From positions 3,582,001 through 3,646,000 of the forward strand of contig NZ_CP097329.1 in assembly GCF_030323025.1 (NCBI RefSeq): a stretch of DNA of 64,000 nt, given 5' to 3'. Positions 1 through 64,000 of the stretch are shown one piece after another. Positions within the stretch are counted from its first letter, which is position 1. The number at the start of each line of letters is the position of its first letter. Made by a program: the position numbers and the translations under genes. This DNA is from Pseudanabaena mucicola str. Chao 1806. Its GTDB lineage: Bacteria; Cyanobacteriota; Cyanobacteriia; Pseudanabaenales; Pseudanabaenaceae. The notes under the pieces are model-generated. The model was not told the origin of the DNA. It saw nothing but the letters and a program-made list of their open reading frames with translations, and made no database searches.

Positions 1-396
1 ACTGAGAGTAGCAATGTATTGGTTCGGATTAACGATTTCAATATCTGATGGCAAAGAATGAAAACTAGTGGCAGTGACTAGCTTTGGACCACGCTCTACC
101 AAACGAATGATCTGTGGTGCTGAGCTATAAGACTTCAACACTAGTTCCTTCAGGTTGAGCATCAAATCCAAAACGTCTTCCCGCACGCCTGGAATCGTCG
201 CAAACTCATGGTTGACACCAGCAATGCGAACAGCTGTGACGGCTGCCCCCTCAAGATTGGAGAGCAATACCCGTCTGAGCGCATTTCCAATGGTAATGCC
301 TTGCCCCCGCTCTAGTGGTTCCAGTACAAATTGACTGTACTGACTATTATCTTTTTCTGTGTGGGATGCAACGCACTCAACCTGAAACTGTGCCAT
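1..396 (-). CDS. rpoA: RNA polymerase alpha subunit, N-terminal part (cut by window edge)
   Basis: The reading frame begins at the ATG at 396 and runs off the left edge, giving the first 132 codons. The translation starts MAQFQVECVASHTEKDNSQY and contains the conserved stretch with GITIGNALRRVLLSNLEG, which is the hallmark of the alpha N-terminal dimerisation domain. The subunit nucleates assembly of core RNA polymerase. It lies downstream of rpsM and rpsK on the same strand, the standard ribosomal-protein operon order in cyanobacteria. A gap of about 135 bp separates it from rpsK, so it may have its own promoter as well. Confidence 0.96.
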   Translation of the reverse strand, partial: MAQFQVECVASHTEKDNSQYSQFVLEPLERGQGITIGNALRRVLLSNLEGAAVTAVRIAGVNHEFATIPGVREDVLDLMLNLKELVLKSYSSAPQIIRLVERGPKLVTATSFHSLPSDIEIVNPNQYIATLS

Positions 397-531
397 ATTT
401 GTACCGACTTAGTCTGCAAGAGTAAACGAAAATCAAAGGAGAAATTGGAGAGTTAGGAAATTATTAATTACGAAGTACGAATTTATTACGGATTTTTATT
501 TTTAGTATCGTAATTTTTAATTCGTAATTGA

Positions 532-927
532 CTACACACGTCTTCGCTTGGGAGGACGACAACCATTGTGGGGAATAGGAGTAATATCGCGGATCAAGGT
601 GATTTCTAAACCAGCAGCCTGTAAAGCTCGAACAGCGGTTTCACGACCAGATCCAGGACCTGTTACCATCACTTCAACTTGGCGCATCCCTTGCTCGATC
701 GCTCTTCTAGCGGCTGCTTCCGCAGCAGTTTGCGCTGCAAAAGGAGTGCCTTTCTTCGCGCCCTTAAAGCCGCTCGCACCAGCCGAAGACCAAGAGATTA
801 CGTCACCTACGGTGTCAGCGATGGTGACGATTGTGTTGTTAAAAGTAGACTGGATATAAGCAACTCCATTAGGGACATTACGCTTATTCTTGCGTGCACC
901 AGTTCTACGTGTTGTTTGACGAGCCAT
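532..927 (-). CDS. rpsK: 30S ribosomal protein S11
   Basis: 131 residues, the normal S11 length. The protein has a basic N-terminus ([20 protein letters not shown]), the central block with [20 protein letters not shown], and the C-terminal [15 protein letters not shown], all diagnostic of S11. It sits in the small-subunit platform next to the Shine-Dalgarno/anti-Shine-Dalgarno helix. It is 17 bp downstream of rpsM and upstream of rpoA, so it is part of the same operon. Confidence 0.98.
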
Positions 928-944
928 TTCGTATTAATCCTTAA

Positions 945-1328
945 TTACTTCTTACCAGGAGCCTTCTTCTTACCTGCAACAGTGCGACGACCGCCACGAC
1001 GGGTACGCGCATTGGTGCGAGTACGTTGTCCACGCACAGGAAGCCCCATACGATGTCTACGACCTCTGTAGCAACCGATGTCTACTAGGCGTTTGATACT
1101 TAAACCTTCAAGACGACGCAGATCGCCCTCTACTTGAAAGTTTGATTCTACCTCTTGGCGTAAAGTCGTTACTTCGGGATCAGTAAGATCTTTAACCCTT
1201 GTATCTGGGTTTATTTTGGTAGCTGCTAAGATTTTTTTGGCGCTAGTTAGACCAATTCCGTATATGTACGTTAGTCCTATTTCGATGCGCTTGTCACGAG
1301 GAAGGTCAACTCCTGCAATGCGAGCCAC
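945..1328 (-). CDS. rpsM: 30S ribosomal protein S13
   Basis: 127 residues with the S13 start [20 protein letters not shown] and the conserved C-terminal region with [18 protein letters not shown]. The initiator is GTG (complement of 1326-1328) with a GGGAG Shine-Dalgarno sequence about 10 bases upstream. S13 forms part of the small-subunit head and contacts the P-site tRNA. In many cyanobacteria rpmJ and infA precede this gene; no rpmJ-like frame is seen in the 500 bp upstream, so the operon is split here. Confidence 0.97.
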
Positions 1329-1836
1329 TATAAGTCTCCCAATTTGTTGTCAGTTTTCAATGTCATGTTACGGTTGCCCCAAATTTGAGGCTTGATTAAG
1401 TTGTGGTTGCCCTAAAAAATAGTTTTTAGATAAATTTCGAGTCAACCTTTGGGGCAAATATCTGTTCAACTCAATCTTCGTGAGAGCGTGCGTTTTATGC
1501 AGTGGGTTAGCTACAATCAGCAAGAGCAAATTACGAAGACAGTATATTTTACAGCGAACTCTATAATATATTGACAATGGCAACTTCTGTCAATATTTTT
1601 GCAATTTAGCTTTTCAGAATTAACTAATCGATAATTCTTAAGTTTGCGCTAAAACCTAGTTACAGCACTTTATGTTTACTTAAAATCCAGAAATAATTTT
1701 GAGAGTGGCGCATTACGCCACTCTCAAAATTATTTCTGGACTATATCAACGCCTCAATTGGCTGTACCGCTGTAAAAAGTAAAAAAGCCCAAAGGTAATT
1801 ACTAATGATAAGAATTAGTTATACTTATGATATTGC
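1329..1836. other. Gene-free stretch upstream of rpsM with a long palindrome
   Basis: About 500 bp without a convincing gene. It holds the presumed promoter and leader of the rpsM operon and the perfect palindrome listed at 1686-1740. Short imperfect ends (TTACAGC near 1661 and GCTGTAA near 1770) flank the palindrome, which suggests a small MITE-like element. A 71-codon frame on the minus strand has no recognisable protein features. Confidence 0.6.
1686..1740. repeat. Perfect 25-bp-arm palindrome
   Basis: Arms 1686-1710 and 1716-1740 are exact reverse complements around the 5-base centre CATTA. There is no T-run on either side, so it is more like the core of a palindromic or MITE-like repeat than a simple terminator. 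Confidence 0.85.
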
Positions 1837-2529
1837 TTAATTATCGTGATCACTATCAAGAGAAGCAATACCAGAAATTGGACGATATGTATAACTTGCA
1901 ATAGCTGGTGTGGGACTAGAGGATTGAGGGCGTGATATCTTCATAATATCTTCTTTAATGGCTTCGAGATCGACATAGCGATCAGCAACATTAATTAGAT
2001 GATCACTGGTCATTGAGCGCAGGCTCACTACTTCAACGCGCACACCTCGATAGCTTGCGGCATCAACTGCATACGCGAGATCCCCATCACCGCTAACGAG
2101 TACGGCTGTATCATAGGAGCTTATAAGTGCCATCATATCTACTGCTATTTCCACGTCGAGGTTTGCTTTTTTAGAGCCATCAGGCAGTTGAACCAGTTCC
2201 TTAGAAATTACTCGATAGCCATTGCGCCGCATCCACAGTAAGAAACCTTGTTGTTTTTCATTGGTGCGATCAACTCCTGTATAGAAAAAGGCTCTGAGTA
2301 AACGCGATCCATCTGTAAGGCACAAAAGTAATTTTGTATAGTCAATTTCGATCCCAAGTTGGAGCGCTGCATAAAAAAGGTTAGAGCCATCTATAAAGAT
2401 AGCAACGCGTCCTCGGTTTTCTAAAATTTGGTCTGGCTTAAATCCAGAATCTTGCTCGAAAGGTAACATATTTTTGCCTATAGAACGTTTGTTATCTAGT
2501 GCTGTGGGATGAAGCTTTGGTATTAGCAT
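1837..2529 (-). CDS. LabA-like NYN domain protein
   Basis: 230 residues. A NYN (PIN-like) domain covers roughly residues 38-190: it has the first acidic motif in VAIFIDGSNLFYAA, the central DVEIAVDMM and the third acidic motif VLVSGDGDLAYAV, which together would form a metal-dependent nuclease site. Cyanobacterial LabA proteins of this type act in repression of circadian output downstream of KaiC; whether this copy does so is inference. About 45 N-terminal and 40 C-terminal residues are low in conservation. The gene stands alone, downstream of a 350-bp AT-rich gap. Confidence 0.8.
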   Translation of the reverse strand: MLIPKLHPTALDNKRSIGKNMLPFEQDSGFKPDQILENRGRVAIFIDGSNLFYAALQLGIEIDYTKLLLCLTDGSRLLRAFFYTGVDRTNEKQQGFLLWMRRNGYRVISKELVQLPDGSKKANLDVEIAVDMMALISSYDTAVLVSGDGDLAYAVDAASYRGVRVEVVSLRSMTSDHLINVADRYVDLEAIKEDIMKISRPQSSSPTPAIASYTYRPISGIASLDSDHDN

Positions 2530-2880
2530 GGATACTTAAAACCGTCCTAAGTGTTTACCTAATTCAGAAGAACTTCTTAAAACTTTTTTATAAACTAACG
2601 CAGAGTCTATTAGATGGAGACTAGCGACGGACGTTCAAAGTAACTTTTAACAAGACAATTAGCCTTATCCCAAGACTGTCAAAAAATAAATTTTAAAAAA
2701 ATTAAATCAATTGTGAAAATATTAAAATTTTTATAATAAAACTACATCAATAAATAAATTATTTTTATAGCTTAATATAGATTATACACTATAAGTAAAT
2801 ATACTCCTTTGAGCATATTTTTGAAAAATTAATGTTGAATTCAAGTGACAAAAAAATAATACTCTAGTATTAAAAATTGT
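2530..2880. other. AT-rich intergenic region
   Basis: About 350 bp between the labA-like start and the metG end. It is very AT-rich with many A/T runs. It probably carries the labA-like promoter; no gene, RNA or repeat is recognisable. Confidence 0.5.
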
Positions 2881-4455
2881 CTAAACCTTAGTATTTTCAA
2901 TGCGTTGAAATATAGGAGTGGGTATTCCGAGCATCTGACCTGATTGCAGTATTCCCCAATTTGTATGACTCCAATCAGGTGGATTAGCTTCATCAAAACT
3001 TAATCCTAATTGTTGGTAAGCAGCAATACTAAGGTTTGATGTAATTGGAGCAATCAGATAAGCCGCTATCCTTACAGACTCCAACAAAGCATACAAAGTT
3101 TCGTTAACTTCTTTTTGTTTTCCTGCTTTGAATTGTTTCCACGGTGTGGTCTCGTCAATTAATTTGTTACAGTTCCAAATCAATTCTAATATTTTTTCAC
3201 AAGCTGCTCGAAAATTAAGATTTTGATAATCACTTGCCACGCGATCGCCTAAATTTGAGGCTTGTTCGATCACTGGTTTAATTAAATTTGATACCTCGCT
3301 GGGATCGCTGGGATCAATTGCAGGTATAGTTCCTTGACAATATTTATTTACCATTCCTAGACTGCGATTGAGTAAATTACCGAGACTGTTAGCGAGATCA
3401 GCATTAACAATTGAGATAAATCTCTCTTCACTAAAGTCACCATCTTTACCGAATTCAATTTCTTTAAGGAAGTAGTAACGAATAGCATCTGCCCCAAATC
3501 GATCAACTAGATCATAGGGATCAATGGTATTACCTAAGGTCTTACCCATTTTGAGCCCATCTTTTGTGAGCAATCCATGACCAAATACGCGCTTAGGTAA
3601 AGCTAGTCCTGCTGACATCAACATCGCTGGCCAATAAATCGCATGAAATCTTAATATATCCTTACCAATGATATGCAAATTGAAGGGATACCACTTCTTG
3701 AGTGCATTTTCTAAGGTTGGTTCATCATCGGGATCAAGCAAAGCTGTTACATAACCAAGCAAAGCATCAAACCAAACATAAATAGTATGGGTGGGATCGA
3801 TAGGGATCGGGAACCCCCAATCAAGGTTAACGCGAGAGATAGAAAAATCCTGCAAGCCTTGCTTCATAAAGCCAAGAACTTCGTTGCGACGGCTTTCAGG
3901 CTGAATAAAGTCAAGATTCATTTCGTGAAATTGAATGAGTGCGTCTTGATATTTCGATAGACGGAAGAAATAGTTGGGCTCATCTCGCCATTCACACACA
4001 ACATTGGTATGAATCGGGCAATGATGGCTGGTCGGAAGTTCGCGTTCTTCTTTAAATTCTTCGCAAGCCACGCAGTACCAGCCCTTTTGCTGATTTAAGT
4101 AAATGTCACCAGAATCATAGACCCGTTGAAAAAACTCATTCACGATCGCTTGATGTTTGGGTGCAGTGGTGCGCGTAAAGCGGTCAAAGCGAATATTTAG
4201 TCTTTCCCAAAGTGTATAAAATTCCGCAACTGTGCGATCGCAATGATCTTGGGGCGATAGATTATTTTTCTCGGCTGTACGCTGAATTTTTTGTCCATGC
4301 TCATCAGTACCTGTTACAAACATTACAGGATGACCTTTGAGTCGATAGAACCGTGCAAAAGCGTCGGCAGCGATCGTCGGATAGGCGCTGCCAATATGCG
4401 GACGATCATTGACGTAAAAAAGTGGTGTAGTTAAAGCAATCGGTTCTAAAGACAT
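2881..4455 (-). CDS. metG: Methionyl-tRNA synthetase
   Basis: 524 residues, the short cyanobacterial form without the C-terminal dimerisation/tRNA-binding extension. The class I HIGH equivalent is PHIGSAYPT near residue 19, a zinc-knuckle region with CVACEEF and CPIH lies near 129-149, and the KMSKS loop appears as KMGKTLGN near residue 303. It charges tRNA-Met in the cytoplasm. The start ATG at 4455 is 73 bp from the divergent tadA, so the two share a promoter region. Confidence 0.96.
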   Translation of the reverse strand: MSLEPIALTTPLFYVNDRPHIGSAYPTIAADAFARFYRLKGHPVMFVTGTDEHGQKIQRTAEKNNLSPQDHCDRTVAEFYTLWERLNIRFDRFTRTTAPKHQAIVNEFFQRVYDSGDIYLNQQKGWYCVACEEFKEERELPTSHHCPIHTNVVCEWRDEPNYFFRLSKYQDALIQFHEMNLDFIQPESRRNEVLGFMKQGLQDFSISRVNLDWGFPIPIDPTHTIYVWFDALLGYVTALLDPDDEPTLENALKKWYPFNLHIIGKDILRFHAIYWPAMLMSAGLALPKRVFGHGLLTKDGLKMGKTLGNTIDPYDLVDRFGADAIRYYFLKEIEFGKDGDFSEERFISIVNADLANSLGNLLNRSLGMVNKYCQGTIPAIDPSDPSEVSNLIKPVIEQASNLGDRVASDYQNLNFRAACEKILELIWNCNKLIDETTPWKQFKAGKQKEVNETLYALLESVRIAAYLIAPITSNLSIAAYQQLGLSFDEANPPDWSHTNWGILQSGQMLGIPTPIFQRIENTKV

Positions 4456-4528
4456 AGGGTACTCAATTCACGGGTAATACCATTTTGCAAAAAAATGGTG
4501 GTAAATGTAACATTTTTCACCAAAAGTA

Positions 4529-4993
4529 ATGAATAACCTTCAAACTCATCAAAATTGGATGGATCAAGCGATCTCCTTGGCGCAACAGGCAGGAGAGGCG
4601 GGTGAAATTCCTGTAGGGGCGATTATTGTCAATCATCAGGGCAAAGTGATTGGCACAGGAGGAAATCACAAAGAGCGAGATCAAGATCCTACTGCTCATG
4701 CTGAGATGGTGGCGATCCGTGAGGCTGCGCGGGTATTAAAAGATTGGCATCTCACAGGTTGCACCCTCTATGTCACTTTAGAACCCTGCCCTATGTGTGC
4801 AGGAGCAATTTTGCAAGCGCGGATTAGGACTTTAGTCTACGGTGCTGATGATCCCAAAACAGGCTCAATTCGTACAGTCGCTAATTTACCCGATAGTCCC
4901 GTTTCTTTTCACAAGTTAGAAGTGATCGCAGGCATTTGTGAGCAGGAATGCCAAGAATTATTGCAAGCTTGGTTTAAAAATCTCAGGATTTGA
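4529..4993 (+). CDS. tadA: tRNA-specific adenosine deaminase TadA
   Basis: 154 residues with a complete cytidine/deoxycytidylate deaminase fold signature: HAEMVAI (zinc-binding His and catalytic Glu) and PCPMCAGAI (two zinc Cys). The enzyme converts A34 to inosine in tRNA-Arg(ACG). Length and motifs match TadA rather than free-nucleoside deaminases. It is divergent from metG, and the convergent Uma2 gene ends 15 bp downstream. Confidence 0.93.
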   Translation: MNNLQTHQNWMDQAISLAQQAGEAGEIPVGAIIVNHQGKVIGTGGNHKERDQDPTAHAEMVAIREAARVLKDWHLTGCTLYVTLEPCPMCAGAILQARIRTLVYGADDPKTGSIRTVANLPDSPVSFHKLEVIAGICEQECQELLQAWFKNLRI

Positions 4994-5007
4994 TACCAGA
5001 TTGCCTT

Positions 5008-5661
5008 CTAAGCATTTACGGCAATTTGTTCGGAAAACCAGATTGCGGCTTCAGCATTCGTTTTTGTAGCTAACAGTTCCACGGTTTGTTCTAACAAGGC
5101 GATCACCAAATTTGGCAAGACATAAGAAACCTCGCATTGTTGATAAACGCCAGTCTCATCTAATTTAAAAGCAAATAGGCGATAAGCACGAACATCAATC
5201 ACCCAATATTCAGAAATCCCTAAGTCTGCGTACAGCCTCTTCTTTTCATCTAAATCGATCGCCAAAGTCGTATCAGAGATTTCACCAACTAAATCAGGCG
5301 ATCGCCAATTGTCCAGATCAATAAACCGCGATTGACCAGTTTTCCAAGTGGGTACATCTTCACCAACATACACAACAATATCAGGGGCAATAGCTCTACG
5401 TCCCTTTTTTTCTAACTGACAGCCCCCAAAAGTACTTAATTTGACATCTGGAAATTTTGCCGCCCAAAAAGCCAAAATCATGGCAAATAGGTCGCCAAAT
5501 CTAGCGTGATTAATCACTTCTGCGCCCATTTCTACCCACAAGCGTTGATTATTGAAAAACAATTTACAGCGATCGCTATTTTCCTCATCTCGCAGCGCTT
5601 CATAGTCTTGCCAAGTCGCTTGCTGCCATTGTTGAGTAGGTTTTAGGGTTATTTGGCACAT
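5008..5661 (-). CDS. Uma2 family (DUF820) putative nuclease-fold protein
   Basis: 217 residues with the Uma2 core: APDIVVYVGEDVP, the Glu in DLVGEISDTT, and the motif KKRLYADLGISEYWVID. Uma2 proteins have a PD-(D/E)XK endonuclease fold and are greatly expanded in cyanobacteria; their cellular role is not established. The start overlaps the stop of the upstream lipoprotein gene by 13 bp, so the two are co-transcribed. One of six Uma2 genes in the window. Confidence 0.85.
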   Translation of the reverse strand: MCQITLKPTQQWQQATWQDYEALRDEENSDRCKLFFNNQRLWVEMGAEVINHARFGDLFAMILAFWAAKFPDVKLSTFGGCQLEKKGRRAIAPDIVVYVGEDVPTWKTGQSRFIDLDNWRSPDLVGEISDTTLAIDLDEKKRLYADLGISEYWVIDVRAYRLFAFKLDETGVYQQCEVSYVLPNLVIALLEQTVELLATKTNAEAAIWFSEQIAVNA

Positions 5662-6098
5662 AGCGTATTTATCGAATCGACCAAATCGCTCTCCTTACCT
5701 GCCGCAGTTTCTAAATCCTGTTTAGCTTTGGTCTGAGCATTGGTGTCCTTCGCTTCTACCGCCTTTGCCTGAGCCTTTAGCGACGATGACACATCCCCGT
5801 ACATACTCAAGAGTTTAGTTTGCAACTCCTTAAGCTGTGAGTCATTAACAGCGATCGATTGCGTCTCAGTGCGAATTTGATCAATTTTGTCCGCAAGCTG
5901 CGTAAAGCCTGCTGCATCCTTGGGAGCTACTAAATCTTTGGTTTTATTGGCAACCGTAACAAATTTGTTACATTGGACAACTCGATTTTCCCCACAACCA
6001 TATAGGAGTAACCCCATACTTAAAGCAGTCATACCAAGAACATTGTAACGATTGCGCCGACTCGATGAATTATGGAATGAAGACTTTTGAAGTTGCAT
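5649..6098 (-). CDS. Putative small lipoprotein
   Basis: About 149 residues from the ATG at 6098 (a TTG five codons upstream is possible but less likely). The N-terminus has basic residues, then a hydrophobic stretch ending in the lipobox LLYGC, so it is a predicted lipoprotein. The mature part is Ala/Lys/Asp-rich and probably helical, with conserved-looking Cys at NKFV and near the C-terminus (LCAK). I recognise it only as a cyanobacterial conserved hypothetical type; no function can be assigned. It overlaps the downstream Uma2 gene. Confidence 0.7.
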   Translation of the reverse strand: MQLQKSSFHNSSSRRNRYNVLGMTALSMGLLLYGCGENRVVQCNKFVTVANKTKDLVAPKDAAGFTQLADKIDQIRTETQSIAVNDSQLKELQTKLLSMYGDVSSSLKAQAKAVEAKDTNAQTKAKQDLETAAGKESDLVDSINTLCAK

Positions 6099-6188
6099 TA
6101 TGGTGTTTGCCAATAGTCCAAATTTATTCTGCTGGGGTCTAAAAATTCTAAAATGTTTTAGTTAAGCTAACTCAAGAGATTTTGAACT

Positions 6189-7874
6189 ATGTCCGATAAT
6201 CGCCGCAGTCGTGCAATTACCGAAGGCGTTCAGCGATCGCCTAACCGCGCTATGTTACGCGCCGTTGGTTTCCAAGACTCAGATTTTACTAAACCTATTG
6301 TCGGTGTTGCAAGCGCCCACAGCACAATTACTCCTTGCAACATGGGCATTGCGCCCTTAGCTATCCGCGCCGAGGCAGGAATTCGGGCTGCGAATGGGAT
6401 GCCCCAAGTTTTTGGCACAATCACCATCAGCGATGGGATCTCCATGGGAACCGAGGGGATGAAGTATTCCCTCGTTTCCCGTGATGTTATTGCGGACTCC
6501 ATCGAAACAGCTTGCACAGGTCAGAGCATGGATGGCGTTTTAGCGATCGGCGGCTGTGATAAGAATATGCCAGGGGCAATGATCGCTATGGCAAGAATGA
6601 ACATTCCTGCGGTATTTATCTACGGCGGCACAATTGAACCAGGGCATTTAGAAGGTGAAGACCTCACCGTAGTCAGTGCCTTTGAAGCAGTTGGACAATA
6701 CAGCGCGGGTCGAATCGACGAAGTAAGATTGATGTCCGTAGAGCGCAATGCTTGTCCGGGAGCTGGTTCCTGCGGTGGTATGTATACGGCTAATACCATG
6801 TCTTCGGCTTTTGAAGCAATGGGCATGAGTCCGATATACTCTTCCACCATGTCCGCCGTTGCGCCAGAGAAAGGGGAAAATACTGAACTTGCAGGCAAAA
6901 TTCTCGTTAATGCCATTCGCAATAATATATTGCCTCGCGATATCATCACTCGCAAATCGATCGAAAATGCGATTTCCGTTGTTATGGCAGTGGGTGGCTC
7001 TACTAATGCCGTTCTGCACTTTTTAGCGATCGCCCATTCCGCAGGTGTGGAATGGAAGCTTGATGATTTTGAGCGCATTCGTGAGCGTGTCCCCGTTCTT
7101 TGTGACCTCAAGCCTTCAGGTCGCTACGTTGCCACCGACCTCCACAAAGCAGGTGGTATTCCTCAAGTAATGAAGATGCTTTTGGTGCATGGGTTATTAC
7201 ATGGCGACTGCATCACGATTACTGGTCAAACCGTTGAAGAATTGCTCAAAGATATTCCTGCCGAACCTCGCGCTGATCAAGATGTGATCCGTCCTTGGGA
7301 TCGCCCCATGTATAAGCAAGGACATCTCGCCATCCTTAAAGGCAATCTTGCAGAAGAAGGGGCTGTTGCGAAAATCTCTGGTGTCAAAAATCCGATCATC
7401 ACTGGACCTGCTCGCGTTTTTGAGTCAGAAGAAGATTCTCTCGCAGCCATTCTCGATAATAAGATCAATCCTGGGGATGTCTTAGTGATTCGTTATGAAG
7501 GACCAAAGGGTGGACCTGGGATGCGAGAGATGTTAGCTCCTACCAGTGCAATTATCGGCGCGGGTCTGGGTGATTCCGTTGGCTTAATCACAGATGGACG
7601 TTTTTCTGGTGGTACATACGGCATGGTTGTCGGTCACGTTGCCCCTGAAGCCTATGTTGGTGGCACGATCGCTTTAGTCCAAGAAGGCGACTCGATCACG
7701 ATTGATGCTCATCAGCGTTTGATTCAACTCAATGTCAGTGAGGAGGAACTAGCCGCACGCCGTGCTAATTGGAAAGCTCCTGCCCCTCGCTACACCAAGG
7801 GTGTTTTGGCTAAATACGCTACCCTTGTTTCGACTAGCAGTAAAGGTGCTGTAACTGATTTAAATCTGTTTTAG
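6189..7874 (+). CDS. ilvD: Dihydroxy-acid dehydratase
   Basis: 561 residues, full length for IlvD. Iron-sulfur ligating cysteines are visible in [18 protein letters not shown] and [12 protein letters not shown], and the C-terminal [11 protein letters not shown] and DGRFSGG blocks are typical. The enzyme dehydrates 2,3-dihydroxy-3-methylbutanoate (and the isoleucine-branch analogue) in branched-chain amino acid synthesis. A clear intrinsic terminator follows at 7883-7924. It appears to be monocistronic. Confidence 0.97.
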
Positions 7875-7882
7875 TTAATTGC

Positions 7883-7924
7883 AAGTAAAGAGAGGTTTGT
7901 ACGCAAGTCTCTCTTTACTTTTTT
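7883..7924 (+). terminator. Intrinsic terminator of ilvD
   Basis: A 12-bp perfect stem (AAGTAAAGAGAG / CTCTCTTTACTT) with a 14-base loop is followed by a T-run, 9 bp after the ilvD stop codon. Confidence 0.85.
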
Positions 7925-8085
7925 GGCATAAAAGTAAAGTAGCGATCGCTTTGAGTTGATGAGATTTTAGCTAAATTACTATTTGTTTGAAGTGCAGTAA
8001 AGGCGATCACTATTTCAAATTTTGAATCACTTGGCCAGCAGAATACTTACACTTTTAAATTTACATGACTGAAAATACCTATCTT

Positions 8086-9198
8086 TTAACTGCTACTAGT
8101 AAGTTGTAAGTATTTAAGCTTAAATGCATCTCCTACTTCCTTAGACGTTGGTGGTTCCCCTTTATTTTGGAGAAATAACATTTCTAATACAGCAATGTAT
8201 ATTTCACCCAGTGTTGTTGTAATTGCTGCGGCTGTAGTAGCAGCAATTGTCCCACCAAGGACTGAACCAACTCCAGGAATAAGTTTAAGAAGGTTTGATA
8301 CAATTGCTCGTCCTGCCAATGTTCCTCCTGATCCAGCTAAAATACTCCCTACTAATGTACTGAGAAAACTATGATCAATTGACAAACCAAAAGTAGCAGA
8401 AATACCTGCAAGCATTCCTACTTGTATTGGCACTATGGCTACTGCATCTGAAAAAGGAATAGGAGTAACTGCTATTCCACCTGCACTAACTGCGGCGGCA
8501 GCTACTATTCAATGAGATTTTTGTTTTTTTAGAGCAATATCTACTTTCTGTGCAGCTACAAAAGCTCTTTTTTGTCCTTCAGGAACCAATTCAAAGGTCA
8601 AGTCTACAAGTTCTTTTAGACCAATAGCAGGTTTAATATTCCCATCATCATCTTCTTCAGGAAGAGCACGAACTCGAACTGTATTTTTTGCTAAAGGTAA
8701 TAATGTTTGAACTATATCGCGAAATCCTTTGTCAGATTTTAAGGAACGAATTTTAGTAATTACCGCAACAACAGGCATATATTCTGCAAGCATTTTAACT
8801 AGTTCTTGTTCAGCATCCTGTACTCGGCGTGAATCTTCAAGGATGCATATCCAAGCAACATGAATATGTTTTTTAGGATCAATATCTTTCCTACGTTCAC
8901 TGACAAGTGTTCATAGTTCTTTCATTGTGTTCTCAAAATCAGCCATTTCAAGCCCCCGACTGTCAAAAATAGAAAGTGGAATCCCCTCTTTCTTGATTTC
9001 TCGTGTATTTGGAGTGACTGGACGACCTTGACCCGTTTCAGCCATATTTCCTTGAAATATCGCGTTGATAAGTGTGCTTTTTCCAACACCAGTAGCACCA
9101 GCAATCAAAATATTCACATTACCTCTTTCTTTAAGAGCATCTTTAATCGCACCTTGTACTAAAGAGTCAAAATCAAAATCTTCAGACTGAAAATCCAT
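8086..9198 (-). pseudogene. GTPase with C-terminal DUF697, interrupted by two in-frame TGA codons
   Basis: One continuous reading frame of 371 codons (start at 9198) is interrupted only by TGA at 8911-8913 and TGA at 8509-8511; there is no frame change. The N-terminal part has the P-loop GATGVGKSTLINAIF and the switch DSRGLEMADF; the middle has the VVAVITK guanine-specificity region; the C-terminal part is an Ala/Gly-rich DUF697-type hydrophobic region (FSDAVAIVPIQVGMLAGI). The full length fits the cyanobacterial GTPase-DUF697 family. Most likely a recently inactivated gene. Sequencing error at two sites or stop-codon readthrough are less likely alternatives. Confidence 0.75.
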
Positions 9199-9482
9199 AC
9201 ATATAAACCTTTAAACCTTAAATATGTGAATTTTAATGTAACTAGATCAAGAGTATTATTGCGAAAATTTTAGCTTAATTTAATCTCAAAATCATCTGGC
9301 AGTTGTAATTTTAGATTTTCACGTTAGTCACTACTTTCATCGTCTCAGTTAGCAAAAATTATGTAATCTTCCATTACTTTCATGGAGACGAAAGAAGAGA
9401 TCTCGCTTTTGTTTAGAATATCCGTCAACTTGAGAAAACTAAAATAAAATGATAATTAATGAAACTTGTAAAGCTGAGCTAA

Positions 9483-13196
<3,714 letters not shown>

Positions 13197-13207
13197 CTTT
13201 TAGCGCA

Positions 13208-13242
13208 AAAAAAGAGAGGTGGCAAAGCCACCTCTCTTTTTT
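13208..13242 (+). terminator. Intrinsic terminator of apcE
   Basis: A 16-bp perfect stem (AAAAAAGAGAGGTGGC and its complement) with the loop AAA, ending in a T-run, begins 12 bp after the apcE stop. Confidence 0.9.
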
Positions 13243-13298
13243 GCTACATGGCGATTACTGAAAAGAATTCTATAGTTGTTTTGAATAAACTTTAAAGG

Positions 13299-13351
13299 GG
13301 CTTCGACTTCGCTCAGATCTCTTACGCTGAGGGCTGAGCGAAGTTGAAGCC
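13299..13351. repeat. Dispersed inverted repeat (GGCTTCGACTTCGCTCAG type)
   Basis: Arms 13299-13316 and 13334-13351 are complementary with one mismatch. This GGCTTCGACTTCGCTCAG motif is a common interspersed repeat in filamentous and other cyanobacteria. Confidence 0.65.
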
Positions 13352-13444
13352 GTAGGTACTTTAATTAATCGCCGCAAGTCCATTAACCCGAACTGAAGTT
13401 AAATTAAAGTAAATTAAAGCTCTAGGTTAATCTAAGCCCCAGAG

Positions 13445-14680
13445 CTATATAACTTTACCCATGAGCGATCGCCCGATGTAACTACTATTTTTTGATGGCG
13501 AAGCGATCTCTTTTGCCTCAACTAGCCATTCCCAGTTTGGATCAAAAAAAGTTACTAGTTGCGGTTGAGGGAGTCCAAGGATTTTGGCAGGATTAATGCT
13601 TAGCGCTTTCCATAATTCATTCGCAGTTAGTAATCTTGTAGTTACTAGGTTTTGCCAAAGTACAGGAATTGCTAATTCCAAACCGATCGCCCCAACAGGA
13701 GCTATCTCAAAGGGAACAACTTTTTCCTCATAGGTACAGGGGGTATGATCGATCACGATCGCATCGATGGCTCCAGAACGAATACCTGCAATGAGTGCAA
13801 GGCGATCGCCTTCGCTACCAAGGGGGGGCATCAAGCGTAGATTGGGATCGTAACTGGCTAAATCACGATCACAATGGCAAAGATGAAGCCAAGTCGCACT
13901 TGCAGTTATGGGCAATCCATCGTTTTTGGCTTGGGCGATTAGTTCTACACTTTGCGCTGTAGAGATTCGCATGAAATGAGAGGGAGCTTTGGTGAGGCGG
14001 ACTAATTCGATGAGAGCCGCAAGGGATGATGTTTCGGCGGCGGCGGGATAGCCCGTCATGCCGTACTGCAAAGACCATTTTCCCTCACGGATCACCCCAC
14101 TGCCAGCAAGATCAGGATTTTGCGGAAATAGAGCGATCAGTTTGCCCAATGGCTTGAGATATTCCATCGCTCGGCGCACTAACAGAAGATTTGCGATCGG
14201 TTTACTATCGGTAAAGCCAATGACGGATTCGGCAAGTTCTGCCATGTCTGTTAGTTGTTTTCCCTCTATACCTTTGGTAATTGCCCCCCAAGGTTGCAGG
14301 CGATCGCCATATTTCTGCCGAACATTGCGCCAAAATTCAAGTGCAGCAATATCATCGATCGCAGGTTGAGTATTCGGCAAAATCCCCACAGTACTAAAAC
14401 CACCATTTTTTGCAGCTTGGACTAATTCTGCAATGGTTTCTCTTGATTCATGCCCCGGTTCACCGCTAGTACTATACAAATCAATTGCCCCAGATCCGAA
14501 AATTAGCCCTGATCGCTCATCAATATTGGTATTTTCAGGAATTTGGTTAGCATCACAATCTAGATGAATTTGGCGATCGCCATCTATGAATACATCAGCA
14601 AATTTGTCAGTAGAATTTGCATCAAGAATGCGTACCTGTTTGAAGAGGGTTGGATACGCAAGGGAATTTTCTAAAGGCAT
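13445..14680 (-). CDS. Dihydroorotase-like protein (probably non-catalytic)
   Basis: 411 residues with the overall amidohydrolase/dihydroorotase layout, including ILPNTQPAIDD near residue 100, the central GKLIALFPQNP and the C-terminal IDHTPCTYEEK and ALSINPAKILGL blocks. The metal-binding HxH that should follow the first strand (normally DxHxH) is replaced by DLYSTSGEPGHE, so two metal ligands are missing. Such PyrC' or PyrX proteins can support aspartate carbamoyltransferase assembly without catalysis. Annotation as an active pyrC would therefore be doubtful. Confidence 0.8.
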   Translation of the reverse strand: MPLENSLAYPTLFKQVRILDANSTDKFADVFIDGDRQIHLDCDANQIPENTNIDERSGLIFGSGAIDLYSTSGEPGHESRETIAELVQAAKNGGFSTVGILPNTQPAIDDIAALEFWRNVRQKYGDRLQPWGAITKGIEGKQLTDMAELAESVIGFTDSKPIANLLLVRRAMEYLKPLGKLIALFPQNPDLAGSGVIREGKWSLQYGMTGYPAAAETSSLAALIELVRLTKAPSHFMRISTAQSVELIAQAKNDGLPITASATWLHLCHCDRDLASYDPNLRLMPPLGSEGDRLALIAGIRSGAIDAIVIDHTPCTYEEKVVPFEIAPVGAIGLELAIPVLWQNLVTTRLLTANELWKALSINPAKILGLPQPQLVTFFDPNWEWLVEAKEIASPSKNSSYIGRSLMGKVI

Positions 14681-14760
14681 AACAAAACGATTTTCTTTTT
14701 AATGTATAGCGCGATGGTTAGAAAATCCTAAAAAGTATGATGATCTTTAAGTCACCACAC

Positions 14761-15777
14761 TTATTGAACAATATTTAGTGATTTTTGATTTTGGTAATAG
14801 CTGCGCCATTGCCATTTTCCCTGTGCATCAACATTTGGAGTGAGTACACGCACATCAAGAGAATTTAAGCCAATTTCTTGGACAACTAGTTCAGGATAGC
14901 GATCGCCATTAATCTCCTGAATGCCATAGAGTGCATAGCTACTCACACTGTCATTTATAAAGGAGAGAGCCCTTGTATGGGTCAAAATTGGTTCTGCATT
15001 CCAATCATTACCTGATTTACGGAGCATTACCAACATGCTGTACTCTTGGCGCTCAAGAGCTGGGCGAGATAAAAAATCTCTCCAAATTTGGGGTTCAAAG
15101 CCTATTGGACGCTGAGAGTTATCGAGGCGCAAGCCTGCTATGATCTCAGGCTGATTATCCCCGTCAATATCTACACATACAAGTGAGGCTATCGCTACCT
15201 GTGAAGTTGCTGCTTTACTTGCCCCTAATTTTAAAAATAAACTGCGGGACTTACTTAATACAAGGGGTTGAATGCGGCTGGGGCAATTAAAAAAATAAGT
15301 GAGTTCACTATTTGTATTTAGATGATCGCTTCCTACAATCGTTAAATTCGACTGCTTTAATACAGTGGGATCAAAGCCCTTGGTGGGTTGATTTTTGTCA
15401 TTAGGATTTGGCTCTTGTACTTTAAAACTAGCGATCGCGCCAAATGTCTCGGAACCTCGCACCGCACTAACTTGAAACATTCCCAAAGGCTTACCAAATT
15501 GCACTAAATAGAACTTGCTGCCGATGGGGATCGATTGCACTACCCGATCTAAACTGCCTAGTTGTTCTACAAGATCCGACGGCACAATTCCCTCAATTGT
15601 CTTGCCATCAGGAGAAGCCTGAATAAACAAAAATATCGGTACAGGTAACTTCGTTTCTTCGGATTTTTTGTCGTTATTCGGACTCAGGCAAGCATTAGTA
15701 CCAATCACAATTCCTAAAGTAATCAGAGAGCCAAGAGCTCCATGGCAAAATTTATACGTGAATTGTCTAAATGGCAT
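14761..15777 (-). CDS. Putative lipoprotein with FG-GAP-like C-terminal repeats
   Basis: About 338 residues from the ATG at 15777. An upstream start at 15840 is possible, but those 21 codons lie partly inside a perfect palindrome (15805-15857), so they are unlikely to be coding. The N-terminus has a hydrophobic stretch ending at IGTNACLSPNN, a probable lipobox. The C-terminal half includes CVDIDGDNQPEIIAGL and INGDRYPELVVQE, Asp-rich motifs like FG-GAP/VCBS calcium-binding repeats. Function unknown; probably exported. Confidence 0.65.
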   Translation of the reverse strand: MPFRQFTYKFCHGALGSLITLGIVIGTNACLSPNNDKKSEETKLPVPIFLFIQASPDGKTIEGIVPSDLVEQLGSLDRVVQSIPIGSKFYLVQFGKPLGMFQVSAVRGSETFGAIASFKVQEPNPNDKNQPTKGFDPTVLKQSNLTIVGSDHLNTNSELTYFFNCPSRIQPLVLSKSRSLFLKLGASKAATSQVAIASLVCVDIDGDNQPEIIAGLRLDNSQRPIGFEPQIWRDFLSRPALERQEYSMLVMLRKSGNDWNAEPILTHTRALSFINDSVSSYALYGIQEINGDRYPELVVQEIGLNSLDVRVLTPNVDAQGKWQWRSYYQNQKSLNIVQ

Positions 15778-15804
15778 AATGGGCGATTGGTCTAGAAAAG
15801 TATT

Positions 15805-15857
15805 TCCAAATAGAATGTTAGGTGGTTGCTCAGCAACCACCTAACATTCTATTTGGA
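15805..15857. repeat. Perfect 26-bp-arm palindrome
   Basis: Arms 15805-15830 and 15832-15857 are exact reverse complements around a single C. It overlaps the 5' end of the alternative long reading frame of the neighbouring lipoprotein gene and argues for the shorter start. Confidence 0.85.
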
Positions 15858-15942
15858 TTCCATCACCTTCTTTAATCGCTTAACGGCTAAATTAAAACGT
15901 TCTTGAGAGATCAAGCTTGACTTCAGGTGATGAAAACAGGCT

Positions 15943-16359
15943 TTAATTATCATGCTTTTGATCTCGTTTTACCGATTTCTCTTCATTACTCTTAGTCAAA
16001 GGTAAAGCAATCACCTGATGGCGATATAACCGATACATCAAATACATGCAAGCCACAAAATATCCTGAGCTTAAAGTTGCTTTGATTAATTCTGTTGTGA
16101 CTTGAATTGACTGACCATCTTTGGGGATACCTCCCATTGCACCATAGGCGATCGCCCAAGTCACCATCAAGGCGATCGCCACTTGACTGACATTACGCAA
16201 CTTGCGACTACTTCTCTGCCGCACCAAGGTGATTGCTGATGGGATCATTCCAAATACAGGCATCAAACAGAAAAACATTGTAATTCTGTCCTTAGTCGAA
16301 TCACGAGATATTTGATCAGGAGTTTCAATTTGGTGACCGCGTTGAGGATAACGACTCAT
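15943..16359 (-). CDS. Conserved hypothetical membrane protein
   Basis: 138 residues with three hydrophobic segments: ITMFFCLMPVFGMIPSAITL (about 27-46), VAIALMVTWAIAYGAMGG (about 60-77) and LSSGYFVACMYLMYRLY (about 95-111). The ends are charged and basic (KSVKRDQKHDN). It resembles short cyanobacterial conserved membrane proteins; no function can be given. Confidence 0.65.
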   Translation of the reverse strand: MSRYPQRGHQIETPDQISRDSTKDRITMFFCLMPVFGMIPSAITLVRQRSSRKLRNVSQVAIALMVTWAIAYGAMGGIPKDGQSIQVTTELIKATLSSGYFVACMYLMYRLYRHQVIALPLTKSNEEKSVKRDQKHDN

Positions 16360-16635
16360 AGATCTACTAGATTAGCCTTACTCAGAATTTTTGTAGAACA
16401 GTTTGGCAGGCTCTACAAACTTATTTTTTATTTTACTGTGCGTCTCTAATCATATCTTTAGGGCTTGTAGCGTTTTCTGGTCTAGATGTGCTGAAGACAT
16501 AGAAATGAAACTTAAAAATATCGTAATTGTCATAATGTTTATTAAGACAATTAGGATAAATGCCCATAAACTCATACAGCTCTTTAAACTGCTCTAAAAC
16601 CCAGAAATAGGTAGTACTGCAAAGTAGTTTTTTCA

Positions 16636-16676
16636 GTAATTGTGTTGCGGGCGCGAAGCGCCCGCAACACAATTAC
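16636..16676. repeat. Perfect 19-bp-arm palindrome
   Basis: Arms 16636-16654 and 16658-16676 with loop GAA. The GC-rich inner part (GTTGCGGGCGC) resembles that of the palindrome inside the MITE at 27634-27729. Confidence 0.8.
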
Positions 16677-16693
16677 ATTGCATGACTACCCAA

Positions 16694-16738
16694 AAATATT
16701 TTTGAAGTCGGCACAAGGCAATGCCTTCAAAAATATTT
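16694..16738. repeat. Inverted repeat, 14-bp arms
   Basis: AAATATTTTTGAAG at 16694-16707 and its exact complement at 16725-16738, separated by 17 bases. Confidence 0.6.
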
Positions 16739-16842
16739 CTGTGAATTAGGACTTACAAATAAAGAGGATAGTGAATTCCTTAGCATTTCGTAAATCCTAT
16801 GAATACGTATATCTCAATCAGTAGGAGTATCTCTTTAAAGTA

Positions 16843-17658
16843 ATGGATTCAACGACAATTCAAACTGTTATCTCCACAAACTTAAATCTGCTGGCTGGAG
16901 CGGCTTTCAAGGTAATTGCGGCAATCATCCTTTGGTTTATTGGACGCAAACTCATTGATCTTTCCATAAACATCACCTCTCGCGCCCTTAAAAATCAGCG
17001 TATTGATCCCACTCTGATTAGCTACCTCAACTCTAGTCTTGCGGTGCTATTAAATATCATTTTAGTAGTTGCCATTCTAGGCTACTTTGGTGTTGAAACT
17101 ACCTCCTTTGCTGCACTGTTAGCGGCGGCTGGCGTAGCGATCGGAGCCGCATGGAGTGGACTGCTGGCTAATTTTGCCGCAGGGGCATTCTTGATTATCC
17201 TGCGCCCTTTCCAAGTTGGTGATTTCATCTCCGCCGCAGGCATCACAGGCACTGTTGTCGAGATTGGTCTATTTGTTACTACCATCAACACCCCTGATAA
17301 TGTCCGCACGATCATCGGCAACAACAAACTGTTCTCTGAAAATATTCAAAACTTCTCGGCTAACGACTATCGCCGAGTTGATATTCAGGTACAGCTAGAT
17401 CATTCAGTCAACCCTAGCGAAGCGGTACGTGTTCTCCAAGAAAGAATTGCCAATATTCCTAATGTTATTAGCAATCCTGCTCCTGTAATTGAAATTCTCC
17501 ATTTCACGCCTATGGGTCCCGAATTAGTAGTGCGTCCATTCTGCAACAACACCCACTATTGGCAAGTTTACTTTGACACCAATCGCGTCATCCGCGAAAG
17601 CTTTAGCGAGTCAGGATTCGCTACTCCTAAACAACATTTCCAAATTCGTCAATCCTAA
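16843..17658 (+). CDS. Small-conductance mechanosensitive channel, MscS family
   Basis: 271 residues. Three N-terminal membrane segments occupy about residues 15-35, 60-82 and 84-115; the third is the glycine/alanine-rich pore helix (GVAIGAAWSGLLANFAAGAFL). The MscS beta domain follows (RPFQVGDFISAAGITGTVVEIGLF) and then the alpha/beta vestibule. It is the size of minimal MscS. It releases solutes on hypo-osmotic shock. A terminator follows at once. Confidence 0.92.
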   Translation: MDSTTIQTVISTNLNLLAGAAFKVIAAIILWFIGRKLIDLSINITSRALKNQRIDPTLISYLNSSLAVLLNIILVVAILGYFGVETTSFAALLAAAGVAIGAAWSGLLANFAAGAFLIILRPFQVGDFISAAGITGTVVEIGLFVTTINTPDNVRTIIGNNKLFSENIQNFSANDYRRVDIQVQLDHSVNPSEAVRVLQERIANIPNVISNPAPVIEILHFTPMGPELVVRPFCNNTHYWQVYFDTNRVIRESFSESGFATPKQHFQIRQS

Positions 17659-17662
17659 ATCT

Positions 17663-17692
17663 AAAAAAGCCCCGTGTCACGGGGCTTTTTTA
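17663..17692 (+). terminator. Intrinsic terminator of the mscS-type gene
   Basis: GCCCCGTG and CACGGGGC form a tight hairpin flanked by an A-run and a T-run, beginning directly after the stop codon. Confidence 0.88.
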
Positions 17693-17706
17693 CAGCAATC
17701 TTAAGA

Positions 17707-17856
17707 CTGATGTTACGTGGAACAAATATCACCCTCACCCCCCTGCCCCCTCTCCCCTCAAGGGAGAGGGGGAGCTAGACAAATTTCTTGTTCCCCTCTC
17801 CCTTAATGGGAGAGGGGCTAGGGGTGAAGGTCTTAGAAACTTCCACGTAACATCAG
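17707..17856. mobile_element. MITE-like element, copy 1 (150 bp)
   Basis: The ends CTGATGTTACGTGGAA and TTCCACGTAACATCAG are perfect terminal inverted repeats. The interior carries two CCCTCTCCC...GGGAGAGGG hairpins. It is flanked by the direct repeat TTAAGA (17701-17706 and 17857-17862), a likely target-site duplication. A second copy lies at 52789-52937 in the opposite orientation. Confidence 0.85.
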
Positions 17857-17978
17857 TTAAGAGACAAAAGAACCTACAATGCGTTTTATTAATCAGCGAT
17901 CCTAAAGGAAAACATACGATATCCATCGAACACTAGATGTATTGGCTAAAATTTAGCTAGCGTTCAATAACCGAGCCT

Positions 17979-19508
17979 GTGGTACAAATACTCGAAAATC
18001 CCTTAAGGGTTGGTTTACAGCAAGAAAGAACCCCTGAACCATTAATCCTTGTGATCTTTGGTGCATCAGGCGATTTAACCATCCGAAAGCTTGTTCCCGC
18101 AATCTACCATCTCAAACAGCAGCGTCGGCTGCCCCCTGAGCTGACCATCGTTGGTGTGGCTCGCAGACCTTGGAGTCACGACTATTTTCGTGAGCAAATG
18201 CGTGAGGGTATAGAAAAATTCTCGGCAGGCATTGGGGCAGAAGCGATTTGGCAAGACTTTGCCGAAAGTTTGTATTACCAATCGCTGGATATGAGCAATC
18301 TTGACGATTATCGTAAACTCAATAACTTGTTAGGAGAGATTGATAAAGAAAGAGGCACTCGCGGTAATCGGGTTTTTTATTTAGCAGTTTCGCCTAATTA
18401 CTTCACCGATGCGATCGAGAAACTGGGACAGGCGGGAATGATCAAAAATGTCCAGAAAACTCGCTTGGTCATTGAGAAGCCTTTTGGTAGAGATTTATCT
18501 TCCTGTCAAGATCTTAACCGAGTGGTGCAGAAAGCTTGTGATGAAAAGCAGATCTATCGGATTGACCATTATCTAGGGAAAGAAACGGTTCAGAACCTCT
18601 TGGTTTTGCGCTTTGCCAATGCTATTTTTGAGCCTTTGTGGAATCGACGATTTATCGATCATGTGCAAATTACAGTTGCTGAGACTGTTGGCGTGGAAGA
18701 TCGGGCAGGCTATTACGAAAACTCTGGGGCGCTCAGAGATATGCTGCAAAACCATTTGATGCAGCTTTTCTGTTTAACTGCAATGGAGCCGCCTAACTCG
18801 ATGGATGCTGATTCCTTGCGAAATGAAAAGGTAAAGGTGATTCAAGCAACTCGTCTCGCGGATACACGCAAATTAGAACGATCATCCGTCCGCGCTCAAT
18901 ATAGTGCTGGTTGGATGAAAGGTAATCAGGTAAAGGGTTATCGCAATGAACCCAATGTGAATCCTGAATCCCTTGTGCCCACCTATGTTGCCATGAAATT
19001 TGAAGTCAATAATTGGCGCTGGCAAGGTGTACCTTTCTATTTACGAACTGGTAAAAGGATGCCGAAAAAAGTCAGTGAAATTGCGATTCAGTTTCGTGAT
19101 GTCCCCTATTTACTATTTCAGTCAGCCGCTAAGCAGGTTTCACCCAATGTGCTAACACTGCGGATTCAACCTAATGAAGGGATTGCCTTAAGATTTGAGG
19201 CGAAGATGCCAGGGGCTGATCTGCGATCGCGTTCCGTAGAGATGGATTTTGGCTATGGTAAAACCTTTGGTATCGAAGGATCTGACGCTTATGATCGCTT
19301 GCTATTAGACTGTATGTTAGGCGATCAAACCCTATTTACACGCGGTGACGAAGTAGAAGCTGCTTGGAAAGTAGTAACACCTGCATTAACTGCTTGGGAG
19401 CAGCCTAATGACCCTATTGTTGTTCCCCAGTATGAGGCAGGCACTTGGGGACCTACGGAAGCAGAACAACTAATTGAACGTGATGGACGACAGTGGCGAC
19501 GGCTATAA
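17979..19508 (+). CDS. zwf: Glucose-6-phosphate 1-dehydrogenase
   Basis: 509 residues from a GTG start. The NADP-binding motif [14 protein letters not shown] lies near residue 27 and the catalytic [13 protein letters not shown] near 195. The enzyme starts the oxidative pentose phosphate pathway and provides NADPH in the dark. opcA follows 131 bp downstream on the same strand, the classical cyanobacterial pairing, where OpcA is needed for G6PDH activation. Confidence 0.97.
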
Positions 19509-19639
19509 ACTCTCCAATAAGTTGGCTTCACCAACTTATTGGAGGCTAAATAACCTAAATAACATTTTGAGGATTTTGGCATTTCCTGAATCTCTCAAAC
19601 TCAAGGTAAACGGTGTTGATTTAGATTTAACTTTTCCCT

Positions 19640-20761
19640 ATGAATACTCAAGCAACTCCCGTCGTATCTTTGCAAGCTCCCAAAGATGTCTCGGTATCTC
19701 AAGTCGAAGCGGAGCTAAGCAAAATTTGGCAGTCCTATGGAGAAAGCTCTGCGGCTCGTGCCACCACATTTAACCTATTGGTATATGAACCAGAAACTAT
19801 TGGTGCAGCATCACGGATTGCTTCGGTAGAATCGATCGCCTCTCAAAGCCCCTGTCGAGTTATTGATCTCGTTACAGTTGAGGGAGAAGATCAAGGAATT
19901 TCCGCACAAGTTGCAGCCTATTGTCCAATTCAAAAGAGTCGTAGCTCTTTAATTTGCGGAGAATACATCACCCTCTCTGGGGCAAAGCTTGCCTTTGAGC
20001 GAGTCCATAGTATTCTTCCAGAATTGCTGATCCCTGATTTACCAGTATTTCTATGGTGGAAGGATAGCCCTGCACCAAATACCAGAATGTTTGAGAAGCT
20101 GGTCAATTTAAGCGATCGCCTAATTATGGACTCAGCAACTTTTAGCAATTCGGAGGCAGACTTGCTAAAGGTCAAAACAATGATCCAAGCTAGCACTCAA
20201 ATTGCTGATCTTAACTGGCAACGTTTAGCTCCTTGGCAAGAACTCACTGCTCAAGCCTTTGACCAACCTGATCGCCGTGCAGCCGTTTGGGAAATCGATG
20301 GAATTACGATTGACTATGAACGTGGCAATAGTACCCAAGCACTGATGTTTTTAGGCTGGATTGCCAGCCGTCTGGAATGGGAACCACTTGAACGTAACAG
20401 TGAAGGTGGTGATTATGACATTCAGCACATTATTTTCGAGGGGCGGCACAACCTCAGAATCAAAGCTGAACTTGCCGCGATCCCCGTTGGTGATCCTGGA
20501 GAAGTATTGGGCGATTTGATTGGTTTACGCTTAACTGCCTCTAATCAAAATACTGATGCTTGTAATGTGTTCTGCTCGGAGTCTACAGGCTGTATGCGGA
20601 TGGAAGCTGGAGGTGGTGCACAAAACTACCGCGTGCATCAGGTGTCGCCTTTATCTGATCAAAGTGCAGATACGCTTCTCGGGCAACAGTTACAGCGTTG
20701 GGGGCGAGAGGTACTTTTCGAGGAAAGTCTCGCACTCGTAGCAAAAATATTAGCTTTATAA
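19640..20761 (+). CDS. opcA: Glucose-6-phosphate dehydrogenase assembly protein OpcA
   Basis: 373 residues. It has the OpcA pattern with IPDLPVFLWWKDSPAP in the middle and VWEIDGITIDYERGNSTQALMFLGWIASRL in the second half. OpcA is an allosteric effector of G6PDH. The location directly after zwf supports the call. A GCTCGC hairpin terminator follows. Confidence 0.95.
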   Translation: MNTQATPVVSLQAPKDVSVSQVEAELSKIWQSYGESSAARATTFNLLVYEPETIGAASRIASVESIASQSPCRVIDLVTVEGEDQGISAQVAAYCPIQKSRSSLICGEYITLSGAKLAFERVHSILPELLIPDLPVFLWWKDSPAPNTRMFEKLVNLSDRLIMDSATFSNSEADLLKVKTMIQASTQIADLNWQRLAPWQELTAQAFDQPDRRAAVWEIDGITIDYERGNSTQALMFLGWIASRLEWEPLERNSEGGDYDIQHIIFEGRHNLRIKAELAAIPVGDPGEVLGDLIGLRLTASNQNTDACNVFCSESTGCMRMEAGGGAQNYRVHQVSPLSDQSADTLLGQQLQRWGREVLFEESLALVAKILAL

Positions 20762-20790
20762 ATAAAGGCTCGCTAAGCGAGCCTTTATTA
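20761..20790 (+). terminator. Intrinsic terminator of zwf-opcA
   Basis: AATAAAGGCTCGC and GCGAGCCTTTATT form a hairpin overlapping the end of opcA. Confidence 0.8.
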
Positions 20791-20826
20791 TTTCAATCAA
20801 AAGTGGATACAATGCATCCCCTTAGA

Positions 20827-21153
20827 TTAAAACTCTTCAATTTCTAATTGTCCAACGATAAATGCTACACAGCCGAAAGCACAGGTAATCGGTAAGGGAT
20901 TTTTAAAGATAAAACTAAATATTGAGGCAATACAGGAAATTGCAATCGCGGCAAATGTCCAGAATTTTTCATCGTCGCTCATCCCTTTAGCAGCTTTGAT
21001 TTCGCGAAGGGTATCGTTAGGGATAGGTAAGGGCATCACAGAACTTGGGGGAAATGCCCAATAGTTACAGCAGCGTTCTACAAATAGGTCAGTCCAACCA
21101 TTTTCTTGACACCATTCGTCAATCCATTCATCCCGAAAACGCTTCATATGCAC
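20827..21153 (-). CDS. Conserved hypothetical protein with two C-terminal membrane segments
   Basis: 108 residues. The first half is acidic and aromatic (RFRDEWIDEWCQENGWTDLF); the second half has two hydrophobic segments, FWTFAAIAISCIASIFSFIF and LPITCAFGCVAFIVGQL. It resembles a short cyanobacterial conserved protein; the function is not known. It is convergent with opcA. Confidence 0.65.
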   Translation of the reverse strand: MHMKRFRDEWIDEWCQENGWTDLFVERCCNYWAFPPSSVMPLPIPNDTLREIKAAKGMSDDEKFWTFAAIAISCIASIFSFIFKNPLPITCAFGCVAFIVGQLEIEEF

Positions 21154-21299
21154 AAGTTATCAATAGGGCAATAAAAGAGAAACATGAGCAGCGCAAATGC
21201 TACTCATGTTTATTTTATTTAGATTAACAGAGTATCTATTGATTCGACTATAATTTACAAAAACTTAAAGTAATCAAGGATTATTCCTCATAGATTCCT

Positions 21300-22403
21300 T
21301 TACTTTAGTAAAACCTCAGTATTTGGATCGGCTATTACCTCAATTTGTTTGGTTATTGGTGGCTTAACACCACGAATTGTGTCAAATGTGCCTTTGATGA
21401 AACCTGCGATCGGTACGGCTACCAGCAAGCCTAGAACCCCATTGAGCTTAAAGCCAATATCTAAGGAAATGAGCATCCATACGGGATTTAGTCCTGTTAA
21501 TTCGCCGACAATGCGGGGACCAAGTACATTTTCGACGACCTGAATCACTGCTACAGCGACCAATAAAACCTTTACGCCTAGCCAAAAGTTTTGTAAAGCA
21601 AGCAATAGACTAATCGTAATAATCGATGTGGAGCCACCAAGGGGAATTAAACTCGCAATTCCAATCCCAAAACCAAATAGCTGAGCCAAGGGAACACCTA
21701 AAATCATCAGGGCTGTGGTTTGGCATACACCGAGGATCGTTGCTAAAGTGACTTGCCCGACAATAAAGCGTTCAAAATTGCGGGGTAGCAGATTACGCAC
21801 TTGATCATTCCATTTCTGGGGAAGCCAACTCAGTAAACCATTCCATAGATCCTGTCCACGTAGAACCAGAAAAATAGAAAATACTAACGTTAGGAAAACG
21901 TTGACAATACTACCGATCGCTCCAAAAACAAGTCCAAAAAGCTGACTGGTTAACGATCTCAATACTCCAGTTAGTTTTTCAATTAATTGATTAAAGGTAC
22001 TGCTAATATCGATGGGTAATTGCTGAGCGATCGCCCAAGTCTCAAGGGTTTGCAACTGCTGCTGACCTGACTTAATCCAATCAGGCAGACGCACAAGTAA
22101 TTCATTAGCCTGAGCTAAAATTAGCGGTACAAGAAAAATGGCTAGAGTGCTTAGCAGCATAAAAAAGATGAGGATCACTAATCCTGCGGCAATTCCTCGC
22201 TTCACTCTCAACTTAATTAGAAAGCGAATGGGATAGTCTAGCAAAAAGGAAATTACTGTTGCCGTAATGAGGATGCTGACTAATGGTTGTAATTCTCGAC
22301 CTAGCAACAACAATAACCAACCATTGAGAAAAATCAATGGAAAAGTTAAGCCAATCGAAAACCAACGAGGTAGCTTATTCAGGGTCTCAATCATACGAAA
22401 CAA
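21300..22403 (-). CDS. AI-2E family (PerM/UPF0118) transporter-like membrane protein
   Basis: 367 residues with about eight membrane segments and a soluble amphipathic middle (SGQQQLQTLETWAIAQQLP), as in the PerM/AI-2E exporter family. The conserved C-terminal signatures LIPLGGSTSIITI and VENVLGPRIVGELTGLNPVW are present. The transported substrate is not predictable; members include antiporters. Single gene. Confidence 0.88.
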   Translation of the reverse strand: MFRMIETLNKLPRWFSIGLTFPLIFLNGWLLLLLGRELQPLVSILITATVISFLLDYPIRFLIKLRVKRGIAAGLVILIFFMLLSTLAIFLVPLILAQANELLVRLPDWIKSGQQQLQTLETWAIAQQLPIDISSTFNQLIEKLTGVLRSLTSQLFGLVFGAIGSIVNVFLTLVFSIFLVLRGQDLWNGLLSWLPQKWNDQVRNLLPRNFERFIVGQVTLATILGVCQTTALMILGVPLAQLFGFGIGIASLIPLGGSTSIITISLLLALQNFWLGVKVLLVAVAVIQVVENVLGPRIVGELTGLNPVWMLISLDIGFKLNGVLGLLVAVPIAGFIKGTFDTIRGVKPPITKQIEVIADPNTEVLLK

Positions 22404-22500
22404 TATGGTGCGCTAGATATCTATTAAAATTGTGCGTTAAAAGTGATGGTTAAAACTGGAAATCTAAAAAAGTTTTTGACAAAGAGTAAACATTGCCCCA

Positions 22501-23202
22501 CTATCCTAAGTAAGCTTGGCGGACTCTTTCGTCAAGTAATAAATCAGAGGCTTGTCCTTCAATTGTAATTATTCCTGATTCCATCACATAACCACGGTTA
22601 GCATTTTGCAGAGCTAAGGTGGCATTTTGTTCAACTAAGAGAATAGTTACACCAGATTTATTCATTTCCACAATCGTTTTAAAAATCTCCCTAACAATTT
22701 GCGGTGCTAAGCCTAAGCTCGGTTCATCGAGCAATAATAACTTTGGTCGGCTCATTACTGCACGGGCGATCGCTAACATTTGCTGTTCACCACCACTGAG
22801 GGTTCCCGCGAGTTGATCGCGTCGCTCACCGAGGCGGGGAAAAATCTGAAATTGCTTTTCGATATCGGCTTTAATCCCCCAGCGATCGCTCCGCAAAAAG
22901 GCTCCTAATTCCAAATTATCTAATACTGTTTGTCGAGCTAATACTCTGCGACCTTCTGGACTATGTGCTATACCAACTTGCGCTACTTGATCGGGTCTGA
23001 GATTCGTAATATTTTTGCCTTTGTAAAGGATCTGTCCTGATCGCGGTGTTAGCAAGCGCGAAATCGTGCGTAAAGTTGTCGTTTTGCCCGCACCATTTGC
23101 CCCGATTAAAGTGACAACTTCACCCTCATTGACAGTCAAGCTCACATCCAGCAAAGCCTGAATTCCGCCATAGTTAACACTAAGGTTGTTGATTTCTAAC
23201 AC
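22501..23202 (-). CDS. livF: Branched-chain/neutral amino acid ABC transporter ATPase, LivF type
   Basis: 233 residues. Walker A is GANGAGKTT near residue 34, the signature LSGGEQQMLAIARA near 138, Walker B LLLLDEPSLGLAP near 158, and H-loop region LLVEQNATLAL. The start with MLEINNLSVNYGGIQAL and the length identify LivF, the smaller of two HAAT-family ATPases (NatE in cyanobacteria). No other transporter subunit is adjacent, which is common in cyanobacteria. Confidence 0.9.
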   Translation of the reverse strand: MLEINNLSVNYGGIQALLDVSLTVNEGEVVTLIGANGAGKTTTLRTISRLLTPRSGQILYKGKNITNLRPDQVAQVGIAHSPEGRRVLARQTVLDNLELGAFLRSDRWGIKADIEKQFQIFPRLGERRDQLAGTLSGGEQQMLAIARAVMSRPKLLLLDEPSLGLAPQIVREIFKTIVEMNKSGVTILLVEQNATLALQNANRGYVMESGIITIEGQASDLLLDERVRQAYLG

Positions 23203-23314
23203 CGATCCTCATCTCCCAAATTTTTAACCTAAGTTATACTAAATCAAACAATGATCTATGTGCGGCGCAGAGCGTCACCTATATCATTACTGTATATTGC
23301 TGTGGAGCCTTGCA

Positions 23315-24043
23315 ATGGTTCTTTTGAATGTCAACCCACCATCGGTTAGCGAAAATCTGGTCAGTGAGATTGATGAAGAGCTTATTGATGAGATTAAATG
23401 CCCACCTACTGATTTATATAGTGACGAACCAGAATTGGAAAGTGATTTACACCGAGAACAGATTGATTTATTAATTCGCCTTTTAAAATATTACTGGCGC
23501 GATCGCCAAGATGTCTACGTCACTGGGAATCTCACCGTTTATTACAACGAGCAACAATTAAAAACAAGGGATTTTCGCGGACCCGATGTATTTGTGGTGA
23601 TGGATACAGAGAATCGCGATCGCAAAAGTTGGGTGTTGTGGAGTGAAGGTGGTAAATATCCCAATCTGGTGATTGAATTGCTATCTAGTTCCACAGCAAA
23701 AGTGGATCGGGGTACAAAAAAGCAGCTATATCAAGATGTGTGGCGCTTACCCAACTATTTTTGGTTTGATCCTCACAGTCTAGAATTTGCAGGATTTCAT
23801 TTAGTTGATGGTAAATATGAGGCAATCCAACCCAATGAGTCAGGTTGGCTATGGAGCGACCAACTTGAACTGTATCTAGGTATTCATGCTAATCAATTAC
23901 GTTGGTTTACTGCGAATGGTGAAATTGTGCCACTACCAGAGGAACAGGAACGTCTAGCTAAGGAACAGGCAATCCAAAGGGCAGAAAGACTAGAAGCAAT
24001 TTTGCGATCGCAAGGTATTGATCCTGACCAATTACTAACCTAA
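23315..24043 (+). CDS. Uma2 family (DUF820) protein
   Basis: 242 residues from the ATG at 23315; a longer frame from 23258 adds 19 residues without conserved character. The core includes RGPDVFVVMDTENRDRKSWVLW, LVIELLSSSTAKVDRGTKKQLY and LPNYFWFDPHSLEFAGF, matching the Uma2 PD-(D/E)XK fold. The C-terminus is a Glu/Arg-rich coiled coil (EEQERLAKEQAIQRAERLEA) typical of the longer cyanobacterial members. Confidence 0.85.
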   Translation: MVLLNVNPPSVSENLVSEIDEELIDEIKCPPTDLYSDEPELESDLHREQIDLLIRLLKYYWRDRQDVYVTGNLTVYYNEQQLKTRDFRGPDVFVVMDTENRDRKSWVLWSEGGKYPNLVIELLSSSTAKVDRGTKKQLYQDVWRLPNYFWFDPHSLEFAGFHLVDGKYEAIQPNESGWLWSDQLELYLGIHANQLRWFTANGEIVPLPEEQERLAKEQAIQRAERLEAILRSQGIDPDQLLT

Positions 24044-24046
24044 AAA

Positions 24047-25465
24047 TCACAAACTATACTTCGTAAACAAATAAACATCATCTTTCTGATACTCAAGTTT
24101 GAAGCTAGGTATTTTTTTTGCTTGTTCAACTAAGCTGAGAGCATAATTGCGATCGCTTCGATATCCAGCATGTCTAGTATTTAGTAGAATATATTCAAAT
24201 GCTTCAAGATTATGTGGAATATCAGAGAAAGCCATCTTAACTTGTTCGCGATGGGTAACATGAGGAGCAATTTCATGAGTAGTTAAAATACTGCCTTTCT
24301 TGTTTTTCACTAGTGCGATCGCTTCATTATTGGCTTGCCAAGTATCAAGAGTGTATAAATATTCACCTAAAAATAAATTCAGACGTGACATAGTTGCAAA
24401 TGATAAAACCAACCAAAATATGATAAATTTATAACCCCATTTTTTATTTGTAGTAAATGTATCGATACTATGGATTGCTACCAATATTAGAAATGGCAAT
24501 ATTGGTAATGGATAGTGGTTAGCTAAATATCTTTGTTGAGGATCTATTGATAGAATGTTCATAGCAATAGTTGGGAGTGTAACAATTAAACAACTCAAGT
24601 TATAATTCTTATATTTAAAACACCAGATGAATGGGGCAAATAGTAAAACTAAATAGACTAAGCTATCAGTCGAGAATAATTTACTAAATAATAAATTTGG
24701 CTTTAAAAATAGGCTTAACAATATTTCTAAATAAGAACTACCTAAATAACTATATCGAGACAAAAAACGTGATATGCCAGCACCAACCATAGGCATTACT
24801 ATTTGTGTCGCAAATATAAACCATAGTATCCCTATAAATATAGAAGCTAAACCTATTAATTTTCTTTGTTTAAATAAAACTAGCCATAGTCCTCAAGCAA
24901 TAACTGTTAATGAAAAAACAGTCTTACAACTAAGCAATATAAATATAGTTAAGTAAAAAGGAAATAATTTGTTTTCTTTTGCCCACAAAATAGCCCACAA
25001 TAAACTTGGAACTGCAAATATATCAGGGTGAAAATCATAGGTTGAATTTGCATTAAATATTATTGGAGAAAATAGGTATAATAACACAACTAAATAGCTG
25101 TTTTTGATTGACAATCCTTTTTGCTGAGACAATTTTAATATTGGAATTATGCCAATACTAATAGCAACTGATTGCGAAAGAAAGATCCAATGAATATCTG
25201 GATAAATTCTATAGAAAATGCTTAATGGATAGAGTATAAAAGCTGCATGATCCCCGATCATATGCAGATCAATAATAGAAGACTTAGGATATATTCCTTG
25301 ACTTATCAAATATATTCCTTGGTCAAAAAAGCCTAAATCGAATGCTCCAGATTGAAATAGAGAATGTCGAAGACTGCTAAAAAAGAATAAAACTAAGGTA
25401 CTGACGACTACAATTATAAAAATTGAATTGATAGAATAACGATTAAGTTTTTCAGTTGAATTCAT
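24047..25465 (-). pseudogene. DUF2079 multispanning membrane protein gene with one in-frame TGA
   Basis: A single frame of 473 codons from 25465 is interrupted only by TGA at 24893-24895. The N-terminal part has the DUF2079 features SAFDLGFFDQGIYLISQG and DHAAFILYPLSIFYRIYP; the remainder has many hydrophobic segments and the C-terminal region with FSDIPHNLEAFEYILLNTRH. DUF2079 proteins are glycosyltransferase-like (GT-C) membrane proteins of unknown substrate. It is either a nonsense-mutated gene or needs readthrough. Confidence 0.75.
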
Positions 25466-25498
25466 TAGCTCAAGATATTTTTATAGGAAATTTAAGTA

Positions 25499-25530
25499 TA
25501 AAAAAGCACCCGTTAGGGTGCTTTTTTATA
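25499..25530 (-). terminator. Intrinsic terminator of hemF
   Basis: AAAAAAGCACCC and GGGTGCTTTTTT form a hairpin with loop GTTA just downstream of the hemF stop on the minus strand. Confidence 0.85.
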
Positions 25531-25545
25531 TAAGCAAAAGATTAA

Positions 25546-26571
25546 TTAACCTTGCCAGTTAACCCAGTCTTGGGGTTTTAGGAAGGTTGTGTGCAATTCA
25601 GCTTCAGGGGTATTGGGTTCAGGATGATAGTCATAATCCCAGCGTACCAGAGGAGGCAATGACATCAAAATTGACTCGGTGCGTCCATTGGTTTGTAGAC
25701 CAAAAATTGTGCCGCGATCATAGACGAGGTTAAATTCTACATAGCGTCCACGGCGGTAGAGTTGCCATTGCTTCTCGCGATCGCCAAATTCTATATTGCG
25801 ACGACGATTGGCGATCGGGGTATAGGCTGGCAAGAACGCATTACCGCATTCTTGAACAAAAGCAAAGATCTCTTCCCAAGTACGAGGCACATCACCGATC
25901 TCGTCACTCAAGACCTGAGCAGAGGTTGAATCACTACTATTTTTGTAAAGTCCATCTTCACCATTTTGATAGTCAAAGAAAATACCGCCCACACCGCGAG
26001 TCTCACCACGGTGCTTGAGGAAAAAGTAATCATCACACCATTGCTTGAACACAGGATAGTAATGAGGATTATGGCGATCGCAAGCAGCTTTGAGTGTAGT
26101 ATGCAAATGCTTAGCATCTTCGCCAAAGCCATAGTAAGGGGTGAGGTCGAGTCCGCCACCAAACCACCAGATTGAACCTGCTTCAAAATAACGATAGTTT
26201 AGGTGAACTGTTGGTGCGTAAGGATTTTTGGGATGCAGCACCATCGAAGTACCCGTTGCATAAAATGTTTCGCCCGCAACCTCTGGATGATGACGCAAAA
26301 TGGTTGGGGGCAATTGAGAGCCAAAAACTTCAGAAAAATTTACGCCACCCTTATCAAAATAGTCACCATCGGTAATTACACGTGATCTGCCGCCGCCGCC
26401 TTCAGGTCGTTCCCACTGATCTTGTTTAAATTTAGCTTTGCCGTCTAATTCCTCTAACCCTTGGCAAATGCTGTCTTGTAAGTTCTGCATGAATTGTTTT
26501 ACGCGAGTCTTAGAATCAACAGGAACTTTTTTGGGTAAAACCTTACTAGGAGCAACAGGGGCAATAGTCAT
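25546..26571 (-). CDS. hemF: Oxygen-dependent coproporphyrinogen III oxidase
   Basis: 341 residues, full HemF length. Diagnostic blocks are GGGGRSRVITDG near residue 58, HPKNPYAPTVHLNYRYFE, WWFGGGLDLTPYYGF, and RRGRYVEFNLVYDRGTIFGL near 275. It converts coproporphyrinogen III to protoporphyrinogen IX under oxic conditions for chlorophyll, haem and bilin synthesis. Single gene with its own terminator. Confidence 0.97.
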   Translation of the reverse strand: MTIAPVAPSKVLPKKVPVDSKTRVKQFMQNLQDSICQGLEELDGKAKFKQDQWERPEGGGGRSRVITDGDYFDKGGVNFSEVFGSQLPPTILRHHPEVAGETFYATGTSMVLHPKNPYAPTVHLNYRYFEAGSIWWFGGGLDLTPYYGFGEDAKHLHTTLKAACDRHNPHYYPVFKQWCDDYFFLKHRGETRGVGGIFFDYQNGEDGLYKNSSDSTSAQVLSDEIGDVPRTWEEIFAFVQECGNAFLPAYTPIANRRRNIEFGDREKQWQLYRRGRYVEFNLVYDRGTIFGLQTNGRTESILMSLPPLVRWDYDYHPEPNTPEAELHTTFLKPQDWVNWQG

Positions 26572-26717
26572 AATCGTTTCTTGGTAATTACTAAATATTT
26601 CTGAGATTGGACTTAGGATTTGTTATAAGTGTTTATCACTAAATAAATACTTTACATTTAGTCTGTGATGCTAGGTGAAATGTAAAGCATTGTGTAGAAA
26701 ATCATCAAACCCTCACC

Positions 26718-27305
26718 ATGCTAGATCTACCAAAACAATTTCTGACGTTGCAAACACCAAGGCTGATTCTTCGAAAAATCACCATTGAAGATGCTGAAGA
26801 TATTTTTGCCTATGCTAGTGATCCGCAAGTGACAATGTACACACTATGGGAACATCACCAGTCTATTAAGGATACTTACGAATATCTCAATAACATTGCC
26901 TTTCAAATTTATCGTTCAGGTAAGGGGATGGAATGGGGAATCGTTGAGAAAGAAAGTGGCAAATTAATTGGTACTTGTAGCCTCCATGCTGAGCCAATCC
27001 ATCGTCGTGCTGAATTGGGTTATGTACTAGCAAGAGACTATTGGGGACAGGGATTAATGACAGAAGTTGCCAAGACGGCGATCGCTTTCGGTTTTCATGT
27101 GATGCACTTGCTCAGAATTCAAGGATATTGTGCGGTAGAGAATGTTGGTTCGGCAAAAGTATTAGAAAAGTCGGGAATGCATTTTGAAGGAATTTTGCAT
27201 AATTATGTATTCACAAAAAATCGTCCTTGGGATGTCAAGATGTATGCAATCACGCGATCTCCTGACGCGCAATCCCTAGAGGAGATCATCATTGATAATA
27301 GCTAA
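26718..27305 (+). CDS. GNAT family N-acetyltransferase (RimJ/RimL type)
   Basis: 195 residues with the GNAT fold: TPRLILRKITIEDAEDIFAYASD at the N-terminus, the acetyl-CoA motif region LGYVLARDYWGQGLMTEVAKTAI near 108, and VENVGSAKVLEKSGMHFEG near 146. The sequence resembles ribosomal-protein alanine acetyltransferases, but the substrate is not predictable. Confidence 0.85.
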   Translation: MLDLPKQFLTLQTPRLILRKITIEDAEDIFAYASDPQVTMYTLWEHHQSIKDTYEYLNNIAFQIYRSGKGMEWGIVEKESGKLIGTCSLHAEPIHRRAELGYVLARDYWGQGLMTEVAKTAIAFGFHVMHLLRIQGYCAVENVGSAKVLEKSGMHFEGILHNYVFTKNRPWDVKMYAITRSPDAQSLEEIIIDNS

Positions 27306-27448
27306 TAGAGTCTGTTGAACAGTAAGCGATCGCAATCGCTGATCTCAGTGACAGTTTTGAGGTGCTTAGCTTAGTACAGGACAAAAAGTTGCAAAAGTAG
27401 ACAGGAAGGGACTTTATAGAAGATAACTACACCATTCATCAAACCCCT

Positions 27449-27790
27449 ATGGAAGAGATTAACCTATTTCGCGAAAAGTTGCAGCAACTTCTGCACTGGA
27501 ATGGAATGGAATGGAATGGAGCAAGACTAGCTTTTGTGTCCATGTTCTTGATTGCGTTAATGCGAGTAAAGACAGTCAACCTAGCAGAAATCGCCACAGG
27601 ATTTAGAGGTAAAGCCAAAGTCGAATCATACTATCAGGACTTACGCACTGGGTAGATGTGATGCGGGCTTCGCCCGCATCACATCTACCTCAAGCCTAAT
27701 AAATTCGTTCGGTTTGCGTAAGTCCTAACTATAAGCGGTTACAAAGATTTTTTCGAGAGTTTGAAGTGGACTATGAAAGCTTTGCTTTCA
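27449..27790 (+). pseudogene. IS4-type transposase remnant, split by a MITE
   Basis: The first 60 codons (27449-27631) read EINLFREKLQQLLHW and ATGFRGKAKVESYY. The frame is then broken by a 96-bp insertion. After the insertion (from 27730) it continues as KRLQRFFREFEVDYESFAFM up to about 27790. Removing the insert restores SYYKRLQRFF. The C-terminal catalytic part is missing. Five tandem GGAAT units (27498-27522) expand the N-terminus as WNGMEWNGA. Confidence 0.75.
27634..27729. mobile_element. Small MITE (96 bp) inside the IS4-type remnant
   Basis: The ends carry AGGACTTACGCA and its complement TGCGTAAGTCCT. The core is a perfect hairpin with 17-bp arms around TTC (GTAGATGTGATGCGGGC). TA dinucleotides flank it (27632-27633 and 27730-27731), as expected for IS630/Tc1-type target duplication. 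Excision in silico restores the transposase frame. Confidence 0.8.
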
Positions 27791-27814
27791 TGGTTGTCAA
27801 AGTGAGGAAAATAC

Positions 27815-28189
27815 CCGCGTGAAGTTTTAGATTGGTTTCATTTAGTAGAAAATCTGCATAAGGTGCAAATGTTACCATCAAAGCAAAAATGGGTGGAACA
27901 TTTGCTCTGGAATGGTGCTACAGGGTGTACATCCAAACGATTTATCAAATTTCTGGCTTATTTACGCAATCATCGTCATCCTATTCCTGAGTATAGTTAT
28001 TTACAGAAACAGGGACTTACCATTGGCTCTGGCTCTGTGGAATCAACTATTAAGCAGATTGGTCGTCGGGTCAAGATTTCTGGCGCTCAGTGGCATAGAA
28101 ACAATGTTGCTCAAGTTTTGAAACATCGTTGTGCTTATCTCAATGGCTATTTCTATTCTCCTAAGTATTTCTACTCAGCGCCTAACTGA
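27815..28189 (+). pseudogene. ISKra4-type transposase remnant (C-terminal part)
   Basis: The frame REVLDWFHLVENLHKVQ then LSNHRHPIP-like region and GLTIGSGSVESTIKQIGRRV with SGAQWHRNNVAQVLKHRCAYL matches the C-terminal half of ISKra4-family transposases. The N-terminal half is absent, and it is fused directly to the remains of an unrelated IS4-type gene, so this is a composite relic with no function. Confidence 0.7.
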
Positions 28190-28826
28190 GATGCTCCCTC
28201 TCGTCCCCTAGCGAGTAGGGGAGCACCTTGGTCAATGGCGATTGCCCACAGGCGCGCCAATGTGCAGGTTGGTGCAGGTGCTGGGGTTAGGAAGGTGTTA
28301 TCGGTGACCACTTCCATATCGCGCACCATGCCCTGATTGGTGTAGTTATAACGGCGTAGGATGCCCAATGCCCCTTCACGCATGACGGAACGAGTGGTAT
28401 TGGGTTCATACAAGGCAATCGTAATGGACTCATAAAACGCCTGATTACCCCCACCAGCACCCACAGGCGGGGCATCATCAGGGCGCGGTATCGTCCGCAC
28501 AAACTGATAATCCACCTGTGGTTTGGGCGTATAGCTGGGTTGTAAGTCCAACGTGCCATCGGCACGCACCTGCAACGCCAAAAAAAACTGACCTACTCCA
28601 CGCATGCACCCGCGAAATCCAGCACAGCGGGCGCATCGGCAATTGGGTCAAAATTGCGCGGGTCACGCACGGGGCGCGTTTCGGGTACATATGCGCCAAT
28701 CGGCAGGGTGGGCTGAACCCCAAAGACAATCACCATGCCGACCAACACCATAAACCCTAGCCAAAGCACCACCAACGGCATCTTACTACTAGGAGTTAAA
28801 TACGAATTTTTCGCTTTTTCAGTCAC
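28190..28826 (-). pseudogene. Broken paralogue C of the GC-rich membrane-anchored protein family
   Basis: It starts with a probable GTG at 28826 directly after the intact paralogue. The first frame gives a membrane segment (MPLVVLWLGFMVLVGMVIVFG) and RPVRDPRNFDPIADAP, then stops at TAG (28593-28595). A one-base shift near 28600 continues as VGQFFLALQVRADGTLDLQPSY through PPVGAGGGNQAFYESI to AIAIDQGAP. At that point (28222) the coding sequence is replaced by 21 bases of CRISPR repeat. So it has a frameshift and a lost C-terminus. Confidence 0.75.
28202..28222. repeat. Orphan partial CRISPR repeat
   Basis: 21 bases identical to the last 21 bases of the 36-nt repeat of the large array 1.5 kb away (CGTCCCCTAGCGAG followed by TAGGGGA). 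It truncates paralogue C exactly at its GAP codons. Confidence 0.85.
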
Positions 28827-28829
28827 CTT

Positions 28830-29573
28830 TTAGCCTCTGGGCTGGCACTTTATGTCAAATTTATAGCGAAATGAAGTGCCTTGAATACGAAAATTATAGC
28901 CATATTTATCATAGCCAATATTGGCAACCGCTTCCGCAGGCGCACCCTGCTCGATGGCGTATGCCCACAATGTTGCAAAATGACAAGTGGGCGCAGGGAG
29001 GGCGGTATAATCGCCACTGGCAATGTCATCCACGTCCTTGTCCATGCCCTGATTCACATAGGTGTAGGTGGTGCGAATGCCCCCGCTACTGCTTGAACTA
29101 CGTCGCCATTGACCAGGTTCATACACGGCAATGTCAATCGGTTCGTGAAAGCTCTCGTTTGCGCCACCTGCGCCGATGGGTGGTGCATTGTCGGGGCGTG
29201 GCACAGGGCGCACGAACTCAAAATCCACCCGTGGCTTGGGGTGGTCATAGGCGGGTTGCAAGTCGAGCTTGCCATCTGAGCGCACCTGTTGGGCATTAAA
29301 GCCAATCAAGAGTGCTTCCCCATTTTCGCTGGCAAATGCCAACACGTTGACATATTCCACAATGGGGTCATAGTTGCGTGGGTTATTCACGACACGGGTG
29401 TTCGCCTTACCAAAGCCACTCTTGAACAGGGGCAGAGTGATGAATATCAACAGAGGTACGCCAATAATCAACGCACCGACCAAGGTATATAAACATCCCA
29501 GCCCACTGGTCGGTGAGGTGGGCATTCCTTTGGGTTTCTCTTCTGCGTAACCCGCATCGTCATCGTGGGGCAT
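28830..29573 (-). CDS. Membrane-anchored protein of unknown function, intact paralogue B
   Basis: About 247 residues from the ATG at 29573, which has GGGAGAGGG upstream; a longer frame from 29606 overlaps the upstream remnant. A single membrane segment (LYTLVGALIIGVPLLIFITL) lies near residue 28, followed by an extracytoplasmic domain of about 200 residues with NNPRNYDPIVEYVNVLAFAS, the FNAQQVRSDGKLDLQPAYD block and YAIEQGAPAEAVAN. I do not recognise the family. It is flanked by two broken homologues and has higher GC than its neighbours, which suggests horizontal origin. Confidence 0.7.
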   Translation of the reverse strand: MPHDDDAGYAEEKPKGMPTSPTSGLGCLYTLVGALIIGVPLLIFITLPLFKSGFGKANTRVVNNPRNYDPIVEYVNVLAFASENGEALLIGFNAQQVRSDGKLDLQPAYDHPKPRVDFEFVRPVPRPDNAPPIGAGGANESFHEPIDIAVYEPGQWRRSSSSSGGIRTTYTYVNQGMDKDVDDIASGDYTALPAPTCHFATLWAYAIEQGAPAEAVANIGYDKYGYNFRIQGTSFRYKFDIKCQPRG

Positions 29574-29587
29574 AGGTATCCCTCTCC

Positions 29588-29716
29588 CTAGGTTTTTGGG
29601 GTGCAATCGGTGTTGAACTCATAGCGAAATGACGTGCCTGTGATGCCAAACTCATAGCCTTCTTCGTCGTATTCGATATTGGCAACCGCTTCCGCAGGCG
29701 CACCTTACCTTGCTCG
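29588..29716 (-). pseudogene. C-terminal remnant of paralogue A, cut by the CRISPR array
   Basis: About 40 codons homologous to the end of paralogue B: GAPAEAVANIEYDEEGYEF and TSFRYEFNTDCTPKT before a TAG at 29588-29590. The 5' part is missing because the first repeat of the array starts at 29717. A 4-base insertion (TTAC on the plus strand) sits at the break. Confidence 0.75.
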
Positions 29717-32700
29717 GTTTCCAATCGATCGCGTCCCCTAGCGAGTAGGGGAACAACTTCGAGGCGACCTTTTAGCTTGCGTGTGAGCGGTTTCCAATCG
29801 ATCGCGTCCCCTAGCGAGTAGGGGATATCCCGAATACAAACCTAATCTTAGTGCTGAGAATGCTAGTTTCCAATCGATCGCGTCCCCTAGCGAGTAGGGG
29901 AAATCATGGCGCTAGACATGGGACTTGGCAAAACGCTGTTTCCAATCGATCGCGTCCCCTAGCGAGTAGGGGAATTAAACAAGGTATGCCCATCTGGGGC
30001 GCGACAGTAGTTTCCAATCGATCGCGTCCCCTAGCGAGTAGGGGAGAAAACCTACTCAGCGATAATCTTAGATCCTCCATGGAGTTTCCAATCGATCGCG
30101 TCCCCTAGCGAGTAGGGGAGACTCTTCATGCTCAAATCTAGTGCATACCTTGATTTGGTTTCCAATCGATCGCGTCCCCTAGCGAGTAGGGGAAAATATC
30201 AAGAGTCCCGTAAACTGGGACTCTCCAAAGTTTCCAATCGATCGCGTCCCCTAGCGAGTAGGGGAATGAATGCGAGTGTGGCGAGATTGAATACATTAGC
30301 TGTTTCCAATCGATCGCGTCCCCTAGCGAGTAGGGGATTTTAGAGAGTTGCCCAGAGGCATACTCGGTTGAGTAGTTTCCAATCGATCGCGTCCCCTAGC
30401 GAGTAGGGGATAGAATGGCTATAGATCACGCTGCATACGAAGCAGGAGTTTCCAATCGATCGCGTCCCCTAGCGAGTAGGGGAATTAGCTCAATTTTATA
30501 CCTAATTTTTATATGCCAACGTTTCCAATCGATCGCGTCCCCTAGCGAGTAGGGGACAAGCGGGCTTCCGCCTTTGTATGAACTTTTGCCTTTATCGTTT
30601 CCAATCGATCGCGTCCCCTAGCGAGTAGGGGATTGATTCGCCATTTATTAGCTAATTTGTGGCACTCATAAAGTTTCCAATCGATCGCGTCCCCTAGCGA
30701 GTAGGGGAAATACCGCTACGGTGCTTACTCTATCGGGTGTATTCTGTTTCCAATCGATCGCGTCCCCTAGCGAGTAGGGGAACAAAGCAGATCGAGAGCG
30801 ACTGGCAAGAATTTTATGTTTCCAATCGATCGCGTCCCCTAGCGAGTAGGGGAAGAAGAAACTGAAACTTTTGAGATGAGTATTGCCTCGTTTCCAATCG
30901 ATCGCGTCCCCTAGCGAGTAGGGGAAACAAGCCTAAGCGCACTCCTAACCATCCTACTAAGTCGTTTCCAATCGATCGCGTCCCCTAGCGAGTAGGGGAT
31001 CAAATTCAACGCCTTTGAATACCCTAATGGGGTTGTTTCTGTAGTTTCCAATCGATCGCGTCCCCTAGCGAGTAGGGGAATCAAGAGATTCAAGCAATTA
31101 AACAAAGGGCAGAAATTGTTTCCAATCGATCGCGTCCCCTAGCGAGTAGGGGAATTTGATGGACTGCGTAAGCGATTGACTGGAACTCAGTTGGTTTCCA
31201 ATCGATCGCGTCCCCTAGCGAGTAGGGGATTCTCCTCAACAAGCAACCAAGATGATGCCGTTAATTCAGTTTCCAATCGATCGCGTCCCCTAGCGAGTAG
31301 GGGATCAGTAAGAGCTTCGCTAGGCTCTTTTAACACGGGATGTTTCCAATCGATCGCGTCCCCTAGCGAGTAGGGGATACGCAGTTTTGTACGAAATGGT
31401 AAACTTACACCCCGGTTTCCAATCGATCGCGTCCCCTAGCGAGTAGGGGACTTACAAGTGTGTAGTTCATGTCTTTTTTATTCTCTAGTTTCCAATCGAT
31501 CGCGTCCCCTAGCGAGTAGGGGAAGTTGAGGAGGTTTGCACAGGTTCAAAGCTTGAAATGTTTGTTTCCAATCGATCGCGTCCCCTAGCGAGTAGGGGAT
31601 TTACTGTGCAAATCCCAACTCTTGAAGACATTCAAGTTTCCAATCGATCGCGTCCCCTAGCGAGTAGGGGATAAATACTGGCGGTAAGTCAATTCACACT
31701 TATTACTGTTTCCAATCGATCGCGTCCCCTAGCGAGTAGGGGAATACCTTACAACAATGGGGTATAAGACCAACCTCATGTTTCCAATCGATCGCGTCCC
31801 CTAGCGAGTAGGGGATGTGGGGTAATCTCCAACTCAAAACAAACATCGTGGTTTCCAATCGATCGCGTCCCCTAGCGAGTAGGGGAAGTTGAGGAGGTTT
31901 GCACAGGTTCAAAGCTTGAAATGTTTGTTTCCAATCGATCGCGTCCCCTAGCGAGTAGGGGAGATTTCTCCTTAACTACAGGACTGATTGTGCAGAACTT
32001 GTTTCCAATCGATCGCGTCCCCTAGCGAGTAGGGGACAACCATCGCATCTGACAATGAGATTCGCTTTGATTTTGTTTCCAATCGATCGCGTCCCCTAGC
32101 GAGTAGGGGAAGCATCCGAAGCTATCAGCGATCTCTTGCCTCCTGCCATGTTTCCAATCGATCGCGTCCCCTAGCGAGTAGGGGAAACTAGAGAGCGTGT
32201 GGACTATGTTCTAGAGGAGTTAGTTTCCAATCGATCGCGTCCCCTAGCGAGTAGGGGATCTCTGGCGCTGACATTAATCTTCGGATTTTTTATGTTTCCA
32301 ATCGATCGCGTCCCCTAGCGAGTAGGGGAAATAATAGTGGCAAGGAGTTTGTTATGACCGTTGAATTCGTTTCCAATCGATCGCGTCCCCTAGCGAGTAG
32401 GGGATGTAGGGTAATAATACTATTGAGTTATCCTCTAACTCACAGTTTCCAATCGATCGCGTCCCCTAGCGAGTAGGGGAAAGCAGGAGTGGACTTACTC
32501 ATTGAGTTAAGGAATAGTTTCCAATCGATCGCGTCCCCTAGCGAGTAGGGGAAGAGAAGTCTAAGGTTAATCAGAATTGGGGTACTCTCACGTTTCCAAT
32601 CGATCGCGTCCCCTAGCGAGTAGGGGAATGAAGAAGGTGCTGCTGCTAATAGACAGTACATTGTTTCCAATCGATCGCGTCCCCTAGCGAGTAGGGGACT

Positions 32701-35700
32701 TTCGCGGCGATCGCCAAGTCTGCGACGACCAGATGCAAGTTTCCAATCGATCGCGTCCCCTAGCGAGTAGGGGAAGTTTTTTAGATTTAGGTTACGGCTA
32801 CTGCTTAATGTTTCCAATCGATCGCGTCCCCTAGCGAGTAGGGGAGTTACCTAGGTATTGACCAGTTTGATATTGCAGATATGTTTCCAATCGATCGCGT
32901 CCCCTAGCGAGTAGGGGACTCGCCATCCTGCCTCAATCGGTGTAGCAAAAGGAGTAGTTTCCAATCGATCGCGTCCCCTAGCGAGTAGGGGAATGGCATT
33001 ATTTCAAGTAAAGACTGGATCTGAGTACCGTTTCCAATCGATCGCGTCCCCTAGCGAGTAGGGGAATAGCACTGTGGTTTGTGAAGTGACAGGCTGGGAT
33101 GTTTCCAATCGATCGCGTCCCCTAGCGAGTAGGGGAAGGAGATTGATGAATTTGTTGCAAATTGTGACGGTGACGTTGAGTTTCCAATCGATCGCGTCCC
33201 CTACTCGCTAGGGGATCAAGGTTTTGCGTCTATTCGGAAAAGTCCTTTCCCGTTTCCAATCGATCGCGTCCCCTAGCGAGTAGGGGAGTCTGCTTTTGAT
33301 ATTGTTTATTGGAGACAGTCTTAGTTTCCAATCGATCGCGTCCCCTAGCGAGTAGGGGACTAATACTAAATAAGAGAGTCTACTATGTCTTTACAAGTTT
33401 CCAATCGATCGCGTCCCCTAGCGAGTAGGGGACTGTAACGTCATGGACAAAGCATCTGAGTTAGTTATGTTTCCAATCGATCGCGTCCCCTAGCGAGTAG
33501 GGGAATTGCCGAGAATCAGCGCCTAGTTGAGTCAGTCGTTGGTTTCCAATCGATCGCGTCCCCTAGCGAGTAGGGGATACTCCGTAACCAGCCATAATAT
33601 GGTGGCTATTTGCTGGTTTCCAATCGATCGCGTCCCCTAGCGAGTAGGGGATTACCAAGCAATGACTAAGCTCAATGAAGCTGGTAGGTTTCCAATTGAT
33701 CGCGTCCCCTAGCGAGTAGGGGAGCAAATATTTTATATTTAAACTCATGTATAGGTTTATTTTGTTTCCAATCGATCGCGTCCCCTAGCGAGTAGGGGAT
33801 CACTCGGTAAGTCGTTTTACGCCAAAGCCAAGAAGTTTCCAATCGATCGCGTCCCCTAGCGAGTAGGGGACGTTGCAATTGAAGCAGCCGTAGCTGAGCA
33901 AGCTTATCAGTTTCCAATCGATCGCGTCCCCTAGCGAGTAGGGGATTGATTCGCCATTTATTAGCTAATTTGTGGCACTCATAAAGTTTCCAATCGATCG
34001 CGTCCCCTAGCGAGTAGGGGAAATACCGCTACGGTGCTTACTCTATCGGGTGTATTCTGTTTCCAATCGATCGCGTCCCCTAGCGAGTAGGGGAACAAAG
34101 CAGATCGAGAGCGACTGGCAAGAATTTTATGTTTCCAATCGATCGCGTCCCCTAGCGAGTAGGGGAAGAAGAAACTGAAACTTTTGAGATGAGTATTGCC
34201 TCGTTTCCAATCGATCGCGTCCCCTAGCGAGTAGGGGAAAAATTTTATGTATATCAAAACCGATTTGACCAACGTTTCCAATCGATCGCGTCCCCTAGCG
34301 AGTAGGGGACTAATGACATCGCAAGGGCTGAGCAGCTAGCAGCAAAGGTTTCCAATCGATCGCGTCCCCTAGCGAGTAGGGGAAATAGTAAAGGTCAAAT
34401 TACGGCTTTCTTCCGTTTTTGTTTCCAATCGATCGCGTCCCCTAGCGAGTAGGGGATTTATGGCGATGAGATGAGAACTCAAAGCCAGTCAAGTTTCCAA
34501 TCGATCGCGTCCCCTAGCGAGTAGGGGATATCATCGCAAAAAGGATAAGTACGGAAATATCACAGGTTTCCAATCGATCGCGTCCCCTAGCGAGTAGGGG
34601 AAGTAAGTAATTTTTTTTAATCAGTGCAGTGGCAAGGTGTTTCCAATCGATCGCGTCCCCTAGCGAGTAGGGGATCAACTATGTCTGAAGGAGTGCATTG
34701 CAATATATTGTTTCCAATCGATCGCGTCCCCTAGCGAGTAGGGGAACATTACTTGTAATGAGTAAAGACAGAGGTTCGATTCCTCTAGTTTCCAATCGAT
34801 CGCGTCCCCTAGCGAGTAGGGGAAATTTATTACTCAACTACTCAAGTGAAATATTTAGAGTTTCCAATCGATCGCGTCCCCTAGCGAGTAGGGGACAGCC
34901 CTGAAGTTGCACAAGAAGCATTGACCGCTATGTTTCCAATCGATCGCGTCCCCTAGCGAGTAGGGGATCTACGGCGAATGCCGGGGGCTCAAAACTGATT
35001 ACAGGTTTCCAATCGATCGCGTCCCCTAGCGAGTAGGGGAATCAGCGCCGCTTGCCAATGGGAGAAGTCTATACCAGCAGTTTCCAATCGATCGCGTCCC
35101 CTAGCGAGTAGGGGATTTATGGGTTTGGTTTGTCGTTCCATTAGGTTTACGTTTCCAATCGATCGCGTCCCCTAGCGAGTAGGGGAACCTTAGAATTTAA
35201 GTTGACCTTGAATCGTAGCCAAAGTTTCCAATCGATCGCGTCCCCTAGCGAGTAGGGGACTTTACTGCTGTCGCTCAAAATATCCCCGCACCCGAGTTTC
35301 CAATCGATCGCGTCCCCTAGCGAGTAGGGGAGCAAGCTTTCTCTTTCACTCCAGATAGTAAGCTCATTGTTTCCAATCGATCGCGTCCCCTAGCGAGTAG
35401 GGGACACTAATTTGATGTATGCCTACGCAAAACCTTAATCTTGGTTTCCAATCGATCGCGTCCCCTAGCGAGTAGGGGAAGAGGATAGACTTAAAGCTTT
35501 TGAAGGCATGGACTTAAAGTTTCCAATCGATCGCGTCCCCTAGCGAGTAGGGGATTCGGTATTCTTTTCCTTCTCAGCTTGCTCTAGCTTGGGTTTCCAA
35601 TCGATCGCGTCCCCTAGCGAGTAGGGGAACTTCTTTATGCTGTGTTGGTTTTGTTGTAATTCAAGTTTCCAATCGATCGCGTCCCCTAGCGAGTAGGGGA

Positions 35701-35887
35701 TTAGGAAACAACACAACACAAAAAAAGAGGACAAAGTGTTTCCAATCGATCGCGTCCCCTAGCGAGTAGGGGAGGAGCACGAGCAGTATGGAGAGGTATT
35801 CGGGCTATCTGCGTTTCCAATCGATCGCGTCCCCTAGCGAGTAGGGGAAAGGACAACTATGACTACACCAATTACCACTTAATTCTA

Positions 35888-36888
35888 CGTGAGTTCGACG
35901 AACTAAAAGCAAGCAGGAGGTAGAGCAGGCAAGCCTTTGACTTGAAGATCCAAAGCAGGTTTAGTCTCGCGATAGGAATAAGCAACTAACCCAGCCAAAA
36001 GGTTAACTAGGAAATTGAAAAAGCTGCGATGTCTTGAATGCTCAATCTGAGAAATGTTTTTCAGTTGGTCATTGACCGCCTCAATAATTGCTCGTTTGCG
36101 GAGCAAAATCTTATCGATTAGCTTGACTAGACAGTTTTTCATTTTTTTCTTACGCTTGGTAATCAGTTCTAACCCTTGCTGATACAACTGCTCAAATAGT
36201 TTTTGGGAGATATAACCACGGTCGCCAAATAGCTTTCCAAATAGATCCTGAGTCATGTCAGGTACAGGTTCACGATCATCGACATTGGCGGGAGTAAGTT
36301 TAAAAGCTAGCAATTCTCCCTTGTCATTGACAATCACATGGAGTTTGAAACCAAAGTGCCAACCAACGGAGTTTTTACCCCAATTGACCATTCCTTTGAA
36401 TACTTTGTGGGCATGGGCGCGACAGTTTACACAGACATCGATTGGGGTTGAGTCAATGAACGATATACCTGTCACTTCCCCTTTGCGTGTATGCAGGAAG
36501 CAACATAACAACATCAATGTCCATGGCATTAACTCCACAAATCTTGTATAACTTACCAAGTGTGGGAAAGCCTTTCGCCAAAATGGTAATACGGTCATCG
36601 TGTAGAACTCTTTGAATGTCTTGTATCCTGACCCATGAAAGCCAATCACGATGGTCATCACTTCACTTAGTCTCATTCGTGACTGGCTTTTCCTTTCTCC
36701 TATCATTGACGGTAACATTGGTTGCTCTTGCCAGTGTTTTTCAAAACTTTGGCAGAAATCATCGACTTCACAGAAGATTTGGGTGATATCCAAGTGCGAT
36801 ACGATATTGTCCATATTGCTGAGGCTTTTAGTTCTTCAAACCTAGTCTCAGCTTTTCTTTTGCTTTTGTCTACTCCGTCGAACTCACG
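35888..36888 (-). mobile_element. IS982-family insertion sequence inside a spacer
   Basis: 1001 bp with terminal inverted repeats beginning CGTGAGTTCGACG. It is flanked by a 9-bp direct repeat TTAATTCTA (35879-35887 and 36889-36897). Removal restores a normal 39-nt spacer between two perfect repeats, so the insertion is precise and recent. Confidence 0.93.
35903..36814 (-). CDS. IS982-family transposase
   Basis: 303 residues, full length for the family, with an uninterrupted frame. The DDE motif acidic residues can be placed in ISFIDSTPIDVC, LTPANVDDREPV and LFGDRGYIS, followed by the KRAIIEAVNDQLKNISQIEHSRHRS region carrying the final Glu. The protein catalyses transposition of the surrounding 1-kb element and appears intact. 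Confidence 0.93.
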   Translation of the reverse strand: MDNIVSHLDITQIFCEVDDFCQSFEKHWQEQPMLPSMIGERKSQSRMRLSEVMTIVIGFHGSGYKTFKEFYTMTVLPFWRKAFPHLVSYTRFVELMPWTLMLLCCFLHTRKGEVTGISFIDSTPIDVCVNCRAHAHKVFKGMVNWGKNSVGWHFGFKLHVIVNDKGELLAFKLTPANVDDREPVPDMTQDLFGKLFGDRGYISQKLFEQLYQQGLELITKRKKKMKNCLVKLIDKILLRKRAIIEAVNDQLKNISQIEHSRHRSFFNFLVNLLAGLVAYSYRETKPALDLQVKGLPALPPACF

Positions 36889-37881
36889 TTAATTCTAGTT
36901 TCCAATCGATCGCGTCCCCTAGCGAGTAGGGGATCCATCTACCGCAAAAAGAAGATGAAACCACTTAATTAGTTTCCAATCGATCGCGTCCCCTAGCGAG
37001 TAGGGGATTTCTTTGACCCAATCGCTTGCCTTAGAAAAATCAGTTTCCAATCGATCGCGTCCCCTAGCGAGTAGGGGATGAATCCGCAATCATCGAGCAA
37101 TTCGCTAGCTCAAGTTTCCAATCGATCGCGTCCCCTAGCGAGTAGGGGATTCGTTATAAGCGGTTACAACAAGGTGATGGATTAAATCAGTTTCCAATCG
37201 ATCGCGTCCCCTAGCGAGTAGGGGATCTCATCAGCGATCACCCGATCGCGGTGTGCTTGCCTGGTTTCCAATCGATCGCGTCCCCTAGCGAGTAGGGGAT
37301 CGACAAAAGGAATATTTTCGAGAATACCGCTTGAGCGTTTCCAATCGATCGCGTCCCCTAGCGAGTAGGGGAAGTACTAGTTCAAAATATCAACGGGACA
37401 ATTACAAGTTTCCAATCGATCGCGTCCCCTAGCGAGTAGGGGATCGACATAAACGGTATGCGGAATAGCCATGATGTAAGGGTTTCCAATCGATCGCGTC
37501 CCCTAGCGAGTAGGGGACTTTCAATTGATATTCTTTTCTGTCTGCATTTACTATGTTTCCAATCGATCGCGTCCCCTAGCGAGTAGGGGATTGCGAACAC
37601 CAATCTTAGGGAATGAAAAATTGGCTGGTGTTTCCAATCGATCGCGTCCCCTAGCGAGTAGGGGACGCTGTAGATACTGAAAGAGGTGAAGTTATATTTA
37701 GGTTTCCAATCGATCGCGTCCCCTAGCGAGTAGGGGATTGCTATTGACCTACTGCGCGGTTCTGACTTAGCGTTGGTTTCCAATCGATCGCGTCCCCTAG
37801 CGAGTAGGGGATTGATACGCAAGTATTAACTGAGGATACTAAGGAGTTTCCAATCGATCGCGTCCCCTAGCGAGTAGGGGA

Positions 37882-38081
37882 GTACCCATCATAACATCAT
37901 TGCAGCGCCTTGATTCCAGCGAAGGTTTGCGAACACTGAGCCAAACAGATTAGAAACAACAAAAAAACAGACAGCAAAAAAGCTTGAAAACATCTCTACA
38001 TCTAGCATCGAAGGATAAAACGAAACCATAGAAATTCACATAAAATCAAAAAGCCATCGCCAATCAAAGATACAAAACGGC
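37882..38081 (-). promoter_or_regulatory. Probable CRISPR leader
   Basis: 200 bp between the last repeat and the cas2 stop. It is AT-rich, with A-runs on the plus strand near 37960 and 38040, and has no ORF. By array polarity it should contain the promoter for the minus-strand precursor crRNA and the adaptation leader motif. Confidence 0.7.
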
Positions 38082-38360
38082 TCAAACGATTACAGAACTA
38101 GGCGGCTGAGACAATGGCGGCTCACCCCAGATCACCACCTGACCCAAAGTATGCCTTGAAATCGGATAGAAACGCACACTATCATCACTCATTTTCACCA
38201 CCTTTGCTAACCGCACTCTCAACTCCTCAAACTTGCGATCATTAAGCAAACACTCAAACGCACTAAACTGAACCCTCCGACCATAACCCTCCAACAGATT
38301 AAACACCCGTTTCCGCCGCTTATCATCAGAAACATCATAAATCACCACATACAACATCAT
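38082..38360 (-). CDS. cas2: CRISPR-associated protein Cas2
   Basis: 92 residues with the Cas2 ferredoxin-like start MLYVVIYDVSDDKRRKRVFNLLEGYGRRVQFSAFECLL, where the Asp in YDVSDD is the conserved acidic residue. Cas2 bridges two Cas1 dimers in the spacer integrase. Its ATG overlaps the cas1 stop (ATGA), so the two are translationally coupled. Confidence 0.96.
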   Translation of the reverse strand: MMLYVVIYDVSDDKRRKRVFNLLEGYGRRVQFSAFECLLNDRKFEELRVRLAKVVKMSDDSVRFYPISRHTLGQVVIWGEPPLSQPPSSVIV

Positions 38361-39358
38361 CTAATCAAATAAGGCTTATAACCACCACTCGGATCATACA
38401 CATAACCCTTAAACTTCCGCACTTGACCCATCAACAGATCCCAACGCGGCACATCCTCACCCGCATCATTCCGCACCCTCTCCTCCATCCGCATCAGAAA
38501 AGCCCGTAAAAACTTCCGCCGACCCGACTCATTCAAAAAACACCCACCATCCCGAAACTCAAAATCACCCACCCTACTCATCATTCCATTATTAATCAAA
38601 TACAACACCAAACTATCCACAATCGGCGCACGAAACTCCTCGATCGCATCCGAAGCCAAAGCAGGATGCCGATCCGAATCCTGATGTAAAAACGCAAAAT
38701 AAGGATCAAGCCCCTGAAGTTCAATCAACGACAGCAAATGATTCCACAACACCATATACCCAAAACTCAACAACGCATTCACAGGATTACTCGGCGGACG
38801 CTTCACCCGCCCCCCAAACCTAAAATCTTGACCATAGCGATCGCCCAAACACAACCCAAACCCCTCAAAATAACTAGCCGCCGCCGCACCCTCCACCCCC
38901 AACAGAGCCTCCACACTATCCATCACCAAAACCCGATCCGCCAAATAATCCAAATTCCGCACAATTTTATCCAAACCCTCCACCTCCCGATTCCGCACCT
39001 GCCGCATCAACAACACCCGCCCATTGAGAATCTTCGCCCGCACAATCTGCCGCGCCATCAACAACCGTTCCATCAAAGACAACTGCTGCTGATAGCGCCC
39101 CAACTGGCGATAGCCACGACCAATCGCCATCACCCGCCCATAGCAATAGCCCATCCTCGACAAATAAGCGATCGGAATATCCCGCCGCAAACATTCCCTA
39201 ATCGCCTGAGTCGTCACCTGCGACTTCCCAAAAATTAGCACCAACTCCAACAAAGGCAACTGCACCTCCTGAAGTACAGTCTGCCCCTGCTTCACCACCA
39301 AAAGTTCCTGCGACAAACCCACATAACAACCCTGCATCGACACATACAAACTCTGCAT
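38357..39358 (-). CDS. cas1: CRISPR-associated endonuclease Cas1
   Basis: 333 residues from the ATG at 39358 (a TTG one codon upstream is also in frame). The catalytic metal ligands can be placed at the Glu of VEALLGVEGAAAASYF, the His of LHQDSDRHPALASD, and the acidic cluster DAIEEFRAPIVD. Cas1 is the integrase for new spacers. Its start overlaps the stop of the small membrane protein gene as TGATG, and its stop overlaps cas2, so membrane protein-cas1-cas2 form one coupled unit. Confidence 0.96.
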   Translation of the reverse strand: MQSLYVSMQGCYVGLSQELLVVKQGQTVLQEVQLPLLELVLIFGKSQVTTQAIRECLRRDIPIAYLSRMGYCYGRVMAIGRGYRQLGRYQQQLSLMERLLMARQIVRAKILNGRVLLMRQVRNREVEGLDKIVRNLDYLADRVLVMDSVEALLGVEGAAAASYFEGFGLCLGDRYGQDFRFGGRVKRPPSNPVNALLSFGYMVLWNHLLSLIELQGLDPYFAFLHQDSDRHPALASDAIEEFRAPIVDSLVLYLINNGMMSRVGDFEFRDGGCFLNESGRRKFLRAFLMRMEERVRNDAGEDVPRWDLLMGQVRKFKGYVYDPSGGYKPYLIR

Positions 39359-39615
39359 CAATCCCTCCTTCTTAACTCACTACTATCCCGCGCCGCACCC
39401 AAACTATCCCGCCGATCATCCTGCAACAAATAGACCAAAATGCGATCGCTCACCGTCAGAGTTCCATAGGTCGCCACTACAATCAACAAAGTATTCACAA
39501 TCACCGCAAACAAACCCATCGGCGCAATCAACAAAATCACCAAACTAATCGCCCCGTTCGCCACAGACACCGACAAATTCCGTACCCTAGCCACCTTTGC
39601 CGTCAAAAAATACAT
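39358..39615 (-). CDS. Small membrane protein coupled to cas1
   Basis: About 85 residues from the ATG at 39615 (GAGG seven bases upstream; a GTG at 39627 is the outer alternative). Two hydrophobic segments, VANGAISLVILLIAPMGLF and VIVNTLLIVVATYGTL, are followed by a charged tail (DDRRDSLGAARDSSELRRRD). The stop overlaps the cas1 start as TGATG. I do not recognise the family; the coupling suggests a role with the adaptation module or its membrane context. Confidence 0.7.
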   Translation of the reverse strand: MYFLTAKVARVRNLSVSVANGAISLVILLIAPMGLFAVIVNTLLIVVATYGTLTVSDRILVYLLQDDRRDSLGAARDSSELRRRD

Positions 39616-39674
39616 AACCAACCTCACAAGATATAATCAAACAAACAGAAACCAAATTCAGGAGACAACCACCC

Positions 39675-40325
39675 ATGGTCAGTCAAACCAGCAAACCTGA
39701 AATCGTCTATCCCGACAGCGATGGCAAACCAATGGCAGACAACACCAAACAATTTGAACTCATTGTCGAAATCAAAAAAGGCTTAGACCTCCTCTACATC
39801 AACGATCCACAAGTCTTTATTGCAGGCGACCTCCTCTGGTATCCCATCCAAGGACAACCCCAAACCGTCACCGCCCCCGATGTCATGGTGGTTTTCGGTC
39901 GTCCCAAAGGCGATCGCGGCTCCTACAAACAATGGGAAGAAGACAACATCGCCCCCCAAGTCGTCTTCGAGATTCTCTCCCCCAGCAACAGCCGTATCGA
40001 AATGAGCAAAAAACTTCTCTTCTTCGATCGCCACAAAGTCGAAGAATACTACCTCTACGACCCCGACACCAACCTCCTCGAAGTGTGGATACGCACCACC
40101 GAAGGACTAGAACCAATCCCCCAACCCGATAACTGGACAAGCCCCCGCCTCGGTATCCGTCTCGACACCAACTCAGGTCGCCTCCAACTCTACAAACCCG
40201 ACGGCACAAAATTTCACACATACATCGAGGTCAATGAACTACTAGAGCAAGAACGCGATCGCGCCAACCAAGCCGAAGCCCTACTCCAAAAATACCGCGA
40301 TCGCTACGGTGAACTACCCAGCTAA
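39675..40325 (+). CDS. Uma2 family (DUF820) protein within the CRISPR-Cas locus
   Basis: 216 residues, ATG preceded by AGGAGA. Core motifs: TAPDVMVVFGRPKGDRGSYKQW, APQVVFEILSPSNSRIEMSKKL and RHKVEEYYLYDPDTNLLEVW, consistent with the PD-(D/E)XK-like Uma2 fold; the C-terminus is a short coiled coil (ELLEQERDRANQAEALLQKY). It is the only plus-strand gene between cas1 and the CARF genes, and its stop overlaps the CARF gene end by 4 bp. Confidence 0.85.
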   Translation: MVSQTSKPEIVYPDSDGKPMADNTKQFELIVEIKKGLDLLYINDPQVFIAGDLLWYPIQGQPQTVTAPDVMVVFGRPKGDRGSYKQWEEDNIAPQVVFEILSPSNSRIEMSKKLLFFDRHKVEEYYLYDPDTNLLEVWIRTTEGLEPIPQPDNWTSPRLGIRLDTNSGRLQLYKPDGTKFHTYIEVNELLEQERDRANQAEALLQKYRDRYGELPS

Positions 40326-41599
40326 GGTTGATAACGAGAAATTTCATCTAACGCCCTTTGATGAATCCTCGTAAATAAACTCGCCACTGCCAAAGAACCA
40401 AAATTCTTAAGCGCGATCGCATTTAGACATCCCAACAATCGCCGCTCCAAATCACGTCTAGAACGAATATCCTCACCCCAAGCCGCCAACACATTTCGCT
40501 CCGAAATACCACCCAACTTGTGAGCAATCACATTTCGCATCACCCGCGCACTATCCCAATACACACGAAAATCCAAACTCACCGCCGTACTAGGAATATG
40601 CGCCTCTAACAACCCTCGAAAAATATACCCTCTTACCTCCACTTCATGACTCTTCTGTAACTGCTCATCATAGCGATACTGCAATACAGGATAACGCCGT
40701 AATATACTTGGCTTCAGCAACGGATAGCGATCCTGCCGCGCCACCACATCATCAGGGAAAGTCACCATCACCCATTCCCAAAGCGCCCCCTCCACCGCTC
40801 GAAAACTATGCTGCATCGCCTCACTCGTATTCTCTTGCTCCAAGCGCACCAAAGCCGTATAAGCCTGTTCGTAAGCCATCCACCACCAAGTTTCACCCTG
40901 CCTCTTCTCAGCATCGCTCAAATAGCTCTTAGCTAAACGATAGAACTGATCAAACTGTCCTTGATGCCAAGCAATCCCCGCTTTCAACAAATTGACCAAC
41001 ACAGGCGATCTCTCCGCTAATCCACTACCCTCCAAATTCGCCAACGCCGAACCATAGTTAAAACCCTCAATCTGACCCTTCACTAGTTTTAGATCAAACT
41101 CCTGACGCAACACACTCACATCCGTCTCAAATACCCGCATTTGTCCCTCCCGCATCTCATTGGGATTCCGCACCTGCCATACCTGACCATTCGTCACATA
41201 GCCCGCCGCCTGTAACAAACTAAACGCCGATTTCATCGCAGGAGTCCCCGACGACGCATTAAACTCAATGCGATCGCCCTTCTCCATATTCACACTCGCC
41301 AAATCCAAACCCCGCCTTGCCTCCTGCGCCGCCTTCAGCAAATCCGTCGGATCATTCGACAACTCCCAACTCGCAGGAACCAACTCCACATCACCACCAT
41401 CAATTCCCAACTCCGACATCAACCATTCCTTAGTTTCCTTAGCCCCCGTTGCCGTCCCTTCCGTATAAATCAAGACAACCTTCTTAATCACAGTTTCCTG
41501 ACTCACTAAAGCCCTGATCAAAGTCACAATCGACCCCTCACCCGATTTGCTCCCAAAAGGATCTTGCTGACCCACAAAAGACAAAACAATACTAGCCAT
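40322..41599 (-). CDS. CARF-HEPN protein 1 (Csm6/Csx1-like ring nuclease-type effector)
   Basis: 425 residues. The first 170 form a CARF-like Rossmann domain with the glycine-rich ligand loop NASSGTPAMKSAF at 114-126. The C-terminal half is helical and contains RNVIAH at 355-360, the R-x4-H catalytic motif of HEPN ribonucleases. In type III systems the Cas10 palm makes cyclic oligoadenylate, which binds CARF and activates the HEPN RNase. It lies in the Cmr neighbourhood, minus strand like the cmr genes. Confidence 0.82.
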   Translation of the reverse strand: MASIVLSFVGQQDPFGSKSGEGSIVTLIRALVSQETVIKKVVLIYTEGTATGAKETKEWLMSELGIDGGDVELVPASWELSNDPTDLLKAAQEARRGLDLASVNMEKGDRIEFNASSGTPAMKSAFSLLQAAGYVTNGQVWQVRNPNEMREGQMRVFETDVSVLRQEFDLKLVKGQIEGFNYGSALANLEGSGLAERSPVLVNLLKAGIAWHQGQFDQFYRLAKSYLSDAEKRQGETWWWMAYEQAYTALVRLEQENTSEAMQHSFRAVEGALWEWVMVTFPDDVVARQDRYPLLKPSILRRYPVLQYRYDEQLQKSHEVEVRGYIFRGLLEAHIPSTAVSLDFRVYWDSARVMRNVIAHKLGGISERNVLAAWGEDIRSRRDLERRLLGCLNAIALKNFGSLAVASLFTRIHQRALDEISRYQP

Positions 41600-41612
41600 T
41601 TCTTAATACCTC

Positions 41613-42200
41613 TTAAATTCCTGCTTTTACAAAAAACTGCTCAGCCGTCACCGCCAAATCAGTAAACAACTCATCCGTAATTAGGCGATCGCCCCGATAA
41701 GTCTCAGGAGCGCGATCGGCATAAAACACCGTCAAAGTTCTATACATCACATCAATTACCCAAACCCTCAACACTCCCGCCTTTAGATAATCGCCAGCCT
41801 TCGCCACAAATTCCCTAAAAGTCTGCCCTTCTGACATAATCTCAATCACCAACTCAGGAGCCACAGGACACATCTCATTCCCCACCCCAGACGGCAATTG
41901 CCCCAGCGAGATATAAGTCAAATCAGGCACAGGACACCAATCCTGACCATTGCGCTTTAACACAATTCCCCATTCAGGATAAACAAAACCCTTACCCTCA
42001 AACAAAGTTCGCAAAAAAATTAACAATTCAGCTTGTAGAGAAGCATGAAATCTTTTGGGAGACATCTTTTTCACCGCTTGACCATCGATAAATTCGTAAT
42101 TCTGATCTGATTCAGGACTTGCCAAAAACTCCGCCAGATTCATCTTCTGGACTCCATCCGATATTTCTCCAACATCTTCTTTAACAACAGTAAAAGTCAT
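41613..42200 (-). CDS. Uma2 family (DUF820) protein within the CRISPR-Cas locus
   Basis: 195 residues. Motifs: MNLAEFLASPESDQNYEFID at the start, VPDLTYISLGQLP, APELVIEIMSEGQTF with the conserved Glu, and the AGDYLKAGVLRVWVID block. It is 14 bp upstream of the CARF-HEPN 1 start on the same strand, so the two are probably co-transcribed. Confidence 0.85.
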   Translation of the reverse strand: MTFTVVKEDVGEISDGVQKMNLAEFLASPESDQNYEFIDGQAVKKMSPKRFHASLQAELLIFLRTLFEGKGFVYPEWGIVLKRNGQDWCPVPDLTYISLGQLPSGVGNEMCPVAPELVIEIMSEGQTFREFVAKAGDYLKAGVLRVWVIDVMYRTLTVFYADRAPETYRGDRLITDELFTDLAVTAEQFFVKAGI

Positions 42201-42307
42201 AACTTTACCTCCTAATAAAGTCTAATTTTAGGGTTTGCATTAAGCGATCGCACTACCCTCTCGCAATGCGATCTCTTAATGGGATCTGTAATACTCATAC
42301 GCTGAGT

Positions 42308-42865
42308 TTATCCAAATATGTCCTTTAGAGTCATCACTATCGCAGGAAAAGCGATCGGCGTAAAAGCGCTATCAGGAGAGTCTATTAGGGTTTGTTTGAG
42401 ATAAGCCTTGCCATTCGGTTGATGATAAATCTCCACAATCTCTCTTTCTACATTAGCAATCCAATATTCTAAGATTTCATATTCAGCATAAAGTCTAAGC
42501 TTCTTTGTCTGGTCGTATCTCAAGCTAGAATCAGCAACCTCGATCAATAACAACACATCTTCCGCTTCAGGAAATTTGTCAGCATAAAAGTCATCACGGG
42601 GGCGTAAAATCACAATATCAGGTTGCGGTTCAGAATAATCTGGCAAACGAATTGAGTTATGGATACTAATAATTCCTTTTTCTTTGATAGTGTTATGCAG
42701 GAAATAGTTGAGTCGATTGATGGTGGCAATATGCTTCAAGCCGTTTGGTGGCATAACAATAATTTCTCCTTCGATTAACTCCACTCGGTTTTCAGGATGA
42801 AAGATACCTGCTTTACCCATCTGTTGATATTGCTCTACATCAAATTTATATTTCAGTAATTGCAT
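42308..42865 (-). CDS. Uma2 family (DUF820) protein within the CRISPR-Cas locus
   Basis: 185 residues with the full Uma2 pattern: YQQMGKAGIFHPENRVELIEGEI, PQPDIVILRPRDDFY, VLLLIEVADSSLRYDQTKKLRLYA and YEILEYWIANVERE. Same strand as CARF-HEPN 2 and located 33 bp after it, so it belongs to that transcription unit. Confidence 0.87.
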   Translation of the reverse strand: MQLLKYKFDVEQYQQMGKAGIFHPENRVELIEGEIIVMPPNGLKHIATINRLNYFLHNTIKEKGIISIHNSIRLPDYSEPQPDIVILRPRDDFYADKFPEAEDVLLLIEVADSSLRYDQTKKLRLYAEYEILEYWIANVEREIVEIYHQPNGKAYLKQTLIDSPDSAFTPIAFPAIVMTLKDIFG

Positions 42866-42897
42866 GGCGATAAATCCAGTTATTTAACAAACCTAGT

Positions 42898-44475
42898 CTA
42901 GCTGTTGGGAATGTTAGCGATCGCCCCAATCTCCTTCACCAACTCCTCATGCACCTGTGCCATTAAGCTTGCCTCTTCCCACATTTTAAATTCTTTTTCA
43001 TCAGCAATAAAGTTTAGAAATCGTAAGATCTTGCCTTCCCATTCACTAACAGAATTAACAAGCCAAAAAAATAATAATCGCTCTTCGGTAATTCCTTGAA
43101 CTTGATGAAAAATAAAATTTCTTCTAGCGGAAATACGCTTTTCTTTATCGTTATCCCAAAAAGTAATTATATCAGTACATTTTTGTTTGTAATTTTTTCT
43201 CTTTTCTTTAAAAATCTTGCATAAAGTACTTAATTCTAAATCAATTCCTCCATTCTCTTGAATTTTGTCTCTCAATTTTTTAAGATCGCTACCAGACAAA
43301 TAGTTTTTGGGATCATTTAAAACATCTGCCTTTAAATAAGGAATATCCTTACTTAAATCTACATATTCATTTTCATTCCCATTAAAAAAATGGTTACCCC
43401 ATTCTGCAAAAATTCCTTCAAAAGCGCGAAATGTGTGAAAAAATGCCTCAACGATATTTCCTTGATTTCTGCGAATAATGCCCAAATATGCCTCTTCATA
43501 AGCAATCCACCAAGACCAAGACTCACTAAATCTTGAAATTGCAACATCTCGTAAACTCGGCGTGGATAAATTTTCCATTGCTTGCCTAAACTCATCAAAC
43601 TTACTCAAATTCCAAAATTTAGCAACTTCTAGTAATTTCAGAATCCTATCTGCTTGATCAGCATTTTTCAATCGCTCTAGCTTGCTTTTTAAAACAGTAA
43701 AAACACTCACATAGTCATAATTATTCAAGAATTTCTTCGCTTGTTCAATCTGCATCGACTCAAAATAAGACGAGGATGGATCTAGAGAAGCAACTTTAGT
43801 ACGCTCATTACTAGTCAAAAATCTAACGCGATCGCCAAAATTAGAAAGACTCGCAAATTGTACCGCCGAAGAAATTGCGGGAGTTCCCGCTTGATGACTG
43901 ACAATTACTTGATCATCCTGTTTAATACCCAAACCAGAAAACTTATCCTGTACTAGTTTAAGTGTCACATTCCAGTCATCCAGACCAATCTGACCCGCTT
44001 CAGGTTTCAAGTAAACTGGTTCAATTTTGATGCCATATTTATCTTGAAAATAATCCTCAAAGATTGGTTCAAGAGTACAAGTATCTTTCCAATAAGGAGA
44101 ATCAGAATCGGAGCGATTATACAAAATATTTTCATGGTTCGGTAAGAAAATCGCCTCCTGATCGGTCAGCAAAACAATAATGCGATCGGGTTTGATGCTA
44201 TTTTCGTTGATTTTCTTGCAAAAGCCATCTAGCAAAGGAAATTCAAAATAATTCCGATAATCATCAATTTTGTCAAAGAAAATAACACCCAGCAATCTAG
44301 CAACTACCGTATACAAACCACTCTTTTGCTTGTTAATCCCCTCCTTACTACGAAAATCATCAAGACAAGGCTTTAAATCAGACTTCTTTTCCTTACATAA
44401 ATTGTCCCATTTTTCTGGGATCGAAGTAAGTTGAATATCACTATTACCAGTTGTCACAATCCAAATTCTAGACAT
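42898..44475 (-). CDS. CARF-HEPN protein 2 (Csm6/Csx1-like)
   Basis: 525 residues, with a longer CARF region than its neighbour. The ligand loop is SHQAGTPAISSAV at 193-205 and the HEPN motif is RNFIFH at 452-457 (R-x4-H). The two CARF-HEPN proteins share WWWMAYEQAY/WWIAYEEAY and FRAVEGALWEW/FRAFEGIFAEW blocks in the helical region, so they are diverged paralogues. The role is presumably as a cyclic-oligoadenylate-activated RNase of the type III-B system. Confidence 0.82.
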   Translation of the reverse strand: MSRIWIVTTGNSDIQLTSIPEKWDNLCKEKKSDLKPCLDDFRSKEGINKQKSGLYTVVARLLGVIFFDKIDDYRNYFEFPLLDGFCKKINENSIKPDRIIVLLTDQEAIFLPNHENILYNRSDSDSPYWKDTCTLEPIFEDYFQDKYGIKIEPVYLKPEAGQIGLDDWNVTLKLVQDKFSGLGIKQDDQVIVSHQAGTPAISSAVQFASLSNFGDRVRFLTSNERTKVASLDPSSSYFESMQIEQAKKFLNNYDYVSVFTVLKSKLERLKNADQADRILKLLEVAKFWNLSKFDEFRQAMENLSTPSLRDVAISRFSESWSWWIAYEEAYLGIIRRNQGNIVEAFFHTFRAFEGIFAEWGNHFFNGNENEYVDLSKDIPYLKADVLNDPKNYLSGSDLKKLRDKIQENGGIDLELSTLCKIFKEKRKNYKQKCTDIITFWDNDKEKRISARRNFIFHQVQGITEERLLFFWLVNSVSEWEGKILRFLNFIADEKEFKMWEEASLMAQVHEELVKEIGAIANIPNS

Positions 44476-44587
44476 ATTTTAAATCTCCGAGGATCTTCTA
44501 AAAATTTGATAATAATCGTGTTAAAACGACTCAAAATGTGATCAAGTTAATTCAGTCCGAGCAACCAACTACTTAAATATCCTCTAT

Positions 44588-46459
44588 CTATTTCTTTGGC
44601 TTCAATTTAGGTTTATCTAGAGATTTAGCAGGTAACGATTTAGGATTTGTATTCAAGGAGATCTGAGCAGGAGAAAATGGTTCTAGCGGGCTCTGTTTCC
44701 CCCAAACATATTTTAGACCTCGCTCAGCGATCGCATCAAGAAAAGGCTTGAGTTGATCGGCTCCATCCTTATCATCTTTATATTTTTTATGCTTCCACTT
44801 ATCACGGTCACAATGAAACACGGTTACAATCTCTAAGTAATTCCCATCTCCAATTGGCAGCATCCTGTGCCATACATGACTAAATTCAAGCTGCTCTACG
44901 TCTTCCTCTTTTTGTTTTTTACGATTAAATTTTCTGACAGAGACGTGTCCACCAATTGCTTCAGTTTTTTTAAAGATACTATTATGAAATAGATCGATTA
45001 CATTACTATTTTGAGTCTGTTTTGCGTAAACTGTGACTTTATCAGGATGCCAAGCCTCACGCCATGTTTGGCATCCAACTGCATTAGAAGCAAGTCTCTG
45101 TTTAGACAAGTTATGTAAATCTTCAAGAAATTGCTTTAAATCTTGCTCTGATTTAATATTCAGCCATTTCAAATCTGTGCTGGCTAGCTGCCAATGACAA
45201 CCGATCTCAAACTTTTTGTAAGACTTATGAAAAAGCTGATGAGAAGCCCTACGCCATGACTTCCCAAAACCACCCATCACAAAAGCAAATTTAAGAACCT
45301 GCTCCATAAAATCAATATCCTGTTGGCTACCTCCATCAAGATATAGAATTCCTTGAGTCTTAAAGGTCTTAGTTTGCCAAAAATCATCATAAACTACATC
45401 TTTCTGTTGCTCCCAAAATATCTTTAACACACCAACACCACTAGAACTGCCAAATAGCCGCTCAACTTCCTTATCAATACTCTCAGCATCCTTTGTCACA
45501 CCACCTAACAATCTTTTTAAATGACCACGCAGAGAAGCCTTAAATAAATTAGGGCGAAACTCTGGCTCATCACTGCGAAGAGTTGGACTAACCCCTTGAC
45601 CAATCAAGGCAATATTAGTTTTACTGCTAGGTGCAACCGCAGGATGATTATCGTTATAGCCTCCCAAGCCATAACCTGTGCTAGTTTTACCCCCAATACC
45701 AAAAGCGATCACCTTCCAAAAAATACTTTCAACTTCTTTCCAATCATTCTCAGTTAGTGCATTACCACTAAACTCAAAAATCATCGTGGGTTTGTATAAA
45801 CTTACCGAGGTCAGTGCTGTGGCATTTTGCTTTTTCCCTGTGCCAACTTGACGCTCTTGCTGTGGATGGACAACATCAAGCATTCGGTAACGAACTTTTG
45901 TTACAAATTGACCATTCTCTCTAACCTTGATCTTGTGACTGCCCGACCAATCGCCAACTGGATAAGCTCCATGAAATCTTAAACCCGAAGTACTGGGACA
46001 ATGCCCCTTATCTTTTGCGTCTTCAAACCCGCAATATTTTCTCACTTGATCTTTGTCACAAGCACGACGGAAAAGCCCTTTAACACTACTACCAGAAATG
46101 AAAGGAATGCCATTTATACCCATAATTGGGCGAATAATGCTATCGCTTCCGCAGTTACTAATTAAACGAAAGGGGAACTTGACTAGAATGCGGTAAGTTT
46201 GATTATCCAAACCTGTTTTCAGTAAAGCTTTTTGAAAACGTGGTTGATCAGAAGTAGAATCAATCCATTCTTCTCGCCATGTCTCTAGGTCTTTACTATC
46301 ACGACCAGCAAACTGCAAACTACAGCGCCCACCAACTTGAGCGCGATACATCATCGGGATCTCTTCTTCTGTAAATTCCGCTTGACCACCTTTAGATTGC
46401 TTGTTATCAACCACTTGAATCCCAAGAGATTGAGCAGCTTGACTTAATCCACGAAACAT
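44588..46459 (-). CDS. Cmr6/Cmr1-type RAMP fusion protein
   Basis: 623 residues with two RAMP parts. Residues about 85-290 resemble Cmr6 (IPFISGSSVKGLFRRAC and the glycine-rich loop GIGGKTSTGYGLGG). Residues about 300-600 resemble Cmr1 (RPNLFKASLRGHLKRLLGG, then EVERLFGSSSGVGVLKIFWE and FVMGGFGKSWRRAS). The tail is Lys/Pro-rich. Cmr1 and Cmr6 bind the 3' end of the crRNA and neighbouring backbone in the type III-B complex. There is no separate cmr1 or cmr6 in the window. Domain assignment is by eye. Confidence 0.7.
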   Translation of the reverse strand: MFRGLSQAAQSLGIQVVDNKQSKGGQAEFTEEEIPMMYRAQVGGRCSLQFAGRDSKDLETWREEWIDSTSDQPRFQKALLKTGLDNQTYRILVKFPFRLISNCGSDSIIRPIMGINGIPFISGSSVKGLFRRACDKDQVRKYCGFEDAKDKGHCPSTSGLRFHGAYPVGDWSGSHKIKVRENGQFVTKVRYRMLDVVHPQQERQVGTGKKQNATALTSVSLYKPTMIFEFSGNALTENDWKEVESIFWKVIAFGIGGKTSTGYGLGGYNDNHPAVAPSSKTNIALIGQGVSPTLRSDEPEFRPNLFKASLRGHLKRLLGGVTKDAESIDKEVERLFGSSSGVGVLKIFWEQQKDVVYDDFWQTKTFKTQGILYLDGGSQQDIDFMEQVLKFAFVMGGFGKSWRRASHQLFHKSYKKFEIGCHWQLASTDLKWLNIKSEQDLKQFLEDLHNLSKQRLASNAVGCQTWREAWHPDKVTVYAKQTQNSNVIDLFHNSIFKKTEAIGGHVSVRKFNRKKQKEEDVEQLEFSHVWHRMLPIGDGNYLEIVTVFHCDRDKWKHKKYKDDKDGADQLKPFLDAIAERGLKYVWGKQSPLEPFSPAQISLNTNPKSLPAKSLDKPKLKPKK

Positions 46460-46463
46460 AGCT

Positions 46464-46880
46464 TTAGTCTCCCTTTACTTTGTAGCGTTGTGTCCACCAA
46501 ACCAGAGAATCGCAAAGTTGGGTTAATACCATTAGCGCTACACGCTGATCTGCTAATGGCATAGACCATATAGCTTTTGCCATTGCCTTGATGTCATCAG
46601 TAGAATTCACGTTGTCATTAGGAAGCTTAATCCCTGCCTCATCAAGAATGCTATGGAGTTTTTCCCATACTTGTTTCCAATAATCAGATTTTTTCTGCTC
46701 CTTGCCTTTTAACCGCAAATGTTCACCCCAAAAACGTTCTAGTCCATAGGCGATCGTCATCCGCATCTTGTGAGATTCGTTCAGTACATCCTTAGTATTC
46801 CGAAACTCCAAAACTAGCTCTTGAGCATAGTAATCAAGATCGTAGGGTCGCCATCCATTGTTGTTTGATGTATTTGCCAT
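46464..46880 (-). CDS. cmr5: Type III-B small subunit Cmr5
   Basis: 138 residues, all-helical, size and position of Cmr5. Features include RPYDLDYYAQELVLEFRNT and a C-terminal helix ADQRVALMVLTQLCDSLVWW. The small subunit lines the complex opposite to the Cmr4 backbone. It is 4 bp upstream of the RAMP fusion start, consistent with one operon. Confidence 0.8.
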   Translation of the reverse strand: MANTSNNNGWRPYDLDYYAQELVLEFRNTKDVLNESHKMRMTIAYGLERFWGEHLRLKGKEQKKSDYWKQVWEKLHSILDEAGIKLPNDNVNSTDDIKAMAKAIWSMPLADQRVALMVLTQLCDSLVWWTQRYKVKGD

Positions 46881-46910
46881 AGTTTTATTCTCCAGTTTAC
46901 AAAAGCTACT

Positions 46911-47182
46911 TTATTTCTTTGGCTGGTCTTGTTTAGATTTAGTCTCTTCAAATAAGCTCAGAGTCACTTTAGTCCGTCCAAAGCCAATTGACTCCAAGCC
47001 ACCAAAATAAAATTCTCGCGGCTGAGCAATATCTGCATCAATCAAATAGTCATCCCAGTTTACCGCTTTGCCCTCATTGACCTCACGCATTGCCAACGGG
47101 AAAGCAAGAACTGTACCTTCTGGCAAAGCTTCTAAATTAAAAAATGCTCCCTTCTTAGCCTTTTTTTGCTTGTCTTCTAGCG
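46911..47182 (-). pseudogene. cmr4: C-terminal remnant of cmr4
   Basis: A 90-codon open frame without a good start. It begins just inside the end of cmr3 and reads AKKGAFFNLEALPEGTVLAF, then REFYFGGLESIGFGRTKVTL, which aligns with the end of Cmr4 (the GG-x-E-x-x-G-G/F-G loop). The N-terminal two thirds of Cmr4, including the catalytic Asp loop, are absent. A TTG at 47126 could start a 71-residue product, but this would not be a functional backbone subunit. Confidence 0.7.
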
Positions 47183-47698
47183 CTACTTAGGATGGAGAAT
47201 TGGGGTAAATTTCCAAGGTGTTTCTTTGCATAAACCTGAACTTAAAACTGTTTCTAGCGGTTTCTGCCAACTACCAATTTTTTGCCATTTATACTCACTA
47301 CTAACTTCCTTCTTATCGTCAGCCAGTTTCCATTTACCTGAAGCTAACACCCATTTGTTATAGCTTTCTTTTTTGTGACGAGTTTTAGCATCAACTATCT
47401 CTTCACCAAAGACACGCGATCGCGGTATTGGCACATAGAAATTCTCAGGATTACTATCCTCAGCCCAAAATCCACCAGCAACCGTTAAATCTTTTTTGAT
47501 TTGATCGATTTCAGTTTTACTAGATTTTAAATTTTCTTGATAACTACGCAATATTAAGCCTGATAGAACAGAAGCATCAGGTGGAAATTTTGTCCCTGAT
47601 TTGCCCACCAAGTTCTCAGCAGACAAGAAAGCGCCTGAACTGCCATAGAGAAAGCCTAAAGGCTTCACTTTGATTAGAAAATTGAATCTTTTTAGCAT
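47183..47698 (-). pseudogene. cmr3: cmr3 truncated after about 170 codons
   Basis: The N-terminus FLIKVKPLGFLYGSSGAFLS with FPPDASVLSGLI and VAGGFWAEDSNPENFYVPIP matches Cmr3, the subunit that binds the crRNA 5' handle. The frame ends at PWKFTPILHPK followed by TAG, where full-length cyanobacterial Cmr3 continues for another 150 or more residues. The stop lies in the cmr4-derived sequence, out of frame with it, which indicates a deletion fusing cmr3 to cmr4. Start at ATG 47698 overlaps the cmr2 stop; a GTG at 47707 is the alternative. Confidence 0.72.
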
Positions 47699-49416
47699 AG
47701 TTGCCACCCTACTTGAATCATATTTTCAATCCATTCAATTACTGATTTTGGCTCACTTCCTCCTGTGATTTTTATGCGATTTTCAGATAGCTCGTCACCT
47801 TTATCTTTTCCAAAATACAGATTCAATAGCTCTATCGCCATATCTAGATTTTTAGGCTTCGGACTTTTTTGCAGTATGGCATGACGCGCTTTAAGGTGTG
47901 CCAAATCACCATAAACATGACTCCAGTTAGTACCTCCATCCCGATCTCGATAATCCTTCAACCATTTCAAATACTCCCAAGGTGTAGTCCACTGCACAAA
48001 TTGACCATTGTTAAACACAACCCGAATCGTCACGCGATCGCGCCCTAAACTCTTAGCCAACTTCTCCGCCTCACGGCAATGCTGCAACACATCGCGCTGC
48101 GGCACACTATGCCCTGCCCACACAAAACCCACACTGAGACTAACATCAGGCTCATCACCTTCATTTACCCTCAAGCCTTTACTTCGCATATTCTCGCGTA
48201 ACTTTTCCCATTGATCGCGTAAACCACATAACCAATCAACAACCTCTTGCTTGTCTCTTTGTGGTTTGTCCTCAGTGCCATAAATTACACCAAGAAAATC
48301 ATCCCCACCCGCATAAACCACACGACCGAGATCAAAACGCTTGAAGTCATGTCCCCAATCTCGTAAACAAAGACTAAACTCTCTAACTTGATCAGCGTTA
48401 GACAAGCTGTTGAGATAATTGCCAATGCGATCGCCATCACCCATAAACCAACCAGTCCAATAGGTTTCTTGAGTTTTTTCGTTCTTTCGGAAATACTTTG
48501 GAAAGCTCTCTACCTCAAACGCCTTTCGATCTTCCTGTGTGATCACTCTGTAATAGTCGATTTGATTTCTAATATCTTCGTAAGTTACCAAGCGTTTGAT
48601 TAATTCAGGAATACTTAAACGCTCATTTTCATTGATATAAGCCCGATCATTCTCTTTACCGTTTGGATCAGTTTTTATAGCTAGAGCAGTGTAAAAAGCC
48701 TTGATTTCTTCGGATAAATCTTGTTGATTTTGCTTACTTTCACGAGTGATTTGACGATCCATGTTTGGATAGGCGATCGCATCATGCCCCGACAGACTAG
48801 AGCTTTCACCATTCCAGTTCGGGATAGTCCAAGCACGGCGCAACTTCCGAGTTTCTAGATCTCGCATTGCACTATGAATAGGATTGTTTTGGTCATCCTT
48901 AGAGTTGTTCTGACCGACAAATATCTCCCATGCGTGCATTTCCCATCTTTTCCATGACATCTTCCAGTCATACTTTTTCCAGTCATATTTATGATTGATA
49001 TCGTTTTTAACTTTACTTTCCACCCAATCTTTGCAAGCTATGATAATTTCGCTCCAAGCATTATCTAGGGTGTCCCGAAATAGATTAAAAGCCCGATCTC
49101 GCTCAATTTCTCCGACAATCAAAATACGATTCGGCATTCCTTGTATGAGGTCAATACTTAGTTCTCCATCTTTAATTGCTGGAGAAATTACTTTGATACC
49201 ATTAAGTTTTTTTGCCTCTTCGACAATGCGATAGCTCAAATAAGACAAAATTTGTGATGCACCATAGAGATCGCGCAACTTACGAGACTTCTCGATAAAG
49301 CCTTGCACAGGTGCAAATGTAATTACCGTGTATTTCACATCTTTAGTTTCTTGGGTTTGTGGCTTTTCATTAATTTGTAATGCTGTCGTCACGATCGCTT
49401 TACCTCCCACACGCAT
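47692..49416 (-). CDS. cmr2: Type III-B Cas10 subunit Cmr2 (no HD domain seen)
   Basis: 574 residues (a GTG at 49392, eight codons in and 10 bases after GGAGG, may be the true start). TVITFAPVQGFIEKSRKLRDLYGASQILSYLS begins the first palm-like domain, FMGDGDRIGNYL lies near 324, and the cyclase motif VVYAGGDDFLGVIYG puts GGDD at 370-373. There is no N-terminal HD nuclease domain. This subunit should make cyclic oligoadenylate on target RNA binding, which fits the two CARF-HEPN genes downstream. First gene of the cmr operon. Confidence 0.88.
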   Translation of the reverse strand: MRVGGKAIVTTALQINEKPQTQETKDVKYTVITFAPVQGFIEKSRKLRDLYGASQILSYLSYRIVEEAKKLNGIKVISPAIKDGELSIDLIQGMPNRILIVGEIERDRAFNLFRDTLDNAWSEIIIACKDWVESKVKNDINHKYDWKKYDWKMSWKRWEMHAWEIFVGQNNSKDDQNNPIHSAMRDLETRKLRRAWTIPNWNGESSSLSGHDAIAYPNMDRQITRESKQNQQDLSEEIKAFYTALAIKTDPNGKENDRAYINENERLSIPELIKRLVTYEDIRNQIDYYRVITQEDRKAFEVESFPKYFRKNEKTQETYWTGWFMGDGDRIGNYLNSLSNADQVREFSLCLRDWGHDFKRFDLGRVVYAGGDDFLGVIYGTEDKPQRDKQEVVDWLCGLRDQWEKLRENMRSKGLRVNEGDEPDVSLSVGFVWAGHSVPQRDVLQHCREAEKLAKSLGRDRVTIRVVFNNGQFVQWTTPWEYLKWLKDYRDRDGGTNWSHVYGDLAHLKARHAILQKSPKPKNLDMAIELLNLYFGKDKGDELSENRIKITGGSEPKSVIEWIENMIQVGWQLC

Positions 49417-49546
49417 TTACAAAGGCAATTTATCAGATATTTATCACGATAGCTAATTTATGAAAATATTTTTATAATTTATATATACGACTCAAAGTAT
49501 CTTAATAAACATAAATTCATGGCTAATGATAACTTTTAATAAATAT

Positions 49547-49562
49547 TGTCATTTACTTGACA
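49547..49562. promoter_or_regulatory. Candidate operator (TGTCA-N6-TGACA) in the divergent promoter region
   Basis: An inverted repeat TGTCA-TTTACT-TGACA lies 8 bp before the WYL gene start, in the 150-bp AT-rich region between the divergent cmr2 and WYL genes. It could be an autoregulatory binding site; this is inference from symmetry and position. Confidence 0.4.
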
Positions 49563-49569
49563 TATCACT

Positions 49570-50730
49570 ATGCCGAAGACTACCAACTTACATCCCCACA
49601 GCGATCGCCAAGCTTTTGAGCGTCTCCTACTCCTCATCGCCACCTTCATTCATCATCCTGGCATCGGCTGCCCAGATCGCATCGGCAATAACTCCCAATC
49701 TGCCCATGAATCATTAGAAGCCGTTCAAGCAAAAGTTTATGAAGTTGCCCAACAATACAATATTTCCTTAACTAAATATTCCATTCCCACCCTTCGCAAA
49801 GACTTAGTTACACTCCGTAAATATGGGCTTTTAGAAAAGCGCATTTATCGTTGGGGCTACTTCCTCGGAACAGGCGTAATGTCTTTTAAAGACTTACAAG
49901 TAGCTCTCAATGCCCTCAACTCAATGGCAAAATATCAGCGATCGCCCCAAGCGATCCGTATTTACCAAGAACTCGAAAAGAAACTGCGCGGCAAACAAAT
50001 CTTAGAATCCGCAGACTATCTCTATCCCGTGCGATCGCAAATAGATCGAGCAATCATCTACACAGATCTTGATGAAATGCTAGATATCAAGAAAAATCGC
50101 TACAATCTTTATCATTGTTTAGAGCAAGTTGAATCAGCGATCGCGATCGGACAAGCAATCACCATCTATCGATATACCGATCCCTATAGTCAGAAAATTG
50201 GATATTTACAAGTCTTCCCATTGCAATTGATTTATCACGATATTGCTTGGTATTTGCTCTATGAGTATGTCGATAACGGTCATCTAGAAATCGAACGGAT
50301 CGATCGCTTCACTGACCAAATCCAATTCGTTAATCAGCCCAGAGGAACCGATCTCCAAAAATCAAGTTTAAATGTGGCAATGAATCTATTTAAAAAAGGA
50401 TGGGGTTTGTTCCTAGGTGAACCATCTGAGCAAGCTAGAGAGATTGCAGGAACTCTCGAATATGTTCAAATCAAGATCCGCTTTTTTGCACCTGTAATTG
50501 CTTTTATCGAAGAAGGAGAGAAAAGACATATTTCTCAAGTGATTGATCGACGTGGAAAGCCTGAATATATCGATTACAGCATTTCCCTACCGCCGCGATC
50601 GCTAAACGAGTTTTGTCGCTGGGTACATCAGTTCGTTCATCACGCTCAGGTACTAGAGCCAAAGGATTTACGCGATCGCTTTCGTTTTACAGCCCAAAGG
50701 TTGGCAGCTTTATATAATACTTCAGACTAA
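49570..50730 (+). CDS. WYL-domain transcriptional regulator
   Basis: 386 residues. An N-terminal helix-turn-helix-like region covers about 20-115 (SIPTLRKDLVTLRKYGLLEKR). The WYL domain follows at about 185-275 (QAITIYRYTDPYSQKIGYL, LIYHDIAWYLLYEYVD), with a C-terminal extension (RFFAPVIAFIEEGEKRHISQ). WYL regulators are often found next to cyanobacterial CRISPR-Cas operons and repress them. It is divergent from cmr2, which supports such a role here. No clear Shine-Dalgarno sequence precedes the ATG. Confidence 0.85.
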   Translation: MPKTTNLHPHSDRQAFERLLLLIATFIHHPGIGCPDRIGNNSQSAHESLEAVQAKVYEVAQQYNISLTKYSIPTLRKDLVTLRKYGLLEKRIYRWGYFLGTGVMSFKDLQVALNALNSMAKYQRSPQAIRIYQELEKKLRGKQILESADYLYPVRSQIDRAIIYTDLDEMLDIKKNRYNLYHCLEQVESAIAIGQAITIYRYTDPYSQKIGYLQVFPLQLIYHDIAWYLLYEYVDNGHLEIERIDRFTDQIQFVNQPRGTDLQKSSLNVAMNLFKKGWGLFLGEPSEQAREIAGTLEYVQIKIRFFAPVIAFIEEGEKRHISQVIDRRGKPEYIDYSISLPPRSLNEFCRWVHQFVHHAQVLEPKDLRDRFRFTAQRLAALYNTSD

Positions 50731-50765
50731 TTTCACTATGTTGCAGGCTGCATCTCTTTTCATAA

Positions 50766-50817
50766 CAAAGCCATAGCGTACAGACAATGCATGGATTAAG
50801 CCTACGCTATGGCTTTG
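50766..50817. terminator. Inverted repeat downstream of the WYL gene
   Basis: CAAAGCCATAGCGTA (50766-50780) and its exact complement (50803-50817), separated by 22 bases, lie between the WYL gene and cysS. It may act as a terminator or be another small repeat. Confidence 0.45.
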
Positions 50818-50863
50818 CTGTATAATTACCTCGCGCCTAGATACTCAAGACATAGCCAAATTC

Positions 50864-52306
50864 ATGACCCTCCGCATTTACAACACACTCACCCGTCGCA
50901 AAGAAGAATTTATTCCCCTCGAAGCAGGGATTGTGAAAATGTATGTTTGTGGTGTAACGGTCTATGACTATTGCCATTTGGGTCATGCCAGAGCCTATGT
51001 AGTTTGGGACATGATTCGCCGCTATTTAGCCACCAAATATCAGATTAAATTTGTCCAGAATATTACGGATATTGATGACAAGATTTTGAAACGGGCGCTA
51101 GAAAGAGAGACGACGATGCAGGCGATCGCCAATCAATATATCGCCACCTACGACGAGGACATGGCTAGGCTAAATGTTGAGAAAGCCGATGACTATCCTC
51201 GCGCTACGGAAACAATTCCTGAAATTATTGAACTCATTCAGAAGTTGATCGATCGCGATTATGCCTATGCTGTGGGTGGAGATGTTTATTATGCAGTGCA
51301 GAAATTCCCTAATTATGGCAAGCTATCTGGACGCAAGCTGGAAGATATGCAGGCAGGGGCTAGCGGTCGCGTCGATGATCAAGAAGAACAAAAGCGCTAT
51401 CCCTTTGACTTTGCATTATGGAAAGCGGCTAAACCGAATGAACCATTTTGGGAATCACCTTGGGGAAAAGGTCGTCCAGGCTGGCATATTGAATGCTCGG
51501 CAATGGTGCGATCGCGTTTAGGCGATACCATTGATATTCATGCTGGTGGCTCAGATTTACAATTCCCTCACCATGAGAATGAAATTGCCCAATCAGAAGC
51601 AGCTTCTAATCAGCCTTTGGCTAAATACTGGATGCACAATGGGTTTGTGAATATCGATGGCGAGAAGATGTCCAAATCGCTGAATAATTTCACAACTATT
51701 CGCGATTTGTTTGGCTATTTCGATCCGATGGCAATCCGTTTATTTATCCTCCAAGCGCAATACCGTCAACCCATTGACTTTACCGAAGAAGCGATTAATG
51801 CGGCTACTAAGGGCTGGGAAACAATTCGCGACAGCATGTTATTTGCTGCGGAGTTTGGTAAGCAATTAGGTTGGGCAAGTAGTGAAGTTCCATTAAGAGA
51901 TGATGTTGCTAATGCGATCGCTTGTTTTGAAGAAGCGATGGATGATGACTTTAATACGTCTGTGGCGATGTCCCATGTATTTGAATTAGCCAAAAAATTA
52001 CGTGCTGAGCGTAATTCTCTTTCTCATTCAGGTAAGACTGCTGCAAGTTCAGAAGTTCTCTTTCAAGATTGGCAATCCCTTAGCTATATGACCAATGTTT
52101 TAGGATTTGTGGCAAATATTAGTGATCGCCAAGTTCAGGAAGAGGGCATCAGTGAGACAGAAATTGAGGCTTTAATTCAGCAAAGGATTGAAGCGAAGAA
52201 GGCAAAGAACTATAAAGAAGGCGATCGCATTCGAGACGAGTTAAAAGCATTAGGGATTACCCTCATTGATCAAAAAGATGGCACAACGCGCTGGCTTAGA
52301 GCATAG
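50864..52306 (+). CDS. cysS: Cysteinyl-tRNA synthetase
   Basis: 480 residues, normal length. Zinc site and HIGH region: VKMYVCGVTVYDYCHLGHARAY near 25-45; further zinc ligands in PGWHIECSAM and FPHHENEIAQSEA; KMSKS is exact in DGEKMSKSLNNF near 268. The C-terminal anticodon-binding region ends with NYKEGDRIRDELKALGI. It charges tRNA-Cys. Single gene. Confidence 0.97.
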   Translation: MTLRIYNTLTRRKEEFIPLEAGIVKMYVCGVTVYDYCHLGHARAYVVWDMIRRYLATKYQIKFVQNITDIDDKILKRALERETTMQAIANQYIATYDEDMARLNVEKADDYPRATETIPEIIELIQKLIDRDYAYAVGGDVYYAVQKFPNYGKLSGRKLEDMQAGASGRVDDQEEQKRYPFDFALWKAAKPNEPFWESPWGKGRPGWHIECSAMVRSRLGDTIDIHAGGSDLQFPHHENEIAQSEAASNQPLAKYWMHNGFVNIDGEKMSKSLNNFTTIRDLFGYFDPMAIRLFILQAQYRQPIDFTEEAINAATKGWETIRDSMLFAAEFGKQLGWASSEVPLRDDVANAIACFEEAMDDDFNTSVAMSHVFELAKKLRAERNSLSHSGKTAASSEVLFQDWQSLSYMTNVLGFVANISDRQVQEEGISETEIEALIQQRIEAKKAKNYKEGDRIRDELKALGITLIDQKDGTTRWLRA

Positions 52307-52318
52307 TGTAAAACCAGT

Positions 52319-52361
52319 TAGAGAATTGTTTTCCCGCCGAAGGCGGGAAAACAATTCTCTA
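52319..52361. terminator. Perfect 20-bp-arm palindrome after cysS
   Basis: Arms 52319-52338 and 52342-52361 with loop GAA, 12 bp after the cysS stop. It could terminate cysS or be one of the palindromic repeats of this genome; it has no long T-run. Confidence 0.6.
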
Positions 52362-52385
52362 GTCTGAATTATGGGAGCAAAAAAT

Positions 52386-52784
52386 ATGGATAAATATCAA
52401 CAGATCCGCGAAGTCGGGACAAATGGCGATAACTACGATCTGAGTACGGAAGATCTGATCGAACAGTTCCAATATTGGGATGCTCAGTATGGGCTTGAAT
52501 TGAGTGATATCGAATTTGATGCGGTAACTGTGACCTTTAATGATTTGCCTGAGGACTTAACAAAGCTGGCGATCGAAATTTATGAGTTCTGTCCAGATGT
52601 GATCGATCAACATTTTGGTTGTATGGCTGATGCGATCGCCGTTGCCGAAGAATTTAATCAGCCTCTATCGGACGAAATCCAAGTTTTGCTGAAAGATATC
52701 GATCTGACTGATGAGGACTATGGGTTTGAGCTACTCAAGCGATCGCTCTCTATCCATAAAGCCATTACACTATGGTGGGATTAA
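52386..52784 (+). CDS. DUF4253-type protein
   Basis: 132 residues from the ATG at 52386, which has GGGAG nine bases upstream; the ATG at 52371 contains that sequence and is less likely. The protein is acidic, with EIYEFCPDVIDQHFGCMADAI matching the FCPD-V-DQ block of DUF4253. Function unknown. The stop codon region borders the MITE insertion at 52789. Confidence 0.75.
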   Translation: MDKYQQIREVGTNGDNYDLSTEDLIEQFQYWDAQYGLELSDIEFDAVTVTFNDLPEDLTKLAIEIYEFCPDVIDQHFGCMADAIAVAEEFNQPLSDEIQVLLKDIDLTDEDYGFELLKRSLSIHKAITLWWD

Positions 52785-52788
52785 TTAA

Positions 52789-52937
52789 CTGATGTTACGT
52801 GGAAGTTTCTAAGACCCTCACCCCTAGCCCCTCTCCCTTATGGGAGAGGGGAACAAGAAATTAGTCTAGCTCCCCCTCTCCCTTGATGGGAGAGGGGGCA
52901 GGGGGGTGAGGGTGATATTTGTTCCACGTAACATCAG
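52789..52937. mobile_element. MITE-like element, copy 2 (149 bp), inverted relative to copy 1
   Basis: Same terminal inverted repeats CTGATGTTACGTGGAA / TTCCACGTAACATCAG and internal hairpins as the element at 17707. The flanking direct repeat is TAATTAA (52782-52788 and 52938-52944). It has inserted into the 3' end of the DNA methyltransferase gene and supplies its last codons and stop. Confidence 0.88.
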
Positions 52938-54231
52938 TAATTAAATCAAATTTTTTGATTCTTGATTCAATTACATGGGCATCAACACTATATTTTTCTG
53001 TTGCTTTCAACATTTTTAGGCGTAATAGTTCGTCCTTTCCTAAATTAACTTTCTCTTGAGGCTGCATGATATTTATTCCTAAACTCGCACGTAATTGCTG
53101 GGCAACTGATCTAGCTAACAATGGTGGAACTGAGTTGCCAATTTGGCGGAAACCATGCCATTTTGTACTATGAAAGCGAAACCAATCAGGATAAGAATGT
53201 AATCTTGCTGCTTCTCGGACAGTTATACAACGTGGTTGTTCAGGATGAATTGGACGGGGAGCAGTGAATGCTCCTCGATTACTGGGAGTACCTGCCCTAA
53301 GAGTATTACAGATACCATCAGGATCAAGCTTTAAGAATCTACTGACTTTCTCAACTTCTCCATTTGCAGTTGAGCAAAAACGAATGATAGAAGTGGGACT
53401 ATGTACAGTACCAATACTCGAAGTCAGCAATTTAGAATCATATTGGCGAGGATAAGCAAGATCAAAAGGATCAACTCTTAAACCGCGTAAATACTCACCG
53501 TAAATGCTTTTCGGCTTCCGATAGGACGCAACACACCAATCTTGCTCGTTTAGCTCCTTATATCTAGTAATATCTGGCAAATCAGCGATCGCATCTTTGA
53601 CAGTTGGGCTATCTGGCAACTTCGCAAGCTCTTTAGGAATGTGTTTCGCTTTGGCGGGTTTGGTGATGGGGGATGGGTAATTGGGAAGTAGCAAATCTTG
53701 ACGACAGCCGATGAGAAATAATCTTTCGCGATGTTGCGGTACACCAAAATGTGCAGCATTCAACACTTGATAGGGTTTGAGAATCTTGTAACCACGTTTC
53801 TCAAAATTCTCAATTACCTCCTCCACAAATCTACGATGATTACCAACAGTCAAACCTTTGACATTTTCCATCACAAAATACTTGGCTCTTAGTTCCGTCA
53901 CTAAACGCATGAAATGTGACACTAACTGATTACGCGGATCATCAAAAGCACGTTTACCCATTAGGGAAAAACCTTGACAAGGTGGTCCCCCGAATACCAC
54001 ATCAACTTCGCGATCGCCTATGTCTGATTTTTGACGAATATCGTCCCCCGATATATCTGTAACACTAGCGCAAATCACTTTCCACATGGGGAAATTATAC
54101 TCATGGGTAGCACAATGGATGGGATCAATCTCCACCGAAGCAAGTACATCAAATCCTGCTTGCTCAAAACCCAAGGTCATTCCACCTACACCTGCAAATA
54201 GATCTACAGCGATCGGTCTTTGATTTCCCAT
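52861..54231 (-). CDS. DNA (cytosine-5) methyltransferase
   Basis: 456 residues. C5-methyltransferase motifs: IAVDLFAGVGGMTLGFEQAG (I), VVFGGPPCQGFSLMGKRAF with the catalytic Cys (IV), FVMENVKGL (VI), QHRERLFLIG (VIII) and the C-terminal RQIGNSVPPLLARSVA (X). No restriction enzyme gene is next to it, so it is an orphan. It resembles the cyanobacterial enzymes methylating CGATCG, the HIP1 core, but specificity cannot be read from sequence here. The last 20 or so residues (from TDVTWNKYHPHPPAPSP) are encoded by the MITE. Confidence 0.9.
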   Translation of the reverse strand: MGNQRPIAVDLFAGVGGMTLGFEQAGFDVLASVEIDPIHCATHEYNFPMWKVICASVTDISGDDIRQKSDIGDREVDVVFGGPPCQGFSLMGKRAFDDPRNQLVSHFMRLVTELRAKYFVMENVKGLTVGNHRRFVEEVIENFEKRGYKILKPYQVLNAAHFGVPQHRERLFLIGCRQDLLLPNYPSPITKPAKAKHIPKELAKLPDSPTVKDAIADLPDITRYKELNEQDWCVASYRKPKSIYGEYLRGLRVDPFDLAYPRQYDSKLLTSSIGTVHSPTSIIRFCSTANGEVEKVSRFLKLDPDGICNTLRAGTPSNRGAFTAPRPIHPEQPRCITVREAARLHSYPDWFRFHSTKWHGFRQIGNSVPPLLARSVAQQLRASLGINIMQPQEKVNLGKDELLRLKMLKATEKYSVDAHVIESRIKKFDLITDVTWNKYHPHPPAPSPIKGEGELD

Positions 54232-54287
54232 AATCTACAAAGCATCTACATATCAGCATAGATACTCTATCCTATAGCGCTTTGCAT

Positions 54288-54316
54288 AAAAAAGCCTTGC
54301 ATTGCAAGGCTTTTTT
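54288..54316 (-). terminator. Intrinsic terminator of the ABC transporter operon
   Basis: AAAAAAGCCTTGCA and TGCAAGGCTTTTTT form a hairpin with flanking A and T runs, directly downstream of the second permease gene. Confidence 0.85.
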
Positions 54317-54318
54317 GT

Positions 54319-55245
54319 TTATTCATTTGTCCCCAAAGCTCCTGGTGAACCACTCAAAGTCCTGCGCGGTGAACAGGTTGCGATCGTAATTATCAGAGTC
54401 ATAATGTAGGGAGCTGCATTGAATAGATAGCGATAGGAACTAATGCCCACAGCCTGCAAAGAAGGTCCGATCGCTTGAGCGCCACCAAACAAAAGAGCCG
54501 CCCATAGACAATGAATAGGCTGCCATCTCGCAAAAATCACCAGTGCGACCGCCATCAAACCCTGTCCACTAGAAATGCGTTCAGACCACAGTCCAGGGTA
54601 GTACAGCGATAAACTCGCACCACCAATTCCTGCTAAAAAACTACCTGCCACAATCGCCCCAGTTCTTACACCCACCACTGAAATCCCCATTGCTCTTGCG
54701 GCGCTAGGACTGTCTCCAACAGCACGCACATACAGACCCCAACGGGTTGAACTAAAGAACCACTGCATAATTGGCGCGATCGCTATACCAATCAAGAGTA
54801 AAGGACTAATCTTAAAAGCTTCCTGTATCTGTGGGTAACTACTCCAATTACCTAACTCAAATAAAGGCAGAGGAACCGCTTTGGGCTGAATAAAAGGTTT
54901 GCCAAAGAAAAATGCAATCCCACTACCGAAGATAATCATCGCGATGCCAACGGCAACATCACTAACTCGTGGGCGCTGTGATAACCAAGCATGAATTAAT
55001 CCTAATCCAACACCAGTCATTCCTGCGGCAAGCACACCAAGCCAAGGTGATTTCGTCAAATAAGAAACTGCATAGGCCGTCATCGCCCCAGTAAGTAATG
55101 TTCCTTCCAGCCCAAGATTAATTTTGCCAGCTTTTTCCGTAAGACATTCACCCAAGCTTACAAATAGAAACGGTGCGCTACCTCGAAAAGTCCCCGCAAC
55201 AATCGCCAGTGGCACGCTCATCCAACCAAGTGTATCGTCTGTCAT
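54319..55245 (-). CDS. BMP-type (nucleoside) ABC transporter permease 2
   Basis: 308 residues, about eight membrane segments. It belongs to the inner-membrane BPD_transp_2 family, with LTEKAGKINLGLEGTLLTGA near residue 35 (the usual NLGVEG motif) and GDSPSAARAMGISV in the cytoplasmic loop. It pairs with the permease upstream and the BMP lipoprotein. No ATPase gene is present in the cluster, so it must be supplied elsewhere. Confidence 0.85.
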   Translation of the reverse strand: MTDDTLGWMSVPLAIVAGTFRGSAPFLFVSLGECLTEKAGKINLGLEGTLLTGAMTAYAVSYLTKSPWLGVLAAGMTGVGLGLIHAWLSQRPRVSDVAVGIAMIIFGSGIAFFFGKPFIQPKAVPLPLFELGNWSSYPQIQEAFKISPLLLIGIAIAPIMQWFFSSTRWGLYVRAVGDSPSAARAMGISVVGVRTGAIVAGSFLAGIGGASLSLYYPGLWSERISSGQGLMAVALVIFARWQPIHCLWAALLFGGAQAIGPSLQAVGISSYRYLFNAAPYIMTLIITIATCSPRRTLSGSPGALGTNE

Positions 55246-55302
55246 AGTTTTGAATTTGGCTTTTAGCTTTAAGAATTACTTTCTGCGGTCAAAAACTCTA
55301 AG

Positions 55303-55379
55303 AGATCCCCCTCAATACCCCTTAAAAAGGGGGAAGAATTTAATTCTCCCCCCTTTTTAAGGGGGGCTGGGGGGGATCT
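55303..55379. repeat. Inverted repeat (AGATCCCCC type) between the permease genes
   Basis: AGATCCCCCTCAATACCCC... is mirrored by GGGGGGATCT at the other end, with a CCTTTTTAAGG-rich centre. This is a common cyanobacterial interspersed repeat; a degenerate copy is at 63693-63769. Confidence 0.75.
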
Positions 55380-55400
55380 AGTGAATTCTTAAATGGTTTA

Positions 55401-56534
55401 TTAAACAACATTTGCCGAAGCTTCAATCTCAACTTCAGACTCACGATCTTTAAAGAAGTTAAAACGACCGTAAAGTGATTCACTAAAAAGAATTGCAAGG
55501 AATACAATACCTTGGAAGAGTAGAACTGTTGCATCTGGCAATCCAAACGATCGCTGTAGGGCGCTACCGCTAGCCAAAATGCCACCCATTAATACAGCGA
55601 CTAGTACAGCTACTAAAGGATTTTGTCTGGCGATAAAAGCAACCAAAATACCACTATATCCATAGTCCGCATTGAGGGAAGCATTGGCACTGCCATGAAT
55701 TGCGGCAATTTCTACCATGCCCGCTAAACCTGCACAGGAACCGCCCAAAAAAGTCACAATTAAAGTGAGCTTACCTACGGGCAATCCTGCAATTTTAGCA
55801 GCGCGGATATTACCTCCGACAGTACGCACCGCAAAGCCAAAGGTAGTCCGATGAATTAGGAAATAGGCGATCGCACAGGCAACTAAGCCATAAATCAATC
55901 CATAATGCACTCGCGAGTTAGGTATGGTTTGCAGCATATTTGCTGCGACTAAGGGAAAACTAGATGGTTTATTGAGACTAGAAGGATCACGCATCGGACC
56001 CTCGACTAGAGTGTTTAGAACCGCGATCGCAACATAATTCATTAATAAACTACTGATGGTTTCGTTTACACCTCGATAATATTTAATTGCACCAACAAAC
56101 ATCACCCAAAGCCCACCTGTAATTAATCCAGCCATAGCCATCGCAATCTGTACTAATATGGGCGGCAGTGATGATGACAAGGCTAACCCAATTGAGATTG
56201 CTCCTAAACCACCGACAATTAGCGCACCCTCATTACCGATGATCGTCAATCCCAGCATCGCAGGTAAAGCCGTGCATAAAGATGTCAGCATTAGGGGTGC
56301 AGACCGAATTAATGTACCCTGCCACGAAAAACTATTACCAAAAGCTGATTGATAGATCGTGCTGTAAATAGCGAAAGGATTCTTTCCTTGCATAGCACAG
56401 AAAATCCCAAAAACAACTATCGAAGCAAGTACTGCTCCAATCGGAATGAGAATATTCTCGGATGTTGAACGCCAGCGATCGCGTAAATTCATATACCTGT
56501 AGCTGTTTTTTAGTAGTTTATATGCCAATGGCAA
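55401..56534 (-). CDS. BMP-type (nucleoside) ABC transporter permease 1
   Basis: 377 residues with about nine membrane segments. It has the LTSLCTALPAMLGLTIIGNEG motif near residue 90 and VGGNIRAAKIAGLPVGKL near 240, typical of the larger permease of the BMP/nucleoside transporters (YufP/RbsC-like). It sits between the lipoprotein and the second permease, with a repeat insertion before the latter. Confidence 0.85.
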   Translation of the reverse strand: MPLAYKLLKNSYRYMNLRDRWRSTSENILIPIGAVLASIVVFGIFCAMQGKNPFAIYSTIYQSAFGNSFSWQGTLIRSAPLMLTSLCTALPAMLGLTIIGNEGALIVGGLGAISIGLALSSSLPPILVQIAMAMAGLITGGLWVMFVGAIKYYRGVNETISSLLMNYVAIAVLNTLVEGPMRDPSSLNKPSSFPLVAANMLQTIPNSRVHYGLIYGLVACAIAYFLIHRTTFGFAVRTVGGNIRAAKIAGLPVGKLTLIVTFLGGSCAGLAGMVEIAAIHGSANASLNADYGYSGILVAFIARQNPLVAVLVAVLMGGILASGSALQRSFGLPDATVLLFQGIVFLAILFSESLYGRFNFFKDRESEVEIEASANVV

Positions 56535-56562
56535 AGAAGAAGCGCAATGCGCTTCTTCTTTA
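56533..56562 (-). terminator. Hairpin between the BMP lipoprotein and permease genes
   Basis: AAAGAAGAAGCGCA and TGCGCTTCTTCTTT form a stem within the operon. It may attenuate transcription so that the binding protein is made in excess over the permeases. Confidence 0.7.
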
Positions 56563-56573
56563 CAAGGTTGGAG

Positions 56574-57770
56574 TTAACTCTTAACGCTACCGATAACTCC
56601 TTCCACAAACCAATCCATCTTCTCAAGATCAAGATCAGTTTGTTTATATTCTTTGCCCTTGGCAATCACGACTTTACCAGTATTGTCCTTAATCTCGCCA
56701 GCATAGATTACCATGCTGCCATCCATGAACTTCGCTAGTACCTTCTCCGCTTCCTTCTTAGTAGCAGCGCTCACCGCACTGCCAAAAGGTGACACTTTAC
56801 AGAACTTCTCCTTGAGCCCACCTCGGATTAGGTGAGGAATACCTCCATCTGTTACTGATTTACCAGCCTTAAACCATTCCACATACTGAGTATATACACT
56901 AGTCCAATCCCATTCTGCACCAGTTAAATATCCATTAGGGGCAAGCTTCGACTGATTAGCATGATATCCAGTACAGTAAATCTTGCGCTTCTCCGCAGTT
57001 TCAATTACCACCTTGGGACTGTCTACGTGACAGGTCAACACATCCACACCTTGATCGATCATACTGTTAGCTGCTTCTGCTTCCTTCACAGGAACTGACC
57101 AATCACCTGTGAAAATAACTTGCACTGTTGCTTTGGGGTTGACACTACGTGCGCCAAGGGTGTAACTGTTGATATTGCGAACTACTTGTGGAATTGGTTT
57201 TGCAGCGACAAATCCTAGCTTGCCTGATTTCGTGGTTAAACCTGCGACAATACCCGCAATATATTCTGCTTCGTCAATATAGCCGAAATAACTGCCGATG
57301 TTTTTAGGATGTTTACCTTCGGTATACATGCCACCACAATGGAAGAATTGCACCTTCGGATTGGCAGCCGCAACTTTGAGAATATGTGGATCGAAGTAAC
57401 CAAAAGATGTTGGGAAGAGTGCTGAGACATTATTTTGATTAATCATACTCAGCATCGTTTCTTGAACAGTAGCTGTTTCCGCAACACTAGCTTCACTCAC
57501 AGTTTTGACATTAGGGATCTTGGTGATTGCTGTTTCACCTTCAAAGTGAGCTTGGCTATAACCAAAGTCATCCTTGGGCCCAACATAGATAAACCCAACG
57601 GTTAATAATGCTGACGCAGGTGATCCTGGTGTACTTGGTGCTGCTGTATTAGCTGTATTCGTAGGAGCTTGCTCTGTGCAACCTGCCCAAAGTTGAGAAG
57701 TTGCTCCAAAAGCTGCTGTAGCGATCGCGCCCCGAATAAACTTGCGACGTGGAATATAAATTGGACTCAT
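56574..57770 (-). CDS. BMP family substrate-binding lipoprotein of an ABC transporter
   Basis: 398 residues. The N-terminus has a twin-arginine-like RRKFIRGAIATAAFGA and a lipobox-like LWAGC at about 26-30, followed by a Thr/Pro/Ala linker. The mature part is a BMP (PnrA/Med) fold: FIYVGPKDDFGYSQAHFEG, FFHCGGMYTEGKHPKNIGSY and GYLTGAEWDWTSVYTQYVEW. The family binds purine nucleosides; exact substrate unknown. It is the first gene of the transporter operon. Confidence 0.88.
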   Translation of the reverse strand: MSPIYIPRRKFIRGAIATAAFGATSQLWAGCTEQAPTNTANTAAPSTPGSPASALLTVGFIYVGPKDDFGYSQAHFEGETAITKIPNVKTVSEASVAETATVQETMLSMINQNNVSALFPTSFGYFDPHILKVAAANPKVQFFHCGGMYTEGKHPKNIGSYFGYIDEAEYIAGIVAGLTTKSGKLGFVAAKPIPQVVRNINSYTLGARSVNPKATVQVIFTGDWSVPVKEAEAANSMIDQGVDVLTCHVDSPKVVIETAEKRKIYCTGYHANQSKLAPNGYLTGAEWDWTSVYTQYVEWFKAGKSVTDGGIPHLIRGGLKEKFCKVSPFGSAVSAATKKEAEKVLAKFMDGSMVIYAGEIKDNTGKVVIAKGKEYKQTDLDLEKMDWFVEGVIGSVKS

Positions 57771-57913
57771 GCCTTCATACCTTTTAAGGATTGAATGTTC
57801 TGGAAGTTAAGAAAAAACTATTAGTAGAAGTCTATAGCGTTTATAAGCTATCAAACATCATTTGTTACAAATGTATCACTAACTACCTGAGTTTAGACAT
57901 AACTATAGTTACA

Positions 57914-57952
57914 AAAACAGAAGGATACGCTTTGCGTATCCTTCTGTTTTTT
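57914..57952 (-). terminator. Intrinsic terminator of the porin gene
   Basis: AAAACAGAAGGATACGC and its complement with loop TTT, flanked by A and T runs. Perfect 17-bp stem just downstream of the porin stop. Confidence 0.88.
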
Positions 57953-57973
57953 TTGAAGTTCTAACCTCTGAAA

Positions 57974-59689
57974 TTAGAAGCTAAAGACTGCCTGCAAGTT
58001 ACCAACAAAGATAGTTGGATTACTGCTGAAGTTGTTAGGGCTAAAGATAGTATAGAAAGAAGGAACAAGAGAGATATTCTTGCTGATGGGATAAACATAC
58101 GAAATTTCTAAATCGTACTGTGTACCACCATCACCATTACCAGCAATTGGGAGCAAACCAGAGAACTTAAATGGCATACCGAAGGAAATCATCCCTTGAG
58201 CACCTTCTTTAAACAAATCAGGGAACGCTGCACCAACTTGGAATGTATTTATAATGGCTCTACCAAGAGAGATTCCAGCCCCACTATTAACATTAGCTGT
58301 GCCATATCCATAGCGCCCAAACAAACCAAATCCTTTGCTGACTAACCAATCAAAGTTAGCAACAAATACATCTGACTGAGCACTTGTTCCTGTAAATGTG
58401 CCCGGCAAGAAACCAGCTCCTCCTATAGTAGGCGAACCATTAGAATCAATATTAGAACGGCTATAAATCAATCTAAACTTAAATGCATCACTAGGCTTAA
58501 AACCAAGTTCAGCAGTGAGTGAATTGGAGCCAGAGAATAAACCTTTGCTTGGATTAGCAGCAGAACCAGTGTTGGCGAATTCATAACTTTCTGATAGGTA
58601 ACCAACCTTGAAATCAAATTGATTTCCCAAAGGAGTCATGAAAACAGCACCTGCACCACGCTTAGAAACGTTGAGTAACGAGCTATTGATGGAGTTAAAG
58701 GTTGAATTCCAAGGATAAATGAATCGATTGCCATCAAAGTATTTGTAAAAGTTCAAACGAGGACCAACGGCAAGTACCGCTTTTTCAAATACTGGGAAGG
58801 TATATGACAATTCACGCAATACAAAAGTATTAGCGGTAGCACCAGATTGCTGATCGGTAAATGGAACACCTGTAGAATTAAAGAAACCATTAGAGACGTA
58901 TTGGTTAGCAGGAGAGTTCCCATTACCAACGGCAAGTTGGGTTATCAATGAGTCCTTACCAGTAAAGGAAGTATTTAAGGTTAACCAAACCAAACCGCTA
59001 AAAGTTGTATTTGGAGCAGTACGAGTTACAGTTGCACCTGTACTAGTTTGCGCTTGAACATTACCAGCAGTAGCACCAGTAACGTTGAAGAAAGCAAGAC
59101 CACTTAGCTTGGTGGTAGTAGAGAATTGCTGAGCTTCGAGCTTCGTTACCTTAGCATCTAGAGCATCTACACGACCACGGAGGGTTGCCAACTCAGCCGC
59201 AAATTCTTCTTGTAGTTTTTGCAAAGTAGCGAGGTCTTCTTTGCTGACCTTATCAGCTAGCCCTGCGGAGATGATTTCATTGATTTTGTCCAAGCAAGCA
59301 TTTAAGCCAGCAGCAAACTCATAGCGGGTAGTTGCTTGTTTGCCACGGAAAGTGCGATCAGGATAACCTGCGATACATCCGTAGCGCTCAACTAGAGATT
59401 GCAATGCAGTAAAAGCCCAATCCGTGGGCTTTACATCGCTCAGTTGAGAAACAGAGGTAACATTCTGAGCTACTTCTTGTTTAGGACGGTTTAATTCTGT
59501 ATTGATCGCCCGAATTGTTTGCGATTCAGTTAGCTTTACCTCATTAGTAGGTAAGGAAGCCTGTAATGCGGGAGTTGAGGAAGCTTTAGATTGAACTTGA
59601 ACTTGACTTTGATTTTCTGCACTTACGCCTGTAGCGGCTGCTAGAACACTCAGCCCCAAGAGGACTGAAAGATTACTGATTTTTTTCAT
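57974..59689 (-). CDS. Iron uptake / OprB-type porin with SLH domain
   Basis: 571 residues. A signal peptide covers about residues 1-24 (cleavage near GVSAEN). An SLH domain is at about 82-150 (WAFTALQSLVERYGCIAGYPDRTF), then a coiled coil (KLQEEFAAELATLRGRVDALDAKVTKLEAQ), then a long beta-rich barrel ending in a C-terminal aromatic (QAVFSF). This architecture is that of cyanobacterial outer-membrane porins (SomA/OprB type, called iron uptake porins). It has its own terminator. Confidence 0.92.
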   Translation of the reverse strand: MKKISNLSVLLGLSVLAAATGVSAENQSQVQVQSKASSTPALQASLPTNEVKLTESQTIRAINTELNRPKQEVAQNVTSVSQLSDVKPTDWAFTALQSLVERYGCIAGYPDRTFRGKQATTRYEFAAGLNACLDKINEIISAGLADKVSKEDLATLQKLQEEFAAELATLRGRVDALDAKVTKLEAQQFSTTTKLSGLAFFNVTGATAGNVQAQTSTGATVTRTAPNTTFSGLVWLTLNTSFTGKDSLITQLAVGNGNSPANQYVSNGFFNSTGVPFTDQQSGATANTFVLRELSYTFPVFEKAVLAVGPRLNFYKYFDGNRFIYPWNSTFNSINSSLLNVSKRGAGAVFMTPLGNQFDFKVGYLSESYEFANTGSAANPSKGLFSGSNSLTAELGFKPSDAFKFRLIYSRSNIDSNGSPTIGGAGFLPGTFTGTSAQSDVFVANFDWLVSKGFGLFGRYGYGTANVNSGAGISLGRAIINTFQVGAAFPDLFKEGAQGMISFGMPFKFSGLLPIAGNGDGGTQYDLEISYVYPISKNISLVPSFYTIFSPNNFSSNPTIFVGNLQAVFSF

Positions 59690-59838
59690 GCCATCACACC
59701 AATTTAGAGAAAATTTGCTACATTATGAACAATTTGAGTAAAAGAATTAATTTTACAAGAATTGCTCACAGTATCAATACCGTAACTTATGGAAAGTTAA
59801 CAAAATTGGAAAGAAACAAATGTATTGTTAAATACATT

Positions 59839-60222
59839 CTAGTCCCAGTCATCATCCCAATCTTCATCGAAATCATCTCTAAACCCTTGTTTTTTCTTTG
59901 TAGATGGATTTACAAATGAATTTTTTGATGACGTTTTTTGAGATTCTGTTTGGCGCTTCTGGAAAGATGACTTAGAATTGGAAATAGTGAATTTTGGAAG
60001 ACTGGAAAATGAGAATTGGAGAGAGTTTCGAGAAAATTCCATGAATACACTCATTGCTGTCGCTCCTAGACCTGTACAAAAAATTAGTACTAGTCCTAAA
60101 GGTAGTTTGATAGATTCAAATGCTCCCAATTTTACGGTGACAAGAGATATGTTTTGGCTAGCAAAAATCGCCAGCCCCATAGAGCCAATCCACAAACCGA
60201 AATAAAGTAGTAAACGCAGCAT
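59839..60222 (-). CDS. LapA-domain-like small membrane protein
   Basis: 127 residues with two hydrophobic segments: LLLYFGLWIGSMGLAIFASQN (2-23) and LGLVLIFCTGLGATAMSVFM (42-61), separated by SLVTVKLGAFESIKLPLG as in LapA/DUF1049 proteins. The C-terminus is Ser/Lys-rich and ends in an acidic stretch with DEDWDDDWD. The role is unknown. The end of tgt is only 10 bp from its start, so the two may be co-transcribed. Confidence 0.7.
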   Translation of the reverse strand: MLRLLLYFGLWIGSMGLAIFASQNISLVTVKLGAFESIKLPLGLVLIFCTGLGATAMSVFMEFSRNSLQFSFSSLPKFTISNSKSSFQKRQTESQKTSSKNSFVNPSTKKKQGFRDDFDEDWDDDWD

Positions 60223-60231
60223 ATCTGGGAT

Positions 60232-61350
<1,119 letters not shown>

Positions 61351-61430
61351 TTACGATCCTTATTACAAACTTAGACTTAAAATCTACAGATTCAATCGGT
61401 CTCTAATTGTATCTCAATCTCACTTTACAA

Positions 61431-61994
61431 TTAAACGCTTTCTAGCACTTGGCTCATGGTTAAAGAAATTTCTGGGAAAACATTGGAGATAATGTGATCG
61501 CTTTCTCTATAAACCTTCTCGATATAAACTCCATTCACCAAGCTTAAAACCGTAAAGGTTTCCAGCAAAAAATCAACAATCCAATATTCAGAAATACCAA
61601 ACTGAGCATATTCTTCGCGTTTTTCGACTGTATCCACAGAACGACAGGTTGGGCTAACAATTTCAATTACCAATGGACATGCTTCTCGGAGGATATCTGG
61701 CTTACTTTTTAAGCTTTCTCTCTGGTCTAACGTCATCACTAATACATCAGGACGACGAGTTCTTTTACCATTGAATATTTCCGTACTATTGACGCGAACA
61801 CAGTAAGGATACTGAAACCGTTTGATTTCAGTTTGCAAGAAAAATGCAAAAAACATCATCAAATCATTATGAAATCCAGTCGCAGGAGTCACTTCAACTA
61901 ACTCCCCATCATTAAATTCATATAGTTTGTCAGTACCATCGTCATAGGTGAGATATTCCTCGAATGTCATTTTTCTAGCAGTGGTGACGGTCAT
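61431..61994 (-). CDS. Uma2 family (DUF820) protein
   Basis: 187 residues with MTFEEYLTYDDGTDKLYEFN at the N-terminus, RRPDVLVMTLDQRE, CPLVIEIVSPTCRSVDTVEKREEYA and FGISEYWIVDFLL. All the core PD-(D/E)XK-like Uma2 motifs are present. Stands alone between tgt and ndhD. Confidence 0.88.
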   Translation of the reverse strand: MTVTTARKMTFEEYLTYDDGTDKLYEFNDGELVEVTPATGFHNDLMMFFAFFLQTEIKRFQYPYCVRVNSTEIFNGKRTRRPDVLVMTLDQRESLKSKPDILREACPLVIEIVSPTCRSVDTVEKREEYAQFGISEYWIVDFLLETFTVLSLVNGVYIEKVYRESDHIISNVFPEISLTMSQVLESV

Positions 61995-62066
61995 ACGTTT
62001 CCATCCTTGCGATTAAATGAGGTTTTGGTAAGACTTACAAAACAAGCCTTACCAAAGCGGATTTGA

Positions 62067-63590
62067 TTAGTTCGATTGTAACAAAGCAATTTGCTTAAAT
62101 TGGGTATGGTTAGGCGCAATCGCATTTGCAGAACTGCTGATCATGTTAGTCGCTAAATTGGGAATCAGTCCAAAGAAAACGATGATCAGGGCAAGGGCGA
62201 TCGCAGGGAATTTTTCTTGCCATTGAGCAAATGGGATAGAAGTAATAATTTTTTCGCTGCCATCTTTGCGAACAGAGAAGCGACCAAAAAATACGCGATC
62301 GAGCATGATCAGGAAGTAAACTGCGGTTAAGCCCGTACCTAACATACAGAGAATTGTTTGTATTGGAAAAACAGCAAAACTGCTACGGAAGATCACAAAC
62401 TCAGCGATAAAACCCATCATTCCTGGAGTACCTGCACTCGCCATTGACGCTAAAATCATTAAGGAACCTGTGACAGGTAAGCCGCGTTCAGGATTGAGCA
62501 AACCATTGAGAGAGTCAAGATTACGAGTTCCTGTTTTCTTATAGACAATACCGACCAGAATAAAGAGAAGTGCCGAAATTAAGCCATGACTGACCATCTG
62601 AAAAATTGCACCGACAATTGAGAGGGGAGTAGCGGTGGATAGAGCAAGAATAATATAGCCCATGTGACCAACGGAACTATAGGCAACCATCTTCTTCATG
62701 TCTTTTTGGGTAATTGCCGTGAGACATCCATAAATGACGCTGACCACTGCCCAAATTGCTAGGAAAGGTGCGATCGATTGCCATGCTTCGGGTAGCAACC
62801 CAAGTCCAAAACGTAATAAACCGTAGGTTCCTAATTTTAGGAGAATACCTGCGAGTAGAGTAGAAACTGGTGTGGAAGCTTCAACGTGAGCATCGGGCAA
62901 CCATGTATGTAATGGCACAATGGGAATCTTGATCCCAAAACCAAGCAATAGGAGAATTAGTAAAATCCCTCTAGTGCTTTTTGATAATCCTTCTAGATTT
63001 AAGTCTTGATAATTAAAGGTGAAACCAGTGACATCGCCACTACCAAAGGCTGCCATCCCAAAGAATGCAGCTAAAATCAACACTCCTGAAATAGCTGTAT
63101 AAATCAAGAATTTGGTTGCAGCATAACCGCGTCTTTCGCCACCCCAAATTGCAATTAAGAGATAGAGAGGAATGAGTTCTACTTCAAAAAACAGGAAGAA
63201 GAGGAGGAGATTTTGAGCAAGGAAAGCGCCATTGACTCCACCACCAATGAGTAATAACAGAGGAAAGTAGAGATTGGGACGCTGAATATCTGTGCTGATA
63301 TAGATGGCAATACTTAGGAGTAAGCCATTAAGTAGGACTAAGGGAAATGATATGCCATCTACACCTAATTGATAACTAAGTCCGATTTGATCTAACCAAA
63401 TTAAGGATTCTCTTAATTGCATAGTGGCAAGACTTAGATCAAATTTTGTTAGCAGAAATAAAGACCACCCAAAGCTAGAGATCGCTATTCCTAAGGAGAT
63501 GTTGCGTAATTTTTTGGAGTCAAGTATGCCGCTTAGTAGAGCAACAATTACTGATCCAGCGATCGGAAACCAAATTAAGGTACTTAACAT
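62067..63590 (-). CDS. ndhD: NAD(P)H-quinone oxidoreductase subunit 4 (NdhD)
   Basis: 507 residues with about 14 membrane segments. Conserved proton-channel residues are visible in FLFFEVELIPLYLLIAIWGG, FGIKIPIVPLHTWLPDAHVEASTPVSTLLAGILLKLGTYG and KKMVAYSSVGHMGYIILAL. It is an antiporter-like subunit of the thylakoid NDH-1 complex. ndhF ends 245 bp upstream on the same strand, so the arrangement is ndhF-ndhD as in respiratory or CO2-uptake NDH-1 clusters. Confidence 0.95.
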   Translation of the reverse strand: MLSTLIWFPIAGSVIVALLSGILDSKKLRNISLGIAISSFGWSLFLLTKFDLSLATMQLRESLIWLDQIGLSYQLGVDGISFPLVLLNGLLLSIAIYISTDIQRPNLYFPLLLLIGGGVNGAFLAQNLLLFFLFFEVELIPLYLLIAIWGGERRGYAATKFLIYTAISGVLILAAFFGMAAFGSGDVTGFTFNYQDLNLEGLSKSTRGILLILLLLGFGIKIPIVPLHTWLPDAHVEASTPVSTLLAGILLKLGTYGLLRFGLGLLPEAWQSIAPFLAIWAVVSVIYGCLTAITQKDMKKMVAYSSVGHMGYIILALSTATPLSIVGAIFQMVSHGLISALLFILVGIVYKKTGTRNLDSLNGLLNPERGLPVTGSLMILASMASAGTPGMMGFIAEFVIFRSSFAVFPIQTILCMLGTGLTAVYFLIMLDRVFFGRFSVRKDGSEKIITSIPFAQWQEKFPAIALALIIVFFGLIPNLATNMISSSANAIAPNHTQFKQIALLQSN

Positions 63591-63692
63591 ATTGGCGATG
63601 TAAAAGGGAAAAAGGAATTTATGTTATCAGTACTTCCCCCATTGATGGTTAACGTTTATACACAAGTTAGCTGCTAACAATTAGGTTTTAAA

Positions 63693-63769
63693 TGATCTCC
63701 CTCCATCCCCCTTTTCATGGGGGAAGAAGAAAATTCCTAACCCCTTGAAAAGGGAGGCTGGGGGATCTA
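63693..63769. repeat. Degenerate AGATCCCCC-type inverted repeat
   Basis: Begins TGATCTCCC and ends GGGGGATCT with a CCCCCTTTTCATGGGGG centre; related to the repeat at 55303-55379. It sits in the ndhF-ndhD gap. Confidence 0.65.
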
Positions 63770-63835
63770 CCCGCTGACAACTAAATAGAGAACTTTTATA
63801 TACACGTTAGATTGGGAGAGAGGGCATAATGGCGG

Positions 63836-64000
63836 TTAATTTAAGCCATAGAAGGCGGCAAAACCAATCAGAATCAGACCAATTAAGATTGTTAAAATAT
63901 ATTGTTGTAATCTTCCTGTCACTGTATATTTCAGACTCTCGCCACTCAAAATGGAAGCAAAGCCCAAAAAGTTTACGGAGCCATCAACTAAATAGCGATC
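63836..64000 (-). CDS. ndhF: NAD(P)H-quinone oxidoreductase subunit 5 (NdhF), C-terminal end
   Basis: 54 codons, entering from the right edge. The translation DRYLVDGSVNFLGFASILSG then ESLKYTVTGRLQQYILTILI and FYGLN matches the end of NdhF, where the VDG and QQYIL stretch are conserved. It is the antiporter-like large subunit of NDH-1 and is followed by ndhD. Confidence 0.88.
   Translation of the reverse strand, partial: DRYLVDGSVNFLGFASILSGESLKYTVTGRLQQYILTILIGLILIGFAAFYGLN

What the first reader, a model, noticed from the sequence alone, without database searches (positions are those of the whole stretch)
39358..39615. Unrecognised small two-helix membrane protein coupled to cas1
An 85-residue protein with two hydrophobic segments overlaps cas1 as TGATG, and cas1 overlaps cas2 as ATGA. 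Such tight coupling suggests a real third member of the adaptation module. Membrane partners of Cas1-Cas2 are not part of the standard system.
Basis: partly seen in the sequence, partly recalled or inferred. Interest (0 to 1): 0.6.

Follow-up and report, generated by a model that had tools for sequence, protein, structure and literature searches.

The report
Csx18 membrane protein beside CRISPR cas1
The small membrane-type protein encoded just before cas1 is a real, selected gene of the already named but functionally unstudied cyanobacterial family Csx18, and across genomes it evolves together with the CRISPR memory-making enzymes rather than with the virus-attacking part, which hints that these bacteria may record viral DNA at a membrane.

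Summary
The 85-residue ORF (39358-39615, minus strand) is Csx18: NCBIfam NF040558, 86.4 bits against a cut-off of 50; one PADLOC Csx18 model is described as "adaptation associated". The TGATG and ATGA overlaps are present.

74 of 388 cyanobacterial genomes have Csx18 above the cut-off. cas1 lies next to it in 80 of 87 loci, in two arrangements with two separate Cas1 clades: same strand (Cmr genes, III-B, where seen) and head-to-head (III-D/III-A-like genes where seen). Both hydrophobic segments are kept in 88 of 89 sequences; dN/dS is 0.10-0.39 in 31 close pairs. Csx18 distances follow Cas1 (rho 0.715; Cas1-Cas2 0.732), not the effector Cmr4 (0.075).

It is an accessory, not an obligate part: 14 of 76 and 5 of 20 Cas1 rows of the two clades lack it, and some genomes keep it without cas1.

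Most likely mechanism, inferred: a hairpin anchor whose cytoplasmic tail holds Cas1-Cas2 at the membrane. My searches showed no paper on its function.

The parts
39358..39615 (-). csx18: 85-aa small membrane-type protein of family Csx18
   Evidence: NCBIfam NF040558.1 86.4 bits, cut-off 50; PADLOC PDLC01382 E 2.2e-28 and PDLC01041 E 2.1e-26; ORF
39523..39576 (-). first hydrophobic segment, residues 14-31 (N20 and T24 nearly invariant; R12 just before it)
39490..39528 (-). core motif I30-T42: I30 A31 P32 G34 L35 A37 V38 T42 invariant in 59 sequences; putative turn without charge in 85 of 89
39451..39513 (-). second hydrophobic segment, residues 35-55, followed by D57 (D in 93%, E in 6% of 89)
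39361..39444 (-). charged C-terminal tail, residues 58-85, ending SSELRRRD, which fits the S-x-[LIM]-x-[RKQ] motif of same-strand tails but not their [DEN]-[LI]-[DEQ]-[RP] end motif
38357..39358 (-). cas1 (ATG at 39358; alternative TTG at 39361)
   Evidence: Pfam PF01867 E 1.2e-83, TIGR00287
38082..38360 (-). cas2
   Evidence: Pfam PF09827 E 4.8e-23, TIGR01573
37882..38081 (-). stretch between cas2 and the array; probable leader (inferred from the repeat ending GAAAC on the minus strand)
   Evidence: position; inference
36898..37881 (.). cas-proximal part of the CRISPR array (36-nt repeat)
29717..35848 (.). distal part of the array; the 96 repeats found in both parts are identical over 36 bases, 92 spacers of 25-50 nt, 87 distinct
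40322..41599 (-). CARF-HEPN (Csm6/Csx1-like) ancillary effector
   Evidence: PADLOC CARF1--CARF_HEPN E 2.5e-86
47692..49416 (-). short Cas10/Cmr2 of a type III-B system (GGDD motif read by eye)
   Evidence: Pfam Cmr2_N and Cas10-Cmr2_palm2

Best explanation
Csx18 is an accessory part of the spacer-acquisition module of cyanobacterial type III CRISPR systems. Shown: it is a conserved, selected protein with two hydrophobic segments, coded with cas1-cas2, and its sequence distances follow Cas1 rather than the Cmr effector. Inferred: it inserts as a hairpin with both ends in the cytoplasm, oligomerises through the invariant IAPLGLAAV...T core, and its charged tail docks on Cas1 (or Cas2), holding the integrase at a membrane. 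There the integrase would catch DNA ends as they enter the cell: a location-based choice of foreign DNA in modules where I found no Cas4.
For: cas1 next to csx18 in 80 of 87 loci; overlap of 1 or 4 bases in 18 of 66 same-strand loci, and 51 of 66 spacings between -11 and 30 bases. Two separate Cas1 clades carry it in two gene orders, so the link was kept or made twice. Distances: csx18-cas1 rho 0.715 and cas1-cas2 0.732 over 60 loci; csx18 to its 5' neighbour csx1 0.288 over 21 loci; csx18-cmr4 0.075, cas1-cmr4 0.080, cmr4-cmr3 0.855 over 31 loci. Membrane type: both segments hydrophobic in 88 of 89, N-tail mean 2.80 Lys/Arg against 0.08 Asp/Glu. Purifying selection. Tail motifs in the same-strand group: S.[LIM].[RKQ] in 33 of 71 against 6.7 in shuffles, [DEN][LI][DEQ][RP] at the end in 20 of 71 against 0.4; relatedness inflates both. 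No match to one Cas4 query (phmmer, E up to 1e-3) in these loci; in Synechocystis 6803 the III-D and III-B modules have csx18, the I-D module has cas4. The window's module looks live: 96 identical repeats, 0 of 33 cas-proximal spacers shared with a same-species genome.
Against: No binding, localisation or acquisition data. Dispensable: 14 of 76 and 5 of 20 Cas1 rows of its clades lack it, and 10 of 14 such loci with enough DNA still have arrays, some with 39-45 repeats. Kept without cas1: L093 and L096 share a junction where cas1-cas2 are gone; G105, G115 and G125 show no Cas1 match in the whole genome; four cas1-less copies (L096, L121, L125, L126) keep an intact core, only one (L127) has a changed core. 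Physical linkage could give part of the correlation; a 5' WYL gene also tracks csx18 (0.658, 14 loci), and cmr3 does weakly (0.169; 0.111 given cas1, 22 of 500 permutations as high). Head-to-head tails lack the motifs. AlphaFold2 gave one long helix, not a hairpin, in both runs (pTM 0.41 and 0.37); covariation supports a hairpin only weakly and is confounded by the two groups.
Confidence: 0.4

Rival explanations
1. Csx18 is a membrane effector or safety device of type III immunity: an oligomer that harms the membrane when the system fires, carried near cas1 only by operon habit.
For: Type III systems do use membrane effectors (Cam1, Csx23, CorA: passages of PMC11229360); the effector genes that I could name in its loci are type III; it survives with III-B effectors where cas1-cas2 are deleted and in three genomes without a Cas1 match.
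Against: No sensor or soluble domain in 85 aa, no Pfam match for the window protein; its distances do not follow Cmr4 (0.075); it stays beside cas1 whatever side or strand the Cmr genes take; kept in the window although cmr3-cmr4 is broken.
Confidence: 0.15
2. Csx18 regulates Cas1-Cas2 negatively: it parks the integrase at the membrane and frees it on infection, limiting uptake of self DNA.
For: Same linkage and co-evolution data; loss with Cas1 and arrays intact fits a modulator.
Against: No data on direction of effect; a large array beside a Csx18-less Cas1 does not show faster uptake.
Confidence: 0.2
3. Csx18 acts in something else that travels with these modules (for example DNA uptake, or upkeep of plasmids that bear them), without touching Cas1.
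For: 21 cyanobacterial plasmid records carry it; it can be lost or kept apart from cas1.
Against: Two separate Cas1 clades and gene orders, and distances that follow Cas1 as closely as Cas2's do, are hard to explain without a functional tie.
Confidence: 0.15
4. Not a gene: a chance open frame beside cas1.
For: None found.
Against: Family hit, invariant columns, dN/dS below 0.4 in close pairs.
Confidence: 0.01

Closest known systems
Csx18 (NCBIfam NF040558; PADLOC PDLC01382, PDLC01041)
   Same: Sequence over the curated cut-off, size, two hydrophobic segments, place beside cas1 in cyanobacterial CRISPR loci.
   Different: Nothing of note; the window copy has M33 and F36 in the core where most have L and A.
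csx18 of Synechocystis sp. PCC 6803 plasmid pSYSA (WP_011153738, WP_011153759)
   Same: Same annotated family; one copy on the strand opposite to cas1 in the III-D locus, one overlapping cas1 in the III-B locus.
   Different: Longer (104 and 122 residues from the annotated coordinates); in the III-D locus another small gene lies between csx18 and cas1.
Cas4 and reverse transcriptase-Cas1, other add-ons of the adaptation module
   Same: Genes added to cas1-cas2 in some subtypes (RT-Cas1: passages of PMC5513706 and PMC5541045; Cas4 recalled).
   Different: Csx18 is a small membrane-type protein; one Cas4 query found nothing in its loci; four of five long Cas1 frames in my set, taken as RT-Cas1 by length alone, lie in other clades (the fifth, L154, is a Csx18-less row of the head-to-head clade).
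Membrane effectors Cam1, Csx23, CorA (type III) and Csx28 (type VI-B)
   Same: CRISPR-associated membrane proteins (passages in PMC11229360 and PMC12669027).
   Different: Those act in interference, and Cam1 and Csx23 carry a soluble sensor domain; Csx18 has none and follows Cas1.

Membership tests
Csx18 (NF040558) | whole-protein score over the curated cut-off of 50 bits | tested here: met
   86.4 bits, residues 4-65 on profile 2-63 of 64
Csx18 (NF040558) | lies in a CRISPR-cas locus | tested here: met
   cas1, cas2, Cas10/Cmr2, CARF-HEPN genes and array around it
Csx18 (NF040558) | cyanobacterial family | tested here: met
   80 of the 80 named loci kept (of 96 relatives) are cyanobacteria by title; 0 of 14 control genomes; none in viral contigs or phage records
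Core (obligate) Cas1-Cas2 adaptation complex | always present with its Cas1 | tested here: not met
   absent from 14 of 76 and 5 of 20 Cas1 rows of the two clades
Accessory member of the adaptation module | coded with and co-evolving with Cas1 more than with the effector | tested here: met
   linkage not fully excluded (WYL control)
Accessory member of the adaptation module | physical contact with Cas1-Cas2 or effect on spacer uptake | not testable with these tools
   needs pull-down and acquisition assay
Type III membrane effectors (Cam1, Csx23) | soluble sensor domain for the second messenger joined to the membrane part | tested here: not met
   85 aa, no Pfam match, no PDB relative by sequence
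Helical hairpin membrane protein | two crossing helices with a turn | tested here: inconclusive
   hydropathy and conserved Pro-Gly turn for it; AlphaFold2 single long helix; weak covariation

The most novel reading that the evidence does not exclude
Csx18 is a dedicated membrane tether of the CRISPR integrase: type III modules without Cas4 or a fused reverse transcriptase pick foreign DNA by where it enters, not by sequence, a membrane-localised adaptation complex. The tandem second copy with a changed core would be a paralogue forming mixed oligomers.
Probability: 0.25. Interest if true: 0.8.

Novelty: new member of a known kind. Interest (0 to 1): 0.4.

Why it matters
How type III systems choose what to memorise without a PAM-reading Cas4 is, to my knowledge, open. 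A small membrane-type protein whose history follows Cas1-Cas2 and not the effector, in two separate Cas1 lineages, makes membrane-localised spacer acquisition directly testable; Synechocystis 6803 already holds both arrangements beside a Csx18-free module.

Tried and rejected
Rejected: chance frame; unknown gene (it is Csx18); obligate Cas1 subunit (19 Cas1 rows without it); a shared replacement gene in Csx18-less loci (one search listed hydrophobic frames in some of 19 loci, none Csx18-like or shared by eye except a possible relic in L134); viral origin (searches found nothing). Core loss in L127 as proof of coupling to cas1: four other cas1-less copies keep the core.

Led nowhere: PDB by sequence (0 hits); Pfam and PHROGs for 59 members (only weak hits); AlphaFold2 twice (single long helix), so no fold search was run; spacer matches of 29800-35900 in phage records (0). 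Paper searches for the name and for recalled Synechocystis locus tags showed no paper on Csx18; the one hit for "csx18" is a flavivirus polymerase paper seen in the listing only, and the one hit for the tags (PMC4963859) was seen in the listing only. The 2018-2019 surveys of type III accessory genes are recalled and were not read; subscription papers are mostly not in the library.

Gene labels come from 20 PADLOC-named representatives or from me; the group labelled "tnp?" proved to be Uma2 where tested, and the 138-aa gene at 46464-46880 called Cmr5 in my maps was not confirmed (no Pfam match).

Full report
What is there. The minus strand at 39615-39358 codes 85 residues, MYFLTAKVARVRNLSVSVANGAISLVILLIAPMGLFAVIVNTLLIVVATYGTLTVSDRILVYLLQDDRRDSLGAARDSSELRRRD. 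Its stop overlaps the cas1 start as TGATG, and cas1 overlaps cas2 as ATGA. NCBIfam names it Csx18 (86.4 bits, cut-off 50); two PADLOC Csx18 models match, one described as "adaptation associated", one as "CAS-I,CAS-III; associated". Cas1 and Cas2 are clear. Upstream lie two CARF-HEPN genes, a Cmr6-like gene and a short Cas10/Cmr2, so the locus is type III-B. Beyond cas2 is an array in which the 96 repeats found are identical over 36 bases, split by a DDE transposase gene.

Distribution. In 388 class members 76 genomes had a match, 74 over the cut-off, and 0 of 14 control genomes. It is patchy: of the 25 genomes of the window's genus, only two (G000 and G001) have it. I fetched DNA round every match; 89 proteins in 87 loci were confirmed with my own profile, and the two sub-cut-off matches were dropped. 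The 80 named loci kept, of 96 relatives found in one genome for each of 84,980 species, are all cyanobacterial by title. No relative was found in viral contigs or phage records; 21 plasmid records carry it.

Place. cas1 is next to csx18 in 80 of 87 loci: 66 on the same strand, 14 head-to-head. Of the 7 others, L092 ends soon after csx18; L093 and L096 share a junction where cas1-cas2 are missing; L121, L125, L126 and L127 have no cas1 in the DNA held. Three genomes with Csx18 (G105, G115, G125) show no Cas1 match at all. In the same-strand group the Cmr genes, where in view, lie before or behind and on either strand, and csx18 stays with cas1. The head-to-head group goes with Csm3, Csx10, Cas10, Csx3-AAA and WYL genes, named from representatives. 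In Synechocystis 6803 both arrangements occur on pSYSA, while the third module, type I-D, has cas4 and no csx18.

Cas1 tree. 117 Cas1 rows (quick tree): a same-strand clade with 62 of 76 rows carrying Csx18 and a head-to-head clade with 15 of 20; the other 21 rows have none. So two separate Cas1 lineages bear Csx18, and the label needs 13 changes on the tree, so gain or loss was repeated. Of the Csx18-less loci, L132 keeps a remnant of the frame with the core gone; two close Cas1 rows, L099 and L156, differ in having Csx18 or none found.

Selection and sequence. dN/dS is 0.10-0.39 in 31 pairs with dS 0.05-0.70; over all 60 pairs with dS up to 1.0 the median is 0.27 and the highest 0.85, the high values at dS above 0.8. 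The pairs are not independent. Invariant in 59 sequences: L28 I30 A31 P32 G34 L35 A37 V38 T42 D57. Both hydrophobic segments hold in 88 of 89; 4 of 89 have a charge in the turn; the N-tail is basic. Same-strand tails share motifs above shuffles, head-to-head tails do not.

Co-evolution. Over 31 loci with all four genes: csx18-cas1 rho 0.518 (0 of 500 permutations as high), csx18-cmr4 0.075, csx18-cmr3 0.169, cas1-cmr4 0.080, cas1-cmr3 0.145, cmr4-cmr3 0.855; partial csx18-cas1 given cmr4 0.515, csx18-cmr4 given cas1 0.04, csx18-cmr3 given cas1 0.111. Over 60 loci csx18-cas1 0.715, cas1-cas2 0.732, csx18-cas2 0.511; in 12 head-to-head loci csx18-cas1 0.715. As linkage control, the csx1 gene on the other side gives 0.288 (21 loci); a WYL gene there gives 0.658 (14 loci), so linkage is not excluded in that subset. 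The adaptation genes, Csx18 among them, thus move largely apart from the effector genes.

Against obligate function. 10 of 14 Csx18-less loci with enough DNA have arrays, against 57 of 62 with Csx18.

Structure. AlphaFold2 gave one helix 5-79 (mean pLDDT 82.9, pTM 0.41) and 5-62 for a relative (77.2, 0.37). So long a helix cannot cross a membrane straight; a Pro-Gly hairpin is my reading, with weak and confounded covariation.

Mechanism. Shown: gene, family, linkage, selection, co-evolution with Cas1. Inferred: membrane insertion, both ends inside, tail docking on Cas1-Cas2, capture of entering DNA. That early infection and free ends feed spacer uptake is recalled from other systems.

Literature. 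Searches for Csx18 and for membrane partners of the adaptation module showed no paper on its function (listings only, apart from the papers next named). In the passages shown of PMC12669027, PMC5513706, PMC5541045, PMC3575380 and PMC11229360 no membrane partner of Cas1 was seen; "csx18" has 0 occurrences in the main text of PMC12669027 and PMC11229360.

Noticed in passing
window 46959-47698 (minus): The type III-B effector looks broken: a truncated cmr3 (matching residues 1-157 of a relative) runs straight into the end of cmr4 (matching 197-267), while the same-species genome G226 has a 263-aa cmr4 and a cmr3 of at least 301 aa, cut by the fetched end. The adaptation frames are open.
   Followed up: partly
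window 29717-37881: 96 repeats identical over 36 bases, 92 spacers (87 distinct); none of 33 cas-proximal spacers of the same-species genome G226 is shared.
   Followed up: partly
window 35903-36814: A DDE transposase gene (PF13612) sits inside the CRISPR array.
   Followed up: no
window 39675-40325, 41613-42200, 42308-42865: Uma2 (PF05685, putative restriction endonuclease) genes lie between cas genes here, and genes of the same clusters recur in related loci; one lies head-to-head with csx18, 59 bases apart.
   Followed up: partly
G000:C1:588038-588220 (L116) and L160: The same genome has a second Csx18, of the head-to-head group, and elsewhere a fragment of that group's Cas1.
   Followed up: partly
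L113 7668-8270 and L115 7685-8186: Two genomes have two csx18 genes in tandem before cas1; the one nearer cas1 has a changed core (MILQMPRLGTAAV), yet dN/dS between the genomes is 0.10 for that copy too.
   Followed up: partly
L132 near 3848-3910; L134 upstream of cas1: A decayed csx18 beside intact cas1-cas2, and a possible relic frame in L134.
   Followed up: partly
L093 end; L096 after 5955: Two genomes of one family (L096 has the length of the Gloeomargarita sp. SKYG116 contig L216) share a junction where cas1-cas2 are missing between csx18 and a dnaJ-like gene (label by eye), and csx18 stays open.
   Followed up: partly
L120 7637-7981, also L110, L117, L123, L045, L132: Another small protein group with hydrophobic stretches (cluster 35, no Pfam match for L120) lies just before csx18 or cas1.
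   Followed up: no
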